Shown here piece after piece: positions 1 through 64,000 of a stretch of DNA of 64,000 bases. The position numbers and the translations under genes were made by a program. How positions within the stretch are numbered: the first letter of the stretch is position 1; each line of letters begins with the position of its first letter. The notes under the pieces were generated by a model. It was not told the origin of the DNA. It searched no databases and saw only the letters and a list, made by a program, of their open reading frames with translations. Source of the stretch: Isoalcanivorax pacificus W11-5 (lineage in GTDB: Bacteria > Pseudomonadota > Gammaproteobacteria > Pseudomonadales > Alcanivoracaceae); contig NZ_CP004387.1 of NCBI RefSeq assembly GCF_000299335.2, positions 3,550,994-3,614,993 of the forward strand, written 5' to 3'.

Positions 1-546
1 CTGCGTCCGCACTTCGACGAACTCAGCGCCATCTATCACGACCTCGGCTACCCGCTGCTGGAAGCCTCCGCCGCCGACGCACACGGCCTGAGCGCCCTGC
101 GTGACGCCCTGGTGGGCCACACCTGCGTGTTTGTCGGCCAGTCCGGGGTCGGCAAATCATCGCTGGTCAACGTGCTGCTGCCGGACGCCGAACTGGCCAC
201 CAATGTGCTGTCCGATGTGTCCGGCCTGGGCCAGCACACCACCACCACCGCCCGGCTGTTCCACCTGCCCGACGGCGGCAATCTGATCGACTCCCCCGGC
301 ATCCGTGAATTCGGCCTGTGGCATATCGACGAGGACGAGTTGCTGCGCGGCTACCGGGAACTGGCGCCGCTGGCCGGCCATTGCCGCTTCCGCAACTGCT
401 CGCACCTGCACGAACCCGGCTGCGCCCTGACCGGCGCCGTCGAGGCGGGCGACATCAGCGCCGAACGGCTGGAAAACTATTACCGCATCCGCGAAACGCT
501 GGACGAGACGGCCCGCCAGCGCTACGACCGCAGCGACAACGACTGA
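1..546 (+). CDS. rsgA: Ribosome small subunit-dependent GTPase A, C-terminal part
   Basis: This is a circularly permuted GTPase that checks late maturation of the 30S subunit. Translation is open from base 1, so the N-terminal OB fold lies outside the window. Visible are the P-loop GQSGVGKSS, the switch segment GLGQHTTTT, the DSPG motif, and the C-terminal zinc knuckle HCRFRNCSHLHEPGC with its C/C/H/C ligands, followed by the usual helical tail ending DRSDND. The gene ends at TGA, 81 bases before a rhodanese gene, as in pseudomonads. Everything visible is complete and normal; only the 5' end is missing. Confidence 0.95.
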   Translation: MRPHFDELSAIYHDLGYPLLEASAADAHGLSALRDALVGHTCVFVGQSGVGKSSLVNVLLPDAELATNVLSDVSGLGQHTTTTARLFHLPDGGNLIDSPGIREFGLWHIDEDELLRGYRELAPLAGHCRFRNCSHLHEPGCALTGAVEAGDISAERLENYYRIRETLDETARQRYDRSDND

Positions 547-627
547 CCGCCGCCTGCATTTCCGCACGCGCTCCGGTAGAATCGAACGCCCCGTCCGGCT
601 TTGACGGACGCCTCAAGGAAGCCCCCG

Positions 628-1455
628 ATGGCCAGCGATCTGCCACTGCTTGTTTCGCCGCAACAGTTGTTGCCGCACCTGGGTGACGACGGTCTGCTGA
701 TCGTGGACCTGGGCAAACCCGTGGTGTACCAGCAGGCCCACGTGCCCGGTGCCATCCACCTGGATTTCAAGCGGCTGCAGCGCAACACCCTGCCCGCACC
801 GGGCCTGTTGCCGGAAGACGACGGCCTGGCCGCCCTGCTGTCGGACATTGGCCTGACCCCCGACACCCACGTGGTCGCCTATGACGACGAAGGCGGCGGC
901 TGGGCCGGACGCCTGCTGTGGCTGCTCGATGCGGTCGGCCACACGCGCTACAGCTACCTCGACGGCGGTATCCACGCCTGGCTGGCCGATGGCCTGCCCA
1001 CCGAAGACACCCCGGCGACCGCACGCCCGAGCGACTATCAGCTGGGCGAGAAGAACCCGCGTACCGATGTGCCGTTCGAGGAAATGCTGGCCCGTTACAA
1101 CGCCGACAACGTGGTGATCTGGGACGCCCGCTCGCGCGAGGAATTCGATGGCGTGCGCGCCTTCGCCCAGAAAGCCGGCCATATGCCCGGCGCCGTCCAC
1201 TACGAGTGGACCGAGCCGATGGACAAAACGCGCAACCTGCGCCTGCGCGACCTGGATACCCTGCGCGACGAACTGGCCGCGCGCGGCATCACACCGGACA
1301 AGGAAATCATCACCCACTGCCAGACGCATCACCGTTCCAGCTTCAGCTGGCTGGTCGGCAAGATACTCGGCTTTGACAATATCCGCGGTTATGCCGGCTC
1401 CTGGTCGGAGTGGGGCAATCACCCGGACACCCCCGTGGAAAAGGACCTGAAATAA
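628..1455 (+). CDS. Thiosulfate sulfurtransferase (tandem rhodanese)
   Basis: This 275-residue protein has two rhodanese domains and transfers sulfane sulfur from thiosulfate to cyanide or another thiol acceptor. The N-terminal domain (about residues 5-125) has no active cysteine. The C-terminal domain carries the active-site loop CQTHHR, fitting the CxxxxR pattern, then the typical end [13 protein letters not shown] chose ATG 628 because AAGGA lies nine bases upstream; an in-frame TTG at 601 has no better site. The stop overlaps the psd start by one base (TAATG), so the two are probably translationally coupled, as in Pseudomonas. Confidence 0.9.
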
Positions 1456-2321
1456 TGCAGAGCTCGTTTGTCGACCGGTTGTTTGTCCTGTTGCAGTATC
1501 TGGTGCCACAACACCTGCTGTCGCGCCTGGTGGGCTGGTGTGCCCGCAGCGAAATCCCGTGGATCAAGACCACCTTCATCAATCAGTTCAGCAACCGTTT
1601 TGACATTGACCTCAGCGAAGCGGTGATCGAAGACCCGGACCAGTTCGCGAGCTTCAATGCGTTTTTCACCCGCGCCCTGAAAGACGGCGCACGCCCGATT
1701 GCGCCAGAAGCGGACGACATCGCCTGCCCTGCCGACGGCACCATCAGCCAGCTCGGCAAACTGCGTGGCAGTGACGTCTTGCAGGCCAAGGGCCAGTATT
1801 ATTCCGTTTATGAACTGCTCGGCGGCGACAGCGCCCTGGCCAGCGAATTCAGCAACGGCCACTTCGCCACCGTGTACCTGTCACCGCGCGATTATCACCG
1901 CGTGCACATGCCGGTCACCGGCACCCTGCGCGAAATGATCTATGTGCCGGGCAAGCTGTTTTCGGTCAACGCTGTGACGACTCGCCAGGTGCCGCGCCTG
2001 TTTGCCCGCAACGAACGCGCCGTGTGCATCTTCGACACCGAACAGGGGCCGGTGGCCGTGATCCTGGTCGGCGCCATGATCGTCGCGGGTATCGAGACCG
2101 TCTTCGCCGGCCAGGTCACACCGCAGCCGACCGAGATCACCCGCACCCGCTATGACCGTGTCGAACCGGTCGTGATTGAAAAGGGCGCTGAACTGGGCCG
2201 CTTCATGCTGGGCTCGACCGTGGTGATGCTGTTTCCGGAAGGCGCCTGCGACTGGGAAGCCGGCCTCGGCGCAGAAAGCCCGGTACGCATGGGCCAGCCG
2301 CTCGGCAAGGTCCGCATCTGA
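1455..2321 (+). CDS. psd: Phosphatidylserine decarboxylase proenzyme
   Basis: Psd makes phosphatidylethanolamine at the inner membrane by decarboxylating phosphatidylserine. The 288-residue product has the usual length. It is a pyruvoyl enzyme: the proenzyme self-cleaves between Gly and Ser in the LGST motif, seen here as FMLGSTVV about 35 residues from the end, giving beta and alpha chains. Other family signatures are [31 protein letters not shown] and PGKLFSVN. It overlaps the upstream rhodanese gene by one base. A weak GC-rich dyad follows the stop. Confidence 0.96.
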
Positions 2322-2331
2322 ATCGCTCTTC

Positions 2332-2364
2332 GGGAGGGCGCCAGCGCCTATTGACGGCCCTCCC
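2332..2364. terminator. GC-rich dyad after psd
   Basis: GGGAGGGC at 2332-2339 pairs with GCCCTCCC at 2357-2364 across a 17-base loop. There is no clear T-run, so it could be a weak or Rho-assisted terminator, or only a leader structure ahead of the ATP-grasp gene. Confidence 0.3.
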
Positions 2365-2409
2365 TCTCCTGCCCAAGAATCCGCCGCATCGCCCCCGTTC
2401 CGGACCTGT

Positions 2410-3210
2410 ATGCGGCTGATCACCTTCGACCCTTTCCGCACCCTCGGCCTGCCGGGTGTGCGTTATATCAAACCGGAACTCATGCACCAGCACCTGGACG
2501 CCCTGCGCGACGCTGACTGGCTGCTGTTTCCCGGCTACTGGCAGCTGAACACCCTGCATTACGCCCTGAAGAAAAAAATCTTCCCCAGCCCGGTGAGCTA
2601 TCACCTGGGCCACGACAAAGTGGAAATGACCCGCGCCTTCCAGGCCGCCTGCCCGACGCACGTGCCGCGCACCGACATTCTCGCCAGCACACCGGAGAAT
2701 GTGCGCGACGTGCTGCACCGCTGGCCGCTGCCGTTTGTGGCCAAACAGATTCGCGCCAGTGAGGGGCTGGGCGTGTTCCTGATCGAAAGCGCAGAGCAGT
2801 TCGAGCGTTACGCCACCGACAACGCCGTGCTCTATGTGCAGGAAAAACTGCCCATCGAACGCGACCTGCGCATCGTGGTGGTGGGACGGGAACTGGTGGC
2901 TGCCTACTGGCGCGAAGGCACTGATTTTCACAACAACGTGGCACGCGGCGGCCGCGTGCGGCATGACCTGCCCATACCGGAAACCGCGACGGATTTCGTG
3001 CTGACACTGACGGGGTATCTGAACATCGACCACGCCGGCTTCGACGTGGCGATGGTGAACGGGCAACCGATGCTGCTGGAATTCAACCGCCTGTTCGGGC
3101 ACCAGGGCGTGCCCGGTTTGCAACAGCGCGTCAACGATGCGATACGGCGTTATCTCTGCGGTGAGCCGACACCGGATTCCGGTGCACCCACGGCCAGCCG
3201 CACCGCCTGA
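2410..3210 (+). CDS. RimK-type ATP-grasp ligase
   Basis: This 266-residue protein has an ATP-grasp fold of the RimK/GshB type, which joins a carboxylate to an amine or thiol through an acyl phosphate. Matching segments are FVAKQIRASEGLGVFL (ATP-binding lysine and flexible loop), VLYVQEKLPIERDLRIVVVG, and the metal-binding end MLLEFNRLFGHQG. The substrate cannot be read from sequence. Its last 61 bases overlap the end of the opposing ytjB-like gene, an unusually long convergent overlap. The ATG start has no strong ribosome site, but the preceding region offers no better one. Confidence 0.75.
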   Translation: MRLITFDPFRTLGLPGVRYIKPELMHQHLDALRDADWLLFPGYWQLNTLHYALKKKIFPSPVSYHLGHDKVEMTRAFQAACPTHVPRTDILASTPENVRDVLHRWPLPFVAKQIRASEGLGVFLIESAEQFERYATDNAVLYVQEKLPIERDLRIVVVGRELVAAYWREGTDFHNNVARGGRVRHDLPIPETATDFVLTLTGYLNIDHAGFDVAMVNGQPMLLEFNRLFGHQGVPGLQQRVNDAIRRYLCGEPTPDSGAPTASRTA

Positions 3211-4319
3211 TCATTGATCTGCGCCTGATACCGCTGGGCCAGTTGCTCCAGCGGTTGCAGTCGCAGGTCGTCACCGTCGGCACAATGCACGGTCAGGGCC
3301 TGTTCGGGGCGATACAGTGAGCGGGTGTCCAGCGACAGCGCGAGCAGTTCGTTTTCCGGCACATGCAGCCGGCCCGGCACACCGGCCTCGCAACAGGCCA
3401 GGCTGCGCACCGGGTCCCTGTCGCCGGTCACCAGCAGTTTGAATTCCAGCGCCATCTGCCCGGCCTGTTTGCGTTGCTCGGCAAGCTGGCGGCTGACTTT
3501 CAGAAACAGCATGCCGGCGCACACGGCATTGAACGCAGCATCCGCCGGCTCGCCCTGGAAGCCGATCAGTGCCCCCTCGTCCAGCCGCGTCTGCAGCGCA
3601 CCACCATACAGCAGCGTGACCTCCGCCAGCGCCTGTTCATAAGGTGCCAGCAATGATGCGAACAGGCTGTCGGTGTAGCGGCCACGCAGGTGTGCCTCGT
3701 TTACCAGCGCCAGGCGCAGCACGGCGGTCACCGGGACCGGCGCAGCGGCCTCCGGTGCCTGTTCTTCGACCGGTGCCGGCGCGGCCGGCGGCAGGTGCCA
3801 CAAGGGTTCGCCGCGCAGGCGCCGCTCCAGCATCAGCACCAGCACGCGCAGGCCGAGCAGACACAGCACCAGCAGCACAAAACCGGCTTCGACTTTCTTG
3901 CGCGTCGCCGTCTCCGCCGCCGGCCAGAGCTTCACCACGCCGACGATACCGCCATCGGCCAGGCGCATCGGCTGCTGCACCGGCGCCGCCTCCACCGGCG
4001 TACCGCTACTGGCCAGCACGCGGCCACCGGCGTCTTCCAGCGTCACGCGCGCCACCGGCCCCAGTTCGCCGGTGCGGCGGGCAATCACGTTCAGGCTGAC
4101 CAGATTATTGGTGGCCGTGTATTCCACCGCGTTCTCGGCCACCTGGATCGCCAGCGCGCCGAGATAGTCGCGGCGGGCCTCGGCCAGCCGGCTGTCCAGG
4201 TGCTCGAGGAAATACAGACCGATCAACAGGCTCGCCAGCAACAGCACGGCCAGTTCACGCAGCAGGGGGCGTTCTCCGATGATCCACTGGCGCCAGCGCG
4301 CCATGTCCGCCTGGGGCAT
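3150..4319 (-). CDS. AhpA/YtjB-family inner membrane protein
   Basis: This 389-residue membrane protein is divergent from serB, the position held by ytjB (smpA) in enterics and ahpA-type genes elsewhere. A first membrane segment (ELAVLLLASLLIGLYFL, near residues 22-38) is followed by a roughly 110-residue periplasmic sensor-like region, a second membrane segment (GFVLLVLCLLGLRVLVLML), a Pro/Ala/Glu-rich linker, and a cytoplasmic domain of about 170 residues. That cytoplasmic part makes it longer than E. coli YtjB and resembles the adenylate-cyclase-like fold reported in pseudomonad relatives, which I infer only loosely. The function is not established. A second possible start (MARW) lies five codons in. 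Confidence 0.7.
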   Translation of the reverse strand: MPQADMARWRQWIIGERPLLRELAVLLLASLLIGLYFLEHLDSRLAEARRDYLGALAIQVAENAVEYTATNNLVSLNVIARRTGELGPVARVTLEDAGGRVLASSGTPVEAAPVQQPMRLADGGIVGVVKLWPAAETATRKKVEAGFVLLVLCLLGLRVLVLMLERRLRGEPLWHLPPAAPAPVEEQAPEAAAPVPVTAVLRLALVNEAHLRGRYTDSLFASLLAPYEQALAEVTLLYGGALQTRLDEGALIGFQGEPADAAFNAVCAGMLFLKVSRQLAEQRKQAGQMALEFKLLVTGDRDPVRSLACCEAGVPGRLHVPENELLALSLDTRSLYRPEQALTVHCADGDDLRLQPLEQLAQRYQAQINDQAVRLAVGAPESGVGSPQR

Positions 4320-4463
4320 GATCCATTCCTGATGGGAGGGGCAGATGCGGCGGAGTATATCGTACGCGCCCGGTAAAGCACCTCGCCGCAGCGCATGCCG
4401 TCACGGCACTTTGCTGCTAACCTATGCGCGCCTTTGCCTGCTCCTGCAATGAGGACCCTTTGA

Positions 4464-5735
4464 GTGCGCGACATTATCCTGATCCAGGTTTCCGGCGGCG
4501 ACCGACCCGGTCTCACCGCAGCCTTTACCCGTATCCTGGCGCAGTTTCGTCTCAACATTCTCGACATGGGGCAGGCGGTGATCCACGACACCCTGTCACT
4601 GGGCATTCTGGTGGAAGTGCCGCCCACCGCCGAAGCTGCCCCGATGCTCAAGGACCTGCTGTTCGAGGCGCACAAGCTGAATGTGTCGGTGCGCTTTCGT
4701 CCCATTGATCACGAGCGCTATGAAGAGTGGGTCGCCGGCCAGGGCAAGGACCGCTATATCATCACGCTGCTGGCACGCAAGATCACCGCCGAGCAGCTCA
4801 GTGACGTCACCGCCGTGGTGGCAGCCAACGAACTGAACATCGACAGCATCAACCGGCTTTCCGGCCGCGTACACCTGGAAAATGAAGCCGGCGAGGACGC
4901 CGACACCGATCAGCGTGCCTGCATCGAGATTTCCGTGCGCGGCGAGCCGAAAGACCCGGAAGCCATGCGCGCCGCGTTCCTGGATATCGCCAACGAGCGC
5001 AACGTGGACATCGGCTTTCAGAAAGACAGCGCCTTCCGCCGCAATCGCCGGCTGGTGGTGTTCGATATGGATTCCACCCTGATCCAGTCGGAAGTGATCG
5101 ACGAGCTGGCCGCCGAGGCCGGCGTCGGCGAACAGGTGGCGGCCATCACCGAGCGCGCCATGCGCGGCGAACTGGACTTCAACGAAAGCTTCCGCGCCCG
5201 CGTGGCCCTGCTGAAGGGGCTGGATGCCGATGCGCTGCACCGTGTGCAGCAACGCATCCGCCTGACCGAAGGCGCCGAACGTCTGATCGGCACACTGAAA
5301 GCACTGGGTTATCGCACCGCGATTCTCAGCGGCGGCTTCACCTGGTTCGGGGAATATCTCAAGCAGCGGCTGGGCATCAACCACGTCTACGCCAACGACC
5401 TGGAAATCGAGGACGGCAGGGTCACCGGCCGCGTTGTCGGCCAGATCGTCAATGGCCAGCGCAAGGCGGAATTGCTGAAAGCCATCGCCGAGCAGGAAGG
5501 CATCAGCCTGGAACAGGTAATCGCCGTGGGCGACGGTGCCAACGACCTGCCGATGCTCGGTATCGCCGGCCTGGGCATTGCCTTCCGCGCCAAGCCGCTG
5601 GTGAAGGAAAGCGCCAAGCAGTCGATCTCCACACTGGGGCTGGACGGCATCCTGTATCTGATCGGGGTGCGCGACAAGGATCAGGCAGAGCTGTTATCCG
5701 CAGGGCTTGAGGCGAAAGAAACGCCCGAGGCCTGA
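4464..5735 (+). CDS. serB: Phosphoserine phosphatase with N-terminal ACT domains
   Basis: SerB catalyses the last step of serine synthesis, hydrolysing O-phosphoserine. The 423-residue protein has two ACT-like regulatory domains (about residues 4-90 and 95-180), then a HAD phosphatase domain. The nucleophile motif is VFDMDSTLIQSE, motif II is ILSGGFTWF, and the metal-binding motif is GDGANDLPML. A GTG start fits best: GAGGA lies nine bases upstream, and the protein then begins MRDIILIQVSG as in pseudomonad SerB. The long two-ACT form is typical of Pseudomonas-like bacteria. Confidence 0.95.
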   Translation: MRDIILIQVSGGDRPGLTAAFTRILAQFRLNILDMGQAVIHDTLSLGILVEVPPTAEAAPMLKDLLFEAHKLNVSVRFRPIDHERYEEWVAGQGKDRYIITLLARKITAEQLSDVTAVVAANELNIDSINRLSGRVHLENEAGEDADTDQRACIEISVRGEPKDPEAMRAAFLDIANERNVDIGFQKDSAFRRNRRLVVFDMDSTLIQSEVIDELAAEAGVGEQVAAITERAMRGELDFNESFRARVALLKGLDADALHRVQQRIRLTEGAERLIGTLKALGYRTAILSGGFTWFGEYLKQRLGINHVYANDLEIEDGRVTGRVVGQIVNGQRKAELLKAIAEQEGISLEQVIAVGDGANDLPMLGIAGLGIAFRAKPLVKESAKQSISTLGLDGILYLIGVRDKDQAELLSAGLEAKETPEA

Positions 5736-5746
5736 CACCCCTCGAC

Positions 5747-5775
5747 GGCGGCCGGGTTAGTACCTTTGCCCGGCG
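5747..5775. terminator. Weak dyad between serB and fimX ends
   Basis: GCCGGG and CCCGGC form a six-pair stem with a 12-base loop in the 44-base gap between the convergent serB and fimX genes, followed by a T-rich stretch on the plus strand. It is a plausible serB terminator but not a strong one. Confidence 0.3.
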
Positions 5776-5779
5776 TTGT

Positions 5780-7855
5780 TTATTCTTCAGGATTGAGCTG
5801 CAATTTGGGTCCCGGCGCCTGCAGGTAGAAGCCCTGCAGATAATTGATCCCGCCCAGCGTCCACAACACCTGCATCTGCTGCGCCGACTCGACAAAGCCC
5901 ACCAGCACCTGTTTGCCCCGGCTGCTGGCCTGGGTGATCAGTTCGGCGAACTTGGCCCGGCTCTCCGGCTTGCCCAGTTCCTGGGTGAAGCTGCCGTCGA
6001 ATTTGACCATCGATACCGGGACATGCTCGAACAGTTTGAACGGATTGATGCCGCCTGCGAAACGGCTGATGGAGAAACCACAGCCCAGCACCGCGACCTG
6101 TTCGGCAAACGCCTGTGCCTGTTTCAGGAAGGTGTTGGCGTCGCCTTCGGAAATCTGGAACAACAGACGGCGCGGATCGAACTTGGCAGCCTTGATCGCC
6201 TTGCCGATCCACGGCGCCAGCTCGGCATCCTGCAATGAGTAGCCGCTGAGGTTCACCAGCAACCGCACCGGCGCTTTTTCCGCCATCGCGGCGCGCATGG
6301 CGTGCAATGCCACCCAGCGATCGATTTTGCCGGCCAGGCCATGTTCGGCGGCAATCGGCATGAAGGCTTCCGGCTTGAGGTCATCCCCGCCTTTTTGCGG
6401 CAAGTGCACGAACACCTCGAAGAAGTGATCGCTTTCATCCTCAAGGTTCATCACCGGCTGGTACAGCAGCTTGAAGGTGCCCTGTTCCAGCGCCTGACGA
6501 ATCGCCAGCACGATGGCCTCGGATGAACCGGCAGCCACATCGTCCATCGGGTCGTGCACATGCACGCTGTTGCCCTTGCCGTCGCGCATTTTCTGCGCCT
6601 TGTTACAGCAGTCCAGCGCGCGCGTAATCACACCCTGGCCGTTGCGGCTGTCTTCCTGCACGAAGGCGACGCCGACACTGGCCGTCATCTGCAGGGTGCG
6701 GCCCTGCACCGGTGGCATCAGCGCCTCGATGTCGGCACGCAGTTGCTCGGCGATGCCGGCTGCGTCCTCGCGCTCGCTGACGGGCACCAGCATGGCGAAA
6801 TCTTCGTCGCCAACGCGCGCCATCGGCACGTTTTCGCCAAGCCGCTTGCGCAGGCAGGCCCCGATCAGCGTCAGCGCTTCGTCTGCCCCTTCAATGCCGA
6901 CACTGCCCTGCACCTGTTCGAATTCATCCAGGCGCAGATACAGCAGGGCACTCATCTGGCCGGTCTTGAGCACCTCGCCCACGGCCTGGTCCAGTTGCTC
7001 CATGAACCAGAGCCGGTTGTACAGGCCGGTGACCTGATCCACCTGGCTCATTTCCTGCAGCCGTTCCTGGAACACGGATTCATCCACCTGCGCGCTGCGG
7101 ATCACGATCTGGGTGCAGGTTTCACCATCATAGGTAGAAGGGGCGAATACGAACGTGGCATCGAATTCGTCGCCAGAGGTGTTCACGCCCCGGCATTCGA
7201 GCTCGTGTGTCTTGCTTTCATCCTGTGCGCGGCTGCGCAGCAGTTTTTTCAGTTTTTCGTGATCGGCGGCGGACACCATGTCCATGATCGGCACGCCGGC
7301 CAGGTCCTCGGCGCTGGGGTAGCCGAACATCTCCAGATAGGTGTCGTTGGCATGGATATGCATGCCGTCGACCACGTAGGCAATCGCGTCGCGGCTCTGG
7401 TCCATCAGCACGGACAGGCGCTTTTCCGCTTCACGCAGGGCCAGTTCGGTCTGCTGGCGTTCCTTGCGCATGCGTACATAATCCAGTTGCTGGTCCACCA
7501 GCAGCATGATCAGTTCACGGTCATCCACCGGCGCCACCGCGCGGGCGCCCACCGCCATCGCCGAACGCAGTTGCCCGGCATCGAAATCGTCCGCCAGCAG
7601 GATCACCGGCACCGCCTTGCCCAACCGCTGCAAGTGCGCCATCACCGTTTCCAGCGTGCAGCCACCGAAAGACGGACGGCACAGCAACATTTCCCAACTG
7701 CCGGACTTGAGCGCGCGCAGCAGCTCGTCCTCGCCCAGCACCAGCTCCGCGCGGGTGGCGCGGCCGGCATTGCGCAGGGCGTTCATCAACTGCTCCGCCT
7801 CATCCTGGGAATCGTGGGCGATCAACAGTCGGATGGTGTCGAGTTTATAGGTCAT
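5780..7855 (-). CDS. fimX: FimX-like c-di-GMP effector (REC-PAS-GGDEF-EAL)
   Basis: The start at 7855 gives 691 residues, the length of Pseudomonas aeruginosa FimX, and an N-terminus (TIRLLIAHDSQDEAEQL) matching its receiver-like domain. Order: REC-like (1-125), PAS (about 145-265), degenerate GGDEF (about 275-440; VGDED in place of GGDEF) and degenerate EAL (about 450-690; EVFVHL in place of ExLxR). FimX binds c-di-GMP through the EAL domain without cutting it and promotes type IV pilus assembly and twitching. It sits next to serB as in Pseudomonas. The longer open frame to 7999 has no family support. Confidence 0.88.
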   Translation of the reverse strand: MTYKLDTIRLLIAHDSQDEAEQLMNALRNAGRATRAELVLGEDELLRALKSGSWEMLLCRPSFGGCTLETVMAHLQRLGKAVPVILLADDFDAGQLRSAMAVGARAVAPVDDRELIMLLVDQQLDYVRMRKERQQTELALREAEKRLSVLMDQSRDAIAYVVDGMHIHANDTYLEMFGYPSAEDLAGVPIMDMVSAADHEKLKKLLRSRAQDESKTHELECRGVNTSGDEFDATFVFAPSTYDGETCTQIVIRSAQVDESVFQERLQEMSQVDQVTGLYNRLWFMEQLDQAVGEVLKTGQMSALLYLRLDEFEQVQGSVGIEGADEALTLIGACLRKRLGENVPMARVGDEDFAMLVPVSEREDAAGIAEQLRADIEALMPPVQGRTLQMTASVGVAFVQEDSRNGQGVITRALDCCNKAQKMRDGKGNSVHVHDPMDDVAAGSSEAIVLAIRQALEQGTFKLLYQPVMNLEDESDHFFEVFVHLPQKGGDDLKPEAFMPIAAEHGLAGKIDRWVALHAMRAAMAEKAPVRLLVNLSGYSLQDAELAPWIGKAIKAAKFDPRRLLFQISEGDANTFLKQAQAFAEQVAVLGCGFSISRFAGGINPFKLFEHVPVSMVKFDGSFTQELGKPESRAKFAELITQASSRGKQVLVGFVESAQQMQVLWTLGGINYLQGFYLQAPGPKLQLNPEE

Positions 7856-8075
7856 CTGGGGCCTGTTATCAGAAAGCCTGACGGGCTCTATGGAATGAGG
7901 AGCATTCATGACTGACCTGCACGATGTGGCGGATGCGCCAACCTCTGGCACGCGATCCACATCCCCCCCAGGATAGTGTGGCCACGTCTGGACGCGCACA
8001 TTTTGCCCGCTCCGGTGTGGTAATCAAGCCGGCGGGCAGCTTGCGCCCTGGACCACCAACAAAACGTGACACACA
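7856..8075. other. Intergenic region upstream of fimX
   Basis: This 220-base stretch separates the fimX start from the end of the PilZ-like gene on the same strand. It presumably holds the fimX promoter, but I see no clear sigma70 or sigma54 element and no hairpin. Confidence 0.5.
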
Positions 8076-9923
8076 TCACAATGAAGACCAGATCGACTGA
8101 AACTCATCGTCGGCGGGTGCTGCCACCGGGGCATCCAGTGAACGGAACTCGAACTGGCCGAAACTGCCCGTGCTGCTGACCCGGCGCAGCAACTGTACCC
8201 GCTCGGCCGCCCCCTGGCGCAGCAGTTCCACCCTGGAGCCGGAGCTGAACCCCACCGCCGGCACCAGCAAGGTAGCAGGCTGCGCGATCGCGTGCAGTTC
8301 CGGCAGCAACAGCACGCGCAGAAATTCACCACTGTCGCCGGTCTTCTTCAGCACCCGGGCGGCAGCCGGCAACGCGCGCGGGGCCAGCAGCTCAATGCCG
8401 AACTGGGCGCCCTGGTGGGTCAGTTGCCGCACCCAGCGAATCACCCCCACGGTCCAGTCATGGTGCTCTTCCTCATGCACACCGACCAGCTCGCCCGTGC
8501 GCAACTGCGCCGGCGTCTCGCCCTGCCAGGCCAGGCAGTAGCCGCCGGGGCTGACGTTCACGGTCTGGCAGCTGTGGCGATCAAACTGCACCGCCTTGAC
8601 CTCGGTACCATAGGCCTGCACTGCGGCGGTGATGCGCGACAGGTCGATACTTTCCACCTGATTGCCCTGCAATTCGTGCGCCATGCGCCGGCTGCCACCA
8701 TCAAAGGACTGGTCCCAGCCCTCTTCCGGCAGTGCCGGGCGCATGCCGGCACCGGCATTGCGGCGCACCTGCCCGCTGAACGGGTTGTTGTCTTCGCCAG
8801 CCAGCACACGCAGCTGCGCCGCGCCAATCTGGGTGGCGAAGTCGACGCCATGGGAGGAAAAGTGGTGCACCGCGCCGATGCCGAAACAGATTTCCAGCCT
8901 GATCTGCTGATCCTGCCGCTGAAAAGAGCGTTCCGTCAGCGCCCCCCAGGCCTGCTGCAGATGCGCCAGCAGACCATCGCTGGCGCCACGCGGCAATAGA
9001 AAGTCCTCCGGCGGGGAACCGTTCACGCACTGCGTGAGCTGCGCCACCAGTGCCTGGGAATCGATGTAGCGGCTGCTGTCGCGGGCGGCGGATACGTGCG
9101 TGCGATAGGTCGGCGGCCGGTCCAGCAGCAGGTCGAACACGAACAGATCATCCCGGCTGGCGGCGGGCCGCACTGCCATCAGCACCGACCAGGCTTCCGT
9201 GGCGTCATAGATCCAGGCCAGTTCCTGTTGCCGCAGCTGGTTCGGTTTGGCCGTGGCCAGCAGCAAAGTGCGGCAGTAAGCCTGGGCCACCGTGATCGCG
9301 GGCAAGTGCCGGAGCATCGGGTCAGGCACCGGCAACAGCGCCAGCTGGCAGGTGGACGCCAGCAGGTAAAGCTGGTGTAGCTCAAGCCACAGATGCCGAG
9401 GTGTGGGGAAATAAAGCTGATAGCAGCGCAGCAGGGTATCACCCAGTGCCGCCACCGCCCGCTCCAGCGCGGTGGCGATGGCCAGTCGTATCTCACGATC
9501 CTGCGGGCGCTCGCGCTCGCCGTCCTGCTGCATGCGCTGGATGCGCGCGACGCCACGCGCCACCACCAGCTTGTAGCCACTGGCCAGATGCCCCTGCAAT
9601 GCCTGCGCCAGGCTGGCAACGCGCCGCGCCTTTTCCGGCAGCACCAGTGACTGTTTCAGGTAATGCTTGCCGAGGCTGTCGCACACATGCAGCACCGCCG
9701 GCCGCACAATCTCCAGCAGTTGCAGACGGGTACGGGTGTCCAGTTGCAGGCGGTTGAGCTCCTGCAGGTACTGATAAAGCTGGCGGGAGGTTTCCCCCAT
9801 GTTCATCAGGGGGAGCTGGTCTACCCAGGTCTGGAGCTTGCGTGGCTGGTCGCTGCCGATGGTGAGCGCGCGCAGATCCTGCTCCGGCAGCTTCAGGCGA
9901 ATCAGTGAATTGTCCCCGGACAT
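8076..9923 (-). CDS. Large soluble protein with C-terminal PilZ-like domain
   Basis: This 615-residue protein has no signal peptide or membrane segment. The first 380 or so residues are mostly alpha-helical and Leu/Gln/Arg-rich, with no motif I recognise. The last part looks like two beta-rich modules. One contains SPGGYCLAWQGE and a following segment resembling a PilZ domain, and the final one (FSSGSRVELLRQG to the end) is also PilZ-like. It sits upstream of fimX on the same strand, so a role in c-di-GMP or type IV pilus signalling is a reasonable guess. The assignment is by fold impression and context, not a strong motif. Confidence 0.6.
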   Translation of the reverse strand: MSGDNSLIRLKLPEQDLRALTIGSDQPRKLQTWVDQLPLMNMGETSRQLYQYLQELNRLQLDTRTRLQLLEIVRPAVLHVCDSLGKHYLKQSLVLPEKARRVASLAQALQGHLASGYKLVVARGVARIQRMQQDGERERPQDREIRLAIATALERAVAALGDTLLRCYQLYFPTPRHLWLELHQLYLLASTCQLALLPVPDPMLRHLPAITVAQAYCRTLLLATAKPNQLRQQELAWIYDATEAWSVLMAVRPAASRDDLFVFDLLLDRPPTYRTHVSAARDSSRYIDSQALVAQLTQCVNGSPPEDFLLPRGASDGLLAHLQQAWGALTERSFQRQDQQIRLEICFGIGAVHHFSSHGVDFATQIGAAQLRVLAGEDNNPFSGQVRRNAGAGMRPALPEEGWDQSFDGGSRRMAHELQGNQVESIDLSRITAAVQAYGTEVKAVQFDRHSCQTVNVSPGGYCLAWQGETPAQLRTGELVGVHEEEHHDWTVGVIRWVRQLTHQGAQFGIELLAPRALPAAARVLKKTGDSGEFLRVLLLPELHAIAQPATLLVPAVGFSSGSRVELLRQGAAERVQLLRRVSSTGSFGQFEFRSLDAPVAAPADDEFQSIWSSL

Positions 9924-10006
9924 GCACTACCTCAATCGCTGGCCTGCGCGCGCCGCGCAGGTGTATATCATTGTTGTTATTTTGTGCAGTGGCTTCCGAC
10001 TTTAAG

Positions 10007-11080
10007 TCAGTCCGGCGAGGCTTGTAAATGCGACAGGGTGCCGGGCGTTTCGTGATGCAGTGCCGCCAGCGGTGTCTTGCTGCAATCCCCCGGCAATTCA
10101 CGTACCAGCGCCGGCAACAGATACCCCGGCAGGCGGGCGCGCAAGGCAGCGTGTAATGCCAGTGCTTCCGCGTCCGGCACGGCAAAATGGGCTGCACCGG
10201 CCACCTGATCAAGCTGGTGCAGGTAGTACGGCAGTACGCCGTGCGCAAACAATGCCAGGCTCAGTGCTTCCTGCGCCGCCAGCGTGTCGTTCACGCCCCG
10301 TAGCAGCACCGCCTGGTTCAGCACCATGACACCGGCCGCCTGCAATGCCCGCACACCGTCGCGCAGGGCCGGTGTCAGTTCCTGGGCATGATTGGCATGC
10401 AGCACCAGCACGCTCTGCCAGCGCGGGTCGCCGAGCAAATCCACCAGCGCCGGCGTGATGCGGCTGTCGATCACCACCGGCAGGCGGCTGTGTACCCGCA
10501 GCCGTTTCAGGTGCGGCAGCGCGGCCAGGCGCGCCAGCAACTGCCCCAGCTTGCGATCTGTCAGGCTCAGTGGATCACCGCCGCTGAGGATCACTTCCTC
10601 GATATCGTCCCGCGCGGCCAGCCAGGCCAGCGCCTCATCCAGCCGGGCTGCCGTGGGCAGATGTGACTGATAGGGAAAATGCCGGCGGAAGCAGTAACGG
10701 CAATGCACCGCGCAGGCGCCGGTGACGACCAGCAGCACGCGGCCATGGTACTTGTGCAGGATGCCCGGCACGGGCGTGTGGTCTGCCTCGGCCAGTGGAT
10801 CGGCCCGGTAGCCCGGCACCTCGCGCAGTTCCTCGCCACTGGCAAGCACCTGCCGCAACAGCGGATCGCACGGGTCGCCGGCACGCATGCGCGCCGCATA
10901 GCCGCGCGGCACCCGCAACGGGAAATCAGCCGCCGCGCGCAGCGCTTCCGGTAGCTCCGCACGGCTGAGGCCCAGCCCGGCCAGCAGCTCGCCGGGGTCA
11001 GTGATCACGCTCGCCTGCTCGCGCAGCCAGGCCTCATCGGAGGGCGTCGCCAGGGGGATCAGGGCCTCGTCACGGATCAT
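10007..11080 (-). CDS. epmB: EF-P beta-lysylation protein EpmB (radical SAM lysine 2,3-aminomutase)
   Basis: EpmB converts L-alpha-lysine to (R)-beta-lysine for attachment to EF-P. The 357-residue protein has the radical-SAM cluster motif CAVHCRYCFRRHF (CxxxCxxC), then LSGGDPLSLTD and LRVHSRLPVVIDSRIT, and the PLP-region motifs of lysine aminomutases. I took ATG 11080 (MIRDEALIPL), which matches the family; the frame is open ten codons further upstream. It is divergent from efp-epmA, so all three pathway genes are together, as in enterobacteria and unlike Pseudomonas. Confidence 0.93.
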   Translation of the reverse strand: MIRDEALIPLATPSDEAWLREQASVITDPGELLAGLGLSRAELPEALRAAADFPLRVPRGYAARMRAGDPCDPLLRQVLASGEELREVPGYRADPLAEADHTPVPGILHKYHGRVLLVVTGACAVHCRYCFRRHFPYQSHLPTAARLDEALAWLAARDDIEEVILSGGDPLSLTDRKLGQLLARLAALPHLKRLRVHSRLPVVIDSRITPALVDLLGDPRWQSVLVLHANHAQELTPALRDGVRALQAAGVMVLNQAVLLRGVNDTLAAQEALSLALFAHGVLPYYLHQLDQVAGAAHFAVPDAEALALHAALRARLPGYLLPALVRELPGDCSKTPLAALHHETPGTLSHLQASPD

Positions 11081-11172
11081 GCGCGCCACCCCGCCGGGAC
11101 GGTCTGCCAACTCTGCCTCTGCTGCGTTATCATTGCCGCCCTTAATTCATGTTTGACTGTGGGTGTGTGTAC

Positions 11173-11742
11173 ATGGCGACCTATTCTACCAGCGAATTCA
11201 AGTCCGGCCTGAAGGTGATGCTGGACGGCGACCCGTGCGCCATCGTCGAGAACGAATTCGTCAAACCCGGCAAGGGACAGGCTTTCAACCGGGTGCGCCT
11301 GCGCAACCTGCGGAGCGGCAAGATCTGGGAGCGGACCTTCAAGTCCGGCGAATCCCTGGAAGGCGCCGATGTGATGGACGTGGAAATGCAGTATCTCTAC
11401 GCCGACGGTGAATTCTGGCACTTCATGAACCCGGAGAGCTTCGAGCAGCTGCCGGCGGATGAAGCGGCCGTGCGCGACGCCATTCAATGGCTGAAAGAAG
11501 AAGATGTCTGCACCGTGACCCTGTGGAACGGCGCCCCGCTGGCTGTGGCCCCGCCGAATTTCGTCGAACTGGAAATCGTCGAGACCGACCCGGGCGTCAA
11601 GGGTGACACCGCCGGCACCGGCGGCAAGCCGGCCCGGCTGTCCACCGGCGCCACCGTGCGCGTGCCACTGTTCGTGCAGACCGGCGAGATCGTCAAGGTC
11701 GATACCCGCACCGGCGAGTACGTCAACCGCGTCAAGGCCTGA
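11173..11742 (+). CDS. efp: Translation elongation factor P
   Basis: EF-P relieves ribosome stalling at polyproline runs. The protein is 189 residues, standard length, with its three beta-barrel domains. The modified loop reads VKPGKGQA with the target lysine at position 34, the lysine type modified by EpmA/EpmB rather than the arginine type of Pseudomonas. The start is ATG 11173 ([12 protein letters not shown]); an upstream in-frame ATG at 11149 would add eight unrelated residues. The stop TGA overlaps the epmA start. Confidence 0.97.
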
Positions 11743-12677
11743 TGACCGACTGGCGCCCCGGCGCAACGGCCCGTGCCCTCGCGGCACGGGCCGCGCTTTA
11801 CCGGCAGGTCAGGGCTTTTTTCGACGCCCGTGGCGTGCTGGAAGTGGACACCCCGCAACTGGCCAGCCACGGTGTGACCGACCTGCACATTCAATGCATC
11901 CCGGTGCCGGGTTACGGCTATCTGCAATCCTCCCCCGAATACCACATGAAGCGCCTGCTGGCCGCTGGCAGCGGACCCATCTGGCAGATCAGCCACGCCT
12001 TCCGCCAAGGCGAAGCAGGCCGGCGGCACAACCCGGAATTTACCCTGCTGGAGTGGTATCGCCCCGGCTTTGATCTGGATGCCCTGATCCACGAATGCAC
12101 CACGCTGCTGAGCGAACTGCTCTCGCTGCCGCGCATCCGCCGCCATGCCTTCCGCGATCTGTTCCGTGACGTCACCGGGCTGGACCCGCTGACCACCGAC
12201 ACCGCCACCCTGCGCGCCCACGCCAGCCGCCAGGCAGAACTGCCTGACCTGGACCACACCGCACTGGTGGACTATCTGATGGCCACCGAAGTGGAAGCCG
12301 CCCTGCCCCCGGACCAGCTGACTGTCGTCGAGCGGTTCCCCGGCTGGGCTGCTGCCCTGGCGCGCACCACCGCCGATCCCGACGGTACCGTCGTCGCCCA
12401 GCGCTTCGAGATCTATGCCGGTGGGCTGGAACTGGCCAACGGTTACTTCGAACTGACCGACCCCGCTGAACAGGCCAGCCGTTTTGCGCAGGACCGGGCG
12501 CAACGCGCCGAGCAGGCCCTACCGGACATGGCTGCCGACCCGCACCTGATCGCAGCCCTGACCCACGGCCTGCCCGACTGCGCCGGTGTGGCCGTCGGCC
12601 TGGACCGGGTCCTGATGTGCCGCCTCGACGAGCCGGATATCCGCCGGCTGCTGAGTTTCCCCGCCGACAACGCCTGA
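11742..12677 (+). CDS. epmA: EF-P--(R)-beta-lysine ligase EpmA (GenX/PoxA)
   Basis: EpmA attaches beta-lysine to Lys34 of EF-P. It is a 311-residue truncated paralogue of class II lysyl-tRNA synthetase that lacks the anticodon-binding domain. Class II motifs are visible: YLQSSPEYHMKRLL, the motif 2 region FRQGEAGRRHNPEFTLLEWYRPG, and motif 3 at the end, GVAVGLDRVLM. The start overlaps the efp stop (ATGA), so the two genes are translationally coupled. Confidence 0.95.
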   Translation: MTDWRPGATARALAARAALYRQVRAFFDARGVLEVDTPQLASHGVTDLHIQCIPVPGYGYLQSSPEYHMKRLLAAGSGPIWQISHAFRQGEAGRRHNPEFTLLEWYRPGFDLDALIHECTTLLSELLSLPRIRRHAFRDLFRDVTGLDPLTTDTATLRAHASRQAELPDLDHTALVDYLMATEVEAALPPDQLTVVERFPGWAAALARTTADPDGTVVAQRFEIYAGGLELANGYFELTDPAEQASRFAQDRAQRAEQALPDMAADPHLIAALTHGLPDCAGVAVGLDRVLMCRLDEPDIRRLLSFPADNA

Positions 12678-12727
12678 CCGGCCTGATCGCTTTTCGACCA
12701 ATGACTAATATTGCCCCCGGCACGCCC

Positions 12728-12751
12728 GTGTTATTCCTGCTGGCATAACAC
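12728..12751. promoter_or_regulatory. Inverted repeat upstream of binding-protein gene
   Basis: GTGTTAT (12728-12734) and ATAACAC (12745-12751) form a perfect 7-bp dyad with a 10-base spacer, about 40 bases before the start of the substrate-binding protein gene. The spacing and position fit a regulator-binding site rather than a terminator. No regulator gene is adjacent. Confidence 0.45.
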
Positions 12752-12790
12752 AAAAATCCCGGCACGGATCACGCCGGAAGGGGGACCAGG

Positions 12791-14044
12791 ATGAACACCT
12801 CTGTCACGGGTCTGCTGACCCTGTTGCTGCTTGCCGCCAGCACGCTCTCGACAGCCGCAACGCCAGTGCGCATCGGCCTGAACTATCCGTCCAGCGGCGA
12901 ATACCGGCAGGAGGGCCTGATGCAGCGTCGCGGCGCGCTGATGGCCATTGATGAAATCAACGCCGCTGGCGGCGTGCTCGGCCGGCCCATTGAAATGCTC
13001 GATGCCGACACTGCCTCGCAACCGGATCGCGCCGTGGCCAATGTCGACCAGCTCGCCGACCAGGGCGTGCGCATGCTGTTCGGTGGTTCCTCCAGCGCTG
13101 TCGCCATCGCCGCCGGCCGCCGCGCCCGCGAACGCGGCCTGCTCTACTTCGGCACGCTGACCTACTCTAACGACACCACCGGCAAGGACGGCCACCGCTA
13201 CATGTTCCGCGAGTGCTACAACGGCCACATGGCCGCGCGCGTGCTGAGTAATTACCTGGAGCAGAACTTCGCCGACAAAAAATATTTCTACGTCACCGCC
13301 GACTACACCTGGGGCACCACCACCGAAGCTTCCATGCGGCAATTCACCGACACCACCGACGTCACGGCGCACCCGCAGGTCATGGTGCCGTTCCCGCGCT
13401 TTCACTATCGCGAGCTGAAAGCCGCCATGGACGCTGCCGCCGCCAGCGACGCTGACGTCCTGGTGCTGGTGCTGTTCGGTGACCAGATGGTGAAAGCCAT
13501 GCGGCTCGCCTATGAACTGGGCCTGACCGAACGCATGCAGATCACCGTGCCGAACCTGACCCTGAGCATGGTCGACCAGGTCGGCCCGGCGATCATGGAG
13601 GGTGTGGTCGGCGCCACCCCCTGGACCTGGAACGTGCCGTTTCATTTTGGTCACACGCGCGGGCAGACCTTCGTCAACGAATTTGTCCGGCACTACAACA
13701 CCTACCCGACCACCTCCGCCGCCTCGGCCTACAGCATCGTCTACCAATGGGCCGACGCCGTGCAGCGCGCCCGCAGTTTTGACAGCGAGGCCCTGATCCG
13801 TGCGCTGGAAGGCCACCGCTACACGCTGCTGAAAGATGAACAGCAATGGCGCGCCTTTGATCACCAGAATGTGCAATCCGTCTATGCCGTGCGCATCAAA
13901 CCCCGCGTTGACGTGCTGGACGATCCGATGAAGCAGGATTATTTCCAGATACTGGAATCCATGGCGGGCGAACAGGCCGCGCAGAGCCATGCCGAATGGC
14001 TGGCGGAAAGACGCGCGCATGGCAAGCCGGAGACGCTGGAGTAA
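12791..14044 (+). CDS. Periplasmic substrate-binding protein, branched-chain amino acid/amide type
   Basis: This 417-residue protein begins with a signal peptide (residues 1-22, cleaved near STAA-TPV). It has the periplasmic-binding-protein type I fold of the LivJ/UrtA/AmiC group: IGLNYPSSGEYRQEGLMQRRGALMAIDEINAAGG, then FGGSSSAVAIA, YFYVTADYTWG and SAYSIVYQWADAV. The ATG follows GGGGGACCAGG. No permease or ATPase gene is nearby, so it either serves a remote transporter or feeds a sensor. The ligand cannot be deduced; urea, short amides and branched-chain amino acids are all possible. Confidence 0.8.
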   Translation: MNTSVTGLLTLLLLAASTLSTAATPVRIGLNYPSSGEYRQEGLMQRRGALMAIDEINAAGGVLGRPIEMLDADTASQPDRAVANVDQLADQGVRMLFGGSSSAVAIAAGRRARERGLLYFGTLTYSNDTTGKDGHRYMFRECYNGHMAARVLSNYLEQNFADKKYFYVTADYTWGTTTEASMRQFTDTTDVTAHPQVMVPFPRFHYRELKAAMDAAAASDADVLVLVLFGDQMVKAMRLAYELGLTERMQITVPNLTLSMVDQVGPAIMEGVVGATPWTWNVPFHFGHTRGQTFVNEFVRHYNTYPTTSAASAYSIVYQWADAVQRARSFDSEALIRALEGHRYTLLKDEQQWRAFDHQNVQSVYAVRIKPRVDVLDDPMKQDYFQILESMAGEQAAQSHAEWLAERRAHGKPETLE

Positions 14045-14094
14045 GCCAGCGCGGTGACGGCGCTCCTGTCAGAGACTGCTTTTTGACAGCCTGC

Positions 14095-14313
14095 TCAGGA
14101 GTGCCACTGGATATCGACCTTGCGGTGATGGATGGCGCAATCGCGCAGATAGAGATTGATCAGGCTCTGATAGGGCACGCCAGACTCTTCTGCCATGTGC
14201 TTGAAGTAATCAATCACATCCTCACTGAGCCGGATCGTGACCGGCTTCTTCAGTTTGGCCGCATAAGGATTCTTGCGGCCCTTCAGTCTGGAGAAATCGT
14301 ATTCATCTTTCAT
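14095..14313 (-). CDS. brnA: BrnA-type antitoxin
   Basis: This 72-residue protein has a C-terminal ribbon-helix-helix region (KKPVTIRLSEDVIDYFKHMAEESG) preceded by the family leader DEYDFSRLKGRKNPYAAKLKK. BrnA binds and neutralises BrnT and represses the operon. It lies downstream of brnT, the normal order for this system, and its start overlaps the brnT stop by four bases (ATGA). Confidence 0.88.
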   Translation of the reverse strand: MKDEYDFSRLKGRKNPYAAKLKKPVTIRLSEDVIDYFKHMAEESGVPYQSLINLYLRDCAIHHRKVDIQWHS

Positions 14314-14597
14314 AACGGCTCACCCTGGTAGTGCTGGCGCTCTCGCCCGGTGGCTCTCCGTGCCGAAATAATCCTGAGTTCCTCACCATCTGGTCCTCGC
14401 TCGCAGTGCACCACAACAAGCACACGACCAGCGCGACTCATGCCCAGCAGCAAAAAACGCTGCTCGCCTGAATGGCTGTCATCCTCAAACTGTATGGCAA
14501 ACTCATCGTAAAACACCGATCGCGCCTCCTCAAAGGAAACGCCGTGCTTCTTCAGATTTGAGTGCGCCTTGGCTGCATCCCAGCTAAACCTAAGCAT
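14310..14597 (-). CDS. brnT: BrnT-type ribonuclease toxin
   Basis: BrnT is a RelE-fold ribonuclease that stops translation when free of BrnA. The 95-residue protein has the family features FSWDAAKAHSNLKKHGVSFEEA near the start, VLVVVHCE in the core strands, and the end EELRIISARRATGRERQHY. No Shine-Dalgarno sequence precedes ATG 14597. The best sigma70 promoter would start transcription at or within a base of this ATG, so the message may be leaderless. The promoter sits in the 3' end of sfsA. Confidence 0.88.
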   Translation of the reverse strand: MLRFSWDAAKAHSNLKKHGVSFEEARSVFYDEFAIQFEDDSHSGEQRFLLLGMSRAGRVLVVVHCERGPDGEELRIISARRATGRERQHYQGEPL

Positions 14598-14632
14598 GCA
14601 TACATTGTATGTACAAGCATCGATCTACACAA
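14597..14632 (-). promoter_or_regulatory. brnTA promoter with palindromic operator
   Basis: On the minus strand, TTGTGT (14632-14627) and TACAAT (14609-14604) are separated by 17 bases, a good sigma70 promoter. The -10 lies inside the 13-bp palindrome CATACA-T-TGTATG at 14599-14611, a likely BrnA operator. Only six bases separate the -10 box from the brnT ATG. Confidence 0.65.
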
Positions 14633-15341
14633 GCCTCACCGGCACCGCCTCATCCAGCACCATTTCTTCCGGTGAAATTCGCGTACGCCAAGCCAGCACC
14701 TCAACACCTGCCGCATGTGCCTCGCGCAGCAGTGCGCCGTAACGGGGATCAATATCGTCCGCCGGACGTACCTCGCGCGCCCCGGTGTGCTGCACGCAGA
14801 ACACCAGCACGGCACGCTGGCCGGCGGCCACCACCTGCATCAGTGTTCGCAGGTGCTTTTGCCCGCGTTCGGTCACCGCGTCGGGAAAGCAGATCACACC
14901 GTGGTCGTCATCATCCGGGCCCGGCCCCAGCGTCACGTTTTTCACTTCGATCAGCGTGTGCGGCGTCTCGCCCTCACCCAGTGCCAGATCAAAACGGCTA
15001 TCCCCCCAGGTCACTTCACGGCGCACATGATCATTCGGCAAACTGGGCAAACGCCCCGCCAGAATCGCCTCCGCTACCAGCGCATTGGTGCGGCTGGTAT
15101 TGATGCCGGCCCAATGACCGTGCGCCACCTGTACCGCTTCCCAGGTATGGCGATACTTTCGCTTCGGGTTGCCGCTGTCGGAAAACAGCACGGCACCCTG
15201 TTCCGGTGTACAGAATTTCATTGAGCCGGTGTTAGGACAATGCAGCGTCAACTCGCGTCCGTCGTCGGCGATGATGTCGGCCATGAACCGTTTATAGCGA
15301 CGCAGCAGGCGGCCACGTGCCAGAGGGGGGTCGAATTTCAC
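14625..15341 (-). CDS. sfsA: SfsA family DNA/RNA nuclease-like protein
   Basis: SfsA was named for sugar fermentation stimulation in E. coli and is now seen as a nuclease-like DNA-binding protein. The 238-residue length is typical. Signatures are FDPPLARGRLLRRYKRFMADI at the start, CPNTGSMKFC, NTSRTNALVAEAI, the nuclease-like FDLALGE and TLIEVKNVTL, and CFPDAVTERGQKHL. It starts at GTG, overlapping the aminotransferase stop (GTGA), with GGAG five bases upstream, so the two genes form a coupled pair. Confidence 0.93.
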   Translation of the reverse strand: MKFDPPLARGRLLRRYKRFMADIIADDGRELTLHCPNTGSMKFCTPEQGAVLFSDSGNPKRKYRHTWEAVQVAHGHWAGINTSRTNALVAEAILAGRLPSLPNDHVRREVTWGDSRFDLALGEGETPHTLIEVKNVTLGPGPDDDDHGVICFPDAVTERGQKHLRTLMQVVAAGQRAVLVFCVQHTGAREVRPADDIDPRYGALLREAHAAGVEVLAWRTRISPEEMVLDEAVPVRLV

Positions 15342-16516
15342 AGCGTCTCCATGAATCGGCTCAGCCGTGCCAGCGCTTCTTCCAGGCGTGGCAGGTCACA
15401 GGTATAGGCCACCCGCAGGTAACGCGACGGCTGATGCCCAGGGCCAAAATCCACCCCCGGCGTGAGGGCCACATGCGCCTGCTCCAGCAACGCGCGGCTG
15501 AACGCATAGCTGTCGTCGGTGACGGCCGAGACATCCAGATACAGGTAAAAGGCCCCGGCCGGGTTGCCGACCACCTTCAGGCCCATCGCCGGAAGCTTTT
15601 CCAGCAGGCAGGCACGGCGCTCCGCCAGCACCTGGCGACGGCGCTCAAGCTCCGCCAGTGTGTCCGGCTGGAAGGCGGCCAGCGCGGCGTACTGCGCCGG
15701 GGCCGAGGGCGACAGGAAAAAGTTCTGTGCCATGCGGTCCAGGTCCGGCACCAGCGCCGGCGGCGCCACCACCCAGCCCAGCCGCCAGCCGGTCATGCCG
15801 AAGTATTTGCTGAAGCTGTTCAGCACCAGCGCCTCCGGCGCCACCGCCAGCGCGGTCTCTGCCGGCTGTTCATACACCAGCCCCTGATAGATCTCGTCGA
15901 TGATCAGAGCGCCATTGCGCTCCCGCGCCACCGCCGCCAGCCCCCGGATCTGCTCACGGCTGAGCACATTGCCGGTGGGATTGTCCGGCGAGGCAAACAT
16001 GGCCACGCGGGTATGCGGCTGCCAGGCCGCCGCCACGGCGGCAGGATCGATGCGCCAGCCTGCGGCCGCCGACAGCACCAGCGGTTGCGGGGTGGCGCTG
16101 ACCAGTTCGACGAAATGGCGGTTGCAGGGATAGCCGGGGTCGCTGAGCAGCACGCCGTCGCCCGGCCCGACCATAGCCGCCATCAGCAGTTGCAGCCCCC
16201 CGGAGGCACCGGGCGTGACGACGATCCGCTCCGGCGAGACGGTCACCCCGAAGCGCGTCTGATAAAAGCCGGCGATCGCCTCGCGCAACGCCGGGATGCC
16301 GATCGCCGGGGTATAGCGGGTCTGGCCCGCCGAGAGCGCCGCGCGGCCGGCCTCGACAATGGCCGGCGGCGTCGCGAAATCCGGCTCGCCGACGCCCAGG
16401 TGGATCACATCATGGCCGGCGGCGGCCAGGGCCTGGGCACGCTCCACCAGCGCCATGACATGAAAGGGCGCAATCCGGTCACAGCGTGCAGCGCGGGGAA
16501 ATCGTTCGGTGATCAC
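15338..16516 (-). CDS. PLP-dependent aminotransferase (class I/II)
   Basis: This fold-type I aminotransferase has about 392 residues. Family motifs include GVGEPDFATPP, TPAIGIPALREAIAGFY, ASPDNPTGNVLS, the PLP-phosphate region NSFSKYFGMTGWRLGW with the Schiff-base lysine, and a late YLRVAYT containing the substrate-carboxylate arginine. The substrate is probably an amino acid with alanine, aspartate or aromatic character; I cannot choose. The GTG at 16516 has AGAGG six bases upstream, so I prefer it to GTG 16540, which would add eight residues. It is followed directly by sfsA. Confidence 0.88.
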   Translation of the reverse strand: MITERFPRAARCDRIAPFHVMALVERAQALAAAGHDVIHLGVGEPDFATPPAIVEAGRAALSAGQTRYTPAIGIPALREAIAGFYQTRFGVTVSPERIVVTPGASGGLQLLMAAMVGPGDGVLLSDPGYPCNRHFVELVSATPQPLVLSAAAGWRIDPAAVAAAWQPHTRVAMFASPDNPTGNVLSREQIRGLAAVARERNGALIIDEIYQGLVYEQPAETALAVAPEALVLNSFSKYFGMTGWRLGWVVAPPALVPDLDRMAQNFFLSPSAPAQYAALAAFQPDTLAELERRRQVLAERRACLLEKLPAMGLKVVGNPAGAFYLYLDVSAVTDDSYAFSRALLEQAHVALTPGVDFGPGHQPSRYLRVAYTCDLPRLEEALARLSRFMETL

Positions 16517-16527
16517 GCTCGACCTCT

Positions 16528-16563
16528 CTTTCAGTTTCACAAAGGATGACTATAATCTGCGCG
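16528..16563 (+). promoter_or_regulatory. dksA promoter with GC-rich discriminator
   Basis: A perfect TATAAT at 16551-16556 is preceded by a poor -35 (around CTTTCA, 16528-16533) and followed by CTGCGCGCC. A GC-rich discriminator after the -10 is typical of promoters inhibited by ppGpp/DksA, which would fit autoregulation. The leader to dksA would be about 177 bases and contains further GC-rich dyads. Confidence 0.55.
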
Positions 16564-16739
16564 CCGTGGGCATGGCCGGCACAGGGATGAGAAGGCTCTC
16601 CGGCTTCCCGGCCCGGGGGCGCCCCAGGGGTGACAAAAACCCTGCGGTGAGGGTATCGTCGAAGACTTGCCTGCGGCGCCGGTGGATGCGGCGCTCAAAC
16701 TAACAGTGAGCAGCGAGTATGTTAAGGGAGTTGATCAGG

Positions 16740-17966
16740 ATGGCTACCCGCAAGAAAAAAGTACCCGCGAAGGCCGCCCCGAAAAAGGCCGCCGCCGCCA
16801 AAGCCGCCAAGCCTGCAGCGAAAGCCAAGGCCAAGCCCGCCGCCGCCAAGCCGGCCAAGAAGACCCCGGCCAAGGCCACTTCTTCCAGGACGGCCACCAA
16901 GACAGCTCCCAAGAAAGCCGCTGTGAAATCCGCCGCGAAGCCCGCTGCCAAAGCCGCTGCAAAAAAAGCACCGGCGAAAGCCGCCGTGCCCGCAAAAGCG
17001 AAGACAGCCACCAAGCCAGCAAGCAAAGCTGCCGCACCGAAAGCGAAAGCCGCCAGCAAGGCCTCCACCAAACCGGCCCCCAAGCCCAAGGCTACCGCAG
17101 TGAAACCCAAGGCGACCGCAGCAAAAAAAGCCCCAGCGAAAAAAGCCCCGGCGAAAAAAACGGCTGCAACTCCCGTTGCCAAACCCACAGCAAAGCCCGC
17201 GGCAAAGCCGGCCGCGAAGAAAGCTCCGGCCAAGGCAGCCGCGACCCAAACCAGCAAGCCCGCCGCCAAACCGGCGGCAACGCCGAAAACCAAGGCGGTA
17301 AAAGCCGCTGCCCGATCGGCCAAGACAACTCAGCCGGCGGCCCCGAAGAAGGCCACCGCCACGGCACCCGGCGCCAAGCGCCCCCTGCCACCGAAAGCCG
17401 CACCCAGGCCGCCCGTTCCGTCGGGCGGCCCGGGTGCCCATGCCAGAACGGATCTCGGCAAGTCAGCGCAGGGAAGTGCCGCCCCATCCACCACTTCTCA
17501 GGTATCGACGAAAGTGAAAGATCCCATGGACATTCCGGCCCCGAAGCCGGGCATGCTGATTCACGGTTTTACGCCCTACATCCCCGCCAAAGGCGAGGAG
17601 TACATGAGCGAGGAGCAGTACACGCACTTCCGCCGCATCCTGATCGCCTGGCGCCAGGAACTGATGGAGGAAGCAGACCGCACCATGCATCACCTGCAGG
17701 ATGAAGCGGCCAACCTGCCCGATCCGGCAGACCGCGCCACCCAGGAAGAAGAATTTGCCCTGGAACTGCGCACCCGCGACCGCGAGCGCAAACTGCTGAA
17801 GAAGATCGAGAAGGCGCTCGACAAGATCGACACCGGCGACTACGGCTACTGCGAAGCCTGCGGTGTGGAAATCGGTGTGCGTCGCCTGGAGGCACGCCCC
17901 ACCGCCGAGCTGTGCATCGACTGCAAGGAGCTGGCGGAAATCAAGGAAAAGCAACTGGCAGGCTGA
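16740..17966 (+). CDS. dksA: RNA polymerase-binding protein DksA with histone H1-like N-terminal extension
   Basis: The last 146 codons (from about 17526) are a full DksA: coiled-coil region, the DPADRATQEEE tip, and the four-cysteine zinc motif CEAC...CIDC. DksA enters the RNA polymerase secondary channel and works with ppGpp. Ahead of it are about 262 residues made almost only of Lys, Ala and Pro with some Thr and Ser, resembling histone H1 and AlgP tails; they are expected to be disordered and to bind nucleic acid. Ordinary DksA is near 150 residues. I chose ATG 16740, with AAGGGAG nine bases upstream; an in-frame ATG at 16719 lacks one. An internal ATG at 17526 could give a short form. 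Confidence 0.92.
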   Translation: MATRKKKVPAKAAPKKAAAAKAAKPAAKAKAKPAAAKPAKKTPAKATSSRTATKTAPKKAAVKSAAKPAAKAAAKKAPAKAAVPAKAKTATKPASKAAAPKAKAASKASTKPAPKPKATAVKPKATAAKKAPAKKAPAKKTAATPVAKPTAKPAAKPAAKKAPAKAAATQTSKPAAKPAATPKTKAVKAAARSAKTTQPAAPKKATATAPGAKRPLPPKAAPRPPVPSGGPGAHARTDLGKSAQGSAAPSTTSQVSTKVKDPMDIPAPKPGMLIHGFTPYIPAKGEEYMSEEQYTHFRRILIAWRQELMEEADRTMHHLQDEAANLPDPADRATQEEEFALELRTRDRERKLLKKIEKALDKIDTGDYGYCEACGVEIGVRRLEARPTAELCIDCKELAEIKEKQLAG

Positions 17967-17997
17967 TGCCAACCGCGCAGCACTCGCCATACCGCAA

Positions 17998-18020
17998 ACG
18001 CCGGGCTCGCCCGGCGTTTT
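17998..18020 (+). terminator. Terminator between dksA and gluQ
   Basis: ACGCCGGGC (17998-18006) pairs with GCCCGGCGT (18009-18017) and is followed by TTTT. It lies 31 bases after the dksA stop and ends 16 bases before the gluQ start. In Shigella a terminator at the same place limits read-through from dksA into gluQ. Confidence 0.85.
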
Positions 18021-18036
18021 GCGTCGGGGTCCCGGT

Positions 18037-18906
18037 GTGACGACGTATCGCGGCCGCTTTGCGCCCACCCCGTCGGGACCGTTGCACCTCGGTTCGCTGA
18101 TGACCGCCGTGGCCAGCTATCTGGAAGCGCGTGCGCAGCAGGGCACCTGGCTGGTGCGCGTGGACGATATCGATCCGCCCCGCGAAGTGCCCGGCGCGGC
18201 CGACACGATTCTGCGGCAGCTGGCACAGCATGGCCTGCACTGGGATGAGCCGGTGCGCTATCAGAGCCGGCGACATGAGGCCTATCAGGCGGCGGTCGAC
18301 ACCCTGCTGGGCCGTGGCCAGGCTTTTTATTGCACGCTGTCCCGGCGTGCGCTGGCCGAACTCGGCGGGGTGCATCCCGGCCCGTCGGTGGCGGTGGCCA
18401 CCGCACACGACAGCGCTGTCCGGCTGGCGGTGCCCGATACACCCGTGGCCTTCACCGACCGGCTGCAAGGCCCGCAGTCGTTTGCGCTGCGCGACACCGA
18501 AGGCGCCTTCGTGATTCGCCGCCGCGATGGCCTGTACGCCTACCAGCTGGCCTGCGCGGTGGACGATGCCGACGATGGCATCACCGATGTGCTGCGCGGT
18601 GTGGACCTGATCGACTCCACCCCGCGCCAGTTGCATGTACTGGATTGCCTCGCTCGCCCACGGCCGCGCTACGGGCACCTGCCCGTGCTGGTCGGCACCG
18701 ACGGCCAGAAGCTGTCAAAATCCACCGGCGCGGCGGCACTGGGTGACGATGCCACCGCCAACATGGCGCTGATCCTGCGCCGGTTGGGCCTCGCGCTCCC
18801 GGCGGAACTCACCGGGGCGCCCTGCCCGGCGCAACTGGCCTGGGCCCTGCCACACTGGACGCTCAACCGATTGACCGGACAACAGGCGTGCCCACTGCCG
18901 CCCTGA
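18037..18906 (+). CDS. gluQ: Glutamyl-Q tRNA(Asp) synthetase
   Basis: GluQ attaches glutamate to the queuosine base in the anticodon of tRNA(Asp). It is a 289-residue paralogue of the GluRS catalytic domain without the anticodon domain. The HIGH-type motif is PTPSGPLHLGSL and the KMSKS-type motif is QKLSKSTGA. The GTG start gives the usual VTTYRGRFAPTPSG beginning. The zinc-binding cysteines of E. coli GluQ seem to be absent: only FYCTLSRR is present where a CxC is expected, and no later cysteine follows. Expression is expected to depend partly on read-through past the upstream terminator. Confidence 0.92.
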   Translation: MTTYRGRFAPTPSGPLHLGSLMTAVASYLEARAQQGTWLVRVDDIDPPREVPGAADTILRQLAQHGLHWDEPVRYQSRRHEAYQAAVDTLLGRGQAFYCTLSRRALAELGGVHPGPSVAVATAHDSAVRLAVPDTPVAFTDRLQGPQSFALRDTEGAFVIRRRDGLYAYQLACAVDDADDGITDVLRGVDLIDSTPRQLHVLDCLARPRPRYGHLPVLVGTDGQKLSKSTGAAALGDDATANMALILRRLGLALPAELTGAPCPAQLAWALPHWTLNRLTGQQACPLPP

Positions 18907-18995
18907 ACAGCGTCTGATCCGTTCGCACCGCGCCGAAGACTGCGCTACGCTCATCACGCGCCGCAGGGCGCATTACGCTGGCAACCGGATTATTC

Positions 18996-19172
18996 ATGTA
19001 CACCGACCGGCTATTGATCATCTTCATTCTCGGCACCTACCTGCTGTCGCCGGCCATCATCGAATGGTGGAGCGAAGGCGGCCAGGCCTGGTATCGCCCG
19101 TACCTGATGTGGCTGCTGCTGATCGGGTTGTGTTACTGGATTGGCAAGAGCCGGGATTTCGATGGCCTATAG
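18996..19172 (+). CDS. cbrX: CbrX-like small membrane peptide
   Basis: This 58-residue frame encodes two hydrophobic segments (LLIIFILGTYLLSPAII and YLMWLLLIGLCYWIG) joined by a short loop EWWSEGGQAWYRP. Its last 11 bases overlap the cbrA start at 19162. In Pseudomonas putida a small reading frame, cbrX, sits at the same place and is co-transcribed and translationally coupled with cbrA. Size, position, overlap and hydrophobic character all fit. I assign the name by this synteny rather than by residue-level identity. Confidence 0.75.
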   Translation: MYTDRLLIIFILGTYLLSPAIIEWWSEGGQAWYRPYLMWLLLIGLCYWIGKSRDFDGL

Positions 19173-22098
19173 TTTCTCGCAGGTGTTCCTGATTGCGCTG
19201 GGCTACCTGCTGTTTTTGTTCATGGTGGCCTGGATCACCGATCGCGGCTGGCTGCCGGCACGGCTGGTGCGGCACCCGGCGGTGTACGTGTTCTCGCTCG
19301 GCGTGTATGCCAGCGCCTGGGCCATCTACGGCAGCATCGGCTACGCGCACCAGTACGGCTACAACTTCCTGGCCTATTTCCTCGGCATCTCCGGCGTGTT
19401 CATGCTGGCACCGATCCTGCTGGCGCCGATCCTGCGCCTGACCACCACCCACCAGCTCGGCTCACTGGCGGACCTGTTTGCGTTCCGCTATCGCAGCCGG
19501 CTGGTCGGCGGCATGACCGCACTGATGATGCTGATCGGCATGCTGCCGCTGCTGTCGCTGCAGATCAAAGCCGTGGCCGAATCGATCCAGTTGCTCACCG
19601 GCGAAGACGATCCCGGCGGGCTGGCGTTCTGGTTCTGCCTGCTGATCACCCTGTTCGCGATCCTGTTCGGTGCGCGCCACGCCACCGCGCGGGAAAAACA
19701 CGAAGGGCTGGTCGTCGCCATCGCCACCGAATCGCTGATCAAGGTGGTGGCGCTGGTGACGCTGACGCTGCTCGGCCTGTTCGGTGTATTCGGCGGGCCG
19801 GGCGGCCTGAGCGAGTGGCTGCAACAGCACCCGGAAGCGCTGACCAACCTGTACCACCCGCTGCAGGACGGCACCTGGCATTCGATGATCCTGGCGTTCT
19901 TCGTCTCCGCGGTAGTGATGCCGCACATGTTCTACATGGCCTTTACCGAGAACCTGAACCCGCGCGCGCTGATGACGGCGAGCTGGGGCCTGCCGCTGCT
20001 GCTGCTGGTCATGGCACTGTGCATTCCGATCATCCTGTGGGCCGCCGCCGCCGCCAACGTGGTCGCCACGCCGGACTACTACGCCATCGCCGTGGGCAGC
20101 CTCAGCGGTCGCCACGGCGCCCTGCTTGCCTACGTGGCCGGGCTGGCCGGCGCCAGCGGCATGCTGATCGTGGCCACGCTGGCACTGTCCTCCATGACCC
20201 TCAATCACCTGGTGCTGCCGGCACGCACCCGGCCGCTGGACGAGAGCCTGTACCGCTGGCTGCTGTGGGCGCGGCGGCTGCTGATCTGCGGCATCCTGGC
20301 ACTGGCCTATCTGTTCTACGTCGCCGCCGGCGACCGCCACACGCTGACCGAACTGGCGGTGCTGTCCTTCGTCGCCACGCTGCAGTTCGTACCGGGGCTG
20401 ATCGGCGCCCTGTTCTGGCCCGGCGCCAACCGCAACGGGCTGTTCTGCGGCCTGGTGGCGGGCTTCGTGGTGTGGGCGCTGGCTCTGCTGCTGCCGATGC
20501 TGTTCCCGTCCTGGCAGCCGACCGAACTGTTTGAGCTGCTGGAGATCAGCCGCCGCTCGCCGGCCGCACAATGGCACCACGTGGCGATGGCCTCGATCAT
20601 CGCCAACAGCGTGGTGTTCGCCCTGGTGTCGCTGTTTACCCGCACATCCAGTGCCGAGCGCAATGCCGCCGACACCTGCGCCGTGGACAGCCTGCGGCGG
20701 CCCTTCCGCTGGGAACTGGAAGCCGACAGCGTGGACGATTTCGTGCAGTCCCTGACCGACCCCCTGGGCCCGGTGACCGCCGAACGCGAAGTAAACCTGG
20801 CGCTGCGCGACCTGAACCTGACCCGTGCCGAAACCCGGCCCTATGCGCTGCGCCGCCTGCGCGACCAGGTGGAAACCAACCTCTCCGGCCTGCTCGGGCC
20901 GTCGGTGGCGCACCAGATCGTCGACGATCACCTGCCCTACAAGCCACAGGCAGAAAGTGAGTCCAGCGAGGATATCCAGTTCATCGAATCGCGCCTGGAA
21001 CAGTATCGCGACCGGCTGTCCGGCCTCGCCGCCGAGCTCGACAGCCTGCGCCGCTTCCACCGGCAGACGCTGCTGGAATTGCCGATGGGCGTGATCTCGC
21101 TCGGCGCCGACGGCGAGATCATCGGCTGGAACCTGGCCATGGAACAGCTCACCGGCATCAGTGCCCGGCGCACCATCGGCTCACGCCTGAGCTCACTGCC
21201 TCCCCCCTGGAATGCGCTGCTGTACAGCTTCGCCCAGGGCGACTCGCCGCGCGAGCCGCAGGCCGAGTTCACACAGCACGGCCAGCAGCGCATCCTCAGC
21301 CTGCACAAATCGCAGGTGCAGGGCGCCATGCCCGGCGAGCGCGCCGGCGGGCAGGTGATCGTGATCGAGGAGGTCACGGACCTGCATGCCATGGAAGCAC
21401 GGCTGACCCACAACGAACGGCTCGCCTCCATCGGCCGGCTGGCCGCTGGCGTGGCGCACGAGATCGGCAACCCGGTCACCGCCATCGCCTGCCTGGCGCA
21501 GAACCTGGATCATGAAGTGGAGAGCGGCGAAATCCGGCAGGCCGCCACCCAGATCGTCGAGCAGACCCGGCGCATCAGCCGTATCGTCGAATCCCTGGTG
21601 ACTTTCAGCCACAGTGGCGGCACCCAGTTTGCGGTGCAGGGGCCAGTGTCCCTGGACGATACCGTGACCGAGGCGATCAACCTGCTGCGGCTGGACCCGG
21701 ACCGGCGCGGCCAGGTATTTGCCAACCACTGCAACCCGGAGCATCGCGTCCGGGGCGACAACCAGCGGCTGCTGCAGGTGTTCGTCAACCTGCTCGCCAA
21801 CGCCGCTGACGCCTCCCCGGACGACGCGCCGATCACGGTACGCAGCCGCATGCTGGAACAGACGGTGGAGGTGGAAATCGAAGACCGTGGGCACGGCATA
21901 CCGCCGGAGCTGCGCGACACCCTGTTCGAGCCCTTTGTCACCAGCAAACCCGCAGGCCGGGGCACGGGCCTTGGTCTGGCACTGGTTTACAGTATCATTG
22001 AGGACCATTTTGGCAGCATCCGCGCGGAAAGCCCGGTGGCTGGCCAACGTGGCACACGCTTCATCATCACACTGCCGGGCTTCTCTGAAGAGGCCTGA
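19162..22098 (+). CDS. cbrA: CbrA sensor histidine kinase with SLC5-type transporter domain
   Basis: CbrA is the sensor of the CbrAB system that controls carbon and nitrogen catabolite balance and histidine use. The 978-residue product begins with about 13 membrane segments of the sodium:solute symporter family (residues 1-500), then a linker, a PAS domain (near 630-740), a dimerisation/phosphoacceptor domain with GVAHEIGNP (His near 766), and a HATPase domain with GHGIPPELRDTLFEPF and RGTGLGLALV. ATG 19162 overlaps cbrX by 11 bases. The frame extends to TTG 19141, but the hydrophobic start MAYSFSQVFLIALGY supports 19162. cbrB follows after 20 bases. Confidence 0.93.
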   Translation: MAYSFSQVFLIALGYLLFLFMVAWITDRGWLPARLVRHPAVYVFSLGVYASAWAIYGSIGYAHQYGYNFLAYFLGISGVFMLAPILLAPILRLTTTHQLGSLADLFAFRYRSRLVGGMTALMMLIGMLPLLSLQIKAVAESIQLLTGEDDPGGLAFWFCLLITLFAILFGARHATAREKHEGLVVAIATESLIKVVALVTLTLLGLFGVFGGPGGLSEWLQQHPEALTNLYHPLQDGTWHSMILAFFVSAVVMPHMFYMAFTENLNPRALMTASWGLPLLLLVMALCIPIILWAAAAANVVATPDYYAIAVGSLSGRHGALLAYVAGLAGASGMLIVATLALSSMTLNHLVLPARTRPLDESLYRWLLWARRLLICGILALAYLFYVAAGDRHTLTELAVLSFVATLQFVPGLIGALFWPGANRNGLFCGLVAGFVVWALALLLPMLFPSWQPTELFELLEISRRSPAAQWHHVAMASIIANSVVFALVSLFTRTSSAERNAADTCAVDSLRRPFRWELEADSVDDFVQSLTDPLGPVTAEREVNLALRDLNLTRAETRPYALRRLRDQVETNLSGLLGPSVAHQIVDDHLPYKPQAESESSEDIQFIESRLEQYRDRLSGLAAELDSLRRFHRQTLLELPMGVISLGADGEIIGWNLAMEQLTGISARRTIGSRLSSLPPPWNALLYSFAQGDSPREPQAEFTQHGQQRILSLHKSQVQGAMPGERAGGQVIVIEEVTDLHAMEARLTHNERLASIGRLAAGVAHEIGNPVTAIACLAQNLDHEVESGEIRQAATQIVEQTRRISRIVESLVTFSHSGGTQFAVQGPVSLDDTVTEAINLLRLDPDRRGQVFANHCNPEHRVRGDNQRLLQVFVNLLANAADASPDDAPITVRSRMLEQTVEVEIEDRGHGIPPELRDTLFEPFVTSKPAGRGTGLGLALVYSIIEDHFGSIRAESPVAGQRGTRFIITLPGFSEEA

Positions 22099-22118
22099 CA
22101 GGCAGGCGAGGTCAAGTC

Positions 22119-23498
22119 ATGAGCCATATTCTGATTGTCGAGGACGAGCCGGTTATCCGGGGCGCACTGCGCAAGCTGCTGGAGCGGCATGAACACACCG
22201 TCGTGGAAGCGGCCTCGGCCGAGGCGGCCCGTGAATACGATCTGGCCAACTTCGACCTGATCATCAGCGACCTGCGCCTGCCGGGCGCCAGCGGCACCGA
22301 GCTGATCAGCCTGGCACGGCCCACGCCGGTACTGATCATGACCAGCTACGCCAGCCTGCGCTCGGCGGTGGACGCCATGCGCCAGGGCGCGGTGGACTAC
22401 ATCGCCAAGCCATTCGATCACGACGAAATGGTGCTGGCGGTGGACCGCATCCTCAAGGAAGGCACGCTCAAGCGTAAGAACGAAGCGCTGCGCAACGATG
22501 TGGCACGCAACTACCCGGTACAGGAAATGCTCGGCGAATGCCCGGCAATGCAGGAGCTGTTCCGCCGCATCGAGAAGATCGCCCCGACCGAAACCAGTGT
22601 GCTGATCACCGGCGAAGCCGGCACCGGCAAGGAACTGGTGGCCCGCGCCCTGCACGAGCGCAGCAGCCGCCGGCGCGGGCCGCTGGTGGTGCTCAACTGC
22701 GCCGCCATGCCCGGCCCGCAACTGGAAGCCGAGCTATTCGGCCACGAGAAAGATGCCCTGCCCGGTGCCGACGACACCAAGCGTGGCCTGGTCGAGGCGG
22801 CGGATGGCGGCACCCTGTTTCTGGACGAGGTGGGCGAATTGTCGATGGACGCCCAGGTCCGCCTGCTGCATCTGTTGCAGGATGGCGAGAGCACCCGCCT
22901 GGGCGCCCTGCATGGCCGGCCGCTGGACGTGCGCCTGGTCGTCGCCACGCCGCGCCTGCTCGACGCCCGTGTGGCGGCCGGGCAGTTCCGCAAGGATCTC
23001 TACTACCGCCTGAACGTACTGCAACTGAGCCTGCCGCCGCTGCGCGAACGCGGCGAGGACATCGGCCTGCTGGCCCACGCCCTGCTGTCCCGCCTGTGCG
23101 AGCGCCATAACAGCCCCGAATTACATTTTGATGAAAGCGCCCTGGAAGCCATGAACCGCTATAGCTGGCCAGGCAACGTGCGCGAGCTGGAAAATGCCAT
23201 CGAGCGCGCCGTGATCCTGGCCGACGGGCCATCCATCACCCCCGACCTGCTGGCCATTTCCGCCGAGGCACCGGCCGCCCAGCCGGCGCAACCGGTGGCC
23301 GCCAGCCCACGCCGGCTGTTCCAGGACCCGCAGGAAGACCTGTCGCTGGAGGACTACTTCACCCGCTTCGTGCTGGAGAACCAGGACGCCATGACCGAAA
23401 CCGAGCTGGCCCAGAAACTCGGCATCAGCCGTAAATGCCTGTGGGAACGCCGCCAGAGGCTGGGCATTCCCCGGCGTCGCAGCAACAGCGTCACCTGA
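22119..23498 (+). CDS. cbrB: CbrB NtrC-family response regulator with atypical GAFTGA loop
   Basis: CbrB is the response regulator paired with CbrA. The 459-residue protein has a receiver domain (phosphoacceptor Asp in LIISDLRLPG), an AAA+ domain with Walker A GEAGTGKE, Walker B GGTLFLDEVGEL and arginine-finger region YYRLNVLQLSLPPLRERGEDI, and a C-terminal Fis-type helix-turn-helix (TETELAQKLGISRKCLWERRQRLGIPRR) very like Pseudomonas CbrB. The loop that touches sigma54, normally GAFTGA, reads DALPGA at residues 212-217, losing the key Phe and Thr. Either this regulator has lost normal sigma54 activation or it uses a different contact. GAGG lies eight bases before the ATG. Confidence 0.92.
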   Translation: MSHILIVEDEPVIRGALRKLLERHEHTVVEAASAEAAREYDLANFDLIISDLRLPGASGTELISLARPTPVLIMTSYASLRSAVDAMRQGAVDYIAKPFDHDEMVLAVDRILKEGTLKRKNEALRNDVARNYPVQEMLGECPAMQELFRRIEKIAPTETSVLITGEAGTGKELVARALHERSSRRRGPLVVLNCAAMPGPQLEAELFGHEKDALPGADDTKRGLVEAADGGTLFLDEVGELSMDAQVRLLHLLQDGESTRLGALHGRPLDVRLVVATPRLLDARVAAGQFRKDLYYRLNVLQLSLPPLRERGEDIGLLAHALLSRLCERHNSPELHFDESALEAMNRYSWPGNVRELENAIERAVILADGPSITPDLLAISAEAPAAQPAQPVAASPRRLFQDPQEDLSLEDYFTRFVLENQDAMTETELAQKLGISRKCLWERRQRLGIPRRRSNSVT

Positions 23499-23524
23499 CG
23501 AGCGGCAGGCGTGTGTGGAACACC

Positions 23525-23551
23525 TGTTACCGTCCTACACACGCAGTAACA
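23525..23551. promoter_or_regulatory. Candidate CbrB binding site (TGTTAC/GTAACA half-sites)
   Basis: TGTTAC (23525-23530) and GTAACA (23546-23551) form a perfect dyad with a 15-base spacer, 27 bases after the cbrB stop and about 110 bases before the A-rich RNA. TGTTAC-type half-sites have been described for CbrB upstream of crcZ in Pseudomonas, which is why I mark this. Binding is not shown. Confidence 0.55.
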
Positions 23552-23659
23552 ACATGACGGAACAGTCACGCAAAAGCAGCGAACACCCTTCACACAAAAT
23601 TTGTTAACTTGTTGATACATAAGAGTTTTTCAAATTGTTGCATTGGAAGGGGGGTGAAT

Positions 23660-23852
23660 GCAGGATGAACACACGCCAGCGAACAACAAAAACAGCGGCG
23701 AGGCTCAAAAAAAGAATAACAATTTCATGAGTCAATGCAGTGCTTGTCATGACCGGATTGTCATGACCACAAGGCAGAAAACAAAACAAACAATAACAAT
23801 AACAGAATCAGCGCAATCATAAGGGACCTCAGCCATGCTGGGGTCCCTTTTT
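23660..23852 (+). ncRNA. crcZ: CrcZ-like regulatory RNA candidate (Hfq/Crc sponge)
   Basis: Between cbrB and pcnB, where Pseudomonas carries crcZ, lies a non-coding stretch with several AANAANAA runs: AACAACAA at 23682, AAGAATAACAA at 23712, and AACAAACAATAACAATAACA at 23787-23806. These are the A-rich motifs bound by Hfq with Crc in catabolite repression; CrcZ titrates them away. It ends at a strong terminator. Two TTGTCATGACC repeats (23744 and 23758) could fold into a stem. The 5' end is uncertain: I found no good sigma54 or sigma70 promoter, so the start is a guess. At about 190 bases it would be shorter than Pseudomonas CrcZ. Confidence 0.62.
23821..23852 (+). terminator. Rho-independent terminator of the CrcZ-like RNA
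   Basis: A twelve-pair stem, AAGGGACCTCAG with CTGGGGTCCCTT and one T-G wobble, closes a CCATG loop and is followed by a run of T. It is one of the clearest terminators in the window and defines the RNA 3' end at about 23850. Confidence 0.92.
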
Positions 23853-23917
23853 CATTTGGGGCGGCTGCACCGCCCGGCGGCGGCGGGCCAAAGGGCTTCA
23901 AGCTCGTCGCCCGAAGC

Positions 23918-23950
23918 GCGTCCCCTGTCCACAGAGTGGGCAGGGGACGC
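23918..23950. repeat. Strong hairpin upstream of pcnB
   Basis: GCGTCCCCTG (23918-23927) pairs exactly with CAGGGGACGC (23941-23950), extended by three inner pairs to a 13-pair stem with a seven-base loop. No T-run follows, so it is not a standard terminator. It lies 57 bases before the pcnB start and may be in the pcnB leader. Confidence 0.5.
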
Positions 23951-24006
23951 TGGCTGCGCTAACATGCCGAGCTTCTGTTCATGACCCAGCCGAGCCTCTA
24001 TTGCCA

Positions 24007-25431
24007 ATGCCGCGCCAGTACCCGGACCCTTTGCGACGCTTCTGCCGTTTTCTGACACGGCCATTCCGCCAGGGTTCCGCCCCCCAGCGCCGCATCATCC
24101 CCCGCGACGAGCACGATATCTCACGCCAGGACTTCAGCCGCGCCGCACTGCATGTGCTGTACGGGCTGAAGGATGCCGGCTTTGAAGCCTATCTGGTGGG
24201 GGGCTGCCTGCGCGACATCCTCACCGGCATCAAGCCCAAAGACTTCGATGTGGTCACCAACGCCCACCCGGAGGAGATCGAACGTGTCTTCCGCGGCGCC
24301 CGCATCATCGGTCGTCGCTTCCGGCTGGTGCACGTACGCTTCAAGGGCGAAGTGATCGAAGTGGCCACTTTCCGCGCCGTCACCGGCCAGGAAGAGGACG
24401 AGGATGACCGCCACAGCCGCCGCAGCGCCGGCGGCCAGATCCTGCGCGACAATGTCTACGGCACCATTGAGGAAGACGCCCTGCGGCGCGACTTCACCTG
24501 CAATGCGCTGTACTACGACATCCGTGATTTCAGCCTGCATGACTTCGCCGACAGCCTGCGCGACATCGAGCACCGCACCCTGCGTCTGATCGGCGACCCG
24601 GAGCAGCGCTACCGCGAAGACCCGGTGCGCATGATCCGTGCGGTGCGCTTCGCCGCCAAACTCGACTTCAGTATCGACCCGGCCACCGAAGAACCCCTGG
24701 CACGGCTCGCCCCGCTGCTGCAGCAAGTGCCGTCGGCGCGGCTGTTCGAGGAAGTGCTCAAGTTGTTCCTCAGCGGCCAGGGGCAGCGCACCTTTGCCCT
24801 GCTGCAGAAACATCACCTGTTCGACGCCCTGTTCCCGGCCACCGCAGAGGCACTGGACGATGACGACGGCGCCAGCGACCTGAAACTGATCCACGCCGCC
24901 ATGCGCAACACCGACCGCCGCCTGGCGCAGGAAAAGCCGGTCACCCCCGCGTTCCTGTTCGCGGTGCTGCTGTGGCCGGCGCTGCGCCGCCGTGTGTCGT
25001 TCTACCTTGGCCACGGCATGCCGCCGCTGCAGGCCATGAACAAGGCCGCCGGCCAGGTGATCGCCGACCAGGTCGGCATCGTCGCCATCCCGCGCCGCTA
25101 TTCCGCCGTGGTGCGCGAAATCTGGGACCTGCAAAGCCGCCTGCCGCGCCGCGCCGGCAACCGTGCCGCCGCGCTGATGGAACACCCGCGCTTCCGTGCC
25201 GCCTATGACTTCCTGCTGCTGCGCGAAGAAGCCGGCGAGATCAAGCCCGGCCTGGGTGAATGGTGGACCCGCTTCCAGGAAGCCGGCGACGAGGCCCGCG
25301 ACGACATGCTGGCCGGCCTCGGCCGCCAGGACAGCGGCCCGCAGAACGCCCCGCGCAAGCGTCGCCGCAGACGGCGCCGCAGTGGCGGGGGCGCCAGCGA
25401 CAACTACTCCGGCGGCGGCCAGGACGAATGA
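24007..25431 (+). CDS. pcnB: Poly(A) polymerase I
   Basis: PcnB adds A-tails to RNA 3' ends and so promotes decay. The 474-residue protein has the nucleotidyltransferase signature LVGGCLRDILTG...KDFDVVTNA with the paired catalytic aspartates, the RRFRLVHVRF segment, and the domain YGTIEEDALRRDFTCNALYYD seen in both poly(A) polymerases and CCA enzymes. The C-terminus is very basic (KRRRRRRRSGGG), as in E. coli PcnB. I took ATG 24007; TTG 24001 would add two residues. Its stop overlaps folK by four bases. Confidence 0.95.
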   Translation: MPRQYPDPLRRFCRFLTRPFRQGSAPQRRIIPRDEHDISRQDFSRAALHVLYGLKDAGFEAYLVGGCLRDILTGIKPKDFDVVTNAHPEEIERVFRGARIIGRRFRLVHVRFKGEVIEVATFRAVTGQEEDEDDRHSRRSAGGQILRDNVYGTIEEDALRRDFTCNALYYDIRDFSLHDFADSLRDIEHRTLRLIGDPEQRYREDPVRMIRAVRFAAKLDFSIDPATEEPLARLAPLLQQVPSARLFEEVLKLFLSGQGQRTFALLQKHHLFDALFPATAEALDDDDGASDLKLIHAAMRNTDRRLAQEKPVTPAFLFAVLLWPALRRRVSFYLGHGMPPLQAMNKAAGQVIADQVGIVAIPRRYSAVVREIWDLQSRLPRRAGNRAAALMEHPRFRAAYDFLLLREEAGEIKPGLGEWWTRFQEAGDEARDDMLAGLGRQDSGPQNAPRKRRRRRRRSGGGASDNYSGGGQDE

Positions 25432-25949
25432 TCCGCGCCTATGTCGGCCTGGGCAGCAACCTGGCCGAGCCGGCCGCGCAGGTCCGGCAGGCCATCGCCG
25501 CCCTGGCCGCCCTGCCACAGACCACCCTGGCGGGGAGCTCTCCGCTCTATCGCACCGCGCCGGTGGGGCCGCAGGACCAGCCTGATTTCATCAACGCGGT
25601 GGCCGCCCTCGATACCGCCCTCGCCCCGCTGGACCTGCTGGATGCGCTCCAGGCCGTGGAACAGGTCGCCGGCCGCGAGCGCCTGCGCCACTGGGGCGAA
25701 CGCACCCTGGACCTGGACCTGCTGCTGTACGGCGATGCGCAGATCCGGCACCCGCGCCTGACCGTCCCGCACCCGCACATGACCGAGCGCGCCTTCGTGC
25801 TGGTGCCGCTGGCCGCGCTGGCCCCGGACCTGCAACTGCCCGACGGCCGCGCCGTCACCGAGTTGCTGCGGCAGTGCAATCAGGACGGGGTCTGGTACCA
25901 TGAAGCCGGCCAGTCGGATGTCTCACTATCGGGGGATCAGCCATGCTGA
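25428..25949 (+). CDS. folK: 2-amino-4-hydroxy-6-hydroxymethyldihydropteridine pyrophosphokinase
   Basis: FolK transfers pyrophosphate from ATP to the pterin in folate synthesis. The 173-residue protein begins RAYVGLGSNLAEP, and carries LYRTAPVGPQDQPDFINAV, the signature region WGERTLDLDLLLYGD and TVPHPHMTERAFVLVPL. ATG 25428 overlaps the pcnB stop, and its stop overlaps the next gene, so the pcnB-folK-kinase-panB-panC run is very probably one operon. Confidence 0.96.
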   Translation: MIRAYVGLGSNLAEPAAQVRQAIAALAALPQTTLAGSSPLYRTAPVGPQDQPDFINAVAALDTALAPLDLLDALQAVEQVAGRERLRHWGERTLDLDLLLYGDAQIRHPRLTVPHPHMTERAFVLVPLAALAPDLQLPDGRAVTELLRQCNQDGVWYHEAGQSDVSLSGDQPC

Positions 25950-26623
25950 ATGAGCGATTGCAGGCCCTGCGCGAAAGCGGTGAATTGCCCCGCTTCATTG
26001 CCGTGGAAGGCCCGATCGGCGTCGGCAAGACCACCCTGGCCCGCCGCCTGGGCGACACCTTCAATTACGAAGTGCTGCTGGAACAGGCCGAGGCCAATCC
26101 GTTTCTGGAACGCTTCTACCGCGAGCCGCGCCACTTCGCCCTGCAGACCGAACTGTTCTTCCTGTTCCAGCGCGCAGAGCAACTGCGCGAACTGAAGCAG
26201 AACAGCTTGTTCGAGCCCGTGCGCGTCAGCGACTTTCTGATCGACAAGAACGCCCTGTTCGCCGAAGTCACCCTCGACGATGACGAATTCCGGCTGTACC
26301 AGAACGTGCACAAGCACCTGACCTTCGATGCCCCGCGCCCGGACCTGGTGATCTACCTGCAGGCGCCCACGAGCGTGCTGCTGCAACGCATCGGCAAACG
26401 CGGCCTGGCCCACGAGCGCAGCATCGACGCCGATTATCTTGACCGCCTCAACAACGCCTACGCACGCTTCTTTCATTTCTACGACGATGCGCCGCTGCTG
26501 ATCGTCAACGCCGCCGACATCGACTTCGCCGGCAATGACGACGACTACGCGCAACTGCTCGGCTATCTGCTGGACATCCGCCGGGGCCGCCACTACTTTA
26601 ACCCCCGCCCTCTGGCAGGCTGA
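25943..26623 (+). CDS. Deoxynucleoside kinase (dGK/dAK family)
   Basis: This 226-residue kinase phosphorylates deoxynucleosides for salvage. The P-loop is [17 protein letters not shown], followed by the family segments [32 protein letters not shown] and the lid region [25 protein letters not shown], where the ERS motif is typical of dGK/dAK and dCK-like enzymes. The start overlaps folK by seven bases. It is often found between folK and panB in pseudomonad relatives. The exact substrate is not readable. Confidence 0.9.
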
Positions 26624-26657
26624 GCCATATCCCCACCTTCACATCGGGTATCCGCTT

Positions 26658-27449
26658 ATGAGCGTCACTGTCCGCACCCTGCAGCAATGCAAGAACGACG
26701 GCCGCAAGATTTCCATGCTGACCGCCTACGACGCCACCTTCGCGCACCAGATCAGTAGCGCCGGTGTCGACGCCATCCTGATCGGCGATTCCCTCGGCAT
26801 GGTGATGCAGGGCCACGACTCCACCGTGCCGGTCAGCGTGGACGAGATCGCCTACCACACCGCCTGCGTGGCACGCGGCAACCATGGTGCGCTGCTGATC
26901 GCCGACGTGCCGTTTCTCGCCGCCGCGACCCTGGAGCGCGCGCTGGACACCTCACTGAAGCTGATGCAGGCCGGCGCCAACGTGGTCAAGATCGAAGGCG
27001 CCGGCTGGCTGGCCGACACCGTGCGCGTGCTGAAACGCAACGGTGTGCCGACCTGCATCCACATGGGCCTGACCCCGCAATCGGTCAACGCCTTCGGCGG
27101 CTATCGCGTGCAGGGCCGGGAACAGTCCCAGGCCGAACAGATGGTCGAAGATGCGCGCGCCCTGGAAGCCGCCGGCGCCGACATGCTGTTGCTGGAATGC
27201 GTGCCGCGCGCACTGAGCCGGCGCATCACCGAGTCCGTGGGGATTCCGGTCATCGGCATCGGCGCTGCGCCGGAATGCGACGGCCAGGTGCTGGTGATCC
27301 AGGATGTACTGGGCATCACCCAGGGCAAGACCGCCCGCTTCGTGAAAAACTTCATGGCCGAGGCCGGCGGCGATATCGCGGCCGCCATCAAGGCCTACGA
27401 CACAGCGGTCAAGGACGGCAGCTTCCCTGCCGCCGAGCATTGTTTCTGA
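26658..27449 (+). CDS. panB: 3-methyl-2-oxobutanoate hydroxymethyltransferase
   Basis: PanB makes ketopantoate, the first committed step to pantothenate and CoA. The 263-residue protein has [71 protein letters not shown] and [21 protein letters not shown], all standard. I chose ATG 26658 ([10 protein letters not shown]); the longer open frame from 26535 lies inside the upstream kinase gene. panC follows after 19 bases. Confidence 0.97.
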
Positions 27450-27468
27450 ACGGCGCCGGAGCCCTTCC

Positions 27469-28320
27469 ATGCTGACTCTGCACACCATCGACGAAGTGCG
27501 CGCCCAGGTGCGTGCCTGGAAAGCTGCCGGCCTGCGCGTGGCCTGTGTCCCGACCATGGGCAACCTGCACGCCGGCCATCTGCGGCTGGTCAGCGTGGCA
27601 CGCCAGCACGCCGACAAAGTGGTGGCCAGCGTGTTCGTGAACCCGACCCAGTTCGGCCCGAATGAAGATTTCGACAGCTACCCGCGCACGCTGGAGACCG
27701 ACCGGGAAAAGCTCGCCACCGCCGGGACTCATTTGCTGTTCGCACCGCCGGTGGAAGAAATGTATCCCGGCCCGTCGCTGACCTGGGTGGATGTCGAGCA
27801 ACTTGGCGATCACCTGTGCGGCGCCAGCCGGCCCGGCCATTTCCGGGGAGTCTCCACCGTGGTCAGCAAGCTGTTCCACATCATGGAACCGGATGTCGCC
27901 TGCTTCGGCGAAAAGGATTACCAGCAATTGGCGATCATCCGCCGCATGGTCAAGGACCTGTGCTTCGCGGTGGAGGTCGTCGGCGTCCCCACCGAGCGCG
28001 AAAGCGACGGCCTGGCGATGAGTTCGCGCAATGGTTACCTGACGCCCGCACAGCGCGCCGTGGCGCCGCAAGTTCATGCTCACTTGCTTCAGGCCCGCGA
28101 CGCCCTCACATCCGGGGAAACGGACTTCGATGGCCTGGTGGCACGCTTGTCCGGATCGCTGGAGACCCACGGGTTCCAGGTCGATTACCTGCAGATCATG
28201 GACGCTGCACAACTGATCCCGGCCACCCTGGAAAGCCGCGAAATACGCGTCGCGGTGGCCGCCAGGCTGGGCAAAACCCGATTGATAGACAATATCGCGG
28301 TGGCAATTGTACGTGACTGA
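27469..28320 (+). CDS. panC: Pantoate--beta-alanine ligase
   Basis: PanC joins pantoate and beta-alanine through an adenylate. The 283-residue protein has the nucleotidyltransferase motif PTMGNLHAGHLRLV, SVFVNPTQFGPNEDFDSYPR, the region CGASRPGHFRGVSTVVSKLF, FGEKDYQQL and the KMSKS-like MSSRNGYLTPAQR. It lies directly downstream of panB. The beta-alanine supplier panD is 152 bases further on, with a dyad in the gap. Confidence 0.97.
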   Translation: MLTLHTIDEVRAQVRAWKAAGLRVACVPTMGNLHAGHLRLVSVARQHADKVVASVFVNPTQFGPNEDFDSYPRTLETDREKLATAGTHLLFAPPVEEMYPGPSLTWVDVEQLGDHLCGASRPGHFRGVSTVVSKLFHIMEPDVACFGEKDYQQLAIIRRMVKDLCFAVEVVGVPTERESDGLAMSSRNGYLTPAQRAVAPQVHAHLLQARDALTSGETDFDGLVARLSGSLETHGFQVDYLQIMDAAQLIPATLESREIRVAVAARLGKTRLIDNIAVAIVRD

Positions 28321-28400
28321 TCATTCCGGCATACTGGCGCGCCATTTTCGGCACTGGCGCCCGGCTGAATGACAGTCTGAAACAATGCCGGTTGACCTGC

Positions 28401-28427
28401 TGACAGGGCGCCTGCCCGGGCCTGTCA
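28401..28427. promoter_or_regulatory. Inverted repeat in the panC-panD gap
   Basis: TGACAGG (28401-28407) and CCTGTCA (28421-28427) form a perfect 7-bp dyad around a GC-rich 13-base spacer, 46 bases before the panD start. A CTGACA at 28400 with TGTCAT 17 bases downstream could serve as a weak promoter overlapping the dyad. It could be an operator or an attenuating hairpin. Confidence 0.4.
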
Positions 28428-28472
28428 TACAGTTGCAACGGCCCTCCGGGGCAGCGCAGAGAGGTGAGAGTT

Positions 28473-28853
28473 ATGCAGTGCACTATGCTGAAAGCCAAGC
28501 TGCATCAGGCACGGGTTACCCACGCGGAACTCGAGTACGAAGGATCCTGCGCCATTGACGGCGAACTGCTCGATCTGGCGGGCATTCTTGAGTATGAGCA
28601 GATCCAGATCTACAACGTGGACAATGGCGAGCGTTTCACGACTTACGCCATTCGTGCCGAGGAAGGCTCGAAAATGATCTCCGTCAACGGTGCGGCCGCC
28701 CACAAGGCGCAACCGGGTGACCGGGTCATCATCTGCGCGTACGCCGATTACAGCAGCGCAGAGCTGATCAACTTCAAACCGCGCCTGGTCTACCTGGCCG
28801 AAGGTAACGCGGTAAAAGGCACCAGCAATGCCATTCCGGTGCAGGTGGCCTGA
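28473..28853 (+). CDS. panD: Aspartate 1-decarboxylase proenzyme
   Basis: PanD makes beta-alanine from aspartate. It is a pyruvoyl enzyme that self-cleaves between Gly24 and Ser25; here the sequence YEGSCAID places Ser exactly at residue 25 when translation starts at ATG 28473, which settles the start (GTG 28464 is upstream). GAGGTGAG lies just before. The 126-residue length and the segments [32 protein letters not shown] are typical. A strong terminator follows. Confidence 0.97.
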
Positions 28854-28882
28854 TCCACCACACCGGTCGCATACTGCTTCTG

Positions 28883-28912
28883 AAACCCCGCCCTACGGCG
28901 GGGTTTTTTATT
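28883..28912 (+). terminator. Terminator after panD
   Basis: AAACCCCGCC pairs with GGCGGGGTTT around CTAC and is followed by TTT and an AT-rich tail. It closes the pan gene group. Confidence 0.93.
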
Positions 28913-29149
28913 GCCCCGGATAACCGCCTGGCCACGCCGCCGCCCTGCCTGTTCCGTTAGCGCTCACACACCCGCACGCTCCCGCACAACCATTCGCCAG
29001 CCCCCGGCGCCATGACCCTTTCGCACTGCCTACTACCAAAGTGGCCTTTACCCTCCGCGCCTGATCCCCGATAGTGATGCCCTGACAAAAAAACGGGCCA
29101 CCGCTGCAGCATTGGCCCATTGAAAAGAACATGCTCCAGGAGGCCATTG
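28913..29149 (+). other. Intergenic region upstream of acs
   Basis: About 237 bases with no open gene lie between the panD terminator and acs. The stretch presumably carries the acs promoter, but I do not see a clear -35/-10 pair. CCAAAGTGG near 29036 is a short dyad-like element. A good Shine-Dalgarno (CCAGGAGG) precedes the acs start. Confidence 0.5.
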
Positions 29150-31087
<1,938 letters not shown>

Positions 31088-31115
31088 CGCTTCATTCAGG
31101 GCGGATCGCCGCATA

Positions 31116-31150
31116 ACAAAAAGGCTGCGTTTCCACGCAGCCTTTTTTGT
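31116..31150. terminator. Bidirectional terminator after acs
   Basis: AAGGCTGCGT and ACGCAGCCTT form a ten-pair stem around TTCC, flanked by A-runs on the left and T-runs on the right, so it can stop transcription from acs and from the minus-strand lipoprotein gene. Confidence 0.93.
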
Positions 31151-31748
31151 TTTTCGTTCGTTCCGCTCGGGCTCAGATCACCGGCACCAGGTAAGCCCGC
31201 CAGGCCGGCGGCACCTGTTCCAGTGTCATCAGCGTCACCGTGTCGCCCTCCGGCAATACAGCTTCCGCTTCTTCCATCGGCGGCTGAACCTCTGGCGCAA
31301 CCTGTGGCGCGATATCCGGCACCACTGGCGCGACAGGCAGCGCCGCCGGGTCTTCTGCCAGGCTGGTCGCCACATTCGGATTCAGCTTCCACATGGCACC
31401 GGATGCCGGGTCAATAATCAGAATGCCGAGAAAACCGCCAAACAGGATATTACCGAAATACCAGCCATCCAGATCGGCACGCAATGGATAGGATCGGCTG
31501 TAATAACCGTCCTGCTCAAAATTGACCGTGTATTCCGCGCGCGAGAAAAAACCATCCGAAGCCCCCAGCATCACCGTCTGCGGCGTTACACCGGCGGAAA
31601 CCAGACGGCCACTGTCCTGCTCGATCACTTCATAACGCACGCCAGTCGGCGTACTGGAAATCAGCACCGGGTAAACACTGTCAGACACAATGGAGGCACA
31701 GCCAGAGAGCACCGTCGCAGCCAGCAGGGCCACGGGCGCCTTAGTACG

Positions 31749-31751
31749 AAA
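31749..31751. repeat. Target site duplication AAA, left copy
   Basis: AAA directly precedes the left IS end and is matched by AAA at 33005-33007. A 3-bp duplication is usual for this family. The same three bases are codon 3 (TTT) of the disrupted lipoprotein. Confidence 0.8.
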
Positions 31752-31780
31752 TGATGTTCCCCGCCACTGATGGACACTCG
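31752..31780 (+). repeat. IS terminal inverted repeat, left
   Basis: Against the inverse of the right end, 15 of the first 17 bases match, and the similarity resumes at GGACA after a three-base mismatch, giving an imperfect repeat of about 28 bp. Confidence 0.88.
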
Positions 31781-31814
31781 CATAAGCGAGTAACATTCCC
31801 ATCAGAGGTGAACC

Positions 31815-32111
31815 ATGACCAAGCAGAAAGCCACAACTCGAACCCGAGTCCGTCATACCGCGCAGTACCGTGCTGAGGCCCTTGGCCTGGCTGAGCGAGT
31901 TGGCATTAAGTCCGCGGCCCAGCAGCTCGGCCTCCATGAATCGCAGTTGTACACATGGCGGAAGAAGGCGGAGCAGCAAGCCAACAAGAGCGAAGCCGAG
32001 CAGCGGTACACCGAGGAAAACGCGCGCCTCAAGCGGCAACTGGCTGAGAAGGAAGAGGAGCTGGCCATCCTAAAAAAGGCGGCAGCGTACTTCGCGAAAA
32101 ACCAGAAGTGA
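31815..32111 (+). CDS. IS3-family transposase OrfA
   Basis: This 98-residue protein has an N-terminal helix-turn-helix ([31 protein letters not shown]) that binds the IS ends, then a long leucine-zipper-like coiled coil (about residues 55-90, [21 protein letters not shown]) for multimerisation. The slippery heptamer A-AAA-AAG at 32072-32078 falls in its reading frame, allowing the OrfAB fusion by a -1 shift. The stop overlaps the orfB start. Confidence 0.93.
32072..32078 (+). promoter_or_regulatory. Programmed -1 frameshift site of the IS
   Basis: The heptamer AAAAAAG is read as A-AAA-AAG in the orfA frame, the standard slippery sequence for IS3-family -1 shifting. After the shift the fused protein would continue with [16 protein letters not shown] into OrfB without a stop. 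Confidence 0.88.
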
Positions 32112-32974
32112 AGTACGCCTTCATGAAAGAGAACCTCGGTATTTTCAGTGTTTTCCGTATGGCTTCGGTGCTCGGCGTCTCGCGCAGCGGGTTTTATCGC
32201 TGGCAGCAAAGGGACACCCAGCCTTCGCTGCGCAGTGAATGGCGAACCAGCCTGGATCGAGTGGTAAAGGCAGCCTTCGACGGCGCAAAGGAGCGCTATG
32301 GGTCGCCAAGAGTGACGGTCGAACTCGTAGGGCAAGGGCTTCGATATGACCCGAAAACAGTGGCCGAGAGCATGAGGCGGCAGGGGCTTCGCGCCAAGGC
32401 CAGGAAGAAGTTCAAGGCCACGACCAATTCCAACCACACCTTGCCTGTGGCGCCGAATTTGCTCGATCAGGACTTCTCGGCAGACAGGCCGAATGTCAAG
32501 TGGGTTGGGGATATCACGTACCTGTGGACCGACGAGGGCTGGCTGTACTTGGCCACCGTCATTGATCTCTTCAGCAGGCGCGTGATCGGCTGGGCCTTGT
32601 CGGAACGCATGACCGCCGACTTGGCCTGCGACGCGCTCAGGATGGCGCTTTGGAAACGCCGCATGCCGCGGGGAGTGATCGTCCATACGGATCGTGGCAG
32701 CCAGTACTGCTCCGCTGCCTACCAGAAGCTGATAAGCCAACATCGCCTGTTGTGCAGCATGAGCGCCAAGGGCAACTGCTACGACAATGCCTGCGCTGAG
32801 AGCTTTTTCCACACATTGAAGGTTGAGCTCGTTCATGGTGAGCGTTTCAGAACACGGCAACAAATGCGTGAAGCGATATTTGAATACATCGAGATCGACT
32901 ACAATCGGAACCGTCGTCATAGCGCTATTGGATATCTGAACCCAGAGGCGTATGAGGCATTGAAGGTCGCTTAA
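32108..32974 (+). CDS. IS3-family transposase OrfB (DDE catalytic part)
   Basis: This 288-residue protein has the HTH_21-like segment ([15 protein letters not shown]) and an rve-type integrase core. The catalytic residues are Asp in [12 protein letters not shown], Asp in [13 protein letters not shown] and Glu in [14 protein letters not shown], with the D-35-E spacing of the family. The end [20 protein letters not shown] is typical. It is -1 relative to orfA and is probably made mainly as an OrfAB fusion. Nothing is truncated. Confidence 0.95.
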
Positions 32975-32975
32975 C

Positions 32976-33004
32976 CCACTGTCCGAAAGTGACGGGGAAG
33001 ATCA
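32976..33004 (-). repeat. IS terminal inverted repeat, right
   Basis: This is the partner of the left repeat. Read on the minus strand it begins TGATCTTCCCCGTCACT and continues with GGACAG after three unmatched bases. It ends two bases after the orfB stop region. Confidence 0.88.
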
Positions 33005-33007
33005 AAA
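33005..33007. repeat. Target site duplication AAA, right copy
   Basis: AAA directly follows the right IS end and matches the left copy at 31749-31751. Confidence 0.8.
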
Positions 33008-33049
33008 TGTCATTATTTATTCCCTTGAGTTCCCCTTAAAACGCGCCCG

Positions 33050-33077
33050 ATTATGACCATCTGAAGTAAAATGGCAA
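33050..33077 (-). promoter_or_regulatory. Stranded promoter of the split lipoprotein
   Basis: On the minus strand TTGCCA (33077-33072) and CATAAT (33055-33050) are 16 bases apart, pointing toward the lipoprotein start at 33013 and its AAGGGA ribosome site. The IS now separates this promoter from nearly all of the gene. Confidence 0.6.
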
Positions 33078-33280
33078 CGCGCTTTTTGCCGTTATTTCGG
33101 GCTGGAATGTCATGTACTTGCATAATGATATCACCCATCAGCGCCACGCTTTCCCATGGCATGACACGAACCTGCCGCCAAAACTCCACAAATAATTCAT
33201 TTCACTCTCACGCTAAAGCACACCAGAATCCACATTCTGTCAGCGAAGATAAATCGCCGCGGCACCGGAGCCCCACACTG

Positions 33281-34120
33281 ATGTTCCCTCACGCCCCCGT
33301 GATCGAGCGTATCGAGCTGCTCAATCGGCTGAGCACGCTTGAACGACTGAATATCGGCCTCGATGCCCTGTTGCGCGAGTATGGCTTCGCGTTCTATTTC
33401 TTCGGGCTGGACCAGTCCCTGTCACTGGTCCGCCCCGAAATCACCAGCCTGCACAACCTGCCCGCAGAATGGTTCCACCGCTACATTGCCGAACAGCAGG
33501 TGCACAGCGACCCTACCGTGCGCTACACCCGCGAACACGCCCTGCCCCTGGTCTGGCACGACGCGGACGATATCGCCACGGACCACCTCGCCGCGCAGGT
33601 ACTGCAGGGATACCGCGATGCCGGCCTGGGTGCGGCCTGCACCCTGCCCTTGAAGGCACCGGGCGGCGCCCCCTGCTGGCTGACACTGGGTTGCGACAGC
33701 GACGATGACGACAGCCACGCGCGGCTGCAAGACTTCATGCCGTTCGCGCTGCTGCTGGCCAGCACCGTGCTGGACTGCTGCCTGCGCCTGACGCGCCCTG
33801 CGGCACACCCGGAAACCGTGAACCTCAACACCCGCGAGCGCGACTGCCTGGCCTGGGCCAGCGAAGGCATGACCAATGCCGAAATCGGCGCCGTGCTCGG
33901 TATCAGCGACCGCACCGCCATCTACCATATCGCCAGCGCCTGCCGGAAACTCGGCGCGCGCAACCGTCAGCACGCGGTGACCCGGGCCATGCTCTCCGGC
34001 CAGTTCGGTGGCAGCGCTTCAATGGCGCGGGCCAACCACGACAAAAAGCGCGAACCGGCCCGCAGCGTGACCTCGCCCTTGTTCCGGACGGGTGATAGCG
34101 CAGCACAATCCTCGCCATAG
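33281..34120 (+). CDS. LuxR-type regulator with autoinducer-binding domain (solo)
   Basis: This 279-residue regulator has an N-terminal autoinducer-binding domain and a C-terminal LuxR helix-turn-helix (LNTRERDCLAWASEGMTNAEIGAVLGISDRTAIYHI) with the conserved Glu, Leu and Gly. In the ligand domain W64, Y68, D77, P78 and W92 match the spacing of the classic W57/Y61/D70/P71/W85 set; the Gly113 position seems to be Ala. No luxI synthase is in the window, so it is a solo that could sense its own or foreign acyl-homoserine lactones. I chose ATG 33281 (MFPHAPVIERIE); the frame is open upstream to 33071 but is AT-rich and unlike coding sequence. It has a basic Ser/Arg tail after the HTH. Confidence 0.85.
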   Translation: MFPHAPVIERIELLNRLSTLERLNIGLDALLREYGFAFYFFGLDQSLSLVRPEITSLHNLPAEWFHRYIAEQQVHSDPTVRYTREHALPLVWHDADDIATDHLAAQVLQGYRDAGLGAACTLPLKAPGGAPCWLTLGCDSDDDDSHARLQDFMPFALLLASTVLDCCLRLTRPAAHPETVNLNTRERDCLAWASEGMTNAEIGAVLGISDRTAIYHIASACRKLGARNRQHAVTRAMLSGQFGGSASMARANHDKKREPARSVTSPLFRTGDSAAQSSP

Positions 34121-34263
34121 GCCACGGTGCAGTTTTTTCCTGCATCAGCCTGCGTCATAATCGCGCGCTTCCCGCTGTGCCAGACAACGGCACACACCCT
34201 GCGCGCCATGCCGCGCCTGCTGCCCGCCGACCGGCGCCGCACGTTGTCCTGCGAGCCTGCTCT

Positions 34264-35457
34264 ATGACCGCACCGCTTTCCTCCTCCCGGCGCCGCCTGG
34301 CCGAGCTGGCCCTGGCGCTGGGTGGCTTCAGCATCGGCACTACCGAATTCGTGATCATGGGGCTGATGCCACGCATCGCCACCGACCTGGGCGTGCCGGT
34401 CGAAGACGTGGGCTACGCCATCAGCAGCTACGCCCTCGGCGTGGTCGTCGGCGCGCCGCTGATTTCCGCCCTGGCCGCCCGCGTGCCACGACGCGCCCTG
34501 CTGATCGCACTGATGCTGATCTTCGCCTGCGGCAACATTGCCAGCGCCCTGGCCACGGATTTCTGGACCTTCGTCGGCCTGCGCTTTGTGGCCGGCCTGC
34601 CCCACGGCGCCTACTTCGGCGTGGCCGCCCTGGTCGCGGCCGCAGCGGTAAAACCCAACGAACGCGCCCGCGCCGTGGCACGGGTGATGACCGGCCTGAC
34701 CGTGGCGATCCTGATCGGCGCCCCGCTGGGCACCTGGGCCGGTAACCAGTTCGGCTGGATGGTGGCCTTCATGGCCGTCGGCGGCATCGCCTTGCTGACC
34801 GCACTGATGGTGCGGCTGTGGGTGCCGATACAACCGGTACAAACGCACGCCTCGCCGCTGCGCGAACTGTCCGCACTGGTGCAACAGCGTGTGCTGTTCA
34901 CCCTCGGCATCGCCTGCATCGGCTTCGGCGGCATGTTTTCGGTATTCAGCTACGTGATGCCGACCCTGACCGAGCAGGCCGGCATGTCAGACCACTATGG
35001 GCCGCTGGTGCTGGCGGTATTCGGCGTCGGCACCATCCTCGGCATGTTCGCCGGCGCGCGGTTGGCCGACCGGGACCTGCTGCGCGCGATTCCGGCCATC
35101 CTGCTCTGGTGTGTCGTCACACAGACCGCGTTTTACTGGGCTGCCAATTATGTGGTGCCGGGCATCCTGTTTGTCGGCATCGTCGGCACCGCCATGGCCC
35201 TCGGCCCGGCGATCCAGACACGGCTGATGGACGTGGCCGGCGACGCCCAGACCATGGCCGCCTCGATGAACCACGCTGCCTTCAACATGGCCAATGCCCT
35301 GGGCGCCTATTTTGCCGGCGAGGTGATCCGCATGGGGTACGACTGGTCTTCCACCGGGCTGGTCGGCGCGGTGATGGCGCTTGGTGGTTTGCTGATTTTC
35401 TGGCTTGGCCGGTTGCTGGAGCGACGCCCTGCCCGCAATATTCCGAGCGAGGCGTAG
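34264..35457 (+). CDS. MFS exporter, AraJ/sugar-efflux type (DHA1)
   Basis: This 397-residue inner-membrane transporter has 12 predicted membrane segments. The signature GGFSIGTTEFVIMGLMPRIATDLGV is that of the AraJ/YdhP-like arabinose and drug efflux group, and motif A-like RVPRRALL follows segment 2. The substrate is unknown. ATG 34264 is chosen because upstream residues in the same frame are unlike the family. It follows the LuxR gene on the same strand after 143 bases, so regulation by that LuxR is possible but not shown. Confidence 0.88.
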   Translation: MTAPLSSSRRRLAELALALGGFSIGTTEFVIMGLMPRIATDLGVPVEDVGYAISSYALGVVVGAPLISALAARVPRRALLIALMLIFACGNIASALATDFWTFVGLRFVAGLPHGAYFGVAALVAAAAVKPNERARAVARVMTGLTVAILIGAPLGTWAGNQFGWMVAFMAVGGIALLTALMVRLWVPIQPVQTHASPLRELSALVQQRVLFTLGIACIGFGGMFSVFSYVMPTLTEQAGMSDHYGPLVLAVFGVGTILGMFAGARLADRDLLRAIPAILLWCVVTQTAFYWAANYVVPGILFVGIVGTAMALGPAIQTRLMDVAGDAQTMAASMNHAAFNMANALGAYFAGEVIRMGYDWSSTGLVGAVMALGGLLIFWLGRLLERRPARNIPSEA

Positions 35458-35493
35458 AGACCCGCTGTCCCAACGCCCCTCAGAAATTGAGAC

Positions 35494-35889
35494 TCAGGCC
35501 TGCGGCATATGCATCAGTTCCCAGATGTGCCCGTCCGGGTCCTGGAAGCTGCGCTCGTACATAAAGCCATGATCCTGCGGCGGCCGGCAGACGCTGCCGC
35601 CATGCGCCAGCGCCGCGTCCACCATCTGGTCCACCGCCTCACGGCTGTCGCGGGACAGCGCAACCAGCACTTCGGCCTGTTCATGCGCATTGCTGATGCG
35701 CTTGCCGGGGATAAAATCCATAAAGCGCTTTTCAGTGATCAGCATCGCGTGGATGCCCTCATCGATCACCAGGCAGGCCGCGGTGTCGTCGGTGAACTGT
35801 TCGTTGAAGTGAAAGCCGAGCGCCTTGAAGAAGGCCATGCTGCGAGGCAAGTCGGCGACGGGCAGGTTGATGAAGATCTGGGTGGCCAT
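35494..35889 (-). CDS. VOC-family (glyoxalase/bleomycin resistance) protein
   Basis: This 131-residue protein has the vicinal-oxygen-chelate fold: QIFINLPVADLPRSMAFFKALGFHFNEQF at the start and SFQDPDGHIWELMHM at the end, the usual metal-ligand Glu region. Members act as glyoxalases, dioxygenases or drug-binding proteins; this one is close to the YglI/PhnB-like uncharacterised group. It stands alone, convergent with the MFS gene. Confidence 0.85.
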   Translation of the reverse strand: MATQIFINLPVADLPRSMAFFKALGFHFNEQFTDDTAACLVIDEGIHAMLITEKRFMDFIPGKRISNAHEQAEVLVALSRDSREAVDQMVDAALAHGGSVCRPPQDHGFMYERSFQDPDGHIWELMHMPQA

Positions 35890-36030
35890 GGGTGGGCAGC
35901 GCCTGATGAAGTGGGTTGATAGCCGTTAGTCGTCCGGGGCAGGACGTTTTCGACAGCCACCCGGGCCAGGCTGCGTGCCCCCGGCCCGGCTGCAAAGCGC
36001 CTGTTCAGACGGCAGCCATACCCATGCCGG
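35890..36030. other. Intergenic region with no recognised content
   Basis: About 140 bases between two minus-strand genes hold GC-rich short dyads (CCCGGGCC and CCCCCGGCCCGG), but no clear gene, promoter or terminator. Confidence 0.4.
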
Positions 36031-36333
36031 TCATGGGCCGGCCCCTTCGAAATAAGCCCGAAGCGACTCGAAGACGTCATTGGTCCCCGACAGGAACCCG
36101 GTTTTTGGTTTAACGCCATTCAGTTCCAGTGCCACGGCGTTGATCAGGATCTTTCTCCCGTCCGCCAAATGCACCCCCATTCTTTTAGGGCCGCCTCCGC
36201 CGTTTGAGACATAAACCCTGCGTACGTCATCCGGGGTATAAAGCGTGTTCTTATAATAAAAACCTTGCTCGGTGATGGTGAGGAGAGGCTTTGAAAAGAA
36301 GAACAGGTGCCTCAGGCTGTACACTTTATCCAT
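36031..36333 (-). CDS. Hypothetical protein, PH-like strand pattern
   Basis: This 100-residue protein has no signal peptide. It reads like a short beta-rich domain: LLTITEQGFYYKNTLYTPDDVRRVYVSNGG, MGVHLADGRKILINAVALELNG and a final helix DVFESLRAYFEGAG, a pattern that resembles small bacterial PH-like domains that check a membrane-proximal signal. I do not recognise a family. Its codon choice is less GC-rich than its neighbours, which may indicate acquisition. Confidence 0.6.
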   Translation of the reverse strand: MDKVYSLRHLFFFSKPLLTITEQGFYYKNTLYTPDDVRRVYVSNGGGGPKRMGVHLADGRKILINAVALELNGVKPKTGFLSGTNDVFESLRAYFEGAGP

Positions 36334-36413
36334 TGTTCACCCGACACATAAATATTCGCCCCTCGAAGTGTCCCCGGCAGCGGGTTCTGCTGACGCTCAC
36401 TGTTCCAGCACAG

Positions 36414-36812
36414 TCACCCTCTGACGGTAGTGATCCCCACCCCTTCCAGTAACGTTTTCGTCACCGGCGTCTTGCCGGCAATCTCCAGCAACTTTTCCCA
36501 CTGCGCATCTTCCAGCACCGCATCAGTATGCAGTGTGCGCTCAATGCGGGATTCCCCCTCACGGTTCTTCAGAAACGACAGCTCCACCCGCAGGGCACCA
36601 ATATCCCAGCCCTTTTTCTCCGCATACATGCGCAAGGTGATCGCCGTACAGGCGCCCAGCCCGGCCAGCAGCAAATCGTAAGGCGCCGGCCCCGCATCCT
36701 GTCCGCCGGCATGTGGCGGCTCATCTGCCACCAGGGTATGGCGGCCGGTCTGGATGTCATGGCGGCAGGCGGCACCGGCAGAGGTCACGGTGGCAGACGA
36801 AATGGCTTTCAT
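36414..36812 (-). CDS. OsmC-family peroxiredoxin-like protein
   Basis: OsmC/Ohr proteins reduce organic hydroperoxides with two cysteines. The 132-residue product has GPAPYDLLLAGLGACTAITLRMYAEKKG, containing the second cysteine of the family, and a typical end TPVTKTLLEGVGITTV. The first redox cysteine that Ohr has is not obvious; CRHD near residue 15 is not in the usual position, so a non-peroxidase OsmC-like role is possible. The start MKAISSATV fits. It is the last gene of a seven-gene minus-strand unit. Confidence 0.85.
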   Translation of the reverse strand: MKAISSATVTSAGAACRHDIQTGRHTLVADEPPHAGGQDAGPAPYDLLLAGLGACTAITLRMYAEKKGWDIGALRVELSFLKNREGESRIERTLHTDAVLEDAQWEKLLEIAGKTPVTKTLLEGVGITTVRG

Positions 36813-36826
36813 TACAACGCTCCTGT

Positions 36827-37243
36827 TCAGGGTTGCCTGTCGAATTGCGGCACGCCGTCGGGGATCACAAACCAGTCCTGCTTTTCGCTGACCCAGACAT
36901 GGGCCTGGGGTGCGAGCATGCGCGTATCCGACAGGGTGCCGGGCTTGAGTTTGATGATCTCCGGTTGTGCGGGATTGATGTGGTACAGGCGGTTGCCGCA
37001 GGTGGGGCAGAACCAGGCGCCGTTGGTGTTGCCGCTGTCGGACAGCCGTTCCCAGTATTTCATCTCGCCGTGAAAGACGATGTCCTCGCGCCGCACCACG
37101 GCGGTGACGCTGAACGGGCTGGTGGAGAGTTTCTGGCATTCGCGGCAGTGGCAGGCCATCACTTTCATCGGCGGCGCCAGCAATTCATAGGTGACGCCGC
37201 CACACTGGCAGGCACCCTGCACCGGGTACTGGATATCACTCAT
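36827..37243 (-). CDS. GFA-family zinc protein (formaldehyde-activating-like), copy 1
   Basis: GFA proteins bind zinc through cysteine pairs; the type member links glutathione to formaldehyde, but most are uncharacterised. The 138-residue protein has GACQCGGVTYELLAPP, ACHCRECQKLSTSPFS and FCPTCGNRLYHIN, giving the three expected cysteine clusters. Its start overlaps the end of the transglutaminase-like gene by eight bases. A second GFA protein lies two genes upstream. Confidence 0.88.
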   Translation of the reverse strand: MSDIQYPVQGACQCGGVTYELLAPPMKVMACHCRECQKLSTSPFSVTAVVRREDIVFHGEMKYWERLSDSGNTNGAWFCPTCGNRLYHINPAQPEIIKLKPGTLSDTRMLAPQAHVWVSEKQDWFVIPDGVPQFDRQP

Positions 37244-37823
37244 TGGCAGCAATCTCCTCGGCATCGGGTAAATGATCATGCACAGCCTGCACTGTGTCAT
37301 ACCGGGTCAGCGCCTGCACGACGACCGGCAACGGCTCGGCCAGGATATCGGGAAAATCCCGTTCGCGCCGATCCTGCAACGGGAATGCCAGTTGTTCGTG
37401 TGGTGGCACAAACCGGGCATCCACGCCGGCGCGGTTACCGCGCGCATCAATACGGTACCAGCCGTGTTCCGGCAGATAGACGGCGTTCAACCCATGCAGG
37501 CAGAACGGCGCGCCGGTGTCATTCACCGACAGGCGCTGGTAGCACAAGCCGGCCGGCAATCCGTTGGCACGCAACAGCGCCGCCAGCAGGTGGCTCTTGG
37601 CATAGCAATAGCCCGTGCCGGCTTCCAGCACATCGGAGGCACGGCAGGTCACGCGCGTGTCCTGGTAATCCCAGCTGTGGCGAATCTCATCGCGCACGAA
37701 CTCAAAACAGCGCCGGGCAATGTCGAGCGGCGTATCGCCGGCGTCGGCCAGCCGTGCGGCGCAGGCGCGAATCGCCGGGTGGTCGCGGTCAATCCATTCG
37801 CTGGCTGCAAGATAAGCCTGCAC
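37236..37823 (-). CDS. Transglutaminase-like cysteine protease-fold protein
   Basis: This 195-residue protein has a transglutaminase core with a Cys-His-Asp triad: Cys in GTGYCYAKSHLLAALLRANG, His in CLHGLNAVYL and Asp in YRIDARGN. Such enzymes act as peptidases or amidases in bacteria. No signal peptide is seen, so it is cytoplasmic. The GTG start overlaps the upstream GFA stop by one base (TAGTG). It is sandwiched between two GFA genes, which suggests a functional link that I cannot name. Confidence 0.85.
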   Translation of the reverse strand: MQAYLAASEWIDRDHPAIRACAARLADAGDTPLDIARRCFEFVRDEIRHSWDYQDTRVTCRASDVLEAGTGYCYAKSHLLAALLRANGLPAGLCYQRLSVNDTGAPFCLHGLNAVYLPEHGWYRIDARGNRAGVDARFVPPHEQLAFPLQDRRERDFPDILAEPLPVVVQALTRYDTVQAVHDHLPDAEEIAANE

Positions 37824-38170
37824 TACACTGCGCGCCCGTCGAAGGTGTGTACCGGTACGCTGTCCAGATCAAAGTCCTGCAGGCAGCGCAAATTGATCGC
37901 GGCCATCGCGTTGCCTTGCGGGTCGACGCCTTCACCGAACGGATGAATGCCGCAGGTGGGACAGAAGCGGTGTTTCACCACGTGCTGGTTGAAGGTGTAG
38001 GTGCTCATGTTCTCCGCCGGTGTTTTCAGCGTCAGGGCGTTGCGCGGCACGAACCACAGCAGTGAGCCTTTGCGATGGCAGATGGAACAGTTACAGGCCA
38101 GGCCACTGTCCACCTCGCCTTCCACTTCGAATGCGATACCGCCGCAATGGCAGCTCCCCTGATAACGCAT
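37823..38170 (-). CDS. GFA-family zinc protein (formaldehyde-activating-like), copy 2
   Basis: The 115-residue protein has GSCHCGGIAFEVEGEV, CNCSICHRKGSLLWF and FCPTCGIHPFGEG, the complete GFA zinc signature. ATG 38170 (MRYQGSCHCG) has AGGAG nine bases upstream and fits relatives; a GTG six bases earlier is too close to that site. It is shorter than the other GFA protein and belongs to a different subgroup. Confidence 0.88.
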   Translation of the reverse strand: MRYQGSCHCGGIAFEVEGEVDSGLACNCSICHRKGSLLWFVPRNALTLKTPAENMSTYTFNQHVVKHRFCPTCGIHPFGEGVDPQGNAMAAINLRCLQDFDLDSVPVHTFDGRAV

Positions 38171-38185
38171 GAGCACTATCTCCTG

Positions 38186-38656
38186 TTAATCCTGTTCCGC
38201 CAGCGGCCAGTTCAGTTCGGTGCGCCAACTGGCCGGGTCGGCATTGGTGGAGGGATCCAGCACGTAACTTTCCCACACCGGCAAACGGGTTGCATGCCCT
38301 TCTTTTTCCAGCCACGCCTGGAAGGCACCCCAGGCTTGCGACAGGCCATCGTAGTTGCCGGCGTACAGGGTGCGCGCCACGGTCTGCGCCGGCAGCCTGG
38401 ACGGGGCGACACGGCCGGCCCGCTGCACTGGCGTGGCCACCGGCACACCGATCTCGAAATCGAAGGTGTCGTCGGGAAGGCGGAAATGGCGGGTAAACCA
38501 GGCGCCGGTCGTCTCGATGCCCTGGGAGGCGACGGTGGCGAACAGTTCCTCAATACCCGGCCCCATCACCTGCTGCATCTGCGCACACGGCACAGCCAGA
38601 CGAATGACCGCCGTGTGCTGCACCCGGGTCTGCAGAATTCGGGGGGTCTCAATCAT
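38186..38656 (-). CDS. GyrI-like small-molecule-binding protein
   Basis: This 156-residue protein has the GyrI/AraC effector-binding fold without a DNA-binding part: residues include VIRLAVPCAQMQQVMGPGIEEL, FDFEIGVPVATPV, ARTLYAGNYDGLSQAWGAFQAWL and a late WESYVLDP. These proteins bind hydrophobic or cationic drugs, and some hydrolyse cyclopropanoid toxins. It lies between a DHA2 exporter and a GFA gene in the same operon, which fits drug binding. Confidence 0.85.
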   Translation of the reverse strand: MIETPRILQTRVQHTAVIRLAVPCAQMQQVMGPGIEELFATVASQGIETTGAWFTRHFRLPDDTFDFEIGVPVATPVQRAGRVAPSRLPAQTVARTLYAGNYDGLSQAWGAFQAWLEKEGHATRLPVWESYVLDPSTNADPASWRTELNWPLAEQD

Positions 38657-38723
38657 GCTCAGTGCTCCCTGTGAGGTAATTTCCCTCTGGTCGAACCGGC
38701 GGATGCAATTTCGACCACCCCGG

Positions 38724-40088
38724 CTATGCCTGCGCAGTGGAGCGGTACCGCCACAACAGCAGGCCGGCCACCATGGCCACCAGCGCCGCCACCAGCAACA
38801 CCGCGAACGCCACGCGATAATCCGCCGGGCGTGCCGGTGTCATCACATCAACCAGCACCACCACCAGCGCCGCCGCACCCAGCGCGCCACCAATGCGCTG
38901 CACGATATTCACCAGCGTGGCGGCATCGCCAACCTGCTCGCGCGTCACCACCGCGGCGGTCATCGCCGGCATCTGTGCCAGCGCCACGCCGATACCGCGC
39001 GTCACCAGGCATACCGCCAGCAGCCATGGCGGCAGCGGCGCCTCCCCCAGAAACGGCAGAGTACTGAGCAGCAGCAACACCGCCCCGCTAACGATGACCG
39101 GCGCGGCACCCAGGCGGTCCGTCAGCGCGCCCCCCACATACAATGCCGCTGCGCTGCCCAGACCCATCACGAGCAACCACAGGCCAATCGATGAGGCGGC
39201 ATAGCCATATCCCTCCTGCAAATACAGCGGCAACAAGAACAGCGCGCCATACAGGCTGGCGCCGGTGAACGCCGTTGTCAGTGTCGCCAGCGCAAAGCGC
39301 GGCGCGGCCAGCAGGGACAGGTCGATCAGAGGATGGCGGCGGCGCAACGCCACGCACGCGAACAGGCCACACAGCAACAGGCCGGCCCCGGCGGCGGCCC
39401 AGGCTCCGCGCCCCGGCTCGCCCAGGGCGGTGGCACCACCGAGCAACAGCGGCAGGCCCAGGCCCAGCAGCACCAGCCCCGGCCAGTCCGGGGCGCGGCT
39501 GCTGTCGCGCTCGCCTGCCGGCACGTGGCGCCGGGCAAGCCAGAGTGCCAGCGCGCCCAGCGGCACGTTAATGCCGAATAACCAGCGCCAGGACATCTGC
39601 TCCAGTAACAAGCCACCAAAGGCCGGCCCCAGTGCCGGCCCGAGGCTGACCACCACGCCGAGCGCGCCCATCAGGCGGCCCAGTTGCGCCGGCCCGGCGG
39701 CCGCGCCGAGCACCGCCTGCCCGGCCGGGACCATCAGGCCGGCGGCCAGCCCCTGCACCACTCGAAACGCAATCAGTGTGGCCAGTTCCCCGGCCAGCGC
39801 ACAGGCGGCCGATGCCAGCACAAACACCAGCAGCGCCAGGCACCACAGGCGGCCATACCCGCAGCGCCTGCCCAGCCAGCCAGTGAGCGGCAGCGACATG
39901 GCCATGGCAATCAGGTAGCCGGTGATGATCCATTGCACGCTGGCCAGGGGCGCCGTCAGTTCGGTGCCGACCGAGGCCACCGCCAGGTTGACCAGCGTGG
40001 CATCGAGCATGGCCATGAACGCGCCCGCCCCGACCAACGCGGCGATCAGCCAGAGGCGGCCGGGAATCGGCGCCGGAGTGGGGGTCAT
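38724..40088 (-). CDS. MFS multidrug exporter, EmrB/QacA (DHA2) type
   Basis: This 454-residue exporter has 13-14 hydrophobic segments. MLDATLVNLAVASVGTELTAPLASVQWIITGYLIAMAMSLPLTGWLGRRCG matches the EmrB/QacA start, with the membrane-embedded Asp in segment 1 and motif A after segment 2. It exports hydrophobic compounds with protons. The start overlaps the upstream VOC gene stop by four bases (ATGA). No membrane fusion protein partner is present. Confidence 0.9.
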   Translation of the reverse strand: MTPTPAPIPGRLWLIAALVGAGAFMAMLDATLVNLAVASVGTELTAPLASVQWIITGYLIAMAMSLPLTGWLGRRCGYGRLWCLALLVFVLASAACALAGELATLIAFRVVQGLAAGLMVPAGQAVLGAAAGPAQLGRLMGALGVVVSLGPALGPAFGGLLLEQMSWRWLFGINVPLGALALWLARRHVPAGERDSSRAPDWPGLVLLGLGLPLLLGGATALGEPGRGAWAAAGAGLLLCGLFACVALRRRHPLIDLSLLAAPRFALATLTTAFTGASLYGALFLLPLYLQEGYGYAASSIGLWLLVMGLGSAAALYVGGALTDRLGAAPVIVSGAVLLLLSTLPFLGEAPLPPWLLAVCLVTRGIGVALAQMPAMTAAVVTREQVGDAATLVNIVQRIGGALGAAALVVVLVDVMTPARPADYRVAFAVLLVAALVAMVAGLLLWRYRSTAQA

Positions 40089-40507
40089 GGCTGCGCGCGT
40101 GGTGCGTCGCGGTGGACCGCCGCGAGTTTGTTGCCATCCGGGTCACGCACGTAGGCGGCATAAAAATCGGTGTTGTATTGCGGCCGCAACCCGGGCTCGC
40201 CCTCACTGGTGCCCCCGGCAGCCATTGCCGCCGCATGGAAGGCATCCACCTGGGCGCGGGTCGCCGCATTGAAGGCCACCATGACCCCGTTGCCCGGCGA
40301 GGCCGGTGCACCATCGAATGGCGGGCACAACCACAAAGCCAGCTCTTCGCGCCCTTCGTCGTTGTAGGTGCCCCAGCCACTCCAGCCGAGCTCAAAACCT
40401 TCATCGCCGGTGTCCACACGATGAATATCCAGTGTCGCCAGCACGCGGTCATAAAAGACCCGCGCGCGGGCCGGGTCCTGCGTGCCCAGACAAACGTAGC
40501 GAAACAT
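40085..40507 (-). CDS. VOC-family (glyoxalase-like) protein, first gene of operon
   Basis: This 140-residue protein has a VOC fold: MFRYVCLGTQDPARARVFYDRVLATLDI at the start and AAYVRDPDGNKLAAVHRD at the end. ATG 40507 has AAAGGAGGG seven bases upstream and replaces the longer open frame. Its stop overlaps the MFS start. As first gene of the seven-gene unit it suggests modification or sequestration of the exported compound. Confidence 0.88.
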   Translation of the reverse strand: MFRYVCLGTQDPARARVFYDRVLATLDIHRVDTGDEGFELGWSGWGTYNDEGREELALWLCPPFDGAPASPGNGVMVAFNAATRAQVDAFHAAAMAAGGTSEGEPGLRPQYNTDFYAAYVRDPDGNKLAAVHRDAPRAQP

Positions 40508-40627
40508 CAGCAGCCCTCCTTTCACAGCGTGTCAGGCATGCTAGCCGGTCCGTTTGCCGGCTCGCCACCCGCGCCGGTGACATCTGCTATGATCCGGCGA
40601 TCCGTTCCGATCACAGCCAGACGCACG

Positions 40628-41416
40628 ATGACCGCTATCCGACTGAAAAACGCCGAGGATCTGGCGCGCATGCGCCACGCCGGCCAACTGCTTGCCGACG
40701 TGTTCCGCATGCTGGAGGGTGAGGTGCGCGCCGGCGTGACCACCCTGGCGCTGAACGATCGCGTCACCGATTACATCCGCGATACGCTGCACGCACGCCC
40801 AGCCAGCATTGGCCAGTACGGTTATCCGTTTGCCCTGAACGCCTCGCTGAACGACGAGGTATGCCACGGCATGCCGGCAGCGGACCGCGTGGTGCACGAC
40901 GGCGACATCCTGAATCTGGACATCACGCTGGAGAAAGACGGCTTTATCGCGGATGCCAGCCGCATGTATCTGGTCGGCGAGGTCAGCCCGGACGCGAAAC
41001 GGCTGGTGGAAGAAACCCGCAACGCCATGTGGGCCGGCATTCACGCCGTGCGCCCCGGTGCACGGCTGGGCGATATCGGCCACGCCATCGAACAGCATGC
41101 CCGCACCTGCGGCTACAGCGTGGTGCGCGAGTACTGCGGCCACGGTATCGGCCGACAGATGCACGAGGCGCCCGAGGTGCTGCATTTCGGCCAGCCGGGC
41201 ACCGGCCTGCTGCTGAAGCCGGGCATGGTGTTCACCATCGAACCAATGATCAACCAGGGCAGCGCGCGGCTGCGCCATCGTCGTGCCGGCAACTGGGACA
41301 TCGCCCTCACCCACGACCGCCAGCTCTCCGCCCAGTGGGAACACACCGTCGCGGTGACCGACCAGGGCGTGGAGGTGCTGACACGGCACGAAGACGACCG
41401 GCACTGGCTGGCCTGA
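40628..41416 (+). CDS. map: Methionine aminopeptidase type I
   Basis: This 262-residue enzyme removes the initiator methionine. Metal ligands are present: Asp in LNLDITLEKDG, Asp in IADASRMY, His in GHGIGRQMHEAP, Glu in FTIEPMI and Glu in SAQWEHTV. It is separate from rpsB, so it is probably a second, accessory copy. The 5' end follows a plausible -10 region and the ATG (MTAIRLKNAEDL) fits the family. It precedes a DedA-PAP2 gene by 25 bases. Confidence 0.93.
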   Translation: MTAIRLKNAEDLARMRHAGQLLADVFRMLEGEVRAGVTTLALNDRVTDYIRDTLHARPASIGQYGYPFALNASLNDEVCHGMPAADRVVHDGDILNLDITLEKDGFIADASRMYLVGEVSPDAKRLVEETRNAMWAGIHAVRPGARLGDIGHAIEQHARTCGYSVVREYCGHGIGRQMHEAPEVLHFGQPGTGLLLKPGMVFTIEPMINQGSARLRHRRAGNWDIALTHDRQLSAQWEHTVAVTDQGVEVLTRHEDDRHWLA

Positions 41417-41441
41417 CCGCGACCACCCGGGATACCGCCTG

Positions 41442-42758
41442 ATGAGTGCCTGGTTCACCCACCTGACCGACTGGCTTGCCGCCCACCCGCACTGGCTGGG
41501 CCTGGCGCTGTTCGCCGCCGCCTGCATTGAATGCCTGGCCATCCTCGGCCTGCTGATACCGGGCACCGTGGTGCTGTTCAGCATCGCCATGCTGGCCGGC
41601 CACAGCGGCATGCCCCTGTGGCAGACGCTGCTGCTGGGCTACACCGGTGGCTTGCTCGGGGATGCCATCTCCTACGGCCTGGGCCGCCGTTATCACGGGC
41701 ACATCCGTGCGCTGCCGGGCCTGCGCCAGCATCCGCAGTGGCTCACGACCGCCGAGATGTACTTTCGCCGCTACGGCGTCATCAGCCTGCTGGTCGGCCG
41801 CTATATCGGGCCGTTGCGACCGATGCTGCCCATGGTCGCCGGCATGTTCGAGATGCCGCTCGGTCGCTTCATGCTGATCAGCCTGCTTGCCGCCTCCGGC
41901 TGGGCCGTCGCCTACCTGCTGCCCGGCTGGGCCACCGGCACGGCCATGCGCCTGCCATTGCCGCCGGGCTTCTGGCACGACGTCCTGCTGATCCTCGGTG
42001 GCCTGGTGCTCGTCCTCGGCGTGATCATCCACAGCAGCCTGCGCGGCCGACGGCAGACCACGCTGCTGGCCGCCGGTGCCTGCCTGCTGCCACTGGTCGC
42101 GTTGCTGCTGGGCTGGCAGGCACTGAACAATCTGGATCAAGGGCTGATGACGGTGATCCAGGCGCATCGCCACGGCACGATGGACCACTTCATGGTGCTG
42201 GTGACCCGGCTCGGCGATTTCCGCACGCAACTGGCCGCCGGCGTCCTGCTGGTCGGCCTGCTGGCGCTCACCCGGCAATGGCGCGCCGGCCTGTTTGCCA
42301 CCGGCGTGCTGCTTGGCACCGCACTGAGCAATGTGGCACTGAAATGGCTGCTGGCCCGGGCGCGCCCGGATATCCTGCTGGAACCCCTGTCCACCTTCAG
42401 CCTGCCGAGCGGGCACAGCTCGGCCGCGTTCGCTTTTTTCCTGACGCTGGGAATACTGGCCGGGCGCGGCCAGCCAGCGCGCTGGCGGCTGACCTGGTTG
42501 CTGCTGGCCAGCCTGCCGGCCATGGCGATTGCCTTTTCGCGCGTGTACCTCGGCGTGCACTGGCCCACCGATATCCTCGCCGGCGCGCTGCTGGCCGGCA
42601 CGCTGTGTGCCGCCAGCCTGGCGCTGGTGCAATGGCGCACGTCCCTGACGGCGCTGCCAGCGCACGTCTGGCGCATCATCCTGCCGCCCTGCCTGGGTGT
42701 GCTGGCTGCCGCCGCGCTATGGGATCTGGCGCCAGCACTGCAACGCTACGCCTACTGA
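41442..42758 (+). CDS. DedA-PAP2 fusion membrane protein
   Basis: The 438-residue protein joins a DedA domain (residues 1-190; LGLLIPGTVVLFSIAMLAGHSG, GRYIGPLRPMLPMVAGMF) to a PAP2 lipid-phosphatase domain (about 225-425). The PAP2 motifs KWLLARARPD, LPSGHSSAAFAF and SRVYLGVHWPTDILAG are complete. DedA proteins move undecaprenyl phosphate or other lipids across the membrane, and PAP2 enzymes dephosphorylate the pyrophosphate form, so a combined carrier-lipid recycling role is a reasonable inference. About ten membrane segments are expected. Confidence 0.92.
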   Translation: MSAWFTHLTDWLAAHPHWLGLALFAAACIECLAILGLLIPGTVVLFSIAMLAGHSGMPLWQTLLLGYTGGLLGDAISYGLGRRYHGHIRALPGLRQHPQWLTTAEMYFRRYGVISLLVGRYIGPLRPMLPMVAGMFEMPLGRFMLISLLAASGWAVAYLLPGWATGTAMRLPLPPGFWHDVLLILGGLVLVLGVIIHSSLRGRRQTTLLAAGACLLPLVALLLGWQALNNLDQGLMTVIQAHRHGTMDHFMVLVTRLGDFRTQLAAGVLLVGLLALTRQWRAGLFATGVLLGTALSNVALKWLLARARPDILLEPLSTFSLPSGHSSAAFAFFLTLGILAGRGQPARWRLTWLLLASLPAMAIAFSRVYLGVHWPTDILAGALLAGTLCAASLALVQWRTSLTALPAHVWRIILPPCLGVLAAAALWDLAPALQRYAY

Positions 42759-42994
42759 TAACGGTGGCGTTTTTGCCACACCCTGACAGGCCGCGAATCG
42801 CATTCAGATATTGCCCGGCCCTCCCTGCGCCCTCCCTGCGCAAAAGCGCACACGGTTTCATCAAACTGCCTTCCTGACGACTTCTTCACGCCATTTCACT
42901 GTCATTGCCATCACCTAACGTACGCCCGTCCAGACGGACATCACGCATTTTTTCAACACCCCAAAATACCAACGGAGACACCAAGGTGACGCAC
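42759..42994. other. Intergenic region upstream of phosphatase lipoprotein
   Basis: 236 bases without a gene. It contains a short GTGGC/GCCAC hairpin just after the DedA-PAP2 stop (about 42764-42780), a tandem 11-base repeat CCCTCCCTGCG near 42820, the possible Pho box, and a GGAGA ribosome site before the next gene. Confidence 0.5.
42888..42921 (+). promoter_or_regulatory. Possible Pho box and -10
   Basis: CTGTCAT at 42899-42905 is a perfect Pho-box unit. The unit expected four bases upstream (ACGCCAT, 42888-42894) matches at four of seven positions, and TAACGT (42916-42921) lies ten bases downstream, the usual place for the -10 of a PhoB-dependent promoter. Only one unit is good, so this is a modest call. 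Confidence 0.4.
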
Positions 42995-45900
42995 ATGACA
43001 CGCCGCGTCGGCCGGGGAACGCTTTTGGCGTTTTCGCTTCTGGCCACGTCGTACCTGACCGGGTGCGACGGTGACACCAAGACAGTTTACCGGGACAAGG
43101 TTGTGGAGGTTCCCGGCGGCAGCACGGATGTGCCTTATGTGGATGATCAATCCGGGGCGGAGCAGTTCAGCGCCCATATCATCACCCCACCTGACAACGC
43201 CGATGAACTGTTCGCGCCGGTCCCGGCGCCAGTGATCAACGGCACCACTGCGCGCGAAACCGAACCGACGGTGATCAGCGACTTTGCCCGTTTCCCGGTC
43301 AACGACGACCTGGTGATCACCCGGGGCAAGCTCAACCATGTCCTGGACGAGGCCATCATCAGCGCCGAATTCAGCCTTGGCGGCAGTCTGTCGCTGGTGC
43401 CACTGAACCGCTCGCAGGGGCAGTTTTCGTTCGAGCGCACCACCGCCAGCGCCAACCATGCCATCGACCAGGGCCAGAACGTGATCCTGGCCGTCAATGC
43501 CGACCCGTATGACATGACCCAGGGCTGGAACATGGGCCTGATCAAGGCCGACGGCGTCACCTACACCGGTTTCTCCGACCGCAGCGAAGAAGCCGTGGTG
43601 GTCTACCAGGACGGCAGCGTCGATATTCAGGAAGACGTGCCCGACTTCACCCTGAACGTGTACGCCAACGACCAGCCGCTGGGCGAGCTGGGCAATGTGC
43701 ATTACTTCAACAATGCCACGCAGGTAAACCGCAGCTTCAGCCGTGGCAGTTCCGCGATGGAACTGTATGCCGCAGAAAGCTATCGCGGCACGGTCGATAT
43801 GCGCGGCCGTACCGGAGCACTGATTCGCGCCGAAGCCAACGGCGTCAGCGTGATCGAACGTGGTGACGGGCAGATCAGCGTGCAACTGCCGCCGCTGTCC
43901 GGCGTCGTCAGCGCGCGCGTCGACGACCGCGCCAATTATGTGATTCCGGCCGGCCATGCACTGCTGGTGGATGACGGCTCGCTGGCCATCGGCGCCCGCA
44001 TCGACATCCGCTACGAAACCGACGACCCGAACTGGGACAATGTCGTCAGCGCCGTGGGCGCCGGCTTTGGCCGTGGCCTGCTGGTAGAAAATGGCCAGCT
44101 CGGTGCCAACCAGGGTGAAAGCGCGGCCAGCGGTCGCACCGCGTTCGGCATCCGCGCCGACGGCAGCTATTTCTTCCTTGTGGTGGACAAGCCGGTCGGC
44201 TCGCTGACCGACGGCATTACCGAAACCAAACTCGCGCAACTGATGATCGGCTACGGCGCCGTACGCGCGATCAACTTCGACGGTGGTGGCTCCACCACCC
44301 TGGCCAGCCGCCTGCCGGGCGAGCGCTACACACACCTGTTGAATGTCCCCTCCGACGGCAGCGAACGCGTCACCGCCACCAAATGGGGGCTGGTGCTGGA
44401 TCCGTCGCTGGCGCGCTACAGCGCCACCGATGTCGCGGTGTATCCGCGCGACATCACGCTGCTGGCCGGCTCTACCTACCGCCGTTTCCGTGGCGTGGGC
44501 TATGACAGCCGTTCCTGGGAAGGCAGCGGCCAGATTCCGGAATACGGCATCAGCACCGCCGCGCTCGGCCTGATCGATGCACGCACCGGTGCCTTCCGGG
44601 CCGGTGACGCCAACGCCGAAGGTTATGTGGTGGTGCAGGTCGGCGAACAGAAAGGCGTCGCACGCGTGCGTGTTACCAGCGAGGTCGACGAGATCCGTTT
44701 CGGCACCATGGAGATGGCCATCGACAGCGGCGCCACAGTGAGCCTGGCACCGCAACTGCTGAGCGATGGCCAGGCAGTGGTCTATTCGCCGGGCACGATC
44801 CAGTACAGCGTGGACAACACCAGCGACTGTATTCTGGATGCGCAGAACGCCACCGTGACCGCCGCACAAGTCCAGGGCCGCAGTTGCGTCGTGACGGCCA
44901 CGGCCGCCGGCCAGAGCGCACAACTGACACTGAATATTGGTGTAGCGCCGGTGGTCATGGTCGACTTCGAGGGCGACACCAGCATGTTCCGCGCGGCAGG
45001 TGCGCGCCACAACAACGTCACCATCGAGAAGGTGACCGATCAGGTGTTCGCCGGCGATTACTCGATGAAACTGAGCTGGGAAGCCAACCCGGCCCAGCCC
45101 GGCACCTTTGGGGCTTACCTCACCGATCCGAACCGCGTCACTACGCTGCCCGGCAACCCGAAATACCTCGGCGTGAATGTCTACATTCCTGACGAGCTGG
45201 CCGGCAAGGTCTGGTGGGTGCGCGGTTCATTGCGGGATGCCGACAACAAGGCCGTGACCATCAACTACAACAACGACGGCGAAGCCTTGCCGGAGCGCGG
45301 CTGGAATTTCATGAAAGCGGAAATCCCCGCCGGCTACACCGCACCGTTCCGCTTTGACCAGCCGTTCCGCTTCCTGGTGCTGAAAACCGCCGAGCGGATC
45401 GACTCCAGCGTGATCCTCGACAACTTCACCGCCATCTACAGCGACAACACCGACCTGACCGGCCCCGGTGTACTGGCCAGCCCCGGCGCCGACGAGGTGG
45501 TCGATACTGCCTCGCCACTGATCGCCCTGCAGGTGAACGACAATTCCGGTGTGGATTTCGGCAGCGCCTATCTGGCCCTTGATGGCGTTGATGTATCCAC
45601 GCAACTGGTCAGCAACAACCAGGACCGTGTGGAATACCAGGCCAGCGAGCTGGCTGATGGCTGGCACCGTGTCGACTACCGTATCAACGACATCAACGGC
45701 AACGTCAGCGCCGGCGACTTCCTGTTCAGTATCGAAACCGGCGCACCGCGCCTGTTTATCGACAGCGCCAATGTGCAGTTCTACCCCGGCGGCACCTTCC
45801 TGTTGCCGATTCGCGTGGAAGGCGGCGCCACCTTCAGCGACCTGTCACTGGCACTGGACTTTGACGCCACCAAGGCCGACCTGACCGTGGTCAACGCCGA

Positions 45901-47548
45901 TCTCAGCGCCACCGATGTCGCCACCAGCGCCGGCCGCTGGGAAGGCCGCTTCACCGGCTTCAATGCCGGCACCGGCACTGTGGCCTACCTGCAACTGCGG
46001 GTGCGCGACTACATCCAGAACACCTTCGTATCGGTGCTGGTCAACGGCACGCTCGACGGCGAGACGTTCCGTCACCCGGTGGTCCGCAAGGAAGTCGGCA
46101 GCCGCTACCGGCTGATGACGCAATGGGGTGTCAGCGGTGAATCGCTGCGCCTGCTGGTCACCGACCAGCAAGGCCAGCCGGCGCCGGGCGTGACGGTGGA
46201 AACCTTCACCTACAACGCGGCCAACGACACCATCAGCGACGTCAACGTGCTCGGCACCACCGATGCTGACGGTTTCCTCAACGTCACGTTGCCCGGGGTG
46301 ACCGGCAGCACGCGCTTCCAGTTCCGCGCCTATGACGATCAGGGTTCGTCGCTGATGACCGAAGTGCAGGCACTGGTGGAAAACCTGACGCCGAGCCCGC
46401 GCCATATCTACCTGACACCCGGGAACGACACCAGCCGCGTCAATGTCACCTGGTATACCTCCAGCGACGTGACCACTTCGCAGGTGCGTTTCGGCACCGG
46501 CGCGCTGGATCAGGTGCGCTCGGGCACGTCGCTGGTGTTGCCGTTCTTCTATGGCGCCGAAGCCGGTGTCGTGCGCGTACACCATGCCACGCTCGACAAT
46601 CTGGCGCCGGGTACGCGCTACCGCTATCAGGTCGGCGATGGCGCCGGCAACGTCAGCAGCGAACGCAGTTTCATCACCGACAACGGCGACGACCAGGTCA
46701 ACATCCATCTGTTCGGCGACACCCAGACCGTGTCCAACGACAACCTGTTCAACGGCAGCGGCCTGGTGACCGAACTGTATCGCAAGATGCAGGCGCAACT
46801 GCCGGAGGGCGACCTGATTATGCATGTCGGCGACTTCACTGAAGACCTGAGCGACTATCGCTACCTGCGTCTGTTCCTGGAAGCGATGGAAGGTGACGAC
46901 ATGCTCGACTCGCGCCTGTTCGTCGTCGCCGAAGGCAACCACGAGGTCTACAACGAAGGCGCCGACAAGTTTGCCGCCATGTTCCGCTTCCCCGACAGCG
47001 ACAGCGGCGTGGCCGCCCCGTTCGACCGCGCCATCTACAGCTTCGATTACGGCAACACGCACATCGCCGTGATCACCAGCGAGCTGCTGGAGGAAAGCGA
47101 CTGGCCACGAATGATGAACTGGCTGCGCGCGGACATGGACGCCTCCGACAAGACCTGGAAGATCGTCATGATCCACCGCCCGCCGTACAACGGGAACCCG
47201 GCCTCCGGCAACGGCCGCGTGATGCAGTACCTGCCGCCCGTCGTGGACGCCTCCGGCATCGACCTGGTGCTTTCCGGTCACGATCACATGTACTCCCGCA
47301 GCCTGCCGCTGCAGGGTGGCCAGCCGAACCCGCATGGCGCCACGTACCTGATCGCCGGTTCCGATTCGGCCAAGTACTACGACAACAACGGCGGCGGCAT
47401 CGCGCAGTTTGCCGACGTGCTGTTCGACGACAACGTCAACACTTACACCACGTTGCAGATTGATGGCGAGCAGATGCATGTGCTGACCCGCACGCTCAAC
47501 GGCACCGTGGTGGACGACACCGTGCTGACGCCGCGCGCGTCACGCTGA
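42995..47548 (+). CDS. Multidomain lipoprotein: phosphodiester glycosidase plus PAP-like metallophosphatase
   Basis: This 1,517-residue exported lipoprotein has the lipobox LTGC near residue 20, then YRDKVVEVPGG. Domains in order: NAGPA/DUF2233-type phosphodiester glycosidase (about 90-470; AVNADPYDMTQGW, NFDGGGSTTL), a beta-rich region, a jelly-roll-like segment (about 655-820), a cohesin-like domain (about 920-1025), a purple-acid-phosphatase Fn3-like domain (1130-1230) and a calcineurin-type metallophosphatase (1235-1475) with GDTQT, VGDF, GNHE, HRPPY and GHDH. Together it could uncap and dephosphorylate sugar-phosphate diesters outside the cell. ATG 42995 or GTG 42986 could start it. Confidence 0.85.
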   Translation: MTRRVGRGTLLAFSLLATSYLTGCDGDTKTVYRDKVVEVPGGSTDVPYVDDQSGAEQFSAHIITPPDNADELFAPVPAPVINGTTARETEPTVISDFARFPVNDDLVITRGKLNHVLDEAIISAEFSLGGSLSLVPLNRSQGQFSFERTTASANHAIDQGQNVILAVNADPYDMTQGWNMGLIKADGVTYTGFSDRSEEAVVVYQDGSVDIQEDVPDFTLNVYANDQPLGELGNVHYFNNATQVNRSFSRGSSAMELYAAESYRGTVDMRGRTGALIRAEANGVSVIERGDGQISVQLPPLSGVVSARVDDRANYVIPAGHALLVDDGSLAIGARIDIRYETDDPNWDNVVSAVGAGFGRGLLVENGQLGANQGESAASGRTAFGIRADGSYFFLVVDKPVGSLTDGITETKLAQLMIGYGAVRAINFDGGGSTTLASRLPGERYTHLLNVPSDGSERVTATKWGLVLDPSLARYSATDVAVYPRDITLLAGSTYRRFRGVGYDSRSWEGSGQIPEYGISTAALGLIDARTGAFRAGDANAEGYVVVQVGEQKGVARVRVTSEVDEIRFGTMEMAIDSGATVSLAPQLLSDGQAVVYSPGTIQYSVDNTSDCILDAQNATVTAAQVQGRSCVVTATAAGQSAQLTLNIGVAPVVMVDFEGDTSMFRAAGARHNNVTIEKVTDQVFAGDYSMKLSWEANPAQPGTFGAYLTDPNRVTTLPGNPKYLGVNVYIPDELAGKVWWVRGSLRDADNKAVTINYNNDGEALPERGWNFMKAEIPAGYTAPFRFDQPFRFLVLKTAERIDSSVILDNFTAIYSDNTDLTGPGVLASPGADEVVDTASPLIALQVNDNSGVDFGSAYLALDGVDVSTQLVSNNQDRVEYQASELADGWHRVDYRINDINGNVSAGDFLFSIETGAPRLFIDSANVQFYPGGTFLLPIRVEGGATFSDLSLALDFDATKADLTVVNADLSATDVATSAGRWEGRFTGFNAGTGTVAYLQLRVRDYIQNTFVSVLVNGTLDGETFRHPVVRKEVGSRYRLMTQWGVSGESLRLLVTDQQGQPAPGVTVETFTYNAANDTISDVNVLGTTDADGFLNVTLPGVTGSTRFQFRAYDDQGSSLMTEVQALVENLTPSPRHIYLTPGNDTSRVNVTWYTSSDVTTSQVRFGTGALDQVRSGTSLVLPFFYGAEAGVVRVHHATLDNLAPGTRYRYQVGDGAGNVSSERSFITDNGDDQVNIHLFGDTQTVSNDNLFNGSGLVTELYRKMQAQLPEGDLIMHVGDFTEDLSDYRYLRLFLEAMEGDDMLDSRLFVVAEGNHEVYNEGADKFAAMFRFPDSDSGVAAPFDRAIYSFDYGNTHIAVITSELLEESDWPRMMNWLRADMDASDKTWKIVMIHRPPYNGNPASGNGRVMQYLPPVVDASGIDLVLSGHDHMYSRSLPLQGGQPNPHGATYLIAGSDSAKYYDNNGGGIAQFADVLFDDNVNTYTTLQIDGEQMHVLTRTLNGTVVDDTVLTPRASR

Positions 47549-47559
47549 GGAGATAACAG

Positions 47560-48342
47560 ATGAACAAGCTTGCATTGCTGCTGCCCCTGGCCACCACGTT
47601 GCTGGTGGCCTGTGGTGGCGACGACACCCGCTACCGGGATCGTGTGATTGAAGTCCCTGGCGAGCCCACCGAAAACCCGGTGGAATACATGCCGGTGGAC
47701 GGCTTCGTACTCGGCTTCTGGGTAATGGACGAAGACGAAGGCTGCGACAGCTTCTGCCTGAATGATTATTCCGCCTATGGCAGCCCGCTGTTCGTAGCAG
47801 ACCTGAATCATGCACCACTGGCCGAAGCACCGGCACTCGGTGATGACGGCGAGATAGGCGGTGTGCTGGCACTGACTGGCGACAGGCAGGCCAGCACCCG
47901 GGACAGTGCGGTGTTCAGCAATACGCTGATCGGTGAACGCTTCGCCATCCACCTGCGGGCGCGCACCGGCGACGACACGCTGCATACCGTGCTGTCGCTG
48001 GGCACGCCGTCCGGCACTGCGCTGAACGTACAACTGGCCCGGCAAAGCCTGGTGGCGGAATTCCCGCGCCAGGACAAGCGCCTGCTGGTCTCGCTCGACG
48101 ATGCCACCGACTGGCAGGAGATCCAGCTTGCCTCCGATGGCGACCGTGTCAGCCTGCAAGTGGGTTGCACGGAAGTGGCGGCGTTTGATCGCGTCAGCGG
48201 CTCCCCGATCCTGAGCACCGCCCCGACCCGCGCCATGGTTGGCGCGCGCTGGGGCAGCACGGCCAGCGACGCCTTTACCGGTGACGTGGATGTGCTGCGG
48301 ATCAGTTATCAGGCCGAGGCCAATCTGTTCTGCGTGGACTAG
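47560..48342 (+). CDS. Lipoprotein with LamG-like domain, partner of the phosphatase lipoprotein
   Basis: This 260-residue protein has a lipoprotein signal with lipobox LVAC (residues 15-18), then DTRYRDRVIEVPGE, nearly the same segment as in the upstream lipoprotein. The rest reads as a concanavalin/LamG-like beta sandwich (GGVLALTGDRQAS, FAIHLRARTGDDTLHTVLSLGT, GDVDVLRISY), with two disulfide-like cysteine pairs. It starts 11 bases after the upstream stop behind GAGGAGA. It probably works with the phosphatase lipoprotein; the ligand is unknown. Confidence 0.75.
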   Translation: MNKLALLLPLATTLLVACGGDDTRYRDRVIEVPGEPTENPVEYMPVDGFVLGFWVMDEDEGCDSFCLNDYSAYGSPLFVADLNHAPLAEAPALGDDGEIGGVLALTGDRQASTRDSAVFSNTLIGERFAIHLRARTGDDTLHTVLSLGTPSGTALNVQLARQSLVAEFPRQDKRLLVSLDDATDWQEIQLASDGDRVSLQVGCTEVAAFDRVSGSPILSTAPTRAMVGARWGSTASDAFTGDVDVLRISYQAEANLFCVD

Positions 48343-48350
48343 AAAAAAGA

Positions 48351-48383
48351 AAACCGCCCGGCGCGCCACGCGCCGGGCGGTTT
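48351..48383. terminator. Strong bidirectional terminator
   Basis: A 15-pair stem, AAACCGCCCGGCGCG with CGCGCCGGGCGGTTT around a CCA loop, lies between convergent genes. On the minus strand it is followed by TTCTTTTTTC, ideal for ending higBA; on the plus strand only TTT follows. Confidence 0.93.
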
Positions 48384-48416
48384 ATATCTCAAAAAAAAAC
48401 GGCCAGGAACCCGGTA

Positions 48417-48701
48417 TCAGGCGGCGTCTACCGTTGCGGAAATGCTGACATGCAGGCCAGCGCGGCTCGCCATCAGCACCAGCGTATCCAGGCTGAATTT
48501 GTCAATCTTGCCGGTCATCAGATAACTCACGCGCGGCTGAGTCAACCCGAGCATCACCTGAATAGCCCGCGTATCCAGTTTTTTCCTGACAATGTGGTCA
48601 CGAATGCAGGTCATCAACTTCGCCCGCAGTTTCATGTTCTCGGCTTCAGCGGGTGTATCACACACCGCATCCCACACGCTCTCGAACGTCTCGCCCGCCA
48701 T
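48417..48701 (-). CDS. higA: HigA-like antitoxin, XRE helix-turn-helix
   Basis: This 94-residue protein has an XRE-type helix-turn-helix of the HTH_37 group (LDTRAIQVMLGLTQPRVSYLMTGKIDKFSLDTLVLMASRAG). It lies downstream of the toxin gene, the order that marks HigBA systems. It should neutralise the toxin and repress the promoter. The gene ends 34 bases before the strong terminator. Confidence 0.85.
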   Translation of the reverse strand: MAGETFESVWDAVCDTPAEAENMKLRAKLMTCIRDHIVRKKLDTRAIQVMLGLTQPRVSYLMTGKIDKFSLDTLVLMASRAGLHVSISATVDAA

Positions 48702-48742
48702 AGCCTGGCTCCTCTCGCGGTCTTTGCCCGGAACGACAGCCG

Positions 48743-49075
48743 TTATCGAGCCCGCCTGATGGCGTGGTATCGCGCCCGGGCCAGGTCGATATCGGCTTTT
48801 CTCGTCTTCTGCGCTGTCTTCTGAAAACAGTGCAGGATGTACAACCTGTCCCTGACGACATCCACATAAATAACCCGCCAGCTTCTGTCCGCCGCAGCAA
48901 TTCTGATTTCCCGGACACCGGCACCGACTGTCTTCATCGGCTTCCAGTCATCGGGACACCTTCCGTGCTGTACAAGGTCCAGCTGGTAGCCGGCAGCCAT
49001 CCTCGCTTCTTTGGGCCACCGTCTGAGATCTGTCAGACTGGAGCCCTCAAACTGGATATGTTTGCACTGTGCCAT
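48743..49075 (-). CDS. higB: HigB-like (Gp49/RelE-type) toxin
   Basis: The 110-residue protein resembles the Gp49/HigB branch of RelE toxins, ribosome-dependent mRNA interferases: RRWPKEARMAAGYQLDLVQHG, VGAGVREIRIAAADRSWRVIYV and ILHCFQKTAQKTRKADIDLARARYH. The last two segments are the usual family signature. ATG 49075 has AGGA seven bases upstream and a good promoter. A 41-base gap separates it from higA. Confidence 0.87.
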   Translation of the reverse strand: MAQCKHIQFEGSSLTDLRRWPKEARMAAGYQLDLVQHGRCPDDWKPMKTVGAGVREIRIAAADRSWRVIYVDVVRDRLYILHCFQKTAQKTRKADIDLARARYHAIRRAR

Positions 49076-49106
49076 TGGGAATCCTTTCCCGGATTGTCCA
49101 GCGAAG

Positions 49107-49134
49107 AATATACCTAATCAGGTATTAATATCAA
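49107..49134 (-). promoter_or_regulatory. higBA promoter with operator in its spacer
   Basis: On the minus strand TTGATA (49134-49129) and TATATT (49112-49107) are 16 bases apart. The perfect dyad ATACCT-AATC-AGGTAT (49110-49125) fills the spacer and overlaps the -10, a typical antitoxin operator. Another ATACC-type copy (CCGGTAT) lies upstream near 49137. Confidence 0.75.
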
Positions 49135-49153
49135 ATCCGGTATGAGACACCGG

Positions 49154-50023
49154 CTACACTGCTTTCCCGGCGCAGGGCGCCGTGACCGGCGCCCATCCCA
49201 GCAACCACTCGGCGATTTCTCCCCACGCCGCCGACGCAGCAGGCCGAAACACGCCCACATGCCCGAGCGTTTTCACACCCCATTGCGCCGGCGACCATTG
49301 CCGCAGTTCTTTCCCCGCCACCGGGTAAAACCCCATCAGCGCGCGCACCGCCGCCAGCGGCGCTACCGCGTCATCGTCGGTGATCTGATAAAACCGCATC
49401 GGCAAGCGCAGCCGCGCAAAGTGATCGCGCATCGGCGTGCCATCGGCCTCGCACAGGTAATGCGGAGAACGGCACCAGCGCACCCACTCGCGGGCCACGT
49501 CACCTGGCAATGTCGCGCCACCGAGGAGGGCGCCTGGCAGGGTGCCGGTGACACGAATGGCCAGCGGCATGAGCAGATACCAGTCCAGCCAGCGGCGCCA
49601 GCGCCACCGTCCCGGCCACCAGCGCCAGTAACCACTCTGCGATGCAATCAGCAGCGCGGCGCGCACCTGCGTGGCACTTTGCGCCAGCCCGAACAATTGT
49701 CCGCCCACGGAATGACCGACAAACAGCAGCGGCAACCCGCCGGCCAGTTCGCTGCCGTGACGTAACGCGGCATCCAGATCATGCCGGCCCCAGTCGGCCA
49801 TGCGCAGCGGCACACCGGCAGGCACATGGCTTCGATAATCGAAGCTGAGCACCGTCAACCCGAACTCACTCAGCCCGTTGGCGAAATGACGATAAAAGCC
49901 GTGCGGGATACCCGTGCCACCCGCCAGCACCACCATCGCCTGCGGTGACGCGGCACGATACAACGTGGCCGGCAGGCATACGCCATCAGCGGTCGACAGG
50001 GACAGAGATTCAATGGAAACCAT
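49154..50023 (-). CDS. Alpha/beta hydrolase
   Basis: The 289-residue protein has an alpha/beta-hydrolase fold. The nucleophile elbow is GHSVGG, with VLSFDYRSHVPAGVP upstream and a late LGHVGVFRP holding a possible catalytic His. VVLAGGTGIPHGFYRHFA supplies the oxyanion region. Its nearest named relatives are YheT/lipase-like esterases, but the substrate is unknown. ATG 50023 has AGGAAGG six bases upstream; the frame extends to GTG 50029. Confidence 0.85.
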   Translation of the reverse strand: MVSIESLSLSTADGVCLPATLYRAASPQAMVVLAGGTGIPHGFYRHFANGLSEFGLTVLSFDYRSHVPAGVPLRMADWGRHDLDAALRHGSELAGGLPLLFVGHSVGGQLFGLAQSATQVRAALLIASQSGYWRWWPGRWRWRRWLDWYLLMPLAIRVTGTLPGALLGGATLPGDVAREWVRWCRSPHYLCEADGTPMRDHFARLRLPMRFYQITDDDAVAPLAAVRALMGFYPVAGKELRQWSPAQWGVKTLGHVGVFRPAASAAWGEIAEWLLGWAPVTAPCAGKAV

Positions 50024-50091
50024 GTGCACCTTCCTGAACAGGCTTCGGGAGGCTCAGGCTAGAGCGGCGCAGACACCGGAAAAATTGATCT

Positions 50092-50997
50092 TTACACAGC
50101 CAGCGATGAGAAATACTCATCTGTAGTGCGCGCGCACTCACTGAACAGTGCGCGCAGCCACGACACCAGCGCTACCACCTCCGGCCGCCAGCGCACCGCC
50201 TCGCGCACTTCCAGGGAAAAATGCGCCAGCGGCATGCGTTGCAGAGGCAATGGTGCAGCCAGCACACCCGCCTGCACCAGTGGCGTCACCACCGGCAGCA
50301 ATCCCAGCGCCAGTCCGTCGTGGGCTGCCGCCATCAGCAGGCCGCGATAGCTGTTCAGGCTGATGGTTTCACGAAAGGTGTCCGGCCATTGCTGATATTC
50401 GAACCAGCGCGTCCAGAGTTCGCGGTAATCGGTCATGCTATAGAGCGAGTATCGTTGCGCGGCGGCATAGGGGTCCGCGCGCACCGTCTCCGCCAGCGAC
50501 GGCGCACACAGCAGTGTCACTTCGGCCGGCGCCAGCGGGATGGTCTGGTCGTGCATCACATAACCAAAACGGATCGCCACGTCGGTATCGCCGCCGGCCA
50601 CATCCATGGAGCGAGTCTCGGCCTGGATATCGATGCGCAGCGACGGCCACTGCGCCAGAAAACGCCCGATGGCCGGTGCCAGGACGTCGGTGGCGACATA
50701 GGGCATGGCACTCACGCGCAGCGGCGCGCTGTCCTCCGCGCCCTGTAACACTTGCGTCGCCCGCCGGATATCCGTCAGCGCCCGGCTGACCGCCGCATGG
50801 TATGCCGCGCCTTCCGGTGTAAAGGCAATCTGGCGGTGCCGGCGTACAAACAATGGCATGCCCAATTGCGCTTCCAGATCACGTATCTGATGGCTCACCG
50901 CCGATGCCGTGATGTGCAGTTCCTCCGCACCCGCACGAAAGCTCAGGTGCCGGCCGACCGCATCGAAAGTGCGCAACAGATTCAGTGAGGGTTGCAA
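50092..50997 (-). CDS. LysR-family regulator, GcvA-like
   Basis: The 301-residue protein has the N-terminal winged helix-turn-helix (LNLLRTFDAVGRHLSFRAGAEELHITASAVSHQIRDLEAQLG), followed by a periplasmic-binding-like effector domain. The sequence SLNLLRTFDAVGRHLSF and LGMPLFVRR place it in the GcvA/AmpR-like group. Its target is not evident: the MAPEG gene is upstream on the same strand and the hydrolase follows, either of which could be regulated. Confidence 0.9.
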   Translation of the reverse strand: MQPSLNLLRTFDAVGRHLSFRAGAEELHITASAVSHQIRDLEAQLGMPLFVRRHRQIAFTPEGAAYHAAVSRALTDIRRATQVLQGAEDSAPLRVSAMPYVATDVLAPAIGRFLAQWPSLRIDIQAETRSMDVAGGDTDVAIRFGYVMHDQTIPLAPAEVTLLCAPSLAETVRADPYAAAQRYSLYSMTDYRELWTRWFEYQQWPDTFRETISLNSYRGLLMAAAHDGLALGLLPVVTPLVQAGVLAAPLPLQRMPLAHFSLEVREAVRWRPEVVALVSWLRALFSECARTTDEYFSSLAV

Positions 50998-51012
50998 GGG
51001 CGTCGCTCCCGA

Positions 51013-51438
51013 TCAGAACACGGCGCGGGCCGCATTCACCGTCAACGCCACCAGCACCAGCGACGATAACAGGAACAGCACAAAGCGGACTTCGATTTTA
51101 TTCACCAGCGCCTGCACCAGACTGTGTACCACGCGCAGCCCGACATACGCCCAGGCCAGGGTCAGGTTGATACCGCCGCCGATGCCCAGCAACGCCAGCG
51201 CAAACGCCACGGCATAGAAAATGGTCGGCTGTTCCATCAGGTGATTGTAGTTGTCGGCCTTCCAGCGCACGTTCGCCGGCAACTGGTTCATCTGTTCGCC
51301 ACGCGGCGCGTTCGGGTCCGGCTTCATTTTCGCGCGCGCCATGGCCGGCAGGCGCGTGGTGTACATCCACAGCCACATGATCAGGGACCAGGCCACCAGG
51401 GCCACAATGGGAGCAAGGATCGGACTGGGCACGTGCAT
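51013..51438 (-). CDS. MAPEG-family membrane protein
   Basis: MAPEG proteins are four-helix membrane enzymes, often glutathione transferases or peroxidases. The 141-residue product has four hydrophobic segments, with the family stretch ADNYNHLMEQPTIFYAVAFALALLG and YVGLRVVHSLVQALVNK. ATG 51438 has AGGAG seven bases upstream, so the longer open frame to 51567 is rejected. It ends 15 bases before the LysR start. Confidence 0.9.
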   Translation of the reverse strand: MHVPSPILAPIVALVAWSLIMWLWMYTTRLPAMARAKMKPDPNAPRGEQMNQLPANVRWKADNYNHLMEQPTIFYAVAFALALLGIGGGINLTLAWAYVGLRVVHSLVQALVNKIEVRFVLFLLSSLVLVALTVNAARAVF

Positions 51439-51594
51439 GCATGAACTCCTGTTGTTGTGAAATATTGTCAGAGCGCCTTGAAAGGCGGCCGGTCCACACC
51501 AGTTCCCGGAGCATAGCATCGCCTTCCTGCCGGGCCACGGAATTCTCCCGGCACCTGACGGTCCCATCGACTGGCATCACACAGAGGATATCGC

Positions 51595-52302
51595 ATGAAT
51601 ACCCGTAACCTGATGGATCAACTGCTCAAGGCCGGCAACGAGATGTTCAACAACACCGGCGCTGCGTCGCCGCAGACGTCCGGCCAGCCCGACGCGCCAC
51701 AGGGCGGCCAATCCCCTCTGAATGGCCTGCTGGCGGGTGCCGGTGGCGGGGCCCTGGCCGCCGGTGCGCTCGGCCTGCTGCTGGGCAGCAAGAAAGGCCG
51801 CAAGATCGGCGCCAAAGTAGCCACCTACGGCGGCCTGGCCGCATTGGGAGTGGTCGCCTACAAAGCCTATGACAACTGGCAGAAGAACCAGGGCGTGGCC
51901 AACGCCACGCCACCGCAGACCGTGGACCGGCTGCCCGCCCCGGAGGCCGAGCAGCACAGCCGCGCCATCCTGCTGGCCATTATCGGTGCCGCCAAGGCAG
52001 ACGGCCATGTCGACGACCGCGAGCGCGCACTGATCGATCAGGAAATCGCCCGGCTTGGCGCGGACGACGCCCTCCAGCGCTGGTTCGATGACCAGTTGCG
52101 CCAGCCGCTGGACCCGGCACGTGTGGCCGCCGCCGCCAGCACCCCGGAAATGGCCGCCGAGATGTACCTGGCCAGCGCCCTGGTGGTGGACGAAGAGAGC
52201 TTCATGGAACGCGCCTACCTGCAGGAACTGGTCAAACAGCTCAGGCTCGACCCGGCCCTGGTCAGCGAACTCGACACGCAGGCCAGGGCGGCGGCAGGCT
52301 GA
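51595..52302 (+). CDS. DUF533/YebE-like inner membrane protein with TerB-like domain
   Basis: This 235-residue protein has a Gln/Pro-rich start, a glycine-rich hydrophobic segment (LLAGAGGGALAAGALGLLLGS) and a second (YGGLAALGVVAYKAY), then a TerB-like cytoplasmic domain (AILLAIIGAAKADGHVDDRERALIDQEI) with acidic metal-binding-like helices. E. coli YebE is a member and responds to envelope stress. The function is unknown. The stop is adjacent to the stop of the convergent gene. Confidence 0.85.
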   Translation: MNTRNLMDQLLKAGNEMFNNTGAASPQTSGQPDAPQGGQSPLNGLLAGAGGGALAAGALGLLLGSKKGRKIGAKVATYGGLAALGVVAYKAYDNWQKNQGVANATPPQTVDRLPAPEAEQHSRAILLAIIGAAKADGHVDDRERALIDQEIARLGADDALQRWFDDQLRQPLDPARVAAAASTPEMAAEMYLASALVVDEESFMERAYLQELVKQLRLDPALVSELDTQARAAAG

Positions 52303-53253
52303 TCAACCGAGCAAGGCCCAGGCGCGTTGCGCGCGCAACGTGCGGGCCTTGCCGGCAACACCGAACAATGGCGCATCGCGCCGCCAATGTTCCGCGAACG
52401 CATCCGCCTCTCCCGCCAGTTGCGCGCCGGCCTGTTGGTACACTCCCGCCGCGTCTGCCAGCAGCCCATCCAGCGTCGCATGGGTGACCGGGGACGACGC
52501 CGGCTGCGAGGTCAGCGCCGCCAGCCCGCTCACGGTGGCCAGCAAGCGCGCGCGCAGCGCCTGAGGCCATTGGCGCGCACGCGCTTCGCGCAGCGTGCAG
52601 GCCAGCAGCGCCAGGTTCACATACAGGTCTTCAATGGTACGGAAAGGTTTCAGGTAGGCGTCGTAACCATCGCCGGGCAGCCGCGCCGCCGCCGGCAGCA
52701 CCACGTTGTCCAGCAGGCATCGGGTATGTGGCACTTCCGGAATGAACGGCAGCGGCGTGGACGCCGGCAGGCTCACTCCGGCGGTGGCCACCGGCACCTG
52801 CCACACCGCCAGTTGCGGGCGTTCGGGATCACTGTCCGCCTGCCGCGCCACGATCAGCAGGCGGGTGCAGCCGCTGCCGAGCGTGATCCAGCTTTTCTCG
52901 CCATTGAGTTGCACCCGTCCGTCCGGCAATGCCGTGCAGGCCGTGGCGATATGCCGTGGCCGGTTGCCGCCGCTTTCGGTGGCGCCGAAGGCAACGATCT
53001 CGTCCGGGCCGATCGACGGCAGTAAGGCACGCAGCGCGGCCTGATACCCGGCAGAAAAAGCCCAGCCGAGCCGGTCCGCGTCGTAACCGCCGCGCAGTGC
53101 CAGCAAGAGCGGGGAGCCGGTCAGGGCGGTCAACTCATGCCAGGCCGGCCGCCAGGCATCCAGGCCCGGCATCGGCCGGGCGGATGTCGACGCCTGCAAC
53201 AGGTGTGCAAGCGCCTCGTGCAGGCCACTGGCCCAGGAAACATCACGGTGCAT
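52303..53253 (-). CDS. Acyl-CoA dehydrogenase-like protein, short
   Basis: The 316-residue protein has the middle-domain pattern of acyl-CoA dehydrogenases: FGATESGGNRPRHIATACTALPDGRVQLNGEKSWITLGSGCTRLLIVARQ. The usual TEPGAGSD stretch is changed to TESGGNRP, and the C-terminal helical domain is shortened (families are near 380 residues). The catalytic Glu position is not evident. It may be a divergent oxidase or a non-catalytic member. Translation starts at ATG 53253. Confidence 0.7.
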   Translation of the reverse strand: MHRDVSWASGLHEALAHLLQASTSARPMPGLDAWRPAWHELTALTGSPLLLALRGGYDADRLGWAFSAGYQAALRALLPSIGPDEIVAFGATESGGNRPRHIATACTALPDGRVQLNGEKSWITLGSGCTRLLIVARQADSDPERPQLAVWQVPVATAGVSLPASTPLPFIPEVPHTRCLLDNVVLPAAARLPGDGYDAYLKPFRTIEDLYVNLALLACTLREARARQWPQALRARLLATVSGLAALTSQPASSPVTHATLDGLLADAAGVYQQAGAQLAGEADAFAEHWRRDAPLFGVAGKARTLRAQRAWALLG

Positions 53254-53268
53254 GAAAGCTGCCTCGTA

Positions 53269-53886
53269 TCAGGGCCGGGCCACCAGCCAGGCGCCCGCTC
53301 CCACCATCACTCCGCCGGCGGCACGTTGCAGCGGCGTGCGCAGGCGCGGGTTCACGCGCCAGGTGCGCAGCCGCCAGGCCAGCACGACGTACAGCAGTTT
53401 AGCGCTGCCCACCGCAAACACACTGACAGCGAGAATCATCAGGGCGTCCAGCGAGGTCACCCGGCCCAGATCGACAAATACCGGCAGCAGGCTCAGATAA
53501 AACAGAATCGCCTTCATGTCCCCGAGCGTGATCAGCAGACCGGCGAGAAAACTGGTGCCCAGCGAGCCCCGCGCCACCAATGGCGTGGCGGCCGGCGAGG
53601 CCCCGGCGTGCCGCAGCAGGTGAATGCCGAAGCCGATCAGGCACAGGCCCGCCAGCACCCGGATCACCACAAACACACCGCCCAGCAGTTGCGCCAGCGC
53701 CGTCAGGCCAAATAACGCCAGCGCAATGAACAGCACATCAGCGAGCACAATACCGGCAGTGACCGCGACACCATGCGCCGGCCCCAGCGTTGCCGTGCGC
53801 GCGGTAACGGCCACCACGCTCATGCCTGGCACCAGTGCCAGCATCCACAGAATGCCCGTCAGCGACAGCAGGCCCAACGTTGTCAT
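53269..53886 (-). CDS. LysE-family amino acid exporter
   Basis: The 205-residue membrane protein has six predicted helices and the LysE/RhtB signature MLALVPGMSVVAVTARTATLGPAHGVAVTAGIVLADVLFI near the start and LGDMKAILFYLSLLPVFVDL in the middle. It should export an amino acid or a related metabolite. ATG 53886 has GGGGAG nine bases upstream. It ends 15 bases before the acyl-CoA dehydrogenase-like start. Confidence 0.9.
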   Translation of the reverse strand: MTTLGLLSLTGILWMLALVPGMSVVAVTARTATLGPAHGVAVTAGIVLADVLFIALALFGLTALAQLLGGVFVVIRVLAGLCLIGFGIHLLRHAGASPAATPLVARGSLGTSFLAGLLITLGDMKAILFYLSLLPVFVDLGRVTSLDALMILAVSVFAVGSAKLLYVVLAWRLRTWRVNPRLRTPLQRAAGGVMVGAGAWLVARP

Positions 53887-54224
53887 GATGTGTGCTCCCC
53901 TCATCTCCTTTGTCCTGCAATGTAACGGAAAAGCCCGGCCACCGCCTGACCTGCGGCACGGACCGCCCGCCGCCGCGCCATTACAACGCCGCGTCAATAA
54001 TGAGGCTTCCGCCTGCCGTGCTTTTTGTGCCAGCGCACACAGCAAGCCAGGCGCCCGGCGTCTTTTGTGTCGAGCAAGCTCACACAACCACAACGGCCCC
54101 GGAACCGCTCACGGCACCTTCAGTCCATCCCCTACCGGCCCCGCTTTCGATGGCGGGGCTCTTTCCCCTGGCCCGACGGGCCCACTGCAGGCCCGCCCCG
54201 ACAGCCGCCCCCACAGGAGGCCCC
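53887..54224. other. Intergenic region upstream of ferritin-like genes
   Basis: 338 bases without a gene separate the divergent lysE and ferritin-like genes. It holds a dyad TTGTGT...ACACAA (54065-54087), a hairpin GGCCCCGC...GCGGGGC with a short T-rich tail (about 54138-54162) that could act as a leader attenuator, and AGGAGG before the next start. No Fur box or standard promoter is clear. Confidence 0.5.
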
Positions 54225-55394
54225 ATGGACACCATCACCAACCTGCTGGACGCCAAGGGCACACCGCTCGACAAGCAGCGGTTCACCTGGCGTGACATGA
54301 GCAGCCCGCCGATCAGCAAACTCGACGACGATGCCTTCACCCGCGTGCGCATCATTCTCATGAACGGCATTGAAACCGACGCCCTGCGCCTGAAGCACAT
54401 CGGCGCCCGGCTGTATGGCGAGCTGCGTGCGCCGCTGGCCCAGGTACGGCGCGTCGAGCACCACCAGCAAACCACCATCAACTGGCTGCTTTCGGCCGAC
54501 CATTCGCCGCTGGAAACCACCATCGCCTATGAGCAGGTGGCCATCGAGGTCACGGCGGCCGTGGCGCAGAACGAGCCGGACCCGTATCAGGCGCAGACCT
54601 ATCGCTTCGGGTTGCTGGAGGATTTCGATCATCTGTATCGCTACGCGGCGATGCTGGATCGCCTGGAGGGCAAGGATGCCAACAATATCCTGCAAAGCTA
54701 CACCGACATCATTCCCGGGCGGCCAACGTCAGAGCATCACCGCGCACCGGGTGACGATCTGCGTGAGCACTACCAGCGCGATGACGCGGCGCTGATTACC
54801 AAAATCCATGCCGCCATGATCACCGCGGCGGAATACCAGACTCACGATTACTACATGAATATCGGCCCGTTGTTCGCTGATCCGGTAGCGCGCTCGCTGT
54901 ATGCGGAAATCGCCTCGGTGGAAGAACAGCACGTCACCCAGTACAGCTCATTGATGGACCCCTCGGAAAGCTTTCTCGAAAAATGGCTGATCCACGAAGT
55001 CATGGAAGCCTACAACTATCTTTCCTGCATGGAACAGGAAGACAACCCGCGCATCCGCGCCATCTGGGAGCGTTTTCTGGACTACGAGCTTGGCCATATG
55101 AACCTGGTCATGGAGCTGTTCAAGCAGCATGAACGCCGCGACCCGGCGGAGATTCTGTCCGGCGCCATGCCCCGCCTGATGCAGCTGAAAAGCCAGCGCG
55201 ATTTTGTTCGCAAAGTGGTGTCAGAAGAAGTGGATCTGCGGGCACACGGCATCAACTATGTGCCTGCCGACGAAGAAAGCCGCGCCACGCTTGATTACCG
55301 CCAGCACCTTCATTCCCAGGGTATTCCGTCAAACATCGTGTCCGCCGGCTACCGCTGGGCACCCGGCACCGAACTCAGCCGGGACGCATCCTGA
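54225..55394 (+). CDS. Ferritin-like diiron-type protein (unnamed)
   Basis: This 389-residue soluble protein has no signal peptide. Four long helices carry Glu/His motifs typical of ferritin-like diiron folds: HAAMITAAEYQTHDYYMNIG, YAEIASVEEQHVTQY (EExxH), IHEVMEAYNYLSCMEQE and FLDYELGHMNLVMELFKQHE (ExxH). The N-terminal 140 residues are a separate helical region with HHQQTTINWLL. I do not recognise a named family; oxidase, peroxide-scavenging or iron-storage roles are all possible. AGGAGG lies seven bases before ATG 54225. A second ferritin-like gene follows after 34 bases. Confidence 0.7.
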   Translation: MDTITNLLDAKGTPLDKQRFTWRDMSSPPISKLDDDAFTRVRIILMNGIETDALRLKHIGARLYGELRAPLAQVRRVEHHQQTTINWLLSADHSPLETTIAYEQVAIEVTAAVAQNEPDPYQAQTYRFGLLEDFDHLYRYAAMLDRLEGKDANNILQSYTDIIPGRPTSEHHRAPGDDLREHYQRDDAALITKIHAAMITAAEYQTHDYYMNIGPLFADPVARSLYAEIASVEEQHVTQYSSLMDPSESFLEKWLIHEVMEAYNYLSCMEQEDNPRIRAIWERFLDYELGHMNLVMELFKQHERRDPAEILSGAMPRLMQLKSQRDFVRKVVSEEVDLRAHGINYVPADEESRATLDYRQHLHSQGIPSNIVSAGYRWAPGTELSRDAS

Positions 55395-55428
55395 GCCGGT
55401 GACCGCCCCACCCACAAGGAGCAGAGCC

Positions 55429-56145
55429 ATGAGCCATTCTTCCATTGGCATGAATCGCACCGGCATCCAGATGTCACCGCTGCAAAGTCAGCAGCAGACC
55501 GATATCGCCGAAGACACAGCGCCGACCTTGCCCGGCGATGCCTCGGACCTGGCGAGCGCCAGGCAACGCCACATCAGCCCCGACGACAGCATCGGTTCGG
55601 TGCCACTGCCCGGTTCATTGAAAGGCGCCGTGAAAACCACCGTGCAAAAAGTGACGGGCCATCATCCCGCGATGCTGATCGACAAACTCGGCGAGCGGCT
55701 GGCGTTCGAACGCAACGGTGTGCGGCTCTATGACGCGCTGATTGCCAAGGCCACCGCGCTGGCCGTCAGTGCAGAGCGGATCGCACGGCTGCACCATTTC
55801 CGGGGCGAAGAAGCCGAGCACATGGAGCGGGTCAAGCGCGCCATGGAGCAGATCGGCGCCGACCCCACCGCGCAGACCCCGGCAGCCGATGTCGCGGGTG
55901 TCGCCGCGATCGGCGTGCTGCAGGTGATCACCGATCCCCGCACCAGCTTTTCGCAATCACTGGACGCCCTGCTCACCGCAGAGCTGACAGACAACGCCGC
56001 CTGGGAACTGCTGATCGACATGGCCCGTGACGCCGGGCAACAGGAGATGGTGTCCTCGTTCACCCAGGCGCTGGAGCAGGAGCAGGATCACCTGGGCACG
56101 GTGCGCATCTGGTTGCGCGAAGAGCTTGATTTGCAGGGTGCCTGA
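55429..56145 (+). CDS. Ferritin-like diiron-type protein, second gene of the pair
   Basis: This 238-residue soluble protein has a disordered Gln/Asp/Pro-rich start (residues 1-60) and a four-helix core: LGERLAFERNGVRLYDALIAK, FRGEEAEHMERVKRAM (EExxH), LLTAELTDNAAWELLIDMA and FTQALEQEQDHLGTVRIWL. The Glu/His spacing fits a rubrerythrin/ferritin diiron site. AAGGAG precedes the ATG. It is co-oriented with the larger ferritin-like gene and ends at a very strong hairpin, so the two probably form a two-gene operon and may assemble together. Confidence 0.75.
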   Translation: MSHSSIGMNRTGIQMSPLQSQQQTDIAEDTAPTLPGDASDLASARQRHISPDDSIGSVPLPGSLKGAVKTTVQKVTGHHPAMLIDKLGERLAFERNGVRLYDALIAKATALAVSAERIARLHHFRGEEAEHMERVKRAMEQIGADPTAQTPAADVAGVAAIGVLQVITDPRTSFSQSLDALLTAELTDNAAWELLIDMARDAGQQEMVSSFTQALEQEQDHLGTVRIWLREELDLQGA

Positions 56146-56161
56146 GCAGGCAGCAGGTGAT

Positions 56162-56201
56162 CCGTCTGGCGGGTGGCGCTATCAAGCCACCCGCCAGACG
56201 G
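56162..56201. terminator. Perfect 16-bp hairpin between convergent genes
   Basis: CCGTCTGGCGGGTGGC (56162-56177) pairs without mismatch with 56186-56201 around an eight-base loop. No T-run follows, but position between two convergent ends and stem strength suggest a bidirectional terminator or roadblock. Confidence 0.75.
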
Positions 56202-56217
56202 TGTCAGCGAAGGCCGG

Positions 56218-59200
56218 TCAGAATGCCCAGTGCAATGCAGCCTGGCCACCATGGTCTGACACACCGCCACCGGCCTGGCCCGCGTAGCCAATACGCAGTG
56301 AGGCGCGGTCCGCCAGCGACAGCGTGACGCCGGCTTCCATCACCAGCGTATCGCGCGCCAGCGGTGCGGCGTCGATGTCGAAGGTTTCGCCGCCGGCAAA
56401 GCGCAACGCAGTATCCGGCGTGACGTCGCCCAGCGCATGGCGCCAGCCCAGACTGCCGTGCACGCGCATACCGCCCAGCGTGGTGGACGGGCGCACACCC
56501 AGCGTCGTGAAGGTGACATCGGTATTGCCCTGCTCACCGCGCAACGCGGTGGCACCGCCACGCTCACTGCCGCTGTTCAACTGCAGGTGCAGTTGCGCCA
56601 GCTGTGCAAAACCCTCCACCGACGTGGTGTCATCGCCCAGGCGATACCCCAGCTCACCGAAACCCTGCAACGTGTTGGCGCTGCGCTCGCCGGTGAGGGT
56701 TTCGTTCAACCCGCCGACCGCAACGCGGCGCTCGGTATCCAGTTGCTGATGGCTGTAGAACAAACCACCGCGCACGGCCAGCGCACCACGGCGGGACTCG
56801 CCGTACAGGCCCAGGTGCAGGCTGTCGATGTCCGCATCACCACGGCGCGACGCCAGGCCCAGATCAGTGCGGCTGTAGCCGGCCAGCAGGCCGGCGCGGC
56901 CGCCGTTATCCAGCGCCGTGTCGATGCCAAGCAGGAAACCCTGTGTATCACGGTCCATGTCCGCCGTGCCGCGTTCGCCATCGCTGCGGCCCCAGTTGCC
57001 GAACGGACGCACCCAGCCGGTGTAACCATTGCCTTGCGCCAGCGTCGTGTCACCGGCACCGCCGCGCAGACGATCCGTGGCGGCATCGCGCAGCAGGCGG
57101 CTTTCTTCCAGCAGCGCGGTCAGGGCGCTGGCGTGCAGTTCGCCGGACAGCTGGTCGTAGCTCTGCTGCACCGTCGCCGGCGTGCCCGCCTGGGTGACGA
57201 TTTCGTCGTACACCGCATTGCCCGCGCCCAGCGCTTCAATGGCGTGCGCCACCGCCGTCTGGTTATGGCTGTTGGCGAAGCTGGCAAAGGCGATGTCGTT
57301 GCGGCGCAGTTCCAGGTCCACCGTGGTGGCGCCGTAGATCAGGTCCGCATCGAGGAACAGGAACGTGGATGCGACATCATCAAAGCTGTCGATCAGGCCG
57401 CCATCGGCGGTCAGGATGCGGTACGTGCTGATCGGGCTGTATTCACCCACTTCGCCCACATGCAGCACCGAACCGGCCAGTGTCGCCGTGCCCGTCACGT
57501 ACACATGATCGCTATTGGTGCCCGCCGGGTTCACTTCCACATCAAACACACCGCCCGGCACGAACGTCAGGTCACCGTCGATGGTCAGTTCGCCGATGGA
57601 GTTGCCCGCCGCCAGCGTCCCGCCATTGCCGATGGTGGTGTCGCCCACCGTGCCCGTGCCTTGCAGGCGACCGCCCGCCTGCACGTCCACGTCACCGCCA
57701 AGCACCGTATTCACCGCAAACACACCGCCCGACACCGTGTGCGTGCCATTGAAGGCCGCCGCATTGCCGGTCAGCGTCAGGGTACCGCTACCGGTCTTGC
57801 TGAGCGTGCCGGTGCCCGCCGAGAAGGTGCCGGAGAACAGCGCGTTGCCGGCGCCGCCGATGGTCAGCAGATAATCGCCGAGATCCACATCGCCGCTGAA
57901 ACTGGCGCTGCCCTGCTCCAGCTGCAGGAGCGAGTCGGTCAGCTGCACCGTGTCGTGTGCCAGGGCGATATCGCCACGGGTGGCGAGGGTGCCACCGTCC
58001 AGTTCCAGCGTGCCGGTACCCAGCACCTGGTTCGCCGCCAGCGTCAGCGTGCCGCCGGCCAGATTCACATTGCCGGCAAACTGGGCGTTGGCGCCGGTCA
58101 GCACGGTGCCACCCGCCAGATGTTTCACCTTGCCGGAGGTGCCACCGCCCACCACGCTGTCGCTCAGGAACGCAGCAAATTCATAGTCGGTGTCGGTGTG
58201 GTTGAACACCAGCGTGCCGTCGCCCAGGCCGAAATGGAAACGCTCCACCCCCAGCGTGCCCGCTGCGACCGCCGCATCGCCTTCGGCAGCGCCGATATTG
58301 ACCACACCCTGGCCCGTGGCCTGGTTGCCGACCACCACCGCAGTGGGATCGTCCGGATACAGGTCACGGCGCACCAGCACCAGCGCGGCGCCGTCGGCCA
58401 GCGTCATCTCGCCCTGGCCTTCATGGCCGACCATCACATAGCGTTGCCCCGACCATTGCGTGCCGGCCCCGGTGAGCGTCACCGTGCCCTGGCTCCCGTC
58501 ATACCAGCCCAGGATGCCTTCCAGCGCCGACAGCCCGGCACCGGAGGCCAGCGATACTTCGCCCACACCGCGCTGGCCAATCTGGGCCATGCCGGCGAAC
58601 GACAACTGGGCGCCGTTACTCGCCAGTAACTGGCCCGTGCCGATCGCGGTGTCGTCATACTGGCCCAGCGACAGATGCAGGCCACCATTGATGGAGGCCC
58701 CGTCGGTGACCGTCACCGTCCCCTGGCCACGACCACCGATCGCGAGCGTATTGGCCAGTTCCCAGTGCGTGTCGTCGCCGGTCACCAGCACAGTGGCCAC
58801 GCCGTCGTTGGAGAAGCCTATCGAGGTGGCATTGGTGTTGATCTGGGCACCGGCTTCAAAGGTCACCGTGGCGGTACCGTTTTCCGCCAGCACCATGCCG
58901 CCGGTGGCGATCAGCGAGCTGCCCGCGCCCGACACCAGCAGATAGCCTTCCGAGCCCGTCGTCGCCCCGACGCTGGCGTTCTGCGTTGTCACCGTAGCAC
59001 CGTCGAGAATGTTCAGGTCACCGCGCGTATAAAGCCCGACATTGAGAAAAGCCCCGGGATTCCAGTCGCCGCCGAAATCATCCGGCACCGTAACGACCTC
59101 ACCGGCATCAATGACATTTTCATGCGGTGACGCCTGGACAACAGACGCAACCGGCGCGCCAGACAGTAGCAAAGCGGCCGCCACGCGTTGCCATCGCAGC

Positions 59201-59226
59201 GCGGCAGGTACAGGTTTCATTTTCAT
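56218..59226 (-). CDS. Type Va autotransporter (adhesin-like passenger)
   Basis: This 1,002-residue protein has a signal peptide (RVAAALLLSGAPVASVVQA), a long beta-helix passenger (about 40-700) with many short glycine-rich repeats such as LLVSGAGSSLIATGG and GNGGTLAAGNSIGELTIDGDL (PATR-type), and a 12-strand translocator domain (about 730-1002) starting TGWVRPFGNWGRSDGERG and ending in HWAF, with the terminal Phe needed by BamA. No protease or lipase motif is seen, so adhesion or aggregation is likely. ATG 59226 follows GGGGG; a second ATG is two codons later. Confidence 0.93.
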   Translation of the reverse strand: MKMKPVPAALRWQRVAAALLLSGAPVASVVQASPHENVIDAGEVVTVPDDFGGDWNPGAFLNVGLYTRGDLNILDGATVTTQNASVGATTGSEGYLLVSGAGSSLIATGGMVLAENGTATVTFEAGAQINTNATSIGFSNDGVATVLVTGDDTHWELANTLAIGGRGQGTVTVTDGASINGGLHLSLGQYDDTAIGTGQLLASNGAQLSFAGMAQIGQRGVGEVSLASGAGLSALEGILGWYDGSQGTVTLTGAGTQWSGQRYVMVGHEGQGEMTLADGAALVLVRRDLYPDDPTAVVVGNQATGQGVVNIGAAEGDAAVAAGTLGVERFHFGLGDGTLVFNHTDTDYEFAAFLSDSVVGGGTSGKVKHLAGGTVLTGANAQFAGNVNLAGGTLTLAANQVLGTGTLELDGGTLATRGDIALAHDTVQLTDSLLQLEQGSASFSGDVDLGDYLLTIGGAGNALFSGTFSAGTGTLSKTGSGTLTLTGNAAAFNGTHTVSGGVFAVNTVLGGDVDVQAGGRLQGTGTVGDTTIGNGGTLAAGNSIGELTIDGDLTFVPGGVFDVEVNPAGTNSDHVYVTGTATLAGSVLHVGEVGEYSPISTYRILTADGGLIDSFDDVASTFLFLDADLIYGATTVDLELRRNDIAFASFANSHNQTAVAHAIEALGAGNAVYDEIVTQAGTPATVQQSYDQLSGELHASALTALLEESRLLRDAATDRLRGGAGDTTLAQGNGYTGWVRPFGNWGRSDGERGTADMDRDTQGFLLGIDTALDNGGRAGLLAGYSRTDLGLASRRGDADIDSLHLGLYGESRRGALAVRGGLFYSHQQLDTERRVAVGGLNETLTGERSANTLQGFGELGYRLGDDTTSVEGFAQLAQLHLQLNSGSERGGATALRGEQGNTDVTFTTLGVRPSTTLGGMRVHGSLGWRHALGDVTPDTALRFAGGETFDIDAAPLARDTLVMEAGVTLSLADRASLRIGYAGQAGGGVSDHGGQAALHWAF

Positions 59227-59476
59227 TTTTTCCCCCAAGAAGAACTATCGTTTCCGTACGATCTGACCGGCGTGCCACACCCGCCGCGACACACCGGGGC
59301 GGGATCAGTGAACGCGCATCAGGACGCGCCCGGCCCATGCTAAGGTGTGATGCAGTGCTCAGAAAGGCCCACCATGGACCATGGCTCCATATTTGTTATC
59401 CCGGCGTCCACAGCAGACACCACCTGTACAGACGGCGCCCTCCCCGGCAGGATAATGCCCTTCATTTCACGGACCG

Positions 59477-59923
59477 ATGCCCATGCCCGCAGCTGAAATC
59501 CTCGCCACCCTTGCCGCCGGCGGCTTCTTTCTCACCGGCCTGCTGACCGGTGTGTGGAAGTACCTGCAGATCCATCAGAGCGAACGTGGCGAAGCCCATC
59601 CCTATGTGAACATCGCCCACCGCACGGCGTTGCTGTACAGCTTTGCCTGCCTGCTGCTGGTGCATTTCACGCAGCTCAGCCAACTGGACGGCACGCTGGA
59701 ATTGCTGGCAGTCGCGGCCCAGGTGCTGTTCTTCGCGCTGGCGGTATTGTCCTATGTGCTGCATGGCTGGCTGGGCGATACCGACAATCAGTTGCGGCGG
59801 CCGTTTGTACTGAGCCGCTGGCGGGTACCGGGTGTGATGATGGGCGGCTTCATGACGCTGCTGATCATCGGCGAAATCGGCGGTTTTCTGGTGTTGTTTG
59901 CCGGCGTGATCCTGGCGCTGTAA
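59477..59923 (+). CDS. Small four-helix membrane protein, unknown
   Basis: This 148-residue protein has four hydrophobic segments: LATLAAGGFFLTGLLTGVW, ALLYSFACLLLVHFT, LAVAAQVLFFALAVLSYVLHGWLG and GFMTLLIIGEIGGFLVLFAGVIL. HISXXHR-like residues (YVNIAHRTALLY) near the first loop are common in heme-binding membrane proteins, but I would not claim heme. It is divergent from the autotransporter and ends three bases before a convergent gene. Confidence 0.75.
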   Translation: MPMPAAEILATLAAGGFFLTGLLTGVWKYLQIHQSERGEAHPYVNIAHRTALLYSFACLLLVHFTQLSQLDGTLELLAVAAQVLFFALAVLSYVLHGWLGDTDNQLRRPFVLSRWRVPGVMMGGFMTLLIIGEIGGFLVLFAGVILAL

Positions 59924-59926
59924 CCG

Positions 59927-60655
59927 TCAGCGACAGTAGCGCACGCCACGCGTGCCGAAGTGGAAATGGTTGGCGTGCGGTGCGTTGTAGTCCGGGCCCA
60001 ATACCGTACCGAAATAATCACAGGCGGCAGCGTGCGCCGCGCGCAGGAATTCACCGTGCTGCGGCCGCTCGTGATTGTCCCAGTCATCCAGCACGACAAG
60101 GCGCGTACCGTCCGCCAGCCGAAACCCTGCGACATCCAGCGCCGTGGCGATGGCGTGTTCGCTGCGACGCGCATTGGCGCGGTGATAGATATTGCGGCAG
60201 GAAAAACTGCCGAAGTGATTCACCGCCGCTACCGGCTCACCAAAGGTTTCGCGCGCCAACGGCTGCAACGCCTGCTGTTCATACATCAGCCACGCCACCG
60301 CCATGGGACAATGCGCCGTAAAGGGTGCATTGAACGCCACGCTGGTACTGCGCACCCGCACCACATTGGTTAGCGGGCAGGACGGCGCCGGAGTGTAATC
60401 CGCCAGGGGCAGGTAATCGGCGCTGCCCGTCGGCGCAGTGGCCAGCACATCCAGACACGCCTGCATGGGGGCGTCGCGCAGACGCATCAGTTTCCAGCGT
60501 GTCACCGGCGTCATCTCGTGCGAGATCGACAACGGCGCCCAGGGCTGCCAGGCCGGCGGCAGTAGCCGCCACGGCCGCCACACCAGCGTCAGCGCCAGCA
60601 CCGCAAGCAACAGCAGCGGTATCAGCACTCGTTGATGAAAGGGATGTTCAGACAC
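59927..60655 (-). CDS. Extensin-like (DUF D-Ala-D-Ala carboxypeptidase-type) protein
   Basis: The 242-residue protein has one N-terminal membrane anchor (VLIPLLLLAVLALTLVW), then an extensin-like C-terminal domain found in bacteria: CPLTNVVRVRS, CPMAVAWLMYEQQAL, GSFSCRNIYHRANARRSEHAIATALDVAGFRLADG and HFHFGTRGVRYC. The conserved HAxAxAxDV and HFHF pattern resembles the zinc-peptidase VanY/M15 fold, suggesting a cell-wall peptidase. GTG 60655, with GGAG five bases upstream, is the start. Confidence 0.85.
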   Translation of the reverse strand: MSEHPFHQRVLIPLLLLAVLALTLVWRPWRLLPPAWQPWAPLSISHEMTPVTRWKLMRLRDAPMQACLDVLATAPTGSADYLPLADYTPAPSCPLTNVVRVRSTSVAFNAPFTAHCPMAVAWLMYEQQALQPLARETFGEPVAAVNHFGSFSCRNIYHRANARRSEHAIATALDVAGFRLADGTRLVVLDDWDNHERPQHGEFLRAAHAAACDYFGTVLGPDYNAPHANHFHFGTRGVRYCR

Positions 60656-60820
60656 AGGGTCTCCGGCAATCGCACGCTCATCTATGGAGACTGCCCCAGC
60701 ACTCCGGTGTTCCTGCTTTTTGCACCCGGATGCCACACCGACGCTGATACACTACTGCGAAAGCGCCCCATGACAGACATCGTCGCGGCCACCATTGGCT
60801 TTACCGCGGAGAAAGTACCC

Positions 60821-61513
60821 ATGCAGCACGTCACACTCTGGGACCTGCCGTTACGGCTGTTTCACTGGGGCCTGGTGATCGCAGTCGCCGGTGCACTCAT
60901 CACCCTGCAACTCGGCGGCAACCTGATGATCTGGCATGAACGCTTCGGCCTGGCCGTGATCGGCCTGCTGACGTTCCGTCTGGTGTGGGGGGTGATCGGC
61001 CCGTATCACGCACGCTTTATCACGTTTTTTCCTACCCCCGTGCGACTGCGCGCGTACCTGCGCGGCGAATGGCAGGGCACCGGCCATAATCCACTGGGTG
61101 CGCTGTCGGTGTTTGCATTGCTGGGTGTGTTCGGCTGGCAGGCCATCAGTGGCCTGTTCAGTTATGACGACATCGGTTTTGGCGGGCCGCTGCGCTCGCT
61201 GGTATCGGGCGCCACAGTGGAACGGCTCAGTGGGCTACATCGGGACGGTGAGTGGTGGCTGTACGGCCTGATCGCCCTGCATGTGCTGGCGATCCTGGTC
61301 TATGCGCTGCGCGGCAGGCACCTGACCGGCGCGATGATTCACGGCCGCACTCCTGTCGACACGATACCGGCGGCGCTTCATTCAACACACCGGGCAACCG
61401 TGCGCTGGCCCGCGCTGGTGATTGCGCTCGTCATCGCGGCCGCCGCCGTATGGCTGGCCAGTGGCGTCTGGATCGACACACCACCACCGGCCCCGGCGGC
61501 GCCTGCCTGGTAA
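60821..61513 (+). CDS. Cytochrome b561-family membrane protein
   Basis: This 230-residue diheme-type cytochrome b has the LWDLPLRLFHWGLVIAVAGAL start, with His in helix 1, WHERFGLAVIGLLTFRLVWGVIGP in helix 2, SVFALLGVFGWQAISGLFSYDDI and EWWLYGLIALHVLAILVYALRGRHLTGAMIHGR in helix 4, giving the expected histidines for two hemes. It passes electrons to a periplasmic cytochrome. ATG 60821 has GGAG nine bases upstream. The cytochrome c-prime gene is directly convergent downstream. Confidence 0.9.
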   Translation: MQHVTLWDLPLRLFHWGLVIAVAGALITLQLGGNLMIWHERFGLAVIGLLTFRLVWGVIGPYHARFITFFPTPVRLRAYLRGEWQGTGHNPLGALSVFALLGVFGWQAISGLFSYDDIGFGGPLRSLVSGATVERLSGLHRDGEWWLYGLIALHVLAILVYALRGRHLTGAMIHGRTPVDTIPAALHSTHRATVRWPALVIALVIAAAAVWLASGVWIDTPPPAPAAPAW

Positions 61514-61534
61514 GGCAGCGCCGCCAACACGCAC

Positions 61535-62017
61535 TCAGCGCGCGCGATATTTATCGTGGCAAGCCTTGCAGGTTTGCCCCAGTTCGCCAAACGCGGCACG
61601 GATCTTCGCCTGGTCGCCGGTCTGCGCCTGCTCCAGCAGGTTGTCGGCAGCGCGGTTCATGTTATTGCCCAGCGTCGCCACATCAGGAAAATTCTGGAAC
61701 AGTTCCGGCCGCGCACGCGTACGCTGATCCCCGACATCCTCGTCGGTTCCTGGCCCGAACAACGCGCCCATGCCGGAGTTGGCGATACCGGCGATGGCCC
61801 GCGCTGCCGCTTCCACCTGCGCCGGATCATAGGCCACGCTGCCGTCCACGACCTGTGCCTTGATCTTGCCCATGTTCCAGGACATGAAACTGTAGCCGGC
61901 CTTGCGGAATTTGATCTGGTCTTCGGCGGACGGTGATTGCGCCTGCGCCACCAGCGCAACGGCCATGCCGGCACCCAGCGTCAGGGCACACAGTGTGCGA
62001 GTGAAAGTGAGGTTCAT
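61535..62017 (-). CDS. Cytochrome c-prime / c556-type
   Basis: This 160-residue protein has a signal peptide (LCALTLGAGMAVALVAQAQ) and a four-helix-bundle cytochrome with the heme motif CKACHDKYR at the C-terminus. Cytochrome c-prime proteins bind NO or CO, and c556 members transfer electrons. It faces the b561-like gene, a combination seen in several proteobacteria; they may work as a pair although they are transcribed toward each other. Confidence 0.92.
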   Translation of the reverse strand: MNLTFTRTLCALTLGAGMAVALVAQAQSPSAEDQIKFRKAGYSFMSWNMGKIKAQVVDGSVAYDPAQVEAAARAIAGIANSGMGALFGPGTDEDVGDQRTRARPELFQNFPDVATLGNNMNRAADNLLEQAQTGDQAKIRAAFGELGQTCKACHDKYRAR

Positions 62018-62206
62018 GCGTCGTACTCCTGATCATCGACCATGCGGCCAGCGTCGGCGCACCGGGATCACCAGCGCGCCAGAAAATTCGGAAGGGGTGC
62101 GCGTGCGACACCCGTCCACACGCCCGATGATCTTACGAATACACTTACGTTTTGTGAAGGAATTGCCGTGCTTACACTTGTAAGCACGGCAGCGGCACTG
62201 GACCTG
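62018..62206. other. Intergenic region between cytochrome c-prime start and lipoprotein end
   Basis: 189 bases on the minus side. Apart from the hairpin at 62164-62191, an AT-rich stretch near 62135-62160 could hold the cytochrome promoter. No other content was seen. Confidence 0.45.
62164..62191 (-). terminator. Hairpin after the minus-strand lipoprotein
   Basis: TGCCGTGCTTAC (62164-62175) pairs perfectly with GTAAGCACGGCA (62180-62191) around ACTT. It lies 16 bases beyond the lipoprotein stop and has only a weak T-rich tail on the minus strand. Confidence 0.7.
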
Positions 62207-62755
62207 TCACTGTATTGGCATCACCGACAGGCCGGCATCGCGGATGTCCAGTTGCTGCAGCCGGGCCAGCAGCAGACGGATGTTCTCACGCGCGGCGCCC
62301 TCGATAGCCAGACGCAGGCGGGTGGCGCCCATGAAGGCCTCGCTGGTACGCGCGGTATGGCTGGCCGTGACGGTCTCCGCCAGCAGTTTTTCGCCGGTCC
62401 GGGTGTCCTCCAGTTGATAGAAAACATGCGTGGTGCTGGTCATATTCAGTCCGGCGATGGGGCGGTCCACCGCCACCAGTTGCGCATGCAGGCGATAGCG
62501 ACCGCTCTCCCCCAACAGCCCCTGCTCCGCGAGCGAGGCGATCAAGGCGCCATTGAATGCATCGTTACTGATCTCTGTCATCCACAACGGGTTGGTGGCC
62601 TTGCCACCGGCCACCTCACCGACTTCCACCGCGTCCACCAACGCCACTGGATATTCCGCCGCCGGCGCCCGGTGTACCATGCCGTCCAGTTTCGCGCCGG
62701 ACACACAGCCCGACAGCAACACCGCGACCACTGCCATCCCGATCAGTCTGTTCAT
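62207..62755 (-). CDS. Lipoprotein of unknown function
   Basis: This 182-residue protein has a lipoprotein signal with lipobox LSGC (MAVVAVLLSGCVSG). The mature part has a mix of strands and helices: YPVALVDAVEVGEVAGG, NDAFNGALIASLAEQGLLGESGRYRLHAQLVAVDRPIAG and FYQLEDTRTGEKLLAETV. The pattern resembles lipoproteins that sit in Tol/LptE-like assemblies, but I have no clear family. ATG 62755 is chosen for the signal peptide; the longer frame to 62857 is not supported. Confidence 0.75.
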   Translation of the reverse strand: MNRLIGMAVVAVLLSGCVSGAKLDGMVHRAPAAEYPVALVDAVEVGEVAGGKATNPLWMTEISNDAFNGALIASLAEQGLLGESGRYRLHAQLVAVDRPIAGLNMTSTTHVFYQLEDTRTGEKLLAETVTASHTARTSEAFMGATRLRLAIEGAARENIRLLLARLQQLDIRDAGLSVMPIQ

Positions 62756-62902
62756 GCTTCCAGATTCCCCCTGCTGTTTATTGTGTTGGCGGATGCCGTC
62801 GCCGCGTCGACAACCAGGTGAGAAAAATCCCCTGCGAACTGTGTCCGGCGTCTGCACCCGCAGCGCGATATAGTGGCGGGCTTGCCGACAGGAGTCATCC
62901 CC

Positions 62903-63475
62903 ATGGTGGATTTGCTGACCCTTCTTCCCGCCCTGATCAGCGCCACGCTGATTACCTTCGCCTCATCGATACTGTGCCTGCGCTTTTATCCCACCGCGCC
63001 AAGGGCCAGTCTCTGGGTGGTGGTGTTCACGGTGCTGCTGATCTTGCAGTGCTATGGCACCTGGTTCGGCCTGCCACTGCTGATCAACCGTTACGGCGAT
63101 GACAACCTCCAGCGCTCGCTGATGCTGATGAATGCCCTCGGCCAGTTCGGCGAACTGCTGCTGATCGGCTGCCTGCTGACTGCGGCCTTCATCGACCGCA
63201 CGGCCAGGCAACAGGACGTCACACCGTGCGGGCGCGGGCCCATGATGCTGATACAGGGACTGCTTTCGCTGCTTCTGCTGCCGCCCCTCGGCATCGTGGT
63301 CAGCGTATTTGCCGCCTGGTCGCTGACCGGCAAGCACACCCTGGACCGCCAGGACCACGCTCTGACACGGGCAGGCCTGATACTCGGCGTGCTGGCATTG
63401 CTGTTGCTATTGGGGACGGCGGCGTTCCTGTTCTGGTACGTCATCGCCCTGGCCGGCATGGGCAACATGCGCTGA
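62903..63475 (+). CDS. Four- to five-helix membrane protein, unknown
   Basis: The 190-residue protein has several hydrophobic segments (LLTLLPALISATLITFASSILCL, LWVVVFTVLLILQCY, LLLIGCLLTAAFI, LIQGLLSLLLLPPLGIVVSVFAAW, LILGVLALLLLLGTAAFLFWYVIALAG). No motif is recognised. AGGAG precedes ATG 62903. It stands alone; the next plus-strand gene begins 122 bases later. Confidence 0.7.
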   Translation: MVDLLTLLPALISATLITFASSILCLRFYPTAPRASLWVVVFTVLLILQCYGTWFGLPLLINRYGDDNLQRSLMLMNALGQFGELLLIGCLLTAAFIDRTARQQDVTPCGRGPMMLIQGLLSLLLLPPLGIVVSVFAAWSLTGKHTLDRQDHALTRAGLILGVLALLLLLGTAAFLFWYVIALAGMGNMR

Positions 63476-63597
63476 CGCCTGATTCTGTTTCCTGACCGCG
63501 CGTTCCTGTTCTGTTTTGGTAACCACGCAGGGTTTCATCATATTTATGCAACAGCCCGGCGCGAGCCTGCCGCCATGCTCATCACCGGACTGTTGCC

Positions 63598-64000
63598 ATG
63601 ACCACACGACCTTCCCTGACACGACGCACACTGATCCAGGCCATGTTCTACGGCGCCGGGGCCTCGGCATTGATCGCCTGCGGTGGCGGCAGCAGCCGGG
63701 GCGGCACCGTTACACCGGCACCGCCGGTGGACCCGGAAGTGCCCGAGCCGCCCGTTGTCCCCGCCACGCAATTACCGCTGAGTGCCGGGCCCCTGGCCGC
63801 CATCGGCCCGCTGGTGCAAAGCGAGGTCGACGGCATCTTCATCCCTGAAGGGTTCGGCATTCGTCGCGTGGCGCGTCATCTGCACAACCCGCGTACCGGC
63901 CTGCCCGACCCGCTCGGCCTGCTCGGCTACCACTGGCATATCTTTCCGGACGGTGGCGCGGTGTTTCCGGTTGAGGACGACGGCGGCTGGGTGTATGTCT
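63598..64000 (+). CDS. PhoX-like (DUF839) phosphatase, N-terminal part
   Basis: The frame is open to the window end. The 134 visible residues begin MTTRPSLTRRTLIQAMFYGAGASALIACGGGSS, combining a twin-arginine motif (TRRTLIQ) with a lipobox-like LIAC, so it could be a Tat-exported lipoprotein. A Pro/Val-rich linker follows, then SEVDGIFIPEGFGIRRVARHL and YHWHIFPDGGAVFPVEDDGGWVYV, the start of the PhoX/DUF839 phosphatase domain, which uses calcium and iron in the active site. No clear Pho box was found upstream. The rest lies outside. Confidence 0.85.
   Translation, partial: MTTRPSLTRRTLIQAMFYGAGASALIACGGGSSRGGTVTPAPPVDPEVPEPPVVPATQLPLSAGPLAAIGPLVQSEVDGIFIPEGFGIRRVARHLHNPRTGLPDPLGLLGYHWHIFPDGGAVFPVEDDGGWVYV

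Follow-up and report, generated by a model that had tools for sequence, protein, structure and literature searches.

A CrcZ-like RNA candidate of Alcanivoracaceae, with a CbrB-type enhancer upstream of a putative sigma70-type promoter

Does a CrcZ-like sponge RNA occur beyond Pseudomonadaceae, and is it then controlled as in Pseudomonas? A review and a research paper call the CbrAB system unique to, or exclusive of, Pseudomonadaceae, Pseudomonas and Azotobacter (PMC8871633, PMC6296734). The locus described here comes from Isoalcanivorax pacificus W11-5, a member of Alcanivoracaceae and hence outside Pseudomonadaceae. The host genome is a single contig of 4,168,427 bp, of which we analyzed positions 3550994 to 3614993 (the window, a stretch of 64,000 nt whose own numbering is used below). 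An original prediction, made from the sequence, had proposed a CrcZ-like RNA candidate between cbrB and pcnB, and this observation was confirmed.

An RNA candidate between cbrB and pcnB

Open reading frames and Pfam matches gave the gene order cbrA-like kinase gene, cbrB, a 502-nt spacer and pcnB, and bore out the location as the one where Pseudomonas keeps crcZ:

19141 to 22098, + strand: cbrA-like sensor histidine kinase with a long N-terminal region and PAS, HisKA and HATPase domains (ORF; Pfam HisKA, HATPase_c and PAS_4)
22119 to 23498, + strand: cbrB, NtrC-type response regulator with DALPGA for the GAFTGA loop (Pfam Response_reg and Sigma54_activat)
24001 to 25431, + strand: pcnB, poly(A) polymerase (Pfam PolyA_pol and two further PolyA_pol domains)

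The kinase owes the name CbrA to its position before cbrB, and a Pfam search at 1e-3 gave no match to an SLC5-type transporter domain in it. The host CbrB is 60% identical to that of P. otitidis and lies beside a cbrA-like gene, a crcZ-like RNA and pcnB, which together mark it as a CbrB orthologue. As predicted, the spacer holds no coding gene: we found no + strand frame of at least 80 amino acids, and a minus-strand frame of 88 amino acids (23354 to 23620) overlaps cbrB. The span first proposed for the RNA, 23499 to 23852, has to be shortened. It starts from the stop codon of cbrB, and the predicted RNA begins later, near 23673, with the following parts:

23673 to 23856, + strand: predicted CrcZ-like RNA of about 184 nt (family RNA alignment; start inferred from the -10 box, accurate to within a few bases)
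23674 to 23700, + strand: hairpin 1, CGCC...GGCG, with AAN repeats in the loop (single-sequence folds)
23702 to 23733, + strand: hairpin 2, GGCTC...GAGTC in the host, with AAN repeats in the loop (single folds and RNAalifold)
23778 to 23804, + strand: AAN-rich tail, unpaired in the host fold (fold, alignment)
23805 to 23815, + strand: GAATCAGCGCA box, near-invariant in Alcanivoracaceae (sequence, RNA alignment)
23821 to 23849, + strand: intrinsic terminator stem, followed by T's (sequence; 11 consensus pairs)

A model built from the family RNAs (R1) placed the host RNA at 3574665 to 3574848, or 23672 to 23855 in the window. The terminator, predicted at 23821 to 23852, proved to be a stem at 23821 to 23849 with T's after it, and six of its 11 consensus pairs are changed on both sides in the RNAalifold analysis of the family alignment. 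The 42 distinct aligned RNAs share a layout of a CGCC...GGCG hairpin, a GGCTC...GAGCC hairpin, a variable third hairpin, an AAN-rich tail, the GAATCAGCGCA box and the terminator. The RNAalifold consensus retains only hairpin 2 and the terminator; hairpins 1 and 3 are seen in single folds, though not in every member. Across the aligned family RNAs the GAATCAGCGCA box stands in the same place, just before the terminator.

The original prediction counted at least five matches to AANAANAA. The spacer has eight, overlapping and all on the + strand, in three clusters (23682 to 23692, 23709 to 23722 and 23789 to 23802); the match reported near 23791, AACAATAACAATAACA, is present but starts at 23789. 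The whole window contains 30 such motifs against 4.57 expected, a number reached by none of 100 shuffles. Within the host RNA (L001, 183 nt) there are eight against 0.77 expected, and none of 1,000 dinucleotide shuffles gave as many; this RNA test covered 11 of 43 RNAs, with P values of 0 to 0.002. Each of 45 Alcanivoracaceae genomes carries 7 to 13 of the motifs.

Conservation among close relatives, on which the prediction had staked the A-rich motifs, was found. Thirteen AA doublets lie in three stretches of the 42 aligned family RNAs, eight of them invariant, four present in 40 to 41 RNAs and one in 28, so that 12 of the 13 are kept in at least 40. The third base after the conserved doublets is free, with up to four letters in the alignment. 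Such AAN periodicity with a free third base is the pattern that the Hfq distal face would select, and it recurs over three separate stretches. This recurrence argues against another partner for the A-rich RNA, or base pairing (for example via the GAATCAGCGCA box), in place of or besides a sponge function. That reading, which we regard as quite improbable, draws on the box itself, which is conserved like the AAN repeats and which a pure sponge would not need.

Model R1, made from these same sequences, matched 44 of 46 Alcanivoracaceae genomes once each. G062 has two partial matches on different contigs, and G020 (64% complete) is the only one of the 46 with none. Across the family genomes R1 detected no paralogues of the CrcY kind, the two partial pieces of G062 apart. 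A DNA search with the spacer gave matches in 35 of 57 genomes, the host's among them. All 35 belong to Alcanivoracaceae, of which 36 genomes were included; the 21 genomes sampled from the order's other families gave no match.

The relation to Pseudomonas CrcZ is less direct. A search of the window against Rfam gave no match at the gathering cut-off, and the CrcZ covariance model (RF01675), suggested as a check with the original prediction, failed to recognize the RNA (16.4 bits against a cut-off of 95). Pseudomonadaceae controls scored 327.8 bits (L058) and 302.7 bits (L060), and beside them none of the 10 other loci tested, two from Alcanivoracaceae, passed the cut-off. Conversely, R1 found weak matches among relatives outside the family (best, 28.3 bits; E value, 0.02). 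The case for descent of the RNA from CrcZ therefore rests on position and layout. Given these low scores, we do not claim homology at the sequence level; we call the RNA CrcZ-like for its place, motif content and enhancer, and not for any family score. The estimate of about half the length of Pseudomonas CrcZ agrees with our figures, about 184 nt against 398 positions in the Rfam CrcZ model.

The host has an hfq gene. A P. otitidis Crc query, which matches solved Crc at 1.6e-160, gave no score higher than 37.1 bits across 46 family genomes and had no match in the host. Weak matches occurred in 28 of the 46; the best 10 of these 28 are ExoIII, with 66 to 73% identity to the host ExoIII. The four PF03372 proteins of the host are ExoIII, an unassigned member, a sphingomyelinase-C-like protein and an ExeM-like nuclease, and the same Pfam search detects Crc-like genes, 46 to 47% identical to Crc, in Thalassolituus and Gilvimarinus. 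Because no Crc orthologue was recognized in the host and 45 other family genomes, the sequestration of Crc that was part of the original prediction is unlikely, and we rejected Crc as the sequestered partner in Alcanivoracaceae; a published statement that Alcanivorax has no Crc homologue agrees (PMC9788540).

The control region and the CbrB loop

In Pseudomonas, crcZ is preceded by an enhancer for CbrB and a sigma54 promoter, and often by an IHF-like site as well. Upstream of the predicted RNA we found the following elements, none of them noted in the original prediction, where YAANNNNTTGATW is the IHF consensus:

23525 to 23551, + strand: putative CbrB-type enhancer, TGTTACCGTCCTACACACGCAGTAACA (pattern search, sequence match)
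23605 to 23617, + strand: IHF-like site, TAACTTGTTGATA, read against the consensus YAANNNNTTGATW (sequence match)
23638 to 23643, + strand: -35 box, TTGCAT (pattern search, alignment)
23661 to 23666, + strand: -10 box, CAGGAT, spaced exactly 17 from the -35 box (pattern search, alignment)

The CbrB site is published as TGTTAC-N12-14-GTAACA-N15-19-GTAACA (PMC8871633), and of its three subsites (F1, R1 and R2) our comparison covered F1 and R1. The enhancer core stands at a fixed place in all 45 Alcanivoracaceae genomes. From its start, TGTTACC, to the -35 box there are 112 to 114 nt in 40 of the 45 and 101 to 102 nt in the other five (G007, G009, G010, G014 and G016), a distance shorter by about one helical turn. 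In the same five genomes the usual position of the second half-site lacks a perfect GTAACA, and two of them read GTTACA there. G017 (L121/L033; 27-bp enhancer at L033:2089) has the asymmetric core in reverse orientation at the same site, still 113 nt from the -35 box, as expected of an element that should tolerate such inversion. The pattern TGTTAC-N13-17-GTAACA, searched in full and without degenerate sites, occurs at one place in the 4.17-Mb host genome; this uniqueness is weak evidence, since a backwards control pattern has one occurrence too.

In 43 of 45 family genomes, the IHF-like site that matches best is 33 nt upstream of the -35 box; over all 45, it has no mismatch in 10, one in 26, two in 8 and three in 1. 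In P. putida, IHF assists CbrB at crcZ and crcY (PMC6296734). Where the enhancer pattern TGTTAC-N-GTAACA was found in loci outside the family, it mostly lies 121 to 126 nt before the -24 box, and 102 to 103 nt before it in the Thalassolituus, Thalassobium and Oceanobacter loci.

The boxes themselves are sigma70-like. In the form TTGCNN-N17-CANNAT, CANNAT is present in 45 of 45 family genomes, with TTGCA in 44 and TTGCC in 1. Each of the 45 has exactly one TTG-N3-N17-[CT]A-N3-T with at least five motifs within 230 nt downstream; this search itself imposes TTG and [CT]A...T, and a stricter earlier pattern matched 37 of the 45. An alignment of 35 non-redundant members, near-copies among the 45 having been dropped, imposed no pattern and showed the boxes in register and free of gaps. 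The host -10 box, of the family type CANNAT, agrees with TATAAT at three of six positions.

In contrast to Pseudomonas crcZ, no RpoN-dependent -24/-12 promoter was recognized by sequence match in the family: in scans of all 45 genomes that ran from cbrB to beyond the promoter, the best sigma54 matrix score was at most 2.1. Of 63 complete spacers from named loci outside the family, 62 scored at least 16.8 with this matrix; these scores are not independent of its training on 71 sites from those loci (the order-wide set below is independent). The one spacer under 16.8, from Agitococcus, has no AANAANAA motif.

Could the RNA come mostly from read-through of cbrB followed by processing, the boxes at 23638 to 23666 not being a used promoter? 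Processed CrcZ species exist in P. putida and A. vinelandii, as described in PMC6292655, and in that study predicted sigma70 promoters at crcZ and crcY of Azotobacter were found inactive, the sigma54 promoter being intact there. This origin is partly compatible with the reading we prefer. We consider it unlikely as the main source, given that the enhancer core, the IHF-like site and the -35/-10 boxes keep a fixed spacing across 45 genomes, with diverged sequence in between. Our preferred reading is that a sigma70-type promoter starts the RNA. As for how such a promoter might have arisen, it is speculation that a -24 box turned into the -35 box in place, TGGCA becoming TTGCA. We prefer this derivation because the -35 box stands 33 nt past the IHF-like site and the -24 box 32 nt past it, and the same distance led us to discard a derivation of the -35 box from a former -12 box. 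An exact IHF match stands at -32 in 17 of the 63 non-family spacers.

The regulator has changed as well. At the site of the GAFTGA loop of sigma54 activators, host CbrB reads DALPGA and so lacks the mark of a sigma54-dependent enhancer-binding protein. GAFTGA or GSFTGA is present in 68 of 68 distinct non-family CbrB proteins and intact in 0 of 45 Alcanivoracaceae genomes, a count made by genome since some of the 52 family CbrB sequences share a genome. Family replacements vary (GAFAAA, GAFAGA, GAFEGA, DALPGA, DAVPGA, GAVAGR and others), and most members have lost the loop by deletion; decay following a single switch would produce such variety. The family consensus retains Walker A, Walker B, the FRxDLYYRL stretch (arginine-finger region), the REC Asp and the HTH, so that by sequence family CbrB has the features of a GAFTGA-less NtrC-type activator: loop lost, ATPase and DNA-binding motifs kept. 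In a CbrB tree of 53 of 120 distinct proteins, Alcanivoracaceae form one side of a branch with 100/100 support; L018 sits on a very long branch.

The host retains rpoN and two other full-length sigma54 activators with the loops GAFTGA and GSFTGA, which indicates that loop loss is specific to CbrB. The presence of these genes also speaks for a reading in which family CbrB, its loop altered, still works with sigma54 at a promoter that has diverged beyond what the matrix recognizes, as do three family loops (GAFAGA, GAFEGA and GAFAAA) that are near the motif. We judge this highly improbable: a best score of 2.1 across 45 family spacers and deletion of the loop in most members speak against it, as do changes of the loop Phe and Thr, which lower sigma54 activation and mostly abolish it (PMC3162934).

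A further possibility is that CbrB no longer activates crcZ and instead occupies its site or represses, the sponge being constitutive or otherwise regulated. Loop-less NtrC of Rhodobacter capsulatus and Caulobacter acts at sigma70 promoters, and that of Caulobacter also represses (PMC10274813). Yet an enhancer about 113 or 102 nt upstream of the -35 box, with an IHF-like site, suits activation by looping; the ATPase motifs are retained; and the -10 box is weak, as we would expect of an activator-dependent promoter. We therefore see a non-activating CbrB as unlikely too, and hold to sigma54-independent activation by CbrB. Precedents for GAFTGA-less NtrC-type proteins at sigma70 promoters include TyrR, DhaR and HupR (PMC3162934).

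The circuit across the order

In an even sample of 115 genomes from the order, 99 had CbrB, 4 of the 99 being Alcanivoracaceae. We read 90 of the 95 non-family CbrB genomes, which represent 40 families; 88 of these 90 have an intact loop (GAFTGA, GSFTGA or GAFSGA). In 76 genomes pcnB lay within the stretch read, and 70 of the 76 have at least four motifs in the spacer. Among the 69 genomes with an intact loop and at least four motifs, the sigma54 score is at least 8 in 67 (68 by the strict pattern). The two that fall short, L199 and L237, keep GAFTGA but have a poor sigma54 box. Judged from sequence, CbrAB is spread through the order in the sampled genomes, usually with a CrcZ-like spacer and a putative sigma54 promoter.

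Both loop-less genomes outside the family fall below a sigma54 score of 8: G106 (GAISHT; 7.1) and G098 (deletion; -9.9). In two genus mates of G098 (G043 and G158), GAFTGA is retained and TGTTAC is followed 121 nt later by a TGGCACG-type promoter, whereas G098 itself (L230) has TTGCCG-N17-TTAACT 43 nt after a TGTTACC. G098 appears to be an independent co-loss of loop and sigma54 promoter, seen in one draft genome and with different spacing. Its locus carries a shorter A-rich RNA candidate.

Other loci vary in their own ways. Short cbrB-pcnB spacers with 0 to 1 motifs and an intact CbrB loop were seen in L083 (Agitococcus; 310 nt), L228 (151 nt), L229 (142 nt) and L225 (132 nt); of these, two f43 genomes (L228 and L229) and one f18 genome (L225) combine the intact loop with no CrcZ-like spacer. 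Two or three tandem sigma54 promoters, each with its own AANAANAA cluster, were seen in the spacers L042, L043, L048, L050 and L055 (Thalassolituus, Bermanella twice, Thalassobium and Oceanobacter), which appear to hold tandem crcZ-like genes. Some CbrB matches contain one in-frame stop: G041 (L199), G155 (L263), G149 and G147 (L235), and G012. In L199 this stop accompanies the degraded sigma54 box.

A proposed mechanism and its relation to known systems

Put together, these observations point to a crcZ-type gene whose RNA would act as an Hfq-only sponge without Crc, under sigma54-independent control by CbrB at a sigma70-type promoter, a reading to which we give a probability of about 0.8. The alternatives weighed above overlap with it and with each other, so that their odds do not sum to one. 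Under carbon limitation, CbrA would phosphorylate CbrB, and CbrB-P would bind the enhancer at 23525 to 23551, with the DNA bent at the IHF-like site at 23605 to 23617. RNA polymerase with sigma70 or a close relative, and not sigma54, would then be driven from the weak promoter TTGCAT-N17-CAGGAT to start the RNA of about 184 nt near 23673. The three AAN-repeat stretches would occupy the Hfq distal face, and titration of Hfq would free Hfq-repressed mRNAs with no part for Crc. In an ancestor of Alcanivoracaceae, the -24/-12 promoter would have been replaced by -35/-10 boxes and CbrB would have lost its sigma54-contacting loop.

The fuller evolutionary account has, in our estimate, slightly better than even chances. 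It holds that the family moved CbrB from sigma54 to sigma70 while keeping the enhancer and IHF bend and activating by looping from about 150 bp upstream; that TGGCA at -24 became TTGCA at -35 in place; that the sponge is a Crc-free Hfq sponge; and that the double loss happened at least once more in the order, in G098.

A CrcZ-like Hfq sponge beyond Pseudomonadaceae, as first proposed, is thus well supported at the sequence level by synteny, conserved AAN triplets, a CbrB-type enhancer and a terminator, but the circuit is no plain extension of that in Pseudomonas, because the family has lost both the sigma54 promoter and CbrB's GAFTGA loop. In the accessible text of the open-licence literature, we found no description of a CrcZ/CbrB circuit in Alcanivoracaceae. 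The family offers a clear natural case, joined by one independent case elsewhere in the order, in which an enhancer-binding protein and its target promoter would have changed sigma factor together; this joint switch makes action at a distance by GAFTGA-less activators at sigma70 promoters directly testable. It also suggests a candidate route for Hfq-only carbon catabolite control in hydrocarbon degraders in which Crc is reported absent (PMC9788540).

With Pseudomonas CrcZ (RF01675), taken together with CrcY and CrcX, the RNA shares the place between cbrB and pcnB, the CbrB-type enhancer, the IHF-like site, the AANAANAA clusters and the intrinsic terminator. It differs from Pseudomonas CrcZ in length (about 184 nt in the host against about 400 nt) and, across Alcanivoracaceae, in having no recognized sigma54 promoter, a single copy and no recognized Crc to sequester. 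The CsrR2 candidate of A. dieselolei, one of the CsrA/RsmA sponges (PMC9788540), follows the same principle, with an Alcanivorax RNA titrating a global RNA-binding protein; CsrR2 carries GGA motifs for CsrA, whereas the host RNA carries AAN repeats for Hfq behind a CbrB-type enhancer. On the side of the regulator, family CbrB resembles the GAFTGA-less sigma70 activators (NtrC of R. capsulatus and of Caulobacter, VpsR, HupR, TyrR and DhaR) in its lost or altered loop. Beyond these precedents, Alcanivoracaceae retain a distant enhancer with an IHF-like site, and the family activator and one target promoter can be traced together across an order.
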